36,492 bases of DNA from contig JAFZAP010000042.1 of NCBI GenBank assembly GCA_017557185.1, positions 1 through 36,492 on the forward strand. The letters are read 5' to 3'. Origin of the DNA: Prevotella sp. Lineage in GTDB: Bacteria > Bacteroidota > Bacteroidia > Bacteroidales > Bacteroidaceae. The position numbers were made by a program, and so were the translations under genes. Under the pieces are notes generated by a model. That model was given only the letters and a program-made list of their open reading frames with translations, searched no databases and was not told the origin of the DNA. This document shows, piece by piece, positions 1 through 36,492 of this stretch (the first letter of the stretch is position 1; each line of letters begins with the position of its first letter).

Positions 1-15
1 TCGCTCACTTATTCG

Positions 16-23
16 TAACTTTG
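16..23 (+). promoter_or_regulatory. -7 promoter box for hisH
   Basis: TAACTTTG matches the Bacteroidetes -7 consensus TAnnTTTG. It lies 45 bases before the hisH start, giving an expected leader of about 40 bases. The longer context TTATTCGTAACTTTGC is nearly identical to the boxes before secA and lepA. The -33 element would fall outside the window. Confidence 0.6.
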
Positions 24-67
24 CGCTCGATATATCAGCAACTACAGAATGTTTTTTAGGGTAAGCA

Positions 68-655
68 ATGAAAATAGCCATCATCAAGTATAATGCAGGC
101 AATATCTGTTCGGTGATCAACGCGCTGAAACGGCTCGGCATAGACCCTGTGCTCACCGATGAAGCCGACGTCATCAGGACCGCCGACCGCGTGGTGTTTC
201 CCGGTCAGGGTGAGGCGTCGTCGGCGATGGCGTGTCTCAGAGAACACGGCCTCGATGAGGTGATCCGCTCGTTGCAACAGCCCGTGCTGGGTATCTGCAT
301 CGGACAGCAGCTGCTCTGCCGACACTCCGAAGAGGGCGATACCGACTGTCTGGGCATCATTCCTGCCGACGTGAAGCGCTTCGCACCGCTCCGCCACGAG
401 GACAAGGTGCCGGCTATGGGGTGGCTGCCCGTCAGATGGAAGGGTGATGATTCGGAAGAACTTCCCTCCTACTATTTCGTGCACAGCTACTACGTGCCCC
501 GTTGCGAATGGACGCTGGCCACGACCAACTACATCGCACCCTACTCTGCCGCCCTCCACAAGGACAACTTCTGGAGCACGCAATTCCACCCCGAGAAGAG
601 CGGGCCGCAAGGCGAAGCCCTGCTGCACAAGTTCATCAGAGAGGGACATCTATAA
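68..655 (+). CDS. hisH: Imidazole glycerol phosphate synthase, glutaminase subunit HisH
   Basis: HisH hydrolyses glutamine and passes ammonia to HisF, which makes imidazole glycerol phosphate and AICAR in histidine biosynthesis (cytoplasm). The 195-residue protein is a complete class I glutamine amidotransferase: nucleophile C77 in GICIGQQ, and H174 and E176 in the FHPEKSG motif complete the triad. The oxyanion strand reads PGQG (45-48) rather than the common PGVG. It is followed after 18 bases by the fused hisA-hisF gene, so its synthase partner is co-transcribed. A good -7 box lies just upstream, so hisH may head the transcript; any other his genes would be outside the window. Confidence 0.95.
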   Translation: MKIAIIKYNAGNICSVINALKRLGIDPVLTDEADVIRTADRVVFPGQGEASSAMACLREHGLDEVIRSLQQPVLGICIGQQLLCRHSEEGDTDCLGIIPADVKRFAPLRHEDKVPAMGWLPVRWKGDDSEELPSYYFVHSYYVPRCEWTLATTNYIAPYSAALHKDNFWSTQFHPEKSGPQGEALLHKFIREGHL

Positions 656-673
656 GACAAACAAGAAAAGACT

Positions 674-2131
674 ATGATAGAACTGGTTCCGGCTATCGAT
701 ATCCTCGACGGCAAATGCGTAAGACTCACCAAGGGCGACTACGCCCGTCAGACCACCTACAACGATAATCCCGTTGAGGTGGCGCGCACGTTCGAGCGCA
801 TGGGGTTCACACGACTCCATGTGGTGGATCTCGACGGAGCCCGTTCCCGACACATCGTCAACGTGGAGGCTCTCCGTGCAATCGCCGAGAACACGCGACT
901 CATCATCGACTTCGGCGGAGGCATCAAGAGCGACGACGACCTGGAGCAGGCCTTTGCCGCCGGTGCACGGATGGTCACCGTCGGAAGCATTGCCGTCAGC
1001 GAGCCCGACTTGTTCATGAAGTGGCTCGACCGCTACGGTGCCGAGCGATTCATCTTGGGTGCCGACGTGCGCGACGGACGCATCGCCGTGAACGGCTGGA
1101 AAGAAGACTCGCAAGAGGAACTCATTCCTTTCCTGCGCCGCTATGTGGAGCGAGGTGTACGCAATGTGCTCTGCACCGACATCTCGAAGGACGGTATGCT
1201 CGAAGGTCCCGCCATCGACCTCTACCGCTCGGTGATGGACGCCTTCCCCCAGTTGCATCTCATCGCTAGCGGCGGGGTGTCGTCGAACGATGACATTGCC
1301 CGTCTCGATAAGGCAGGCATCCCTTCCGTCGTGTTCGGAAAGGCGTTCTACGAAGGGCGTCTGGCATTCGAGAGTATGGCGAAGCGCATCATCCCCTGTC
1401 TCGACGTGAAGGACGGAATGACCGTGAAGGGAACTAACTTCGTCAACCTCCGGACAGCCGGCGATCCCGTTGAGCTGGGCAAAGCCTATAGCCAGGCAGG
1501 AGCCGACGAACTGGTGTTCCTCGACATCACCGCCAGCCACGAGGGCCGCAAGACGTTCACCGATATGGTGAGCCGTGTGGCAAGCGAGATCAACATCCCC
1601 TTCACCGTTGGCGGAGGCATCAACGAACTCAGCGATGTCGACCGCCTGCTGGGAGCCGGAGCCGACAAGGTGAGTGTGAACTCGGCCGCCCTCAGACAGC
1701 CGCAACTCATCGACCAGATCACAAGCCGCTACGGCTCGCAAGTGTGCGTATGCGCCATCGACGCCCGTCTTGATGTCGACGGCTGGCATTGCTACGTGAA
1801 AGGCGGCCGCGAGCGTACGGAGCGCGGACTCTTCGAGTGGGCACACGAGGTTGAGCAGCGTGGCGCCGGCGAGATTCTCTTCACCAGCATGAACCACGAC
1901 GGCGTGAAGAACGGCTATGCCAACGATGCCCTCGCCCGCCTCGCCGAAGAACTCACCATCCCCGTCATCGCCAGCGGTGGAGCAGGCACGAAGGAACACT
2001 TCCGCGATGCCTTCGTGGTGGGTAAGGCTGATGCGGCCCTTGCCGCCAGCGTGTTCCACTTCGGCGAAATCCCCATCCCCGACCTGAAGGAATACTTCTG
2101 GCAGGAAGGAATCAACGTGAGACGGTGTTGA
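674..2131 (+). CDS. hisAF: HisA-HisF fusion: ProFAR isomerase joined to imidazole glycerol phosphate synthase cyclase subunit
   Basis: One 485-residue frame encodes two (beta-alpha)8 barrels. Residues 1-234 are HisA (ProFAR isomerase): catalytic D9 in PAIDILDG, D131 in GADVRDG, T168-D169 in CTDISKDG. Residues 235-485 are a full-length HisF beginning [14 protein letters not shown], with catalytic D244 and D363 (D10 and D129 in HisF numbering, one less than the usual 11 and 130). HisA normally has about 10 more residues in its last helix; here the HisF start takes that place and there is no linker and no stop codon. These are usually two genes in Bacteroidales as far as I recall. A real fusion, internal initiation at the ATG at 1376, and a sequencing or assembly indel that removed the hisA stop are all possible. 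Neighbours hisH and hisIE fit the pathway. Confidence 0.9.
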
Positions 2132-2159
2132 GTGACCGTCATAAAAGGAAACAGACTTC

Positions 2160-2810
2160 ATGACAATGATAGACTTTGAGAAAATGGGCGGCCTCGTGCC
2201 CGCCATCATACAAGACGCCCGCACGAAGAACGTGCTCATGCTGGGATTCATGAACCGCGAGGCCTACGAGAAGACCTTAGCGACAGGACTCGTCACCTTC
2301 TGGAGCCGCACCCGCCAGTGCCTCTGGACGAAGGGCGAGACGTCGGGCAACGTGCTCCGGCTGGTGAGCATCAAGAGCGATTGCGACAACGACACGCTGC
2401 TCATCAAGGCAGAACCCGCCGGCCCCGTCTGCCACACGGGCACCGATACCTGCTGGGGTGAGACGAACGAGGAAGACGACCTCGCGTTCCTGAGCGAGCT
2501 TCAGGACTTCATCGAAAAGCGCCACGAAGAGATGCCCGAGGGTTCCTACACCACTCGCCTCTTCACCGACGGCACGAAGCGAATCGCCCAGAAGGTGGGC
2601 GAAGAAGCCCTCGAGGCCGTCATCGAGGCCACCAGCGGCACCAACGAGAAGTTCATCTACGAGGCTTCCGACATGCTCTACCACCTGCTGGTGTTGCTCA
2701 CCGACAAAGGTCTGCGCATCGACGACCTCGCCCGCGAGCTACGCCGTCGCCACGATCCCGACTGGGACCGCAAGCGTCGCGAGCAGAGGGCCAAGGGCGA
2801 TGAAGAATGA
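2160..2810 (+). CDS. hisIE: Bifunctional phosphoribosyl-AMP cyclohydrolase / phosphoribosyl-ATP pyrophosphatase HisIE
   Basis: Catalyses steps 2 and 3 of histidine biosynthesis. The 216-residue protein has the usual fused order: HisI (about residues 1-110) with the metal-binding cysteine region SDCDNDTLL and CHTGTDTCW, then HisE (about 115-205) with an all-helical MazG-like fold including the acidic EKVGEEALEAVIEA-type helix (here KVGEEALEAVIEA). It begins 28 bases after hisA-hisF. M1 and M3 are both possible starts. The downstream ATPase gene follows closely, so the his genes and the ftsE-lysC-lysA group probably share a transcript. Confidence 0.95.
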   Translation: MTMIDFEKMGGLVPAIIQDARTKNVLMLGFMNREAYEKTLATGLVTFWSRTRQCLWTKGETSGNVLRLVSIKSDCDNDTLLIKAEPAGPVCHTGTDTCWGETNEEDDLAFLSELQDFIEKRHEEMPEGSYTTRLFTDGTKRIAQKVGEEALEAVIEATSGTNEKFIYEASDMLYHLLVLLTDKGLRIDDLARELRRRHDPDWDRKRREQRAKGDEE

Positions 2811-2847
2811 GCAAGAAAAGAAACCAATCAATAAAAACATACCTGAC

Positions 2848-3534
2848 ATGTTAGTAGAATACAAGAACGTAAAGGTTTACCAGGCAGATGAAGCCGTCCT
2901 CGAGGACGTCGACTTCCACGCCAGCGAAGGCGAGTTCATCTACATCATCGGAAAGGTGGGATCGGGAAAGAGCTCCCTCCTGAAGACGATGTATTGCGAA
3001 CTCGACATCAACGAAGACGACGCCGATCAGGCGGTAGTGCTCGGACGCGACCTCACGAAGATACGCCGCAAGGAGATTCCCGCCCTTCGCAAGGAGATGG
3101 GCATCATCTTCCAAGACTTCCAGCTGCTCCACGACCAGACGGTCTATCAGAACCTGCGCTTCGTGCTCAGGGCTACCGGCTGGAAAGACAAGAAGGCCAT
3201 CAACCAGCGCATCGATGAAGTGCTCACCGACGTGGGTATGCTCGAGAAGCGCGACAAGATGCCTTCCGAGCTCTCGGGAGGCGAACAGCAGCGCATCGCC
3301 ATCGCCCGCTCGCTTCTGAACACGCCGAAGATCATCGTCGCCGACGAGCCTACCGGCAACCTCGACCCAGAGACCGCCACCAACATCGTGGCCCTTCTGA
3401 AGGAGATCACCAAGACGGGCACCGCCGTCGTGATGTCGACCCACAACATCCTGATGCTCGACAAGTTCCCAGGCATCGTCTATCAATGTGAAGACAATCA
3501 CATCAAGGAGATTACACAAGAATATAACAAATAA
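2848..3534 (+). CDS. ftsE: FtsE-type cell-division ABC transporter ATP-binding protein
   Basis: ATPase of 228 residues that would pair with FtsX in the inner membrane to control peptidoglycan hydrolases at division. It has Walker A GKVGSGKSS, Q-loop FQDFQLL, signature LSGGEQQRIAIARS, Walker B IIVADEPTGNLD and switch histidine in STHN, all in the FtsE/LolD-like arrangement. The frame extends upstream to 2800, overlapping hisIE by 11 bases, but the ATG at 2848 (MLVEYKNVKVY) aligns with family N-termini and leaves a 37-base gap, so I chose it. No ftsX is present beside it. It is followed 16 bases later by aspartate kinase. Confidence 0.85.
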   Translation: MLVEYKNVKVYQADEAVLEDVDFHASEGEFIYIIGKVGSGKSSLLKTMYCELDINEDDADQAVVLGRDLTKIRRKEIPALRKEMGIIFQDFQLLHDQTVYQNLRFVLRATGWKDKKAINQRIDEVLTDVGMLEKRDKMPSELSGGEQQRIAIARSLLNTPKIIVADEPTGNLDPETATNIVALLKEITKTGTAVVMSTHNILMLDKFPGIVYQCEDNHIKEITQEYNK

Positions 3535-3550
3535 CGTAAGCACAAAGACT

Positions 3551-4867
3551 ATGAAAGTAATGAAATTCGGCGGAACCTCTGTTGGTTCGCCTGATCGCAT
3601 CAAGCACGTCGCCAGCCTCGTCACCGAGTCGGGCGAGCCCACCTTCGTCGTACTCTCGGCCATGAGCGGAACAACCAACACGCTCGTCGAGATCTCCGAC
3701 TATCTCTACAAGAAGAATCCCGAGGGTGCCAACGAGATCATCAACACGCTCGAGAAGAAATACATGGTGCACGTCGACGAGCTCTACGACACCGATGAGT
3801 ACAAGCAGAAGACGCGCGACTTCCTGCATCAGGAGTTCGACTATCTGCGCTCGTTCACGAAGGACATCTTCACCTCGTTCGAGGAGAAGAGCATTGTCGC
3901 ACAAGGCGAGGTGATGTCGACAAACATGATGGTGAACTACCTTCAGGAGAAGGGAATCAAAGCCGTGTTGCTCTCGGCACTCGACTTCATGCGCACCGAT
4001 AAGAACGGCGAACCCGACCCCCAGTACATCAAGGAGAAGCTCGCCGCCATCATGATGCAGAACGAAGACTATCAGATCTACATCACTCAGGGATTCATCT
4101 GCCGCAATGCCTACGGCGAGGTCGACAACCTGCTTCGCGGAGGCTCCGACTACACCGCCTCACTCGTGGGAGCAGCCCTGCCCGCCGACGAGATTCAAAT
4201 TTGGACCGACATCGACGGCATGCACAACAACGACCCGCGCGTGGTGGAACATACCGAGGCCGTGCGCCAGCTGAACTTCGAGGAGGCAGCCGAGCTCGCC
4301 TACTTCGGCGCGAAGATCCTGCACCCCACCTGCGTACAGCCGGCTAAGTTCGCAGGCATCCCCGTGCGCCTGAAGAACACCCTCGACCCGAAGGCCGACG
4401 GCACCATCATCGACAACGTCATCATGCGCGGAAAGATCAAGGCCGTCGCCGCGAAGGACAACATCACCGCCATCAAGATCAAGTCGAGCCGCATGCTCCT
4501 GGCAACGGGCTTCCTTCGCAAGGTGTTCGAGATCTTCGAGAGCTACCAGACGCCCATCGACATGATTGCCACTTCGGAGGTCGGCGTCTCGATGAGCATC
4601 GACAACCAGGCTCACCTCACCGATATCGTCAACGAACTGAAGAAGTACGGCACCGTCACCGTCGACTCCGATATGACCATCATCTGCGTTGTGGGCGACC
4701 TCGACTGGAGCAACCTCGGCTTCGAGTCGCTGGTGCTGGAGGCCATGCAGAACATCCCCGTGCGCATGATCTCCTACGGCGGTTCCAACTACAACATCTC
4801 GTTCCTCATCAAGGGAAGCGACAAGAAGCGTGCATTACAGAGCCTGAGCGACAAACTCTTCTCCTGA
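3551..4867 (+). CDS. lysC: Monofunctional aspartate kinase
   Basis: Phosphorylates L-aspartate, the entry to lysine, threonine, methionine and diaminopimelate. The 438-residue protein starts MKVMKFGGTSVGSPDRI, with the KFGGTSV nucleotide-binding motif, a GGSDYTAS segment and a C-terminal pair of ACT domains (about 300-438) that normally bind the feedback inhibitor. No homoserine dehydrogenase domain is attached. The frame is open back to 3488, overlapping ftsE, but the ATG at 3551 places the kinase motif at the N-terminus as in the family. lysA begins one base after its stop, so the two are surely co-expressed for the lysine/diaminopimelate branch. Confidence 0.93.
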   Translation: MKVMKFGGTSVGSPDRIKHVASLVTESGEPTFVVLSAMSGTTNTLVEISDYLYKKNPEGANEIINTLEKKYMVHVDELYDTDEYKQKTRDFLHQEFDYLRSFTKDIFTSFEEKSIVAQGEVMSTNMMVNYLQEKGIKAVLLSALDFMRTDKNGEPDPQYIKEKLAAIMMQNEDYQIYITQGFICRNAYGEVDNLLRGGSDYTASLVGAALPADEIQIWTDIDGMHNNDPRVVEHTEAVRQLNFEEAAELAYFGAKILHPTCVQPAKFAGIPVRLKNTLDPKADGTIIDNVIMRGKIKAVAAKDNITAIKIKSSRMLLATGFLRKVFEIFESYQTPIDMIATSEVGVSMSIDNQAHLTDIVNELKKYGTVTVDSDMTIICVVGDLDWSNLGFESLVLEAMQNIPVRMISYGGSNYNISFLIKGSDKKRALQSLSDKLFS

Positions 4868-4868
4868 T

Positions 4869-6041
4869 ATGATCAAAGGAACATTCCCCGTAGAACAGTT
4901 CTCCAAGCGCGAGACACCGTTCTACTACTACGACACGCCCCTGCTCCGACAGACGCTCGCCGCCATCAACGACGAGTGCCGCCGCCACGAGGGGTTCCAC
5001 GTCCACTACGCCATTAAGGCAAACGCCAACCCGAAGGTGCTGACCATCATCAGCCACGCGGGGCTGGGAGCCGATTGCGTGAGCGGAGGTGAGATACGCG
5101 CCGCCCTCAGCGCCGGGTTCCCCGCATCGAAGATTGTCTATGCCGGCGTGGGCAAGAGCGACTGGGAGATCAACCTCGGCCTCGATGCCGACATCTTCTG
5201 CTTTAATGTGGAGAGCATCCCCGAGCTCGAGGTCATCAACCAACTGGCGGCCGCGAAGGGAAAGGTGGCTCGCATCTGCCTGCGCATCAATCCCAACGTG
5301 GGGGCTCACACGCATGCCAACATCACGACGGGACTCGCCGAGAACAAGTTCGGCATCGCTATGCGCGATATGGACGACGTCATCGCGGTAGCACGCGAGA
5401 TGAAGAACGTCGAGTTCATCGGCCTGCACTTCCACATCGGCTCGCAGATCCTCGATATGGGCGACTTCGAAGCGCTCTGCAATCGCATCAACGACCTGCA
5501 ACTGAAGTTCGAGCGCCAGCATGTCGAGCTGAAGCACATCAACGTGGGCGGCGGTCTGGGCATCAGCTACGACCATCCTAACCACTTGCCCATTCCCGAC
5601 TTCCACGACTACTTCTCCACCTATGCCAGCAAGCTCAAACTACGTCCCGGCCAACAGCTGCACTTCGAGCTCGGACGCGCCATCGTCGCCCAGTGTGGCA
5701 CGCTTGTCACCCGTGTGCTCTACGTGAAGCAGGGAGCCGCCAAGCAGTTCGCCATCGTCGATGCAGGCATGACCGACCTCATCCGTCCCGCGCTCTACAA
5801 CGCCTTCCACCGCATCGAAAACATCTCGAGCGACGAGCCCGAGGAGACCTACGACGTGGTGGGCCCCATCTGCGAGTCGAGCGATGTGTTCGTGAAGGCC
5901 TTCGACCTCAACCGTTGTCATCGTGGCGACCTGCTCGTCATGCGCTCGGCGGGTGCCTACGGCGAGATTATGGCCAGCCAATACAACTGCCGCCGCCTGC
6001 CCGTGGGATATGTCACGGAGGAGTTGATAGTTGATAATTGA
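4869..6041 (+). CDS. lysA: Diaminopimelate decarboxylase
   Basis: PLP enzyme converting meso-diaminopimelate to lysine, the last step of the pathway. The 390-residue protein shows the PLP lysine in HYAIKANANPKVL, the HFHIGSQ motif, the GGGLG phosphate-binding loop and the CESSDVF active-site segment. It belongs to the shorter LysA type common in Bacteroidales. The last residues (about ELIVDN) and the TGA stop are encoded by 7-base repeats (GTTGATA, ATTGATA) that continue downstream, so the native C-terminus may have been replaced by repeat sequence. Start ATG is one base beyond the lysC stop. Confidence 0.93.
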   Translation: MIKGTFPVEQFSKRETPFYYYDTPLLRQTLAAINDECRRHEGFHVHYAIKANANPKVLTIISHAGLGADCVSGGEIRAALSAGFPASKIVYAGVGKSDWEINLGLDADIFCFNVESIPELEVINQLAAAKGKVARICLRINPNVGAHTHANITTGLAENKFGIAMRDMDDVIAVAREMKNVEFIGLHFHIGSQILDMGDFEALCNRINDLQLKFERQHVELKHINVGGGLGISYDHPNHLPIPDFHDYFSTYASKLKLRPGQQLHFELGRAIVAQCGTLVTRVLYVKQGAAKQFAIVDAGMTDLIRPALYNAFHRIENISSDEPEETYDVVGPICESSDVFVKAFDLNRCHRGDLLVMRSAGAYGEIMASQYNCRRLPVGYVTEELIVDN

Positions 6042-6130
6042 TAATTGATAGTCGGAACTAGAAACTCGGAACTAGAAACTCGACACTCGGAACTAGAAAC
6101 TCGACACTCGGAACTAGAAACTCGACGCTC
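6023..6130. repeat. Heptamer tandem array at the end of lysA
   Basis: Two consecutive arrays with a 7-base period. 6023-6050 holds four units (GTTGATA twice, ATTGATA twice). After a 3-base break, 6054-6130 holds eleven exact 7-base units made of GGAACTA, GAAACTC, GACACTC and GACGCTC. The first array includes the lysA stop codon. The array ends 9 bases before the GT2 start codon. Confidence 0.9.
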
Positions 6131-6139
6131 TATAACACC

Positions 6140-7414
6140 ATGATATTCGACACGATAACTCTCATCTTGGGTGCGGCAGTCCTGCTACTCGCCGTTCTCA
6201 CCGCTCTGCTCAGCCCGTTCCGCCGCGACAAGTTGCCGGAGACATCAAAAGAACCGTCAGAAGAGCCGTCAGAGGCCCCTTCTGCCGACATCGCAACCGA
6301 CGAAACTAACCAAACTCCCCTCCCCTCGGGAGGGGTTGGGGGTGGGTATCCCCTCACCCTCCTCGTCACCGTTCAGAACAAGCAGGCACACCTGCTACGG
6401 CGCCACCTGCCCCAGCTGCTCAGCCAGGAATACGAGGCGGGCTACGAGGTCGTTGTGGTGGCCGAGAAGGGCGATAGCGACACCGAGGACATCCTCAACA
6501 GCTATGCCGGCAACCCGCTGCTCTACGCCACCTACGTCCCTGACTCGTCGCGCTACATGAGCCGCAAGAAGCTCGCCATCACGCTCGGTGTGAAAGCTGC
6601 CCACAACGAGTGGATCGTGATGACCGACGCCTACTGCTCGCCCGCCGGCAACCACTGGCTCCAGGCTCTCGCCAGCCACATAGCCGACAACACGACCAAC
6701 GAAGCTAACCAAACTCCCCTCCCCTCGGGAGGGGCTGGGGGTGGGTGCTCCCTCATCATCGGCTATAGCAACTACGACGACGAGGCGCGACCCTACTACC
6801 GCTTCGAGCGGCTCCAGCAGGCCTGCTACACGATGCGCGAGGCTCGTCGCGCTACCGCCTATCGTGCGATGGGTTGCAACGTGGTGTTCCGCAAGAGCGA
6901 GTTCATCGAGGGCGACGGCTATCGCGGCAACCTCGAGCATACGCGCGGCGAATACGACTTCCTCGTCAACAAGTACGCCCGCCGCCACCTCACCGCTGTA
7001 GCCAACGAACCCGAGGCATGGGTCATCGACGACGCTCCCACACGTCACGAGTGGCGAAGCCGACACATCTATTATATGCACACGCGCAAGCACCTCGCGC
7101 GGAGCTTCCGCCACCGTCTGCTGCCGTTCATCGACGAGTTTGCCCTCCACCTCTGCTTCCTCGCCGCCATCGGCATCGGCGTCTTCGCCGGTCTCACCAG
7201 CCGCTGGATCCTGCTCGGCATCAGCATCGTCGCACTCGTGCTCAACATCTGCCTCCGCACATCGTTCGCCCGCAAGGCCGTGCGTGCCTACGGCGAGGAC
7301 ATCGCCTCCTGGCGCCTCTACCCCTACGAGCTCAGCGGCATCTGGCACAAGCTCTACCAGCATCTGCGCTACTGGCGCGCCAACAAGACCGACTTTACGA
7401 CACACAAGGTGTAG
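6140..7414 (+). CDS. Membrane-anchored GT2-family glycosyltransferase with two repeat-encoded insertions
   Basis: 424 residues. An N-terminal transmembrane segment (about 3-26) is followed by a Ser/Glu/Pro-rich linker, a GT-A type catalytic region (about 75-285) and one or two C-terminal transmembrane segments (about 335-375). The nucleotide-sugar motif region reads EWIVMTDAYCSP, where most GT2 enzymes have DAD, and GEYDFLVN takes the place of the usual GEDxxL. This layout suggests an inner-membrane polysaccharide or glycolipid glycosyltransferase; the substrate is unknown. Two copies of a dispersed GC-rich repeat (6301-6347 and 6700-6746) lie inside the frame and encode NQTPLPSGGVGGG and NQTPLPSGGAGGG; the second interrupts the catalytic domain. 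Starts 9 bases after the heptamer array. Confidence 0.8.
   Translation: MIFDTITLILGAAVLLLAVLTALLSPFRRDKLPETSKEPSEEPSEAPSADIATDETNQTPLPSGGVGGGYPLTLLVTVQNKQAHLLRRHLPQLLSQEYEAGYEVVVVAEKGDSDTEDILNSYAGNPLLYATYVPDSSRYMSRKKLAITLGVKAAHNEWIVMTDAYCSPAGNHWLQALASHIADNTTNEANQTPLPSGGAGGGCSLIIGYSNYDDEARPYYRFERLQQACYTMREARRATAYRAMGCNVVFRKSEFIEGDGYRGNLEHTRGEYDFLVNKYARRHLTAVANEPEAWVIDDAPTRHEWRSRHIYYMHTRKHLARSFRHRLLPFIDEFALHLCFLAAIGIGVFAGLTSRWILLGISIVALVLNICLRTSFARKAVRAYGEDIASWRLYPYELSGIWHKLYQHLRYWRANKTDFTTHKV
6301..6347 (+). repeat. Dispersed GC-rich palindromic repeat, copy 1, inside the GT2 gene
   Basis: 47-base copy whose core CCCCTCCC-CTC-GGGAGGGG is a perfect 8-bp inverted repeat with a 3-base loop, followed by a G-rich tail TTGGGGGTGGG. 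It differs from copy 2 (6700-6746) at two positions. It is in frame and falls in the linker between the N-terminal membrane segment and the catalytic domain. Confidence 0.9.
6700..6746 (+). repeat. Dispersed GC-rich palindromic repeat, copy 2, inside the GT2 gene
   Basis: Same 47-base unit as copy 1, same orientation and same reading frame. It sits in the catalytic domain between IADNTTNEA and CSLIIGYSN. A shorter third copy is at 8543-8577. Confidence 0.9.
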
Positions 7415-7420
7415 TGGATA

Positions 7421-7455
7421 GTTGAGAGTTGAGAGTTGAGAGTTGATAGTTGATG
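7421..7455. repeat. Heptamer tandem array after the GT2 gene
   Basis: Five exact 7-base units: GTTGAGA three times, GTTGATA, GTTGATG. A related heptamer GTGGATA precedes it and begins on the last base of the GT2 stop codon (7412-7414). The unit matches the first array after lysA. Confidence 0.9.
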
Positions 7456-7504
7456 ATTACCATCGCCTACAAACCTACATGTAAAGCATCATTTCCGATA
7501 AAAC

Positions 7505-7578
7505 ATCTGTGTAATCTGCGGTTCAATCATAAAGACGACAACAAGTAATAAATCAGAGTAATCCGGGTAAATCTGTGG
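7505..7578. repeat. Solo copies of the 9-base-periodic AATCTGTG-type repeat
   Basis: ATCTGTGTAATCTGCGGTT (7505-7523) and a second, diverged segment with AATCAGAGT, AATCCGGGT, AAATCTGTGG (from about 7551). The same element in inverted orientation brackets the GxxExxY gene at 22976 and 23463. Here there is no such gene between the copies. The second segment contains the GTG start of the next gene. Confidence 0.7.
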
Positions 7579-8369
7579 ATAAAATAGTTCTCCATCTGGC
7601 AAGCCTGGGGGAAACCCAGGAGAGCACCATCGCACAAACGCTGGTGGAAGGACTTCGTGACGCCTTGCGCGACAGGGTGACTCTTGTCGATGCCGGGTCG
7701 ACCACCATCGCACAACTGCGCCGCCAGCACCCCGACCTCATCCACATCATCGGCCTGGGAGGTCTCGCCACCCGGCAGCTGATGGCACGGGCCGGGAAGT
7801 TGCGCATCCCCTATGTCGTCACACCCCTGTCGACGCTCCAGCCCTGGACTCACGTGCGCCATCCTCACTTCCCGCCGACCACCATCCTCGTGGCCAGCAG
7901 CCACATCGAGCACGAACAGCTGGCGAAGCTCTATCCCCAGAACCCCCTGCGCCACATCGCCAACCCCGTTGTCACCGCCGACACCAGTTTCGACGAATAT
8001 GCCCGCCACATGCAGGAAGTCTATACCGAAGCCCTCCGCATCCACGATGCCGCCGTCTGCGACGATATCGCCCGGCACATCAGCAAGCTCGGCGAGGAAG
8101 ATGTCGCCATCAGCGACATCCTCCAGCAGGTGCTCTACATTCGCTACCAGCACCACCGCCGACACATCACACAATCGTCACTCGACCGTCTCGCCACCAC
8201 GATGATCACCACCAACTACGACGAAGCCCTCATGGCCGACCGCCTCAACGAGCTACAGCTCACCACCTTCTTCGCCCAGCTCGAAACTTTCCTCGCCGAA
8301 CACAGCACCCTCACCGAAGGTTTCATGCCCATCCCCTCACAACCCAACAAAACCTTCACTTTATCGTAA
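7575..8369 (+). CDS. GT4-like protein with only the N-terminal Rossmann half
   Basis: 264 residues. The first ~150 residues resemble the acceptor domain of GT-B fold, family 4 glycosyltransferases: IVLHLASLG start, DLIHIIGLGG, LRIPYVVTPLSTLQPW, ILVASSHIEHEQL and a RHIANPVVT turn. The donor-binding domain with the EX7E motif does not follow; instead there is a helical tail (about 150-264). The start used is GTG at 7575, inside a dispersed repeat, so the original N-terminus may have been altered, though the first beta strand is present. It may assist the upstream GT2 enzyme, or be a degenerate transferase. No function can be assigned with confidence. It converges on the ppiD-like gene. Confidence 0.6.
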   Translation: MDKIVLHLASLGETQESTIAQTLVEGLRDALRDRVTLVDAGSTTIAQLRRQHPDLIHIIGLGGLATRQLMARAGKLRIPYVVTPLSTLQPWTHVRHPHFPPTTILVASSHIEHEQLAKLYPQNPLRHIANPVVTADTSFDEYARHMQEVYTEALRIHDAAVCDDIARHISKLGEEDVAISDILQQVLYIRYQHHRRHITQSSLDRLATTMITTNYDEALMADRLNELQLTTFFAQLETFLAEHSTLTEGFMPIPSQPNKTFTLS

Positions 8370-8420
8370 TCCACACCCACCCCATTTTTCTTCTCAAACA
8401 CTACCTTACTCCCTATCCTT

Positions 8421-8508
8421 ATGGAGCAATGCTCTGTACCTTATGGAGCAATGCTCTGTAGCAACTGGAACAATGCTCTGTAGCAACTGGAACAATGCTC
8501 TGTAACAA
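8421..8508. repeat. 22-base-period palindromic array, four units
   Basis: Four units of exactly 22 bases (8421, 8443, 8465, 8487) with no gaps. Units 1 and 2 contain the perfect palindrome GAGCA-A-TGCTC; units 3 and 4 have GAACAATGCTC. The conserved remainder is CTGTA(G/A)CAA. It lies between the convergent GT4-like and ppiD-like genes and ends 5 bases from the terminator hairpin at 8514. No open frame persists through it. Confidence 0.95.
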
Positions 8509-8513
8509 CAAAA

Positions 8514-8537
8514 AGCCCAGGGCGTTTGCCCTGGGCT
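8514..8537 (-). terminator. Intrinsic terminator of the ppiD-like gene
   Basis: Perfect 10-bp stem AGCCCAGGGC / GCCCTGGGCT with loop GTTT. Read on the minus strand it is followed by a T-rich run (TTTTTGTTG), so it terminates minus-strand transcription coming from 8579. Confidence 0.8.
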
Positions 8538-8542
8538 ATATC

Positions 8543-8577
8543 TCTCCCCTCCCCTCGGGAGGGGTAAGGGGGTGGGT
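8543..8577 (+). repeat. Dispersed GC-rich palindromic repeat, copy 3
   Basis: About 35 bases matching the core of the copies inside the GT2 gene, including CCCCTCCC-CTC-GGGAGGGG and a G-rich tail. It ends one base from the stop codon of the ppiD-like gene and lies between that stop and its terminator. Confidence 0.85.
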
Positions 8578-8578
8578 G

Positions 8579-10720
8579 TTAGAAGAACAGGTAGCGGTTG
8601 TCGGTGACCTTTGCCTTGCGGTAGAGCTCGTTGGTGAACTGGCTGGCATACTGCATAGCGCGCTGACGGAGCTTGTCCTCTTGGGCCTTGGCGTCGAACT
8701 TCACGTCGCGGTTGGCCTTGTCGACGACCTGGAACAGGTACACGCCGGCGTTACCCTTCACGGGTGCCTTCGAGAAGGCTCCCTTGGCGGTGGCTGCTAC
8801 GGCTCCGCTGAGCACGGGCTCGCTGGAACCTGTGGAGGTGATGAAGACGGGAGCGGCGAAGGTGATCTGGCTGACGGAGTCGACGCTGGCACCCTTGGCC
8901 TTTGCATCGGCGATCGACTTGATGCCTTCAGCCTTTGCGATGAGCTGCTCGGCCTTCTTGTCCTTCAGCACTTCGGCCTTGACGATTTCCTTGACTTGCT
9001 CGTCGGCGAGGGGACGGTTACCGATGCCGTGGATCTTGCTGAGGACGACGACGAGGAGGTGGTTGTTGTCGCCACACTCGTACATCGGGGAGATCTCGCC
9101 TTCCTTGGCTGAGAAGAGCCACTTCAGGGCGTCGCGGGTGCTGCGGATGCCGGCGAGGTTGTGCTCGGCGGTGGTGAGGTCCTTACGCTCCTGCACCTGG
9201 TAGCCGCTCTTGGCTGCGTTTCTCACGATGTCCTCGGCGGTGCGGTTGGCGCTGACGAACGAGCTGAACTTGTTGTAGGCTGCGCTATAGGTGTCCTTCG
9301 AGAAGTCGATGGTCTTCTTCACAACGGCGGCGGTGTACTTGGTGACGAAGTTCTTGCGGTCCATCACCTGTACGATGATATTGCCCTGCGGGAGCTCTAC
9401 GTTCTTGAGCTCGCCGGCTGCCATCGTGTTAAGCGACATGAGGTAGCCCTTGGTGTCGGCATCCATCGAGGGTGCGTTCTGATACTGGCGTGTGGTGAGC
9501 CAGGTCTTCTCGCCGGTCTGGCCGTACTTCTTGGCGATGGCCTCGAAGTCGCCACCTGCCTTGAGGGCGTTGAAGATGGAGTCGGCGCGCTTGTGGGCCT
9601 CGTCGGCGGTCTGTCCGCCTACCTGGATCTGACGGTACTCAACGCTATCGGGGAGCTGTGTCTTGGCGACGAGCTTGATGAGGTTGAGGGTGTTGTCGAG
9701 CTTGCTCTCGAGGGGTCCGTAGACGGAGCCGATGCCCATGGAGTCGAGGCGCACGGCGATGTCGGAGGGGAAGGCGTCCTTGAGCACGGGGAGGCCGAGA
9801 TAGCTGATGAGCGATGTGCTCTTGCGCACCACCTCAGTGGGGTCGGCGGCCTCGGCGAGGTCCTTCTGGTATCCCTGGAAGAGTTTCTGGAGCTCGGCGC
9901 GGTCGGCGGGCGAAGCCTCTACCACGTAGTCGACGAACTGCACGTCGCGGCTCTCAACGAACTGGCTGAAGCGGCTCTTCAGCTCATCGTACTTAGCCTT
10001 GAGGTCGGCGTCGGTGATTTCCACCTTGTCGTCGGCGATGCTGCTATAGGGGAACGAGGCGAGCTCGATGCGGCTCTCGGTGTTCTCGTCCTCGAAGGCC
10101 TTCTTGGCCTCTACGGGGTTGGAGAGGAGGCTGTGTCCGAACAGGCTCTGGAACTTCTGGGCGAGAGTCTGCTGGCGCAGGGTCTTCTCGATGAAGGTCC
10201 AATAGCGGTAGATGCTCTCATACTGACGTGCGAGCTGCGGGTTGGTGCCCTGCTGAGTCTTGTACTCGGCAAGGAACTTCTGCAGGGCGTTGGCGTCGAA
10301 GCGACCGGTCTGCTGGTTGACGAATGGTGTCTGAAGGAGCATGGGGTTGGTGCCTTCCTTCAGGATGTTCTGCATCTCGGCATCGGTGACGGTGAGTCCG
10401 AGCTTCTTGGCCTCGTTCTCGATGATGCGTGTCTGGATGAATGTGTTCCAGACGGCGTCCTTCACCTGGTTGAGCTGCTGCTCGTTGAGGTTGTCGGTGC
10501 CTTGCTGCATCTTCATGACCTCCGAATACTCATCGACGAGTTTCTGGAAGTCCTGCACACTGATTTTCTCTCCTAACACTTGGCCGACTTGCTGACGCTG
10601 ATCGTTGCGCGATGATTCGCATGAGCGTACTGCCTCCTCGGCGATGAATGCAAACAGGGCCAAAGCGATGACGCTTACGAGTAGTGGCCCCCAGCTTCTG
10701 ATTTTTCCAATTGCTGCCAT
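8579..10720 (-). CDS. PpiD/SurA-like periplasmic peptidyl-prolyl isomerase, membrane anchored
   Basis: 713 residues. One N-terminal transmembrane anchor (about 10-30, GPLLVSVIALALFAFIAEEA) with a cytoplasmic start, a SurA-N-like chaperone region (about 45-190, including KISVQDFQKLVDEY and KDAVWNTFIQTRIIENEAKKLGL split over helices), then a parvulin-type domain near 355-455 and a long C-terminal part with SurA-like repeats. This is the PpiD layout: a foldase acting on newly exported outer-membrane proteins. It is the last gene of the minus-strand envelope cluster but has its own -7 box at 10789-10796, so it is probably transcribed separately as well. Confidence 0.88.
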   Translation of the reverse strand: MAAIGKIRSWGPLLVSVIALALFAFIAEEAVRSCESSRNDQRQQVGQVLGEKISVQDFQKLVDEYSEVMKMQQGTDNLNEQQLNQVKDAVWNTFIQTRIIENEAKKLGLTVTDAEMQNILKEGTNPMLLQTPFVNQQTGRFDANALQKFLAEYKTQQGTNPQLARQYESIYRYWTFIEKTLRQQTLAQKFQSLFGHSLLSNPVEAKKAFEDENTESRIELASFPYSSIADDKVEITDADLKAKYDELKSRFSQFVESRDVQFVDYVVEASPADRAELQKLFQGYQKDLAEAADPTEVVRKSTSLISYLGLPVLKDAFPSDIAVRLDSMGIGSVYGPLESKLDNTLNLIKLVAKTQLPDSVEYRQIQVGGQTADEAHKRADSIFNALKAGGDFEAIAKKYGQTGEKTWLTTRQYQNAPSMDADTKGYLMSLNTMAAGELKNVELPQGNIIVQVMDRKNFVTKYTAAVVKKTIDFSKDTYSAAYNKFSSFVSANRTAEDIVRNAAKSGYQVQERKDLTTAEHNLAGIRSTRDALKWLFSAKEGEISPMYECGDNNHLLVVVLSKIHGIGNRPLADEQVKEIVKAEVLKDKKAEQLIAKAEGIKSIADAKAKGASVDSVSQITFAAPVFITSTGSSEPVLSGAVAATAKGAFSKAPVKGNAGVYLFQVVDKANRDVKFDAKAQEDKLRQRAMQYASQFTNELYRKAKVTDNRYLFF

Positions 10721-10788
10721 TTACTTTTTTTGTTGTTTTATTTATTATTTTTTATTTGTGTTCAGACATGATTGCTCAAAAAAGCGTA

Positions 10789-10796
10789 CAAAGTTA
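10789..10796 (-). promoter_or_regulatory. -7 promoter box for the ppiD-like gene
   Basis: On the minus strand TAACTTTG, preceded by TTTTTCG, matches TAnnTTTG and resembles the hisH box. It predicts a leader of about 60 bases. The 151-base gap to the CNNM gene otherwise holds only a small hairpin CGTAAAA/TTTTACG at 10828-10846 without a clear T-run. Confidence 0.6.
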
Positions 10797-10871
10797 CGAA
10801 AAAGATTTGAAACAACGGAATTTTTCTCGTAAAATTTGGTTTTACGCGCCGTTTATCGTCGTTTTTCGGCG

Positions 10872-12143
10872 TTATTCCACCACTTTTAGCCTGACAAGTT
10901 CAATCTTTGTCATCGTATTCTTGACAATTCGGAACTCGTATTTCCCGATTTTCACCACCTCGTTGAGCTTGGGGAAGCTCTGGTATTCGTGGAGGATCAG
11001 GCCGGAGACGGTCATGTAGTCGTCGCTCTCGGGGAGGTCGAGGTCGAAGAGCTCGTTGACCTTGTCGATTTCGAGTCGGGCCGAGAGCACATACTCGCCG
11101 CTATCGAGGCGCTTGGCGACGTAGTTGGAGTTGTCGTGCTCGTCCTCGATGTCGCCGAAGATTTCCTCGACGATGTCCTCGAGCGAAACGATGCCGCTGG
11201 TGCCTCCGAACTCGTCGATGACGACGGCGAGCGACTTCTTCTGCTGGAGGAAGATCTGCATGAGCTTCTGAGCGGCCATCGTCTCGGGCACGAAGGGCAT
11301 CGTGCGGAGCGTCTGGTGCCAGTCGTCGAGCTTGCGGAACATCTCGGAGGAGTGTATGTAGCCGGTGATGTGGTCGACGTCCTCCTTATAGACGAGGAGC
11401 TTGGAGTGGCCGCTCTCCACGAACTTCTGGCGCAGGTCGTCGAGCGAGCTGTTCTCCTCGACGGCCACGATCTCGGTGCGTGGAATCATGCAGTCGCGAA
11501 CCTTCAGATCGCCGAAGTCGAGGGCGTTCTGGAAGATCTTCACCTCGTCGTCGATGTCGTCGTCGCTCTTCGCGTTGTCGATGCTCGACTGAACGAGGTA
11601 GTCGAGGTCGAGTTTCGTGAATTCCTCGTCGCCCTCCTCGTTGGCAACCTTCACGCCAAAGAGGCGTAGCATGAGCTTGGAGAGCAGCGTGGCGAACTTG
11701 CTGATGGGCCAGAGCACGATGTAGCACAGGTAGGCGGGCACGGCGAAGAACGTCAGCAGGCGGTTGGGAATGTTCTTGAAAAGCGTCTTCGGCAGGAACT
11801 CGCCCGTGAAGAGCACGACAATCGTCGAGAGGACGGTGTCGGCGGGCACGGTGAATCCCGGCTGCATGCCTCGGAAGATGGTGTTGTCGAAGAGCGTCGC
11901 CATGAGGATTCCATAGACGACGAGTGCGATGTTGTTGCCCACGAGCATCGTGCTCACGAAGCCGTTGGGATGGGCGTAGAACACCGACAGGATGCGTTGC
12001 GAGATGCCGTTCTTGCCTTTCTCCATCTCGGCGAGCATGCGGTTGCTCGACACGAAGGCAATCTCCATACCCGAGAAGAATGCGGAGAAACACATGGCAA
12101 CGATGATGCCGATGATGAGCGATATGTCAACTTGTCCTTCCAT
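10872..12143 (-). CDS. CNNM/CBS-domain membrane protein (CorC/HlyC, GldE-like)
   Basis: 423 residues. An N-terminal CNNM (DUF21) membrane domain with hydrophobic segments near 5-25, 65-85, 95-115 and 125-150 (conserved FSGMEIAFVSSN), followed by a CBS pair (about 205-330, with VRDCMIPRTEIVAV), and a CorC/HlyC-type C-terminal domain (about 335-420; VIDEFGGTSGIVSLEDIVEEIFGDI). The family is implicated in Mg/Co ion transport, and GldE of gliding Flavobacteria is a relative. Ion specificity cannot be read from sequence. It starts 14 bases after the lptC stop, so it is in the same operon. Confidence 0.9.
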   Translation of the reverse strand: MEGQVDISLIIGIIVAMCFSAFFSGMEIAFVSSNRMLAEMEKGKNGISQRILSVFYAHPNGFVSTMLVGNNIALVVYGILMATLFDNTIFRGMQPGFTVPADTVLSTIVVLFTGEFLPKTLFKNIPNRLLTFFAVPAYLCYIVLWPISKFATLLSKLMLRLFGVKVANEEGDEEFTKLDLDYLVQSSIDNAKSDDDIDDEVKIFQNALDFGDLKVRDCMIPRTEIVAVEENSSLDDLRQKFVESGHSKLLVYKEDVDHITGYIHSSEMFRKLDDWHQTLRTMPFVPETMAAQKLMQIFLQQKKSLAVVIDEFGGTSGIVSLEDIVEEIFGDIEDEHDNSNYVAKRLDSGEYVLSARLEIDKVNELFDLDLPESDDYMTVSGLILHEYQSFPKLNEVVKIGKYEFRIVKNTMTKIELVRLKVVE

Positions 12144-12157
12144 ATACCTTATTTATA

Positions 12158-12841
12158 TTATCGCGCGAGCGTGGACTTGCGCTGGGGGTGCGACATCTGC
12201 CGCATGGGCTGTTGCACCGACGAGGTGTCGGCTGACGACTTGTCGGAGCCGTCGAAGTCGGCCTTCTCGAACGAGCCCTTGCTATTCGAGACGTAGTAGT
12301 TGGTCATGCGCTCGTTGCTACGGAAGTAGGTGCCCTGAAGGGTGCGCTCGGGGGTGACGAGACGCGAGAACACGTGCGAATAGAGCTCGTGGCGTCCTTC
12401 GTCCCAGAAGAGTTGCTCGCTGGAATATTGCAGGCCGTCCTTCGTGAGGATGCGCACCCGGCCGCGCAACTCCCATAGCTTGCGCTTGTCGTAGTTGTAG
12501 GCGGTGTCGCACTGGATGTAGGATTGCACGTGGAACTTCTCGTCGAACTGGGTGAGGAACAACCCCTTCTCGAAGATGGAGCGTGAGGGGTCGACACCCG
12601 GGTTGTAGTCCCATTGCTCGGTGACGATGCGATACTTGATGACACCCGAGTCGGAGATGAGTGCGTTGACACCATAGCTGGTCATCATCGGCACAGAGTC
12701 CTGCGGGCGGATGGCGGGCGCGATGTGCTCGTGCTGCTCCTGACAAGCAACCAGAAGCAACAACTGACCGACAACGAGCAGCGGTAACGTCTTCCTCCAC
12801 CACTCTACCCTATCCTTCATCCTTTTCTTCTCGCTTTTCAC
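12158..12841 (-). CDS. lptC: LPS export periplasmic component LptC
   Basis: LptC bridges the inner-membrane LptBFG transporter to LptA for lipopolysaccharide transport. 227 residues. The N-terminus has a basic stretch and hydrophobic segment ending in a lipobox-like LLVAC (C33), so it may be a lipoprotein. The body follows the Bacteroidetes LptC pattern: MMTSYGVNALISDSGVIKYRI, WDYNPG, IFEKGLFLTQFD, LWELRGRVRI, GLQYSSEQLFWDE, ERTLQGTYFRSN. The C-terminal 35 residues are polar and probably disordered. M8 is an alternative start. It lies between the OMP gene and the CNNM gene in an envelope operon. Confidence 0.88.
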   Translation of the reverse strand: MKSEKKRMKDRVEWWRKTLPLLVVGQLLLLVACQEQHEHIAPAIRPQDSVPMMTSYGVNALISDSGVIKYRIVTEQWDYNPGVDPSRSIFEKGLFLTQFDEKFHVQSYIQCDTAYNYDKRKLWELRGRVRILTKDGLQYSSEQLFWDEGRHELYSHVFSRLVTPERTLQGTYFRSNERMTNYYVSNSKGSFEKADFDGSDKSSADTSSVQQPMRQMSHPQRKSTLAR

Positions 12842-12916
12842 CTAACTATCTATACTTTCTCTACTCTCTCAACTTTCTCAACCCGCTTTCGTAGCGTAGC
12901 GGAGAAAGAACTTCAA

Positions 12917-14239
12917 CTACTCCACCTTCCACTTATCGAACCAGCGCTCGTTGAATGTCACGCCGATAGTCAGGCGGAACGTGTTGCTCGTGATGAACTG
13001 CTTCGAGTCCTGGCGCACCCATTGGGCGCTGATGTTAAGCGTGGAGATGCTATTCGGGCGGTAGAAGGGAATGCCCAGACCCATGCTGGCGCTGATCTCC
13101 TTCGGACCGTCCTGGCCGTTGATCTTCAGATAGGGCGTAGCGTAGGCGACACCGGCGCGATAGCGGATGCGGTGCATGTAGCTTCGGCGGCTCTCGGGGT
13201 TCGGGCAGAACTCCAAGCCGAGCGACATCTTATGCAGGTCGTTGCACAAGCCTTTCACCGACTTGTAGTCGGCAACGCCGTTCTCGGAGGAATACTCCAG
13301 CAGACCCACGTCGGCCCACTTCTGCCATTTGTAGTCGGCTCCCACGCGCCACCTGTTGTTGTGGTTCCACATCAAGCCGGCGCCGATGGTGGTGGGCAGC
13401 TCGAGCTGGAGCTCACCCTTGCGCGGATAGCTCGTGGTGTCGGCAATGCCGGTCGAGGAGTTGGTGGAGACGATCTTGCAAGTGGGGTCGCCGCCAATCT
13501 CGTGGCCGAGACCATAGGTGGCACCCAGCGTCAGACGGTCTTTCTTGCTGAGACGGGCGGTGAGCTGTACGCCGAAGTCAACCTTGTAGTTGCGCACGTC
13601 GGCCGAATAGAACTTCGACAACGAGGTGCTGGCCTCAGTATAGGTGTTCACCACCGAGCGGTCGTAGCTGCCCCAGAGGTAGCCGCCGTTCACACCGAAC
13701 GAGACTCCGCGGAACGGCTCCCATCCCATACCGATGAACACCTCGTGCAGGCCGCCGTTGCCCTTATAGACGGTGGAATAGCCGGAAGAGCCTTCGGTGC
13801 CGATTCTGTTTGTGACGCTATAGTTGTAGCCGATGTTCGAGAATGGTATCACGCCGAACGAGAAGCCCAGGTGGCGCGCCATACGAAAGCCGGCAACGGC
13901 ATATTCGAAGTTGGCACTACGGGCGTTGATGCGCTTGTTGCCTTCCTTGAAATTCGAAATCTGGCCGGAGAGACCGAGGTCGAAGATGAACGAGAGCGAG
14001 TCGATGGCGGAATAGGATGCAGGGTTCAGGTGGTTCACCTGTGCATGATCGCGATAGGCAATGCCTAGTCCGTTCATTCCCTTACCCACGCTTCCCGACG
14101 GGTCGGAGAGTTCGCCCAGAGCATACTGGCTATAGGGGGAATTGGTTGCGCTGCTCGTTGAATATACCGTCTGAGCCATTGCCCCTGCCGACAAGCAGCA
14201 GAGCATGACCGCACACATCATTTTTCTCATATAATTCAT
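12917..14239 (-). CDS. FadL/OmpP1-like outer-membrane beta-barrel protein
   Basis: 440 residues with a signal peptide ending in SAGAMAQ (about residue 23), an N-terminal plug-like region containing NHLNPASYSAIDS (FadL family members have an NPA motif near here) and many alternating hydrophobic/aromatic strands ending with ...TFRLTIGVTFNERWFDKW, as expected for a barrel inserted by BAM. FadL-type channels take up hydrophobic molecules; the ligand here is unknown. First gene of the lptC-containing operon. The 75-base gap to lptC holds a nested hairpin (CTTTCT 12873-12878 with AGAAAG 12903-12908, CCGCT 12883-12887 with AGCGG 12898-12902), perhaps a processing site. M1 or M4 may be the start. Confidence 0.75.
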   Translation of the reverse strand: MNYMRKMMCAVMLCCLSAGAMAQTVYSTSSATNSPYSQYALGELSDPSGSVGKGMNGLGIAYRDHAQVNHLNPASYSAIDSLSFIFDLGLSGQISNFKEGNKRINARSANFEYAVAGFRMARHLGFSFGVIPFSNIGYNYSVTNRIGTEGSSGYSTVYKGNGGLHEVFIGMGWEPFRGVSFGVNGGYLWGSYDRSVVNTYTEASTSLSKFYSADVRNYKVDFGVQLTARLSKKDRLTLGATYGLGHEIGGDPTCKIVSTNSSTGIADTTSYPRKGELQLELPTTIGAGLMWNHNNRWRVGADYKWQKWADVGLLEYSSENGVADYKSVKGLCNDLHKMSLGLEFCPNPESRRSYMHRIRYRAGVAYATPYLKINGQDGPKEISASMGLGIPFYRPNSISTLNISAQWVRQDSKQFITSNTFRLTIGVTFNERWFDKWKVE

Positions 14240-14281
14240 GTTAATCTGAGTTCTTTTCCGTTCTTTTTCTCAATTTGGATG

Positions 14282-14289
14282 CAAAATTA
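14282..14289 (-). promoter_or_regulatory. -7 promoter box for the OMP-lptC operon
   Basis: On the minus strand TAATTTTG followed by CATCC matches TAnnTTTG, about 43 bases before the OMP start. It shares the 107-base intergenic region with a divergent box at 14335. Confidence 0.55.
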
Positions 14290-14334
14290 TTGAAAAAAAT
14301 CGAGATAAACGCACGATAATCGCAAAATATAAGT

Positions 14335-14342
14335 TATTTTTG
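14335..14342 (+). promoter_or_regulatory. Possible -7 box directly before the Lnb-like gene
   Basis: TATTTTTG matches TAnnTTTG but ends only 4 bases before the GTG start codon. If used, the transcript would be nearly or fully leaderless. No -33 TTTG is visible at the expected distance, so this is tentative. Confidence 0.35.
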
Positions 14343-14346
14343 CATC

Positions 14347-15585
14347 GTGAAACTTTTTAAAAGGATTTTAAGACCTCTTTTCGGCATTCTGCTACTCATT
14401 GCGGGCGGTGGAACAAATGTGTATGCCGACATCAGCCTCACGCCCGAGGAGGCACTCCGCATCGACTCCACCATCAGCATCTCGTTGCTCACATGCGAGC
14501 CCGGGCAGAAATCGTATAGCCTCTACGGACATACGGCCATTCACTATGTGAACACCGAGCGGGGAATCGACATCGCCGTGAACTACGGCATCTTCGACAT
14601 GAGCAAGTCGTTCTTCGTGCCGAGGTTCATCCTGGGCTGGACGGATTACCTCATGGGGATTCAGCCCTACGACTACTTCTGTCAGACTTATGCCTACGAG
14701 CGAAGGGGAATCATCGAGCAGGAGCTCAATATCCCAGCCGAAGAGAAGATTCGCTTCGCCGAAGCCATCGAGGTAAACTACAAGCCCGAGAATCGCGAAT
14801 ACCGCTACAACATCTTCTATAATAATTGCACGACGAAGGCGCGCGACATGATTCTCGGCTCGATGAAGACAACCTTCAAGCGGAAAGACGGCGGCCCCTC
14901 GTTCCGCGAACTCACTCATCAATGCACGAAGGATTACCCGTGGACGGAATGCGGCAACGACCTGTTGCTGGGCGTGTTGGCCGACCGACCCACCAACGTG
15001 AGCGAACAACAGTTCCTGCCCTTCAACCTGATGGAAGACTTCGAAACGGCCACAATCTGCGATAGCATTCCCCTCGTGAGCGCAACGAAAGTCGTCGTCC
15101 CGATGTTCAACGACCCCGCCGAGAAGGAATTCCCGCTGAGCCCCACCGCTTGTGCCCTCATCGTAGCGCTCATCATCTTTGCGGTAACGATAGCCGAATT
15201 AGTGATGCACAAGCGCTTCTGGGGCTTCGACCTCGTGTTGCTGCTCCTCATCGGTTTTTGCGGGCTCATCCTCACGGCCATGTTCTTCTCGGAACACCCG
15301 ACGGTGAAAATCAACCTCCAGATACTTTTGCTCAATCCGCTGGCAGCGGTGTGCCTGTGGCCCGTCGTCAGAAACGAGCGGAGAGGCCGCTCTCATTGGT
15401 TCTGGAATGTCTACGCCGTCTGCCTGGTTCTCTTCCTGCTGGGCAATTTCGTGCAATGCTATGCGGAAGGCACCAATATTTTGGCATCATCTTTGCTCAT
15501 CTGGAGCGGAGCGAAACATCGATCCGTAAATCGAAAATTGGTAAATCGTAAATCCATAAATCGTAAATCCATAAATCGTAAATGA
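14347..15585 (+). CDS. lnb: Lnb-like lipoprotein N-acyltransferase (DUF4105 domain)
   Basis: 412 residues. A signal peptide or anchor (about 1-27), a periplasmic DUF4105 domain (about 40-200) with the family's conserved C50 (LLTCEPGQ), H62 (LYGHTAI) and C161 (FYNNCTTKARD), and four transmembrane segments (about 265-285, 292-315, 322-340, 354-375). Pfam now names DUF4105 after Lnb, which N-acylates lipoproteins in Bacteroides, where the enterobacterial Lnt is missing; the assignment rests on that family link. Start is GTG, with the signal peptide beginning there. The last ~20 residues are encoded by a 15-base in-frame repeat (NRKSI) and look non-native. Its stop overlaps the next start (ATGA), so the two genes are translationally coupled. 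Confidence 0.75.
   Translation: MKLFKRILRPLFGILLLIAGGGTNVYADISLTPEEALRIDSTISISLLTCEPGQKSYSLYGHTAIHYVNTERGIDIAVNYGIFDMSKSFFVPRFILGWTDYLMGIQPYDYFCQTYAYERRGIIEQELNIPAEEKIRFAEAIEVNYKPENREYRYNIFYNNCTTKARDMILGSMKTTFKRKDGGPSFRELTHQCTKDYPWTECGNDLLLGVLADRPTNVSEQQFLPFNLMEDFETATICDSIPLVSATKVVVPMFNDPAEKEFPLSPTACALIVALIIFAVTIAELVMHKRFWGFDLVLLLLIGFCGLILTAMFFSEHPTVKINLQILLLNPLAAVCLWPVVRNERRGRSHWFWNVYAVCLVLFLLGNFVQCYAEGTNILASSLLIWSGAKHRSVNRKLVNRKSINRKSINRK
15524..15583 (+). repeat. 15-base in-frame tandem repeat encoding the Lnb-like C-terminus
   Basis: About four units of 15 bases built from TAAATCG and TAAATCCA. Because 15 is a multiple of three, the frame stays open and reads VNRK/SINRK repeatedly. The last, incomplete unit provides the TGA stop and the ATG of the next gene. 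Confidence 0.85.
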
Positions 15586-16988
15586 ACAGGTATCTCGCCC
15601 TCATCATAGCAGTCCTCTCAGGAGCAGAGATGCAAGCCTTCCAGCTTGCACCACGATTGGTCGTTAACATCACCATCGACCAATTGCGCACCGACTACCT
15701 CGAAGCCTTCACCCCACTCTACACGGCCGACGGCTTCCGGAAGCTGCTCAGTCAGGGCGTCACCTACGATGCGGCAAGCTATCCCTACGAACCCGTTGAG
15801 CGCGCGTCGGCCATCGCCACCATCGCTACGGGCACCACTCCCTATTATCACGGCATCATCGGAAACCGATGGCTCGACCGCAACACCCTCCGACCTTTCT
15901 TCTGCGTTGACGACCCGCAACACTATGCTTCGCCACACAAGCTCATGACCTCGACTATCGGCGACGAACTGAAGGTGAGCACACACGGAGCAGCCGTCGT
16001 CTGGAGCGTTGCCGCCAACAAGGAATGCGCCATTCTGTCAGCAGGTCATGCGGCCGACGGAGCCTTGTGGATTGATGAGAATGCGAACCGCTGGCGCACC
16101 TCCACCTACTATTCGGCCGTTACGCCCGAGTGGTTGAAGCAAATCTCTACCATAAAGCAGGAACTCACTAAGAATAAACAACTTACGAACGACGAGGTTG
16201 CCAACATGGCGCTACAGACCATCACCCACACATCGATGGGAACCGATGATGTAAGCGACATGCTGTCGGTCACCCTCTCGGCTACGAAGCCGGGTGGAAA
16301 TATGACAGATTGGCAAACCGAGATGGAGAGTGTCTACATGCAACTCGACAATACGCTCGGTCGCCTCATCACGGGTATCGAGAAGGCGGTGGGCAAAGAG
16401 CGCGTGCTGTTCGTCGTCACGAGTACGGGATACGCCGAGGACACTCCCAGCGACCTCTCGCAATACCGCATCCCTACCGGCACCTTCTATATCAATCGTA
16501 CGGCCAACTTGCTGAACATGTTCCTCTCGGCCGTCTATGGCGAGGGACGCTACATCGAGACGTGTTTCGGCAACCAGATGTACGTGAACCACAAGCTCCT
16601 CGAGCAAAAGCGCATCAGCATCTCAGAACTGCTGCAACGCTCGCAAGACTTCCTCGTGCAGAACTCAGGAGTGGCCGACGTCTATACGGCAGAGCGACTG
16701 CTGGCTGGCAACAACGACATTCTGAAGCTTCGCAACGGCTTCTCGCCCACGCTCAGCGGCGATATCATCATCGAAGTGACGCCCGGCTGGCGACTGCTCA
16801 ACGAAGACACGATGGAGTCGTTCACGTCGCGTACTGGCTTCATCCCCTTCCCCATCATCTTCTACGGGGCAGGAACGCATGCCGAGCGCATCGCTATCCC
16901 CGTCACCACCGAGCGAATAGCACCCACGATAGCCAAGAGTATCCGCATCAGAGCACCAAACGCATGCTCGGCAGAGCCGTTGTTCTAG
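15582..16988 (+). CDS. Secreted alkaline-phosphatase-superfamily protein, probably catalytically inactive
   Basis: 468 residues with a signal peptide (about 1-19). The fold is the type I phosphodiesterase/PafA-like group: LVVNITIDQLRTDYL at the N-terminus, TGTTPYYHGIIGN, YMQLDNTLGRLI, LSGDIIIEVTPGW and ERIAPTIAKSIRI. Comparing with the family pattern as I remember it, the first metal Asp is present (D33), but the nucleophile position appears to be R74, the D..H pair of SATDxxGH reads K236 and N240, and the ADHG metal motif reads S281-T282-G283-Y284. Most metal ligands would be lost, so this looks like a pseudo-enzyme with a binding or structural role in the periplasm. Its start overlaps the Lnb-like stop by 4 bases. 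The stop codon lies in a heptamer repeat. Confidence 0.75.
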   Translation: MNRYLALIIAVLSGAEMQAFQLAPRLVVNITIDQLRTDYLEAFTPLYTADGFRKLLSQGVTYDAASYPYEPVERASAIATIATGTTPYYHGIIGNRWLDRNTLRPFFCVDDPQHYASPHKLMTSTIGDELKVSTHGAAVVWSVAANKECAILSAGHAADGALWIDENANRWRTSTYYSAVTPEWLKQISTIKQELTKNKQLTNDEVANMALQTITHTSMGTDDVSDMLSVTLSATKPGGNMTDWQTEMESVYMQLDNTLGRLITGIEKAVGKERVLFVVTSTGYAEDTPSDLSQYRIPTGTFYINRTANLLNMFLSAVYGEGRYIETCFGNQMYVNHKLLEQKRISISELLQRSQDFLVQNSGVADVYTAERLLAGNNDILKLRNGFSPTLSGDIIIEVTPGWRLLNEDTMESFTSRTGFIPFPIIFYGAGTHAERIAIPVTTERIAPTIAKSIRIRAPNACSAEPLF

Positions 16989-17017
16989 GATCTAGACACT
17001 AGAATCTAGAAACTATT
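16983..17017. repeat. Heptamer tandem array over the stop codon of the phosphatase-like gene
   Basis: Five 7-base units: GTTCTAG, GATCTAG, ACACTAG, AATCTAG, AAACTAT. The stop TAG of the upstream gene (16986-16988) is within the first unit. The CTAG density is notable because CTAG is uncommon in most bacterial DNA. Confidence 0.8.
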
Positions 17018-17074
17018 TTCCTCCCATTTTTTCTTTTTTAATTTAATAATGTGCAGATTACGGAATTTTATTCG

Positions 17075-17082
17075 TAATTTTG
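17075..17082 (+). promoter_or_regulatory. -7 promoter box for secA
   Basis: TAATTTTG in the context TTATTCGTAATTTTGC, identical over 16 bases to the lepA box (minus strand, 33202-33217) and one base different from the hisH box. It predicts a leader of about 70 bases. Confidence 0.65.
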
Positions 17083-17158
17083 CAGGCGCTTAGGGCATTC
17101 CCCCTCGTGGGATTCCCGACGTCGACAACATAGAAACAACAAAATAGTAATATAAAAG

Positions 17159-20100
17159 ATGAATTTCAACAAATTTCTCAAGTCACTCTTCGGCGACAAA
17201 TCGGTGCGTGACATGAAACTTATTCAGCCTCTCGTGGAAGAGGTGAAGAAAGTGTATCCCGAAATCGAGAAGCTCAGCAACGACGAGTTGCGCGCAAAGA
17301 CGAAGGAGATACAGAAGTACGTGCAGGATTCGGCACGCGAGAAGAAGGATAAAATCGAAGAGCTGAAGGCAACCATCGAAGAAACGCCGCTCGACGAGCG
17401 TGAAGCTATCTTCAACCAGATCGACAAGCTCGACAAGGAAGCTCTCGAGATCTTCGAGAAGGCACTCGACGAAGTGATGCCCGTTGCCTTCAGCATCGTG
17501 AAGGAGACTGCCCGCCGTTTTGCGGAGAACGAGGAGACTATCGTGACAGCTACCGACTTCGACCGCGAACTGGCTGCCGACCCGAAGAAGGACTTCATCA
17601 CCATCGACGGCGACAAGGCCATCTACCACAACCACTGGACGGCTGGCGGCAACGACCTGAAGTGGGAGATGATCCACTACGACGTGCAACTCTTCGGCGG
17701 TATCGCCCTCCATCAAGGAAAGATTGCCGAGATGGCAACGGGTGAAGGTAAGACCCTCGTGGCCACACTCCCCGTATTCCTTAATGCGCTCACGGGCAAC
17801 GGTGTTCACGTCGTGACGGTGAACGACTATCTGGCCAAGCGTGACTCCGAGTGGATGGGACCGCTCTATATGTTCAACGGCTTGAGCGTCGACTGTATCG
17901 ACAAGCATAAGCCCAACTCCGACGAGCGCCGCCGTGCCTATAATGCCGACATCACCTTCGGTACGAACAACGAGTTCGGTTTCGACTACCTGCGCGACAA
18001 TATGGCCTCATCGCCACAAGACCTCGTGCAACGTCGACACAACTACGCAATCGTCGACGAGGTCGACTCCGTGTTGGTCGACGATGCCCGTACGCCGCTC
18101 ATCATCTCCGGTCCCGTGCCCAAGGGCGACGACCAGATGTTCGAGGAGTATCAGCCGCTGGTGGAGCGACTCGTCGATGTGCAGCGCAAGCTCGCCACAC
18201 AATATCTGGCTGATGCCAAGCAGAAGATTACGCAAGGACAGTCGCTCGTGGAGCAAGGCCAGAAGAAGGAAGGTCAGGAGATGCTCGACGAAGGCTTCGT
18301 GTCACTCTTCCGCTCATACAAGTGTATGCCGAAGAACAAGCCCCTCATCAAGTACCTCTCTGAAGAAGGTATCAAGGCCGGTATGCTCAAGACGGAGGAA
18401 ATGTTCATGGAGAACAACAACCGCCGTATGCCCGAGGCCGTCGAGCCGCTCTTCTTCGTCGTTGAGGAGAAGCTCAACTCGTGCGAGCTCACCGATAAGG
18501 GTACCGACTGGCTGGCTTCGCAGGTGAACGACCGCGACCTCTTCGTGCTTCCCGATATCACTTCGGAACTCTCCGCCCTCGAGGCCGAGAAGGACCTCAC
18601 CGAGGAACAGCGTGTCGACAAGAAGGACGAGTTGCTCAATCACTATGCCGTACAGAGCGAGCGCGTGCACACCATCCGCCAGCTGCTCAAGGCCTACTGC
18701 ATGTTCAACAAAGACGACGAATACGTGGTCATCGACGGCGAAGTGAAGATCGTCGACGAGCAGACTGGTCGTATTATGGAAGGTCGCCGTTGGAGCGACG
18801 GACTCCATCAGGCCGTTGAAGCAAAGGAGCACGTGAAGGTGGAAGCCGCTACGCAGACCTTCGCCACCATCACCCTGCAGAACTACTTCCGTATGTATCA
18901 CAAGCTTGCAGGTATGACCGGTACCGCTTCGACCGAGGCTGGTGAGTTCTGGGATATCTACAAGCTCGATGTGGTGGAGATTCCTACCAACAAGCCCGTT
19001 ATCCGTAACGACCAGGACGACCGCGTTTATAAGACCGCACGCGAGAAGTATCGCGCCGTGATCGAGGAAATCGTCGAGATGCGCGCCAACGGCCGTCCCT
19101 GCCTCGTGGGTACGACATCGGTCGAGATTTCGGAGATGCTCTCGAAGATGCTCTCGATGCGTAAGATTCCACACCAGGTGCTGAATGCTAAGCTCCACCA
19201 GAAGGAAGCCGACATCGTCGCTCTCGCCGGTCAGTCGACACAAGGCACCGCCTACGTGTCCATCGACGGCCGCGCCTTCTGCGACAAGCCTTCTGCTTTG
19301 CGCCACAATCAGGAGCTCGCCGACACCGATAAGAAATATGCTGATGAAGACACGACCGTCGTGCGCGAAGAGCAGCGCCTGCTCGGTGCCGTCACGATCG
19401 CAACCAATATGGCCGGTCGTGGTACCGATATCAAGCTTTCCGACGATGTGAAAGCCGCCGGAGGTCTGGCCATCATCGGTACAGAGCGTCACGAGAGCCG
19501 CCGCGTCGACCGCCAGCTGCGTGGTCGTGCCGGTCGTCAGGGTGACCCGGGAAGCAGCGTGTTCTACGTGTCACTCGAGGACAAGCTCATGCGTCTGTTC
19601 GGTTCTGAGCGCATCGCATCGGTGATGGACCGCCTCGGATTCAAGGAGGGCGAACGTATTGAGAGTGGTATGATCACCAAGAACATCGAGCGTGCACAGA
19701 AGAAGGTCGAGGAGAACAACTTCGGTATTCGTAAGCACCTGCTCGAATACGACGACGTGATGAACAAGCAGCGTACCGTTGTCTACGAGAAGCGCCGTCA
19801 CGCCCTGATGGGTGAGCGCATCGGAATGGATATCGCCAACATCATCTGGGACCGCACCATCAACATCATCGACAACAACGACTATCAGGGTTGCCGCGAG
19901 GAGTTCCTGAAGGTGCTCTCGATGGAGTGTCCGTTCACATCGGAAGAGTTCATCAACACCAGCCGCGACCACCTCTACGAGCAAGCCTTCCAGGCTGCTA
20001 TGCAGGCCTTCACCCGCAAGACCGAGCGTCTGCAGACCGTCGCCTGGCCCGTCATCAAGCAGGTGTTCGAGAATCAGAGCGAGATGTACGAGCGCATCCT

Positions 20101-20650
20101 CGTGCCTATCACCGACGGAAAGCGCGTCTATAACATCCCCTGCAACCTCCGCGAAGCCTACGACACCGAGGCGAAGTCGGTCGTGAAGCAGTTCGAGAAG
20201 ACCATCATGCTTCACATCATCGACGACTGCTGGAAGGAGAACCTGCGCCAGCTCGACGAACTGCGCCACTCGGTGCAGAACGCCAGCTACGAGCAGAAAG
20301 ACCCGTTGCTCATCTTCAAGCTGGAGAGTGCGAAGCTCTTCGACGATATGGTGAACGATATGAACAACCGCATCTCCTCGATCCTCACACGCGGACAGAT
20401 TCCAGAATTGGAACAGCAGGAGGTGCGCGAGGCCGCTCCCGAGCAGCGTTCGCAGCGCTACAACGAGCAGCGTGGCAACGAACTCGTCGATCCGAACCAG
20501 GAGGCTGCCGCCCACACCGATACTCGTGGCGGTGCCCAGCAGCAACAGCGTCGCCAGCCCATCGTGAAGGACAAGCTTCCCGGCCGCAACGATCCCTGTC
20601 CTTGCGGAAGCGGTAAGAAATTCAAGAACTGTCACGGACGCGGCTTGTAA
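17159..20650 (+). CDS. secA: Preprotein translocase ATPase SecA
   Basis: Motor that drives preproteins through SecYEG. 1163 residues, longer than E. coli SecA (901) as usual in Bacteroidetes. Seen in order: N-terminal [11 protein letters not shown], Walker A GEGKT (195-199), [32 protein letters not shown] (near 299), an extra charged region about 330-520, the [13 protein letters not shown] and [13 protein letters not shown] helicase motifs, helical wing and scaffold, and a C-terminal zinc site C1147-C1149-C1158-H1159 that in other bacteria binds SecB or phospholipid. It has its own promoter. The signal peptides and lipoproteins encoded nearby depend on it. Confidence 0.98.
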
Positions 20651-20684
20651 TCCAAAACGTATTCATTCCACACAAACAAATAAC

Positions 20685-20714
20685 AAGAAGGGTTGACACG
20701 CATCAGCCCTTCTT
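20685..20714 (+). terminator. Hairpin between secA and the ABC ATPase
   Basis: 12-bp stem AAGAAGGGTTGA / TCAGCCCTTCTT with one G-T pair and loop CACGCA. It is followed by CATAGAAAAAACC, without a T-run, so it may attenuate or stabilise the secA mRNA end rather than terminate fully. Confidence 0.5.
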
Positions 20715-20736
20715 CATAGAAAAAACCAACACGACT

Positions 20737-21462
20737 ATGGTCGGCATTAACATCAACAACCTGAAAAAGTCGTTCGGCGAGAATGTAGCCGTCGACATCG
20801 ATCATTTTGAAATCCACAAGGGCGATATGCTCGGACTTGTCGGTAACAACGGAGCCGGTAAGACCACTCTCTTCCGTCTGTTGCTCGACTTGCTCGAAGC
20901 CAACGAGGGCGAAATAGGAATCATCCATCCCTCCGCAGAGGCTTCCATCAATCCCGCCAAGAGCGAGGAGTGGAAACAATTCACCGGAGCCTACATCGAC
21001 GAGGCCTTCCTCATCGACTTCCTCACACCCGAGGAGTACTTCCAGTTCGTGGCTCAGGCAAACCGTATGACGCAGGAGGAAACCGACGAACGGCTGGCTC
21101 CCTTCGAGCATTTCATGCAAGGCGAGATCCTGGGACAGAAGAAACTCATCCGCGACCTGAGTGCGGGCAACAAGCAGAAGGTGGGTATCATCTCGACGAT
21201 GCTCACCCGACCCGACCTGATCATTCTCGACGAGCCGTTCAACTTCCTCGACCCGTCGTCGCAGATCATCCTGAAGCGTCTGCTCAAAGAGTATCACGAG
21301 ACCACAGGTGCCACCATCCTCATCTCCAGTCACAACCTGCAGCACACCATCGACATCTCGACGCGTATCGCACTACTGGAGAAAGGCCACATAGTGAAGG
21401 ATCTGCTCAACGAAGCCGGCAGCGCAGAAGCTGAACTTGAGCAATACTTCAACGTAGAATAA
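20737..21462 (+). CDS. ABC transporter ATP-binding protein (permease not in window)
   Basis: 241 residues. Walker A GNNGAGKTT, Q-loop region YIDEAFLIDFLTPEE, signature LSAGNKQKVGI, Walker B LIILDEPFNFLD and switch histidine in SSHNLQHT, in the order of a Bacteroidetes ABC-2 type exporter ATPase. The final residues are acidic. ABC-2 exporters of this kind usually have a membrane partner next to them; none is present here, as the gene is followed by a terminator and a long repeat array. Substrate unknown. A hairpin separates it from secA and no own promoter box is evident. Confidence 0.85.
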   Translation: MVGININNLKKSFGENVAVDIDHFEIHKGDMLGLVGNNGAGKTTLFRLLLDLLEANEGEIGIIHPSAEASINPAKSEEWKQFTGAYIDEAFLIDFLTPEEYFQFVAQANRMTQEETDERLAPFEHFMQGEILGQKKLIRDLSAGNKQKVGIISTMLTRPDLIILDEPFNFLDPSSQIILKRLLKEYHETTGATILISSHNLQHTIDISTRIALLEKGHIVKDLLNEAGSAEAELEQYFNVE

Positions 21463-21505
21463 ATAGTCCATAAAAAATCATCCCAGCCTCAACTCATAGG
21501 CTATG

Positions 21506-21538
21506 CGCCCCGTTACTCGCAAGTAGCGGGGCGTTTCT
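21506..21538 (+). terminator. Intrinsic terminator of the ABC ATPase gene
   Basis: 12-bp stem CGCCCCGTTACT / AGTAGCGGGGCG with one G-T pair and loop CGCA, followed by TTTCT. Confidence 0.75.
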
Positions 21539-21568
21539 AATACACCTATACCATTCCTCCAATATTTC

Positions 21569-21876
21569 TAGAGCAATCATCCGCTTCAATAAATTAAGTT
21601 AATTTGATGAGTAAATTAAGTTAATTTATAAAGCAAATTAAGTTATTTTACTGAGTAAATTAAGTTAATTTACCGAACAAATTAAGTTAATTTGCTGAAC
21701 AAAATCAGTTAATTCATAAAATCAAAGCAATCTTCTACATAAACTAGAGCATGCTTCTATACAAACGAGAGCATGCTTCTATACGAACGAGAGCATGCTT
21801 CTATACAAACGAGAGCATGCTTCTGGATGAACTAGAGCATGCTTCTGGATGAACTAGAGCATGCCTCTATACAAAT
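21569..21876. repeat. 22-base-period array, 14 units in one unbroken phase
   Basis: 308 bases = 14 x 22 without a single indel. Unit 1 (21569) starts TAGAGCAATC. Units 2-7 (21591-21722) carry AAATTAA-G-TTAATTT, a perfect 7-bp palindrome in units 2, 3, 5 and 6 and diverged in units 4 and 7. Unit 8 (21723) is intermediate. Units 9-14 (21745-21876) carry AGCATGCT, a perfect 8-bp palindrome in all but the last, with tails alternating between CTATACAAAC and CTGGATGAAC. The array fills most of the 487-base gap between convergent genes (21463-21949) and stops 3 bases before the hairpin at 21880. Confidence 0.95.
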
Positions 21877-21879
21877 GAA

Positions 21880-21916
21880 ATGGGAAGACGAACGGAATCA
21901 TCCGCTGTCTTCCCAT
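21880..21916 (-). terminator. Terminator of the yebC-TSCPD operon, possibly bidirectional
   Basis: Perfect 10-bp stem ATGGGAAGAC / GTCTTCCCAT, with a further inner CGG/CCG pairing. The minus strand continues TTTCATTTG, the plus strand CGTTCTTTTG. Confidence 0.7.
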
Positions 21917-21949
21917 CGTTCTTTTGTTTGCAACAAATGCAATCGCCGG

Positions 21950-22204
21950 TCAACTGAGCACTTCGTCGAGCGCACGCGACAACTGGTCGGGACAACTGGT
22001 CGGTTTGCTGCCGCAGGTGATGCCTTTCAGCATATCCCTGACTTCCTGAGCCTTCCGACCCGTCACCAACTTACAAACACCTTTCAGGTTGCCGTTGCAG
22101 CCGCCCTCAAAGCGGATGTCCTCAATCACGCCGTCGTCGCTGACGACAACTTCAATCAGACGACTACAAGTTCCCTGCGTCTGATACTGCACACGCTTGC
22201 TCAT
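21950..22204 (-). CDS. Small TSCPD-domain protein (TIGR03905 type)
   Basis: 84 residues, complete. It contains the diagnostic TSCPD motif in GSKPTSCPDQL near the C-terminus and conserved glycine/cysteine loops (RFEGGCNGNLKG, VTGRKAQEV, LKGITCG). The domain is also found at the end of some ribonucleotide reductases, but the function of the small stand-alone form is unknown; the cysteines suggest metal or redox chemistry. It follows yebC by 25 bases and uses the same terminator, so the two form an operon. Confidence 0.85.
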   Translation of the reverse strand: MSKRVQYQTQGTCSRLIEVVVSDDGVIEDIRFEGGCNGNLKGVCKLVTGRKAQEVRDMLKGITCGSKPTSCPDQLSRALDEVLS

Positions 22205-22229
22205 AGGAATGATTGCTTTGTGAAGAGAA

Positions 22230-22961
22230 TTATTCCTCCTCGGGCTTCATGTTCGTATAAACAGTCTGCACGTCGTCGAAGTCCTCCAGACGCTCCACCA
22301 TCTTGTCGATGGTCTCGCGCTGCTCGGGCGTAACGTCCTTCAGGTCGTTGGGGATGCGGGTAAACTCTGCTCCCGTCACCTCGAAGCCGTTCTCCTCCAG
22401 ATGCTTCTGGATAGCGCCGAACGACGAGGGATCACCATAAATCGTGATGGAGTTCTCTTCCTCGTCCTCGTCGAACTCGTCTTCTACGCCGTAGTCGATC
22501 AGGTCGAGAATCAGCTCGTCCATATCCAGCCCGTCCTTCTTCTTGAAGGTGAAGACGGCCTTGTGGTCGAACAGGAAACTCAGCGAACCCTGCGTGCCCA
22601 GGTTTCCGTTGAACTTGTTGAAAACTGAACGCACATCGCCTACGGTACGGGTGGTGTTGTCGGTCAGCGTCTCCACGAAGATAGCGATTCCGTGAGGGCC
22701 GTATCCCTCGTAGGTCACTTCCTTGTAGTCGCTCTGGTCCTTACCCATCGCGTTCTTGATAGCACGCTCGATGTTGTCCTTCGGCATGTTCTCGCGCTTG
22801 GCGTTGGCGATAATAGCACGCAGCGCGGGGTTCATGTCGGGCTCGGGACCGCCAGCCTTCACGGCGATGGCAATCTGCTTACCAATCTTGGTAAATGTCT
22901 TGGCCATATGGCCCCATCTCTTCAGCTTTGCAGCCTTACGATATTCAAATGCTCTTCCCAT
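22230..22961 (-). CDS. yebC: YebC/PmpR-family translation or transcription factor
   Basis: 243 residues, full family length. N-terminal MGRAFEYRKAAKLKRW (Bacteroidetes form of the GRSKWANIKHRK start), a lysine-rich first domain with MNPALRAIIANAKRENMPKDNIERAIK, then YEGYGPHGIAIFVETLTDN and RTVGDVRSVFNKFNGNLG, and an acidic third domain ending DVQTVYTNMKPEEE. Members were first described as DNA-binding regulators; more recent work links them to ribosome function at proline-rich stalls. Upstream is a repeat bounding the GxxExxY gene, which may have separated yebC from its native promoter: no TAnnTTTG box is seen there. Confidence 0.93.
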   Translation of the reverse strand: MGRAFEYRKAAKLKRWGHMAKTFTKIGKQIAIAVKAGGPEPDMNPALRAIIANAKRENMPKDNIERAIKNAMGKDQSDYKEVTYEGYGPHGIAIFVETLTDNTTRTVGDVRSVFNKFNGNLGTQGSLSFLFDHKAVFTFKKKDGLDMDELILDLIDYGVEDEFDEDEEENSITIYGDPSSFGAIQKHLEENGFEVTGAEFTRIPNDLKDVTPEQRETIDKMVERLEDFDDVQTVYTNMKPEEE

Positions 22962-22975
22962 AATTTTAATATTTA

Positions 22976-23003
22976 CCGCAGATTACGCAGATTACACAGA
23001 TTT
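22976..23003 (-). repeat. Left inverted copy of the 9-base-periodic repeat bounding the GxxExxY gene
   Basis: Plus-strand sequence starts ACCGCAGATTACGCAGATTA and continues CACAGATT: three 9-base near-repeats of GCAGATTAC. It matches the complement of the right copy (23436-23463) at 25 of 28 positions. It runs to the stop codon of the GxxExxY gene. Confidence 0.85.
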
Positions 23004-23409
23004 AATAATCGTTTGCAATCCTCTCATACTGCAGGCTTAAGTTTTTGAAATTAATAATTAATCCTCTTGATAATCCTGTTGCTTTCAAATAATGAATTAC
23101 TTGAGCACGATGTATATCGGCTATATCCTCGACAGTCTTCAACTCTACCACTACTTCACCATAGCAAAGGAAATCTGCGTAATATTTTGTCTTGAGGGGT
23201 ATTCCGTCATAGATAATATCCAACTCTTTTTCTCGTTCGTAAGGAATACGTCTATTACGGAACTCCACTTCTAAAGCATCACCATAGACAGCTTCTAGAA
23301 ATCCCGGGCCTAACTCCCGATGAACTCTCATGGCTGCTCCTATGATTGCATAGGTTTTCTCATCCTTTTGTTTATAACTCTTCAGCAAATCCATAGAATT
23401 AAGAATCAT
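23002..23409 (-). CDS. GxxExxY protein, PD-(D/E)xK nuclease-like fold
   Basis: 135 residues from the ATG at 23409 (a GTG one codon earlier and an ATG at 23394 are alternatives). The name-giving motif is G36-F-L-E39-A-V-Y42, preceded by GAAMRVHRELGP. A D79...E89-x-K91 arrangement (YADFLCYGEVVVELK) resembles PD-(D/E)xK nucleases. The family is widespread and often multicopy in Bacteroidetes; its function is not established. The gene stands alone between yebC and pheT and is bounded by inverted copies of a dispersed repeat; its TAA stop touches the left copy. This suggests a transposable or gene-cassette-like unit. Confidence 0.88.
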   Translation of the reverse strand: MILNSMDLLKSYKQKDEKTYAIIGAAMRVHRELGPGFLEAVYGDALEVEFRNRRIPYEREKELDIIYDGIPLKTKYYADFLCYGEVVVELKTVEDIADIHRAQVIHYLKATGLSRGLIINFKNLSLQYERIANDY

Positions 23410-23435
23410 CACCGATTAAAGGAACCAATAATAAT

Positions 23436-23463
23436 CTTTATAATCTGTGTAATCTGCGGTTAA
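23436..23463 (+). repeat. Right inverted copy of the 9-base-periodic repeat
   Basis: Ends with TAATCTGTGTAATCTGCGGT, inverted relative to the left copy. It lies 7 bases before the pheT stop codon and 26 bases upstream of the GxxExxY start. Confidence 0.85.
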
Positions 23464-23469
23464 AAACCT

Positions 23470-25941
23470 TTATCTCAGCTCGGCGTTGAGCTGCTTCTTC
23501 AGGTTCTGGATAATCTTCTGCATGATAGCGTCGATCTGCTTGTCGCCCATCGTCTTCTGCTCGTCCTGCAGAATGAAGTTCACAGCATAGCTCTTCTTGC
23601 CTTCCGGCAGGTTCTTGCCTTCGTAGACGTCGAAGAGCTCGACCTTCTTCAGGAGCTTGCGCTCACTCTGGCGGGCAATCTGCTCAATCTGTGCAAACTC
23701 CACCTGCTTGTCGATGAGCAGAGCGAGGTCGCGGCTCACAGCAGGATACTTCGAAATCTCGGTGTACTCCACCTTATTCTTACGTATAGCCTTCATCAGG
23801 GCGCCCCAATGCAGGTCGGCATAATAGACAGGATTCTGAATGCCGAAGTCCTTCTGCAGCTTGCGGCTGATAACGCCAAGTTCAACGAGCACCTTGCCTC
23901 CGCGATTCTTCAGCGTCAGACCGCTCGAGAAGACGTTATTTGTGCTCTTCTCGCTCACCAGCATCCCCTGAGGCACACCCAGACGGGCGAGGATGTTCTG
24001 CACGTAGGCATTCAGCTCGTAGAACGACGTGTCCTCGTTCTGATGAATCCAACTGCCCTCCACGCGCTTACCCGTCACCCAAAGCGACAGATGCATCTCT
24101 TCTGAGTAAGCCTTGATAGGCAGCACTTCATCATTCTCACGCTTCTCAGCATTGTAGTGATAGCAGTTGCCGAACTCGAAGAAGCGCAGGTTGGGGTTCT
24201 TGCGGTTCACGTTGCGAACGATACTCTCCAGTCCTCCGAAGAGCAACGTCTGACGCATCACGCCGAGATCAGCCGACAGCGGGTTCATCACCTTCACCGT
24301 CGTCTCCGGTGTGTAGGCGTTCAGTGTGTTGTCGTAGTACGACAACTTACTCAACGAGTTATTCAAGATTTCATTGAAGCCACAACCTACAAGTTGCTCT
24401 GCAACAAGGTTTTGCAGACGATGCTCCTTATCCTGTTCGCCAGCTACTGTGAGCGACGACTTCAGCTGTGTGGGAATCTCCACGTTGTTGTAGCCGTAGA
24501 TGCGCAGGATGTCCTCAACCACATCGCAGGGACGCTGCACGTCGACACGATAGGCGGGAACCTGAAGCAGCAGACCGTCCTCCTTCTCCTCGAGTATCTT
24601 CATCTCCAGCGAGGTGACGATGTTCTTGATGGTCTCCTTACCGATCTCCTTGCCAACGAGCTGATGTACATAGTCGTACTTCAAGTCGACACGCGGGTCT
24701 TCGATGGGTTGCGGATATACATCCTTGATCTGCATCGAGATCTTTCCGCCAGCCAACTCGCGACAGAGAATAGCAGCCTGCTTCATCGCATAGATGGTGC
24801 CGTTGGGATCGATGCCGCGCTCGAAGCGGTAGCTCGAATCGGTGGACAGACCGTGACGGCGCGCACTCTTGCGAATCCACGTAGGATGGAAGTAGGCAGC
24901 CTCGAGCACCACGTTGCGCGTGGTCTCATACGTACCGCTACCCTTTCCGCCGAAGATTCCTGCGATGCACATCGGCTCCTCAGCGTTGCAGATACTCAGG
25001 TCGTGCTCGCCCAGCAGATGCTCCTCGCCGTCGAGGGTGACGAACTTCGTACCCTCAGGCTGCGTGCGGACAACGATCTTGTGGCCCGTCACCATATCTG
25101 CATCGAAGCAATGCATAGGCTGGCCGTAGGCCATCATGATGTAATTGGTGATGTCGACGATATTGTTGATTGGGCGAACACCCACAGCCGAGAGGCGCTG
25201 CTTCATCCAGTCGGGACTCTCCTTCACGTCGCAATCGGTCACGCTCAGGCAGACATAGCGCTTGCAAGCCTCCTGGTTCTCGATCACTACGTCGATAGGC
25301 AGGTCCTCGTTGTCGACGGTGAAAGCATCGCAGTCGGGACGGTGCAGAGCCGTCTCATAGCCGTTCTGCTTCAGCCAGGCATACAGGTCGCGTGCTACAC
25401 CCCAGTGCGAAAGGGCATCGGAGCGGTTGGCGGTGATGTCGATCTCAATCACCCAGTCGCTCTCCAGATGATAATACTCTGCAGCAGGCGTGCCCACTAC
25501 AGCGTCCTCGGGCAGCACGATGATACCGTCGTGCGAGGTGCCGATACCGATCTCGTCCTCAGCACAGATCATGCCCAGGCTCTCGTATCCGCGCAACTTC
25601 GCACGCTTGATCAGGAATTCCTTGTCGCCGTCGTAGAGCACACAGCCCACGTCGGCAACAATCACTTTCTGACCAGCCTTCACGTTCGGCGCTCCACAGA
25701 CAATCTGCTGCGGACCTTCGGCCTTGCCCAGGTCGACAGTCGTCAGGTGGAGATGCGTGTCGGGGATATCCTCACACGTCAGCACCTGTCCTACATACAG
25801 ACCTTTCAGCCCGCCTTTAATACTTTGTACTTCCTCCAAACTGTCAACCTCGAGGCCGCCCGACGTCAGCGCGGCAGCCACTTCCTCCGGTGAGAGGTCG
25901 AAGTCAACATAATCTTTCAGCCATTTATACGAAACGTTCAT
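23470..25941 (-). CDS. pheT: Phenylalanyl-tRNA synthetase beta subunit
   Basis: Charges tRNA-Phe as an alpha2beta2 complex with PheS, which is not in this window. 823 residues, complete: N-terminal MNVSYKWLKDYVDFDL, a tRNA-binding OB domain (about 40-150), the B3/B4 editing domain (about 210-380; RPINNIVDITNYIMMAYGQPMH), B5 domain (about 400-480), the catalytic-like core (about 490-690) and the C-terminal FDX-ACB anticodon-binding domain (about 730-823; YPAVSRDLALLID). It has its own promoter. The stop codon is 7 bases from the repeat bounding the GxxExxY gene, so any native terminator was probably displaced. Confidence 0.97.
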   Translation of the reverse strand: MNVSYKWLKDYVDFDLSPEEVAAALTSGGLEVDSLEEVQSIKGGLKGLYVGQVLTCEDIPDTHLHLTTVDLGKAEGPQQIVCGAPNVKAGQKVIVADVGCVLYDGDKEFLIKRAKLRGYESLGMICAEDEIGIGTSHDGIIVLPEDAVVGTPAAEYYHLESDWVIEIDITANRSDALSHWGVARDLYAWLKQNGYETALHRPDCDAFTVDNEDLPIDVVIENQEACKRYVCLSVTDCDVKESPDWMKQRLSAVGVRPINNIVDITNYIMMAYGQPMHCFDADMVTGHKIVVRTQPEGTKFVTLDGEEHLLGEHDLSICNAEEPMCIAGIFGGKGSGTYETTRNVVLEAAYFHPTWIRKSARRHGLSTDSSYRFERGIDPNGTIYAMKQAAILCRELAGGKISMQIKDVYPQPIEDPRVDLKYDYVHQLVGKEIGKETIKNIVTSLEMKILEEKEDGLLLQVPAYRVDVQRPCDVVEDILRIYGYNNVEIPTQLKSSLTVAGEQDKEHRLQNLVAEQLVGCGFNEILNNSLSKLSYYDNTLNAYTPETTVKVMNPLSADLGVMRQTLLFGGLESIVRNVNRKNPNLRFFEFGNCYHYNAEKRENDEVLPIKAYSEEMHLSLWVTGKRVEGSWIHQNEDTSFYELNAYVQNILARLGVPQGMLVSEKSTNNVFSSGLTLKNRGGKVLVELGVISRKLQKDFGIQNPVYYADLHWGALMKAIRKNKVEYTEISKYPAVSRDLALLIDKQVEFAQIEQIARQSERKLLKKVELFDVYEGKNLPEGKKSYAVNFILQDEQKTMGDKQIDAIMQKIIQNLKKQLNAELR

Positions 25942-26012
25942 ATATAACGATTTTATTGTTTTCCGATTTCGCGTAACATCGTGTAAACGACCCTACACGC
26001 CAATTCAGCCTG

Positions 26013-26043
26013 CAAAGTTAGTGAAAATCGCAGACAATACAAA
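26013..26043 (-). promoter_or_regulatory. Promoter of pheT (-33 and -7 boxes)
   Basis: On the minus strand, TTTG (26043-26040), a 19-base spacer, then TAACTTTG (26020-26013). Both elements and the spacing match the Bacteroidetes primary sigma factor consensus. The leader would be about 65 bases. Confidence 0.75.
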
Positions 26044-26087
26044 GTAAAAAGTCATTTTTTTCGCTTTGCGGGATTATTTATTGAATC

Positions 26088-27662
26088 TTACCGCTGCACT
26101 TTCTTCACTACGCGGCCGTCGCCCATGCGGGTGATGACGATGCCCTTGTGGTTGGGAGCCACACGGCGACCTTGCAGGTCGAAGGCTGCGGTCGGAACTT
26201 CGGTCTTCGAGTCAGCAACCGTCTCGATTTCTTCAGGCTCGTTGAAGTACCACCAGCCGATGTTCGAGCGATGCTCCTCGCCGCCGCCGCGATAAATGCT
26301 CTGGATGCCGAAGCGGTCGAAGCCCGACTGGTAGATATAGATGCCGTATGCCTTCTCGATGATGGTCCCCTTCTTGTCGGAGAAGAGATAGGGTATCTCG
26401 TCCATGTTCTCCGTCAGGCCAGAATATTCATCGGTGTAGAGTGTGTAGGGTTCCTCGTCGTCGACAAACAGCTGGTAGGAGAGCTTGGCGGGGTCCATGA
26501 AGTTTCCTTCGGTATCCTGCAGGGGAACTTCGAACATCGCAATGCTGAAGACGTTCTGTCCGTAGGTCTGGTAGTAGATGACCTTCGGGTCTTTCGGCGT
26601 TCCTGCATGTTCCTCATAAGGGCGCAGACGCGGCATGTGGAAGATCTCTCCGCGACCGTCGTTAGCATTCAGCGATGTAGTGAGCAGGAGGGTCTGATCG
26701 GTTGTGAACGTATTGGTCGACTCATCGAAGTCAAAGACAAGGTCGCCAGCCGGCCAATCGTAGATCCACGTATAGCCGCCGTAGCCATCATCGACACGCT
26801 CGCCGTTGATGCCGCAGAAGTAATAGATGAAGCTGCCGCCGATGCCTGCACACTGAGCAGGGAAGGTGACCTTGCCGTCCTCGAAGGTGCCTTTCATCCA
26901 CGAAGTGGTGAGCTTGCTCTCGGTGACGTTCTGCAGATAGACGTCAGTTCCGTCGAAGCCGACCTGCATGAGGTGGCCGTTGTTCTGATTCTCCATTGAG
27001 TAGGTTTCCGTCTGAAGTCCAGCAGGCGGTGTGACGGGCAGTTCGTCGACGTAGGTGAGCACGGTCTCGTAGTCGAGGTAATAGCTCCACTCGCCCTCGT
27101 AAGCATCCGTGTAGACGAGTCCGAGTCCGTCGTAGGTGTTCGACTCATCATCGCCGAAGGTATCGTTGATGCTGATGGTGTTGCCGTCGATGGTAAAGGT
27201 GACGGAGCCCTTCGTTTCGACAGTATACTTCTTGATGTCACCGTTGACTTTCACACGAGCCAGTCGCATACCATATCCCCAGTCTTCGCCCCAATATACC
27301 ATCTGTCCGAGAGGCATTGTTATCGTGTTTCCGTCGACGTCACCCTCCACCCAGGTATAGGTGGTAGCATGCGACATGATGTTCTTAATCCATACTTTCT
27401 TACCATCGTCGGAGAACACCACTTCAGCCACGATGCCGTCCTGCTTCTCATCGACGAAATACACAGGAGCATAGGTAGCACGACCTTCTCGCACATAGAT
27501 GCGGTAGTCGCCATCGGGCTGATCGCGGATGATGCCGTGCTTGTCGGCAGTAACCTTCGAGAGAGGAGCGAGCTGCATGTTCTCGACCGGGCGGTTGACG
27601 GTCTGGCCAGACGCCGTTGCTGCAAAGAGCAGCGCAAAAAGGGAAAGAAGATATGTTTTCAT
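26088..27662 (-). CDS. Secreted T9SS cargo protein of unknown function
   Basis: 524 residues. Signal peptide ending ATASGQ (about residue 20). The body is rich in beta strands, aromatic and acidic residues, with no catalytic motif I recognise. The last ~35 residues (AAFDLQGRRV...GIVITRMGDGRVVKKV) have the form of a T9SS type A sorting domain: a DLxGRRV strand, a Gly-Ile strand and a basic end. It should therefore cross the outer membrane and be surface attached or released. Its ATG overlaps the TAA of the upstream Omp28-like gene (TAATG), so it is translationally coupled to it, and the two proteins probably act together. Confidence 0.75.
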   Translation of the reverse strand: MKTYLLSLFALLFAATASGQTVNRPVENMQLAPLSKVTADKHGIIRDQPDGDYRIYVREGRATYAPVYFVDEKQDGIVAEVVFSDDGKKVWIKNIMSHATTYTWVEGDVDGNTITMPLGQMVYWGEDWGYGMRLARVKVNGDIKKYTVETKGSVTFTIDGNTISINDTFGDDESNTYDGLGLVYTDAYEGEWSYYLDYETVLTYVDELPVTPPAGLQTETYSMENQNNGHLMQVGFDGTDVYLQNVTESKLTTSWMKGTFEDGKVTFPAQCAGIGGSFIYYFCGINGERVDDGYGGYTWIYDWPAGDLVFDFDESTNTFTTDQTLLLTTSLNANDGRGEIFHMPRLRPYEEHAGTPKDPKVIYYQTYGQNVFSIAMFEVPLQDTEGNFMDPAKLSYQLFVDDEEPYTLYTDEYSGLTENMDEIPYLFSDKKGTIIEKAYGIYIYQSGFDRFGIQSIYRGGGEEHRSNIGWWYFNEPEEIETVADSKTEVPTAAFDLQGRRVAPNHKGIVITRMGDGRVVKKVQR

Positions 27663-29497
27663 TACTTGATGATTTTTTTACCGTTTACGATATAGATGCC
27701 CTTGGGAAGAGTTGAGAGGTTGAGAGGTTCAGAAGCGGAGACGCGACGACCACTAAGGTCGAAGATGCGCACCTCGCCTTTCGAAGAGGGATTGGGAGTG
27801 ATGCTGATGCCGCTCGACTCGCCTACCTGCACCTTGTCGGCATTCACGGCCTCGCCTGTACGGGTGTCGATGAGCACAACCACGGGGCGCAGCTTCTCCT
27901 TGTCCTGCACCAGCGAGTTACTCGAGATGTCGAACGTATACGTATGCGAATACGTCTTACTGCCCTCCACCGATGCGGGCAACGTGCCTTCCATTGCAAG
28001 TCCACGGGCGTTGGAGAGCTGGATAGCCACATCGTTGAACTCAATATCCTTGATGACAGCAGGCTGATTGGCATAATACTTCAAATAGGGATCAGCCTTT
28101 GCCGAAGCGTCGCCCGAGAGAGCATTCTGCTGATACCATTCCTTTCCTTCACCCTTCAAGCCGTCGGCCGTCAGGATATAGGTCAGCTGGTAGGGACTGT
28201 TGCCGAAGTCGCGCACAAAGGAGGTCTTCGAAGTTAACTGCAACTGCGTCTGTGCATCGTCTGCCCACATGGCCTCCAACACAATGGAGGCAGGAGAAAT
28301 GATATTCTGTCGACGCATCCAGTCGTCTTTGATGCCTAAGCTTGCACCGCTCGAACCACTGAACGGATTCACGTTCTGCACGCGGTCGAGATAGCCGTTG
28401 GGGAAGCTGTTCACATCGTTGGGATACAGCGACGTAATCGTCATCGCGTCGCCATTATGGAAAGCCACACCCACGAAGTCGTCGGGATAGAGCTCGTTCA
28501 TAGCCTCCATTCCCGCCATTCCTCTCGGACAATACTGGCACCACGTACCCGTGTATTCCTCCATGAGCGGCTTGTGCTTCGGGAATTCAGAGAGATAAGC
28601 CATCGTGAAGGTCGTCGTAGGCTGCACATCCTCGTTGTCGAAGCCATCAAGCTTCTTCACCGTGATGCTTACAGGATAGGTGCCTGCCGTCAGCTGAGCA
28701 GGAATCTCAACCTTCAGGTTTGCCTTGCTGCCGAAATAGCCGCCCTTCACGGTGACGTTCACGTTTCTCTCGATGGTCTCACCGCCGATTGTCATCTCAT
28801 AGTTCATGTTGCTGATGGCGGCTGTGCCGTGATTCTCCAAAGGCAGCGTCAGCGTTGTTTTCTTCCCAACTCCCAGATACGTGTTCAGCTCGTCGGGAGG
28901 CAGCAGCGCCGCAGCATGCTCCTTCACATTGTCGCCCGTCAGTCGAACGACCATCGCATAGGCGCCAGTCGTGTAATAGGCCGTCTCAGCCAGATTGCGC
29001 CATTTGCGGACCGTGCGTGAAGTGTGGATGTAGAGGTTGCCGATATCCTCGCTGGCGACACACATGATGGGGGCTTTGTTGGCGTCGCCAGTTTCTACCG
29101 AAGCGACGTTCAGCGAATAGCCCGCATAGACGCCTTCCTCCGTGATGGTATAGGGTTCGGCGAAAGTCACCTCAACCCACTTGCCTTCAGGTGTGAAGTC
29201 GATGCTGGTGATATCGGGCACATTCGCACCGTTGGCGAGTGTCAGCTGCTTCGTGAGCCAAGCCTTACAATCGGTCAACGTAGCTCCGGAGTTCATCGGG
29301 ATATTCATGCCGACAATCTTCATGCCGACGAGGGAGGGATCATTGAGGAACATGGCCACATCGTAGCTCTCGGCCTTCGCAGTTCCCATTCCCTTGAGCG
29401 TCCCAGAACCCGTGTAGACACCATAAAGCAACTCATTCTGCGCTTGCATCGTGTAGGCGAAGAGAAGGGTTGCGAACAGTAGTAAAAATCTTTTCAT
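27662..29497 (-). CDS. Omp28-like secreted protein with thioredoxin-type CxxC and T9SS sorting domain
   Basis: 611 residues. Signal peptide ending TMQAQ (about residue 20), a beta-rich N-terminal half (about 20-300), then a thioredoxin-like region starting EEYTGTWCQYCPRG with C320-x-x-C323, typical of Omp28-related proteins, and a C-terminal T9SS type A domain (about 555-611; ITPNPSSKGEVRIFDLSGRRV...LPKGIYIVNGKKIIK). It probably works outside the cell or on its surface, perhaps in thiol exchange or redox-controlled binding; the substrate is unknown. It follows the G3E GTPase gene by 37 bases and overlaps the next gene by one base, suggesting one transcript. Confidence 0.8.
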   Translation of the reverse strand: MKRFLLLFATLLFAYTMQAQNELLYGVYTGSGTLKGMGTAKAESYDVAMFLNDPSLVGMKIVGMNIPMNSGATLTDCKAWLTKQLTLANGANVPDITSIDFTPEGKWVEVTFAEPYTITEEGVYAGYSLNVASVETGDANKAPIMCVASEDIGNLYIHTSRTVRKWRNLAETAYYTTGAYAMVVRLTGDNVKEHAAALLPPDELNTYLGVGKKTTLTLPLENHGTAAISNMNYEMTIGGETIERNVNVTVKGGYFGSKANLKVEIPAQLTAGTYPVSITVKKLDGFDNEDVQPTTTFTMAYLSEFPKHKPLMEEYTGTWCQYCPRGMAGMEAMNELYPDDFVGVAFHNGDAMTITSLYPNDVNSFPNGYLDRVQNVNPFSGSSGASLGIKDDWMRRQNIISPASIVLEAMWADDAQTQLQLTSKTSFVRDFGNSPYQLTYILTADGLKGEGKEWYQQNALSGDASAKADPYLKYYANQPAVIKDIEFNDVAIQLSNARGLAMEGTLPASVEGSKTYSHTYTFDISSNSLVQDKEKLRPVVVLIDTRTGEAVNADKVQVGESSGISITPNPSSKGEVRIFDLSGRRVSASEPLNLSTLPKGIYIVNGKKIIK

Positions 29498-29534
29498 AGG
29501 CTTTCAGTTGTTATTAGGTTGTTTATTTATTTAT

Positions 29535-30659
29535 CTATTCATCCAGGCATCGGTCGAGTTCGCGGGCGATAGCCGCTTTGTCGAGATGCTGACCGATGAA
29601 GACCAACTTCTGCATGCGGTCGCCATAACGGTCGTCCCAGTCGTGCTGCAAGCCGGGATTCTGCTCCAAGAAGAGCTTCAGCTCGCCCTCGGGCATCGTA
29701 GCATACCACTGGCCGGCATTACGCAGGCTCACCTGCTTTCCTGCCTGCTCGAAGACGTAGCACATGTCAGGTTCATCGTGGAACCAACAGATGCCTTTCG
29801 CGCGGATCACACCCTTCGGCCAACGGCGCGCCACAAACTCATCGAACAAGCCGAGGTTGAATGCAGGCCGACGGGAGTAGACATAGGTGCCGATACCGTA
29901 TTCCTCAGCCTCACCCTCATCGTCGTGATGCTTCTCGATCTCGCTAATCCAAGCAGCCGATGTGGCAACCTTGTCGAAGTCGAACATATCGGTGAAGAGG
30001 ATCTTGTCGAAATCTACATCGCAATAGTCGGTATCGATGATTTCAGCCTTTGGCTGCAAGGCGCGGATGATCTGCCGCACACGCTCCAACTCCTCAGGCT
30101 TCACCTCGGAAGCCTTGTTGAGCAGCACGATGTTGCAGAACTCAATCTGCTGGATGACGAGGTTCTCGATGTCGTCTTCTTCCAGATTGCCGCGCAACAG
30201 CAGTTCGCCGCTGCCGAACTCATCGCGCATGCGGAGTGCATCGACAACTGTGACGATGCTGTCGATGGTGGGAACGCCGTCGTAAACATACTGCAGTCCC
30301 ATCGTGGGCATCGAGCAGATGGTCTGGGCGATAGGAGCAGGCTCGCAGATGCCGCTGGCCTCGATGACGATATAGTCGAAACGGTGCTGACGGGTGATGT
30401 CGCGCAACTGCTCGACGAGATCCATTTTCAGCGTACAGCAGATGCAGCCGTTCTGCAGGGCCACGAGGCTCTCGTCCTTCTGCCCTACCACACCCCCCTT
30501 CTCGATGAGGTCTGCGTCGATGTTCACCTCGCCGATATCATTCACGATAACGGCGAATTTCACTCCTTTTTTATTATTCAGAATGCGATTCAGGAGTGTT
30601 GTCTTTCCGCTGCCCAGATAACCCGTGAGCAGCAATACGGGTATTTTCTGCAATTCCAT
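29535..30659 (-). CDS. G3E GTPase (COG0523, CobW/ZNG1-like metallochaperone)
   Basis: 374 residues from the ATG at 30659 (MELQKIPVLLLTGYLGSGKTT); the frame extends to 30731 into the Crp gene, but this start places Walker A (G13-T20) at the N-terminus as in the family. Further motifs: IVNDIGEVNID (switch region), the metal-binding C72-x-C74-C75 in NGCICCTL, VIEASGICEP (Walker B region), LLNKAS for guanine recognition, and a CobW C-terminal domain (about 270-374; GVIRAKGICWF). Members insert or deliver metals, several of them zinc under zinc limitation. Which metal is used here cannot be read. It sits between a Crp-type regulator and two T9SS cargo genes. Confidence 0.88.
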   Translation of the reverse strand: MELQKIPVLLLTGYLGSGKTTLLNRILNNKKGVKFAVIVNDIGEVNIDADLIEKGGVVGQKDESLVALQNGCICCTLKMDLVEQLRDITRQHRFDYIVIEASGICEPAPIAQTICSMPTMGLQYVYDGVPTIDSIVTVVDALRMRDEFGSGELLLRGNLEEDDIENLVIQQIEFCNIVLLNKASEVKPEELERVRQIIRALQPKAEIIDTDYCDVDFDKILFTDMFDFDKVATSAAWISEIEKHHDDEGEAEEYGIGTYVYSRRPAFNLGLFDEFVARRWPKGVIRAKGICWFHDEPDMCYVFEQAGKQVSLRNAGQWYATMPEGELKLFLEQNPGLQHDWDDRYGDRMQKLVFIGQHLDKAAIARELDRCLDE

Positions 30660-30708
30660 CGTCAATAATCTTGATATATCGAGGGGTGCTTCTTTCTGGT
30701 TGTGTGAC

Positions 30709-31305
30709 TCAGGTGCGGGCAGCAACGGCACGCACGCGGCTCAGCGTCTCGGGCGTCATCTGCAGATAGTTGGCGATATAGACCAACGGAGCGCGCAGCA
30801 CTACCTGCGGATAGAGCTTGCACATCTTCGTGTAACGATCCTGAGCCGTCTCGAAGCGCATCAGGTCGGCATGAATCTGCGAGATGATGAGCGACTCCTC
30901 GAGAATCTTACGATACATCATCTGGATGTTCACGCTGTGCAGAGCCACCACCTCCAGTTTCTCCTTCGGCATCGCATAGACGATGCTCTGCTCGAGAGCT
31001 TCGACCTGCAGTCGGCTGGGAATCTCCTGGAAGAGACTTTCTATGCACATGAAGATCGTATGGTCCTCTGCCAGATGTTCGGTGACTTCCTTGCCGTTCT
31101 TGAAATAGAACTGGCGCACGAGCCCGTGATCAATGAAATAAATGTTTCGGCAGATATCACCCTCACGCAAGATCATCTCTCCACGCGCAAACTTCATCGG
31201 TACGAGAATCTGTTCCAGCATGTCCAGTTCTTCGTGGGTCATCGTACTGTAGCGGCGCGCCAATTCGCGGGCAATATCTCTCGGTGTGTTGATAAATCCT
31301 CTCAT
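30709..31305 (-). CDS. Crp/Fnr-family transcriptional regulator
   Basis: 198 residues. N-terminal cyclic-nucleotide-binding-like beta barrel (about 30-125; MKFARGEMILREGD, NIYFIDHGLVRQFYFKNGKEV) and a C-terminal helix-turn-helix (about 160-195; VYIANYLQMTPETLSRVR). No Fnr-type cysteine cluster at the N-terminus and the phosphate-binding RxS arginine pattern is not clear, so the effector is unknown. The recognition helix TPETLSRVR resembles other Bacteroidetes Crp-like regulators. It lies 49 bases before the GTPase gene in the same direction and may regulate it. Confidence 0.85.
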   Translation of the reverse strand: MRGFINTPRDIARELARRYSTMTHEELDMLEQILVPMKFARGEMILREGDICRNIYFIDHGLVRQFYFKNGKEVTEHLAEDHTIFMCIESLFQEIPSRLQVEALEQSIVYAMPKEKLEVVALHSVNIQMMYRKILEESLIISQIHADLMRFETAQDRYTKMCKLYPQVVLRAPLVYIANYLQMTPETLSRVRAVAART

Positions 31306-31395
31306 ATCATCCTTCCTTTCTTCTTTCTATACTTTTCTATATTTCTTTATTTCTGATTAGGTTCTTGTCAGGTCTTCGGTATTGATCATCGATTG

Positions 31396-33177
31396 TTAGT
31401 CGAGTTTCAGAACGGCGAGGAACGCCTTCTGCGGCACTTCCACATTACCGATCTGTTTCATACGCTTCTTACCGCGTTTCTGTTTCTCCAGCAGCTTGCG
31501 CTTACGCGTCACATCGCCGCCGTAGCACTTGGCGGTCACGTCCTTGCGAACCTGCTTGATGGTCTCGCGGGCAATGATCTTTGCTCCGATAGCAGCCTGA
31601 ATGGCGATGTCGAACTGCTGGCGCGGAATGAGGTCCTTGAGCTTCTCGCACATACGGCGACCCAGCGTCACAGCGTTGTCCTGATGCGTGAGCGTCGAGA
31701 GTGCATCCACAGGCTCGCCGTTGAGCAGGATATCAAGCTTTGCCAACTTCGACGGGCGGAACGAGTCGATGTGGTAGTCGAACGAGGCATAACCCTTCGA
31801 GATGCTCTTCAGCTTGTCGTAAAAGTCGATGACGATCTCGCCCAGCGGCAGGTAGAAGTGCAGCTCGACGCGGTTGCCGCTCACAAACTCCTGCTTGATG
31901 AGCTCGCCGCGCTTGTCGAGGCAGAGCTTCATAATCGGCCCGATGAAGGCCGTTGTGGAGATGATGCTCGCACGGATGTACGGTTCCTCGATGTGGTCGA
32001 TCATCGTCTGGTCGGGCAGTCCCGACGGATTGTGCACTTCCTTCTCCTCGCCTTGCTTGGTGTAGACCATATACGACACGTTGGGAACGGTAGTGATGAC
32101 GTCCATATTGAACTCGCGGTCGAGGCGTTCCTGCACAATCTCCATGTGGAGCAGACCGAGGAAGCCGCAACGGAAACCGAAACCGAGCGCCACACTCGAC
32201 TCAGGCTGGAAGGTCAGCGAGGCATCGTTGAGCTGCAGTTTCTCGAGCGAGGCACGCAGGTTCTCGTAGTCGGTGGGATCGATGGGATAGACGCCTGCAA
32301 ACACCATCGGCTTCACTTCCTGGAAGCCCTCGATGGCCTTGTCGCACGGACGATTCACGTGTGTGATGGTATCGCCCACCTTCACCTCCTTCGCATCCTT
32401 GATGCCCGAGATGATGTAGCCCACCTCGCCTGTCGAGAGCTGTGCCTGCGGAATCATATCCATCTTCAGCACGCCCACCTCGTCGGCGGTGTATTCCATT
32501 CCCGTATTGAAGAATTTCACCTTGTCGCCCTTGCTGATGCTGCCGTTCTCAATCTTGAAATAGGCGATGATGCCGCGGAACGAGTTGAACACAGAGTCGA
32601 AGATCAGCGCCTGAAGCGGAGCCGAGGGGTCGCCGACAGGATGCGGCACCCGCTCGATGACAGCCCGCAGGATGTCCTCGACGCCTTCGCCGGTCCTTGC
32701 TGACGCGCGGATAATCTCCTCGCGCTTGCAACCCAGCAGTTCCACGATTTCGTCCTCCACCTCGTCGGGCATCGCGCTGGGCATATCGATCTTGTTGATC
32801 ACAGGGATAATCTCCAAATCGTGCTCGATAGCCATATAGAGGTTCGAGATGGTCTGAGCCTGCACGCCCTGTGTGGCATCGACCACCAGCAGAGCACCCT
32901 CGCAGGCGGCTATCGAACGGCTCACCTCGTAGGAGAAGTCGACGTGTCCCGGAGTGTCGATCAGGTTGAGCACGTATTTCTCACCATCGAGCTCGTAGGC
33001 CATCTGGATGGCGTGACTCTTGATGGTGATGCCGCGCTCCTTCTCCAACTCCATGTCGTCGAGCATCTGCCCTTCGGTGATCTGAATGGTGTTGGTGCGC
33101 TCGAGCAATCGGTCGGCAAGTGTCGACTTACCGTGATCGATGTGGGCTATGATACAGAAATTACGTATATGGTTCAT
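31396..33177 (-). CDS. lepA: Elongation factor 4 (LepA)
   Basis: Ribosome-associated GTPase of 593 residues, complete. G1 AHIDHGKST (11-19), switch [14 protein letters not shown]4 NKID, then EF-G-like domains II, III and V and the LepA-specific C-terminal domain ending with [14 protein letters not shown]. Its N-terminus has the usual [18 protein letters not shown] strong -7 box lies at 33203-33210. The 90-base gap to the Crp gene has no obvious promoter, so the regulator may be read through from lepA. Confidence 0.97.
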
Positions 33178-33202
33178 GCTGTTATCGAATTCTTTTAAAA
33201 TG

Positions 33203-33210
33203 CAAAATTA
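33203..33210 (-). promoter_or_regulatory. -7 promoter box for lepA
   Basis: On the minus strand TAATTTTG within TTATTCGTAATTTTGC (33217-33202), identical over 16 bases to the secA promoter. It lies about 25 bases before the lepA ATG. Confidence 0.65.
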
Positions 33211-33264
33211 CGAATAATTTATGAGAATTCTATCTGAAAAGACATTTTTTTGCGAAAAAAACCA

Positions 33265-33272
33265 TATCTTTG
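33265..33272 (+). promoter_or_regulatory. -7 promoter box for the small lipoprotein gene
   Basis: TATCTTTG matches TAnnTTTG and ends 17 bases before the ATG at 33290. This supports the start at 33290 rather than the upstream in-frame codon at 33221. Confidence 0.6.
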
Positions 33273-33289
33273 CACAGAAAATTACCTAT

Positions 33290-33688
33290 ATGATGAAAAA
33301 ACTTATCGTTATCGCTATTGCGACACTCGCTCTGACAGCATGTCAGAAGAGTATGGAAGACCGCGCCGAAGCCGAAGCTCGCGCCTACACGCAGAAGTAC
33401 TGCCCCACCCCCGTCTACAACTTCACACGCACCGACAGCCTCGTCTTCGACCGTACGTCGCGAACGTTTGTCTACCACTGTTCGCTCACCGACGAGATGG
33501 ACGACTCCACCGTGATCAGCCAGAACAGCGAAAAGCTGCGCAACGGACTGCTGCAGTCCATCAGGGAGTCCACCAACCTGCGCGTCTACAAGGAAGCCGA
33601 ATTCTCCTTCCGCTATCTGGTCAGGTCGGCGAAGAATCCCCAGCAGGTCCTCTTCGATGCAACATTCAAACAAGAGGACTACAAATAG
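33290..33688 (+). CDS. Small lipoprotein of unknown function
   Basis: 132 residues. Lipoprotein signal MMKKLIVIAIATLALTAC with lipobox LTAC and modified Cys at residue 18. The mature part is charged (KSMEDRAEAEARAYTQKYC) and then beta-stranded (DSLVFDRTSRTFVYHCSLTD...). A cysteine pair could form a disulfide. No family recognised; it resembles small Bacteroidales lipoproteins. The frame opens at 33221, but the -7 box at 33265 and the lipoprotein signal argue for 33290 or 33293. It is divergent from lepA. Confidence 0.75.
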   Translation: MMKKLIVIAIATLALTACQKSMEDRAEAEARAYTQKYCPTPVYNFTRTDSLVFDRTSRTFVYHCSLTDEMDDSTVISQNSEKLRNGLLQSIRESTNLRVYKEAEFSFRYLVRSAKNPQQVLFDATFKQEDYK

Positions 33689-33751
33689 AAAAAAGGCAGC
33701 TATAAAGTTTTTGGCCCCGAACCAATATATTGAAAAAAACAATAAAAACCC

Positions 33752-33814
33752 TGTAGGGACGGGGTTCACTCCCCGTCCGCAAGCTGCTGATGGGCAGTGA
33801 AGCCCATCCCTACA
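33752..33814. repeat. Multi-hairpin (cloverleaf-like) repeat element
   Basis: An outer 8-bp inverted repeat TGTAGGGA (33752-33759) / TCCCTACA (33807-33814) encloses two inner hairpins: GGACGGGG (33757-33764) / CCCCGTCC (33771-33778) with a 6-base loop, and GATGGGC (33789-33795) / GCCCATC (33802-33808) with a 6-base loop. Similar elements with GTAGGGACGGGG are, from memory, dispersed in several Bacteroidetes genomes. Confidence 0.75.
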
Positions 33815-33917
33815 AGCTGATAGCTCCCACTCAGCACGTCAGGTCGGTAGACCTCAGCCGTCACAAGCGGTGTTTTTTCTGTTTTTTTCAATTCAAAAGG
33901 GTAAAATAGTCCATAAT

Positions 33918-33950
33918 AATGCCTGTCCAGAATTCATCCGGGCAGGCATT
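33918..33950. terminator. Hairpin between convergent genes
   Basis: Stem AATGCCTGTCC with a complementary arm ending GCAGGCATT (8 perfect pairs, a G-T pair, two more G-C pairs). The following bases are only moderately T-rich on either strand, so terminator function is plausible but not certain. Confidence 0.45.
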
Positions 33951-34021
33951 GTTATCCTTCGAACGCTAATGTCCTATTGAAGAACACACACGATATAATA
34001 AAAGTTCAGTTATAAAAGACG

Positions 34022-34060
34022 AGCCTCTCGGCTGGTATGACTTGCAGGCCGTAAAGCCTG
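34022..34060 (-). terminator. Two consecutive hairpins after the DUF4890 gene
   Basis: On the minus strand: CAGGC/GCCTG hairpin, then AGCC-GAGA-GGCT followed by CGTCTTTTATAAC. Short stems but a fair T-run on the minus strand, downstream of the stop at 34077. Confidence 0.4.
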
Positions 34061-34076
34061 TATTCATGCTTAGCGA

Positions 34077-34547
34077 TTACTGATTTCTGCGGGGACCGCC
34101 GAAACCGCCGCGGCCGAAGCGCTCCATACGCTGCTTCTCGGCTTCTTCGTACTTTTTGAACTGCTCCTCGCTGAGAATCTTCTTCAACTCACCCTTGTAG
34201 GCTTCCTGATTCTCCCGCATCTCCTTCATACGAGCTTCCATTTGCTCGCGGCTGGGACGCTCACCCTGCTGCATGCCACCCTGGCCGCCACGAGGACCAC
34301 CCTGGCCGCCACGCATGCCGCGCATGCCACCCATGCGGATCTTACCTGCATACTGGGTGTTCACCTCCAACAGCTTGTCCTTCTGTTCTGCGCTGAGTCC
34401 ATACTCTTCGGCCATACGCTCTGTCTGTGCCTTTGCCATTTCGGCAGGATCCATCTGGCGCTGGGGACGCTGACCATTGTTCTCTTGAGCCATTGCGGTA
34501 GCCGACATCAATAATGCTGCTACCATTGTCATCATCAGTTTCTTCAT
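34077..34547 (-). CDS. Periplasmic DUF4890-type, Spy/CpxP-like small protein
   Basis: 156 residues from the ATG at 34547 (MKKLMMTMVAALL), which begins a clear signal peptide ending ATAMAQ; the frame opens upstream at 34682 but without a signal peptide there. The mature part has two helical LSxEQ segments (YGLSAEQKDKLLEVN and KKILSEEQFKKYEEAEKQ) like the LTxxQ motif of Spy/CpxP periplasmic chaperones, separated by a Gly/Met/Arg-rich stretch (GGMRGMRGGQGGPRGGQGG) and ending in GGFGGPRR. It may be a periplasmic chaperone or metal-stress protein; this is inference from the motif. Divergent from the DUF4230 pair. Confidence 0.75.
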   Translation of the reverse strand: MKKLMMTMVAALLMSATAMAQENNGQRPQRQMDPAEMAKAQTERMAEEYGLSAEQKDKLLEVNTQYAGKIRMGGMRGMRGGQGGPRGGQGGMQQGERPSREQMEARMKEMRENQEAYKGELKKILSEEQFKKYEEAEKQRMERFGRGGFGGPRRNQ

Positions 34548-34709
34548 ACTTTCTTTTTTTATTAAATTAATAATGTGATGTAATGATTTTTTTATTGTTT
34601 CAATTCTTTGTGTTGGCTCCAATATCTCACCCGCTAGCAGGGCTCGTAAAGGAAAAACTACTCTTATGACGCAGATAGACACGTAAAGTTTAACGAAACG
34701 GCAAAAAAA

Positions 34710-34741
34710 TTTGCATATTTCTGATATTTTTCTTACTTTTG
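34710..34741 (+). promoter_or_regulatory. Promoter of the DUF4230 gene pair (-33 and -7 boxes)
   Basis: TTTG (34710-34713), a 20-base spacer, then TACTTTTG (34734-34741). This is the best-matching plus-strand promoter in the window. Transcription would start close to 34748, giving a leader of about 20 bases. Confidence 0.75.
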
Positions 34742-34765
34742 CATGTCTTTGAATATCAAGTAGAA

Positions 34766-35434
34766 ATGAAATACGCTAAACATCTATTATTAGTACTGCT
34801 GGCCACAACGGTCATCGCCTGTACTACCGACAGCACGCCCGAGCAACCCGCAGAGCCGCAGCTGCCCGAGCTCGTCATGCAGATACAGAAGCAGGCGCGC
34901 TTCTACAGCACCGAGTGCCACGTCCACAAGATCATCTCCCACAACGACTCGCAGCAGCTGCTCGGCAGCATTCTCGGACAGCAGTTCAGCATCGACCTGC
35001 CGCTGGGCAAGCGCAGCATCGCCATTCCTATCGACGCAACGGTGAAGGCTTACATCGACTTCGGCGAGTTTGGCGACGACAACGTCAGGCGACGCGGCGA
35101 CAAGATAGAGATCATCCTGCCCGACCCGAAGCTCGAAATCACCAGCACCCACATCAACCACGAGGAAGTGAAACAGTATGTGCCGTTCCTGCGCAAGCAC
35201 TTCACCGACGAAGAGCTGACGAAGCTGGAGCATGCAGGCCGCGAAGCCATCGTGAAGGACCTGCCGCGACTCAACCTCACCGAGACCGCCCGCCAGAATG
35301 CAGCACGCGCCCTCATCCCGATGATTGCGCAGATGGGATTCCCCACCGATAACATCACCATCACCTTCCGCAAGCAGTTCACACCCAGCGACCTGCCCGC
35401 CATGCTGCTGGGAGGCGATTCCTCGCCCAGATAG
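34766..35434 (+). CDS. DUF4230 lipoprotein
   Basis: 222 residues from the ATG at 34766 (MKYAKHLLLVLLATTVIAC, lipobox ending in C19); the upstream ATG at 34739 would overlap the promoter and spoil the signal. The body follows the DUF4230 pattern: QKQARFYSTECHVHKII, then IPIDATVKAYIDFGEF, GDKIEIILPDPKLEITSTHINHEE and a C-terminal ARALIPMIAQMGFPTDNITITFR. The domain's function is unknown. It is followed after 31 bases by a second DUF4230 gene, so the pair likely comes from duplication and is co-expressed. Confidence 0.8.
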   Translation: MKYAKHLLLVLLATTVIACTTDSTPEQPAEPQLPELVMQIQKQARFYSTECHVHKIISHNDSQQLLGSILGQQFSIDLPLGKRSIAIPIDATVKAYIDFGEFGDDNVRRRGDKIEIILPDPKLEITSTHINHEEVKQYVPFLRKHFTDEELTKLEHAGREAIVKDLPRLNLTETARQNAARALIPMIAQMGFPTDNITITFRKQFTPSDLPAMLLGGDSSPR

Positions 35435-35465
35435 CCCGCACCCCCTTAGACCCCCTTTCCACACT

Positions 35466-36128
35466 ATGACGAAGAAGAATACAACACAGCATAACGAGCA
35501 GCAGGAAGAAAGCATCCTCGACATCCTGCGCATCCTCCTGAGCGGACTCTCCCGCACAGCCATCATCATCATCGGCATCATTGCCGTCGTACTCATCGCA
35601 GCCTTCGCACTCGTCTACTGGATGTTCAGCAGCAACGGAGCCTCGCTCACCACGAAGGAGCACATCGAGCTCTCGCCAACACAGATAGAGCGCATCGAAG
35701 CCATCGGCCAATGGGAATTCCTCTCGATCAGCGACGAGGAGCTCGTCGACACCGTGCGTCACGGATTCTTCGGCGACGATGAACTCGTGCGCATCTACAC
35801 GGGAACCCTCCGTCTCGGCATCGACCTCGCCGATACGGAAGAAGGATGGATTCGTACCGACGGCGATACCATCCGCGTGCTGCTGCCCGACATCAAGCTT
35901 CTCGACGACCATTTCCTCGACGAAGCCAGCGCCCGTTCGTTCTACGAGACAGGAAAGTGGTCGCAGGCCGACCGCCAGGCCCTCGCCGCCAAAGCCCGCC
36001 AAAAGATGCTCGCCCGCTGCCTCACTCCAGCCAACATCGCTTCAGCCGAGCAGAACGCCACCGCCCAGTTCCACCAGATGCTGCAGTCGATGGGGTTCCA
36101 AAACGTCAGCATCCGCTTCCGCCGCTAA
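35466..36128 (+). CDS. DUF4230 protein with N-terminal membrane anchor
   Basis: 220 residues. Cytoplasmic N-terminus, one transmembrane segment (about 31-53, TAIIIIGIIAVVLIAAFALVYW), then a DUF4230 domain parallel to the upstream protein: EAIGQWEFLSISDEEL, IYTGTLRLGIDLA, GDTIRVLLPDIKLLDDHFLDEA and a final MLQSMGFQNVSIRFRR. It is anchored in the inner membrane while its neighbour is a lipoprotein, so the two could lie on facing membranes; this is inference. Function unknown. Start chosen as the ATG at 35466; an earlier frame opening overlaps the upstream gene. Confidence 0.8.
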   Translation: MTKKNTTQHNEQQEESILDILRILLSGLSRTAIIIIGIIAVVLIAAFALVYWMFSSNGASLTTKEHIELSPTQIERIEAIGQWEFLSISDEELVDTVRHGFFGDDELVRIYTGTLRLGIDLADTEEGWIRTDGDTIRVLLPDIKLLDDHFLDEASARSFYETGKWSQADRQALAAKARQKMLARCLTPANIASAEQNATAQFHQMLQSMGFQNVSIRFRR

Positions 36129-36482
36129 CACGCCCTACTCCCTCCAACAGGCGTTCAGCGACAAAAGATGTAGAAGAACTTCACTTGAGCTTTCTCTGTG
36201 TTTTTACGTTACAAAGATACAAAAAAATTCTGAGAACTGCAATGATTCCGGCAGAAACTTTATAGAAACTTTAGTTCTGCCTCTGCAAAGCATTGTGTGT
36301 CAACGTGTTACATCACACAAAAGTTACGTTTTCAGTGTGCATTCCCTCCTCTGATCACAACACGCGATGTGGTACAGATGGCAGATGGCAGTTATATTAT
36401 GAGCCACATTTCTGGAGTCACTAGAAGGAGAAATTAAAAGTTACTATTTATATATAATACTTACTTTGAAAAGGGTGAAAAC
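36129..36482. other. 354-base intergenic region with inverted repeats upstream of a possible gene
   Basis: No complete gene. It contains GCAGAA (36251-36256) / TTCTGC (36275-36280) enclosing an 11-base tandem duplication AGAAACTTTA(T/G), and TTGTGTG (36294-36300) / CACACAA (36315-36321) with a 14-base spacer. On the minus strand TATCTTTG (36219-36212) matches the -7 box, but no minus-strand gene follows. These could be operators or leader structures. Confidence 0.45.
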
Positions 36483-36492
36483 ATGAACGAAA
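36483..36492 (+). CDS. Possible gene start cut by the window edge
   Basis: ATGAACGAA begins at 36483, after a long intergenic region and an AT-rich stretch with TTACTTTG (36461-36468), one mismatch from the -7 consensus, and an AAGGGTG sequence 6 bases before the ATG. Only three codons are visible, so this is a guess. Confidence 0.3.

Follow-up and report, generated by a model that had tools for sequence, protein, structure and literature searches.

Dispersed repeats of bacteria are usually recognised by their conserved sequence. REP and BIME sequences are abundant intergenic palindromes of 20-40 bp in alternating orientation, for which a role in supercoiling has been proposed and which are associated with RAYT transposases. 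The iterons of plasmid origins are direct repeats near 22 bp that support phased binding of the initiator, and the ends of Tn7 and Mu carry several transposase sites of about 22 bp, both systems showing target immunity. matS and parS, in turn, are palindromic protein sites dispersed over the chromosome, each being a single conserved site of one protein. The nearest described element, going by the available part of its description, is BrickBuilt, a MITE of Porphyromonas gingivalis with an internal 23-nt minisatellite (PMC4596501). Hereby, the 23-nt unit recurs in variable number between a leader and a tail with TIRs, giving elements of 84-991 nt (PMC4596501, available part). Among open-licence papers on 22-bp or intergenic repeats of Prevotella and on regularly spaced repeats in general, no description of arrays of the kind presented here was found.

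Here we analyse such an array in a stretch of 36,492 nucleotides from Prevotella sp. (contig JAFZAP010000042.1), referred to as the window. An earlier note on this DNA had correctly recognised a local array, while missing its dispersed and regularly spaced nature. The array is a copy of a dispersed chromosomal element that consists of 15-bp dyads every 22 bp, with an AT-rich centre of A units and flanks of B units, and its geometry is kept while the sequences differ between copies, classes and species. Spacing and register are far more conserved than the sequence, so that similarity searches miss many copies.

Results

The phased dyad array occupies positions 21569..21876 of the window, as defined by reading in 22-mers, TRF and a weight matrix. 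Reading in steps of 22 from 21569 to 21876 yields 14 units with an exact 22-base period over 308 bases without an indel, just as the earlier note had it, and TRF calls period 22 at 21591-21714 and 21732-21875. The order of the units is B-A-B, the A block lying within B units of the GAGCAWTGCTC type. Hereby, a left B unit (TAGAGCAATCATCCG plus linker; 21569..21590) adjoins the A block (21591..21722), whose six units, i.e. units 2-7 of the array with the dyad AAATTAA-G-TTAATTT, each comprise AAATTAAGTTAATTT and a 7-bp linker. The right B block (21723..21876) consists of seven units, six of which are of the GAGCATGCT type. The three unit families that had been proposed reduce to two, A and B, as unit 1 (TAGAGCAATC...), unit 8 (CAAAGCAATCTTC...) and units 9-14 (TAGAGCATGCTTC...) are grouped by the weight matrix as one B family. 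The B dyad (TAGAGCA-W-TGCTCTA type) comprises 15 bp like the A dyad, and both have their centre at unit position 8, with the 7-bp linker coming next. Only these 7-bp linkers separate the repeats and unique spacers were not found, in agreement with the previous statement that the array is not a CRISPR. The window array may have 15 units rather than 14, because the 22-mer at 21547 (21547..21568), a candidate extra outer B unit, scores as B (weight-matrix score 10). Most copies of the element carry about four right B units, compared to seven in the window copy.

The array is located between two convergent genes, one for an ABC transporter ATP-binding protein upstream (20737..21462, + strand) and one for a TSCPD-domain protein downstream (21950..22204, - strand). 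Two inverted repeats that appear terminator-like by eye flank it, namely CGCCCCG...CGGGGCG followed by TTTCTA (21506..21533, + strand), 3' of the upstream gene, and ATGGGAAGAC...GTCTTCCCAT (21880..21916) on the 3' side of the downstream gene; the terminator scan of the window did not list either of them. A second array with the same geometry, made up of four B-only units (TGGAGCAATGCTCTG plus 7 bp) without an A block, is found at 8422..8509, also between convergent genes and 13.3 kb from the first. Arrays of shorter period occur in the window at 6052-6130 (period 7), 7412-7454 (14/21) and 15522-15583 (7/15), and the TSCPD gene contains a perfect 13-bp tandem duplication (GACAACTGGTCGG x2) at 21978-22003.

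The genome from which the window derives (G000; 3.35 Mb, 116 contigs) holds at least 71 array matches at about 40 or more distinct places, a lower bound for which 40 of 47 candidates were scored. From the 39 stretches fetched we obtained 38 arrays with an A core, including the window copy; L045 and L047, which have no A core, were excluded from this set. Aligned on the A block, the units carry 9.9-20.0 bits of information at positions -4 to -1 (9.9 at -4), with a drop to 1.8 bits for -5 and to 0.5 for -6. The units right of the block range from 17.3 to 12.1 bits for +1 to +4 (12.1 at +4) and fall to 3.7 (+5), 1.9 (+6) and then 1.1 bits. For the 30 most similar copy pairs the mean identity on the left is 12.7/22 at -4 and 6.5 at -5, while for the 17 pairs with sequence on the right it is 12.6 at +4 and 6.9 at +5. 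Since both information and paralogue identity fall off past -4 and +4, the dispersed unit is approximately 4B+6A+4B, i.e. 308 bp.

The modal number of A units is six in G000 (29/38 blocks) and in RUG178 (G560; 12/21), and four in UBA4268 (G561; 23/30), RGIG4852 (G006; 19/24) and G051 (9/10). G000 contains a recent subfamily of whole elements, with close pairs whose cores are identical at 126-132 of 132 positions. From copy to copy the borders of the element shift in steps of whole units, and a conserved terminus is not apparent. The consensus of the outer left B units resembles the reverse complement of the outer right B units, the identity of left to inverted right units exceeding that of left to right units in 8/8 comparisons by 0.15-0.87 of 15 positions. 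Right-hand units are more similar within an array (12.05/22) than units at the same position in different arrays (11.14).

Several loci depart from this layout. At L237:16851-17150 (contig C2 of G000) B units continue in phase into a run of about five AATATATNATATATT units, which form a second type of AT-rich central block in a B array. Four loci of G006 (L052, L058, L059 and L064) carry two successive A blocks as tandem modules, with four or five other units in between at three of the loci and a single one at L059. An orthologous four-unit A block is kept in both L072 (G051) and L080 (G165); downstream of it lie a gene start and the motif TAnnTTTG, which we take to be a Bacteroidota-like promoter. 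Contigs C51, C18, C38, C33, C16, C69 and C11 of G000 end at or less than 1 kb from A blocks. Short-read assembly is therefore probably interrupted by the arrays, whose true number may exceed the counts given here.

To quantify the register we considered two lineages. In lineage I (G000 and RUG178; 59 blocks) the B motif GAGCAWTGCTC was sought with up to 2 mismatches within 110 bp. All 132 of the 132 B dyads near A blocks are exactly in 22-bp phase with A (6 expected), as are 126/126 when four blocks with duplicate cores are left out (55 blocks). Lineage II comprises RGIG4852 and UBA4268, with 74 distinct blocks whose flanking dyad, GAAAGTGSCACTTTC (sought with up to 4 mismatches), is unrelated to the B dyad of lineage I; here 98/102 dyads are in phase and the other four are displaced by ±1. 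Controls at least 400 bp away from A blocks are in phase in 0/12 (lineage I) and 2/12 (lineage II) cases. With looser motifs, 127/128 and 149/160 dyads are in phase, compared to 2/13 and 5/37 of the far controls.

The register is likewise kept between orthologues. Five orthologous G000/G560 arrays show 297 substitutions and one 2-unit difference over 69 aligned units (76 units minus 7 outside the arrays, with a few outer-end units that may be flank), and none of these 69 units contains a phase-breaking indel. As the alignment compares fixed 22-mers, an indel would cost identity in all later units, and no such loss is seen. Between the same two contigs, intergenic DNA outside the arrays has accumulated 1128 substitutions and 177 indels, i.e. 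one indel per 6.4 substitutions, so that about 47 indels are expected in the five arrays. Part of the differences between orthologues may reflect unit replacement, not point mutation. Spacing and register are thus conserved far better than sequence, and a simple slippage satellite was rejected on the basis of this indel test.

We further scanned the intergenic DNA of unbiased stretches by sequence-blind autocorrelation at lags 12 to 60, leaving out G012 (four contigs of about 330 bp each). Lag-22 arrays number 30 in 786 kb of G560, 18 in 430 kb of G000, 10 in 192 kb of G561, 6 in 200 kb of G016, 3 in 120 kb of G051, 2 in 130 kb of G006 and 1 in 80 kb of G516. G395, from a neighbouring genus, has 2 in 80 kb, one of them convincing, whereas G003 and G025 (80 kb each) and G010 (39 kb) gave none. 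At any other lag between 12 and 60, the harmonic 44 excepted, G000 and G560 have at most 6 arrays. Over nine contigs, lag 22 gives 3 to 14 peaks and the other lags from 18 to 26 at most 4 each, with none at lag 23. G560, G000, G561 and G016 are clearly dominated by lag 22 and its harmonic 44, while the numbers in the other genomes are too small for a statement.

At least five dyad classes share the 22-bp period. Apart from the A class, the units comprise B-only arrays, B units with a AATATATNATATATT block (L237 of G000), TACCAC-GTGGTA (G560), AAAACCTATGCTTTT (G561), TTCCCACGGTGGGAA (G051), TTCCC-GGGAA (G395) and AATTTGAGTCATATT (G016). Dyad symmetry exceeds that of column shuffles in 34/60 lag-22 arrays, the other 26 lying below that level. 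The tandem A pattern is carried by 6/150 genomes of the genus, with 178, 157, 29, 3, 2 and 1 matches; the A class was not found in the remaining 144, and the reversed control gave no match in the 150 genomes. Among 395 genomes of the phylum it occurs in G000 and one congener only, and in the named-genome scan all of the matches listed (80 of 91 stretches) are Prevotella or Prevotellaceae records. Among 70 genomes of the genus, a tandem B pattern is present in 5 (3 of them with at least 4 matches) and a tandem TTCCC-GGGAA pattern in 15, a set largely different from the B carriers, the controls being zero in both cases.

Taken together, the earlier proposal that spacing is conserved over sequence is strongly supported by in-phase class junctions and by orthologues that differ in substitutions and show no phase-breaking indel. 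Two findings had been named beforehand as speaking against a functional constraint. The first, broken phase in a related genome, was not seen between G000 and G560, and the second, absence of the array elsewhere, does not apply, since it is abundant in its own genome and in parts of the genus. The autocorrelation search that had been suggested identifies lag 22 as the dominant period of tandem structure between genes in four of the Prevotella sampled.

With regard to genomic position, 0/55 sampled arrays lie in coding DNA according to our own gene calls. One array without a right neighbour was excluded from the orientation count (55 to 54). The neighbours are convergent for 17/54 arrays, compared to 52/300 in the background (P 0.024), and divergent for 4/54, compared to 65/300 (P 0.014), both P values stemming from two tests without correction; 33/54 arrays have co-directional neighbours. 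In none of six groups does a gene family recur beside arrays at more than two loci. A count of 56 arrays enters some places twice, as array loci overlap contig stretches.

In the two best-sampled species the arrays are also regularly spaced. Five contigs of G560 and G000 together provide 34 gaps from one array to the next, with a mean of 24.7 kb and a minimum of 12.0 kb. Gaps below 12 kb number 0/34, compared to 13.5 expected under random placement in intergenic gaps, whereby the 12-kb figure is taken from the same data and the two species are closely related. Random placement gives a mean minimum gap of 1.3 kb, and 0/5000 simulations match the observed spacing. The same outcome is obtained at three detection thresholds. 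At a looser threshold, however, two peaks only 0.4 kb from each other appear at one place on contig C15 of G560, and no array is detectable over an 86-kb stretch of the same contig. In UBA4268 (G561) the minimum gap is 6.4 kb (P 0.018) with a CV of 0.44 (P 0.009), a weaker result from a single contig, and in G016 the regularity fails (minimum 3.3 kb, P 0.56; CV P 0.73). G006 and G051 have too few arrays for an analysis of spacing. In a few cases arrays of different dyad class keep their distance as well.

Comparison of contig C42 of G000 (214 kb) with the largely collinear part of contig C22 of G560 gives a view of array turnover. Three arrays are common to both (24.9/192.2, 81.5/165.8 and 100.4/144.7 kb on C42/C22), and one further pair is uncertain across a local inversion. 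Four arrays on C42 are found in G000 only (1.2, 47.9, 139.8 and 197.8 kb). For those at 1.2, 139.8 and 197.8 kb a G560-only or weak array lies 6-15 kb away, and the one at 47.9 kb sits in about 20 kb of DNA that is extra in G000. Spacing thus appears to be kept while single arrays come and go, as judged from a handful of arrays on one collinear contig. The filled site C42:197729-197998 of G000 holds 269 bp, compared to 42 bp at the empty G560 site. No target-site duplication or precise terminus is visible at filled and empty sites, where the pairs are too diverged to show one; a fourth pair, L010/L215, was left out of this comparison as its alignment was not useful.

Proteins and features that might account for the arrays were sought as well. 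Y1_Tnp is present in G000, G560, G006 and G016 and gave no match in G561, G051 and G003, whose assemblies are possibly incomplete. G561 and G051 are array-rich though Y1_Tnp was not found in them, and a RAYT/REP origin was tentatively rejected in view of the three genomes without a match. A Y1_Tnp (IS200/RAYT-like) gene lies about 1.3 kb from the A-type array L291 (G000 C7:68887-69132), which we judge compatible with chance at the observed array density. PF09299 (Mu-transpos_C), sought as a sign of a Mu/Tn7-type transposase, was silent in all six genomes but equally so in all controls, which makes its silence uninformative. The arrays have no blastn match in plasmid and phage collections, and viral contigs contain no exact match to a pair of A units.

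Covariation between the dyad arms, assessed in the 28 arrays that were counted here as having six A units, is absent, with Watson-Crick pairs below expectation at all 7 positions (left and right B units pooled); for left B units alone, pair 2-14 is slightly above expectation (0.57 vs 0.52). Hence the units are more likely to be DNA dyads than RNA hairpins. The A class shows a strong 11-bp AT/GC rhythm (z 8.1). In the other classes the W/S rhythm is absent (z -0.7) and AA/TT/AT steps show a modest excess (z 4.4, relative to a null that ignores dinucleotide smoothness). As the clear 11-bp AT rhythm is confined to the A class, shared curvature, as in gyrase- or nucleosome-like wrapping, is probably not the common feature and was rejected.

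Discussion

The sampled copies of the element lie between genes, preferentially where these converge and seldom where they diverge, and in the two species sampled best neighbouring copies are separated by 12 kb or more. Since dyads repeat in tandem every 22 bp, dyad axes follow each other every 11 bp, about one helical turn, and the sites lie on one face of the DNA. We tentatively favour the reading that these lattices of presumed dimer-binding sites serve as chromosome-architecture sites, a view that we hold with slightly less than even confidence. Hereby, each dyad would be bound by a putative dimeric, helix-turn-helix-like protein, and neighbouring dimers, even on different dyad classes, would touch along one DNA face. 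A gained or lost base would not be tolerated because neighbouring dimers touch. The constraint on register across A/B junctions suggests that the A binder and the B binder touch each other or share one complex. Phased binding of a dimer, as proposed in the earlier note, is thus the best fit to the in-phase junctions and the lack of arm covariation, the protein itself being putative.

The resulting filament might act as an anchor, domain boundary or supercoil barrier that is wanted about every 25 kb in G000 and G560, and new arrays would arise by whole-element copying along with gain and loss of whole 22-bp units. A role in chromosome architecture is suggested by the regular placement, the intergenic position, the convergent bias and the turnover with spacing kept. 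Several results weigh against it, namely the lack of regularity in G016, the 86-kb stretch and the paired peaks on C15 of G560, the W/S rhythm that is absent outside the A class, the 26 of 60 lag-22 arrays whose dyad symmetry stays below the shuffle level, the 144 of 150 genomes of the genus without the A class, and the 80 kb of G003 without a lag-22 array. A minimum distance separates the copies along the chromosome in two species, and if the arrays organise the chromosome, they would represent a domain-setting system of Bacteroidota unlike ParB/parS, MatP/matS and REP/gyrase. A bolder form of this reading, which we regard as possible though doubtful, is an unrecognised Prevotella architecture system whose sites are encoded by geometry, i.e. 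dimer-site lattices with one axis per 11 bp placed about every 25 kb. Helical register and inter-array distance, not base sequence, would then be the information under selection, so that groups of species could use dyad dialects of their own (AAATTAA-TTAATTT, GAGCAWTGCTC, GAAAGTGSCACTTTC, TACCAC-GTGGTA, TTCCC-GGGAA) that can be mixed in one lattice.

The strongest rival, because of the inverted halves, the close copies and the empty sites, is a non-autonomous MITE-like mobile element, which we consider somewhat improbable. In this case the B units would be inward-facing sub-terminal sites for a trans-acting transposase, the whole 308-bp element would be copied, and target immunity would keep new copies at least about 12 kb away from old ones. 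The bounded 4-6-4 copies with their nearly identical cores, the inversion of the outer B units and orthologous sites such as C42:197729-197998 fit such an element well, and both the recent whole-element subfamily of G000 and the minimum inter-array distance could equally stem from a mobile element with target immunity. It accords less well with borders that vary by whole units and at which neither a precise terminus nor a target-site duplication was visible, with the distance kept between different dyad classes (few cases), and with a phase that is maintained between orthologues after insertion. Moreover, Y1_Tnp is unmatched in G561 and G051, both incomplete assemblies, and neither a plasmid or phage match nor an exact match to a pair of A units in viral contigs points to a mobile carrier. 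If the arrays are mobile instead, they would be a rare example of a tiny element whose copies are evenly spread by target immunity.

The dyad geometry is typical of dimeric regulators, and the arrays could thus also be operators of local regulators or, given the enrichment between convergent and depletion between divergent genes, transcription roadblocks or insulators between convergent genes, for which the two terminator-like inverted repeats around the window array might speak. We consider this unlikely, as most arrays lie between co-directional genes, no neighbouring gene family recurs, and local regulation gives no reason for regular spacing.

Neutral minisatellites formed by slippage or unit duplication, with 22 bp as a historical accident, would account for the whole-unit differences between orthologues and for the greater likeness of right-hand units within an array. 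To this extent the slippage with unit replacement that had been considered before holds, as whole units are gained and lost, while the bounded 4-6-4 element and the regular spacing are left unexplained by it. A neutral origin is very improbable and already largely refuted by the lack of phase-breaking indels where about 47 are expected, by several unrelated classes with one common period, and by the 4-6-4 borders and the non-random spacing; it would need an in-phase mutation bias in place of selection. A transcribed RNA with repeated small hairpins is the least credible alternative and was rejected, as the arms lack covariation and Rfam gave no match at E up to 1. Folding of both strands is indeed better than that of shuffled sequence (z -7.0 and -5.3), yet this holds for any palindromic repeat.

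Compared to known systems, the architecture sites proposed here resemble iterons in consisting of direct repeats near 22 bp. They differ in their tens of chromosomal copies per genome and mixed dyad classes, and neither the plasmid or phage match nor the recurrent neighbour family of an iteron origin was found. With REP and BIME sequences they have in common abundant intergenic palindromes in alternating orientation, while being 15-bp dyads in exact 22-bp lattices, with arms that do not covary and a Y1_Tnp that is not found in all array-rich genomes. Like matS and parS they are dispersed palindromic sites, presumably bound by protein, yet each is an array of many sites, whose sequence varies by species while the geometry remains constant. 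Tn7- and Mu-type ends also present several protein sites of about 22 bp that are inverted at the two ends, with an immunity that sets a minimum spacing. The Prevotella element, in contrast, has no cargo, dyad-symmetric sites and an A block in the middle, and neither precise ends nor a target-site duplication were seen.

BrickBuilt resides in Porphyromonas gingivalis, which we take to belong to the same bacterial order as the array host. It is likewise intergenic, with 19 copies in one strain and tandem units near two helical turns (PMC4596501, available part). Dispersed intergenic copies are thus common to both, whereas a variable copy number of a single tandem unit is not seen in Prevotella, where the unit is 22 bp, the number of units is nearly fixed and no leader or tail is seen (comparison with the available part of PMC4596501). 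In further contrast to what that part describes, the Prevotella arrays place at least two dyad classes in one phase, their dyads differ by species, and their copies are regularly spaced along the chromosome in two species.
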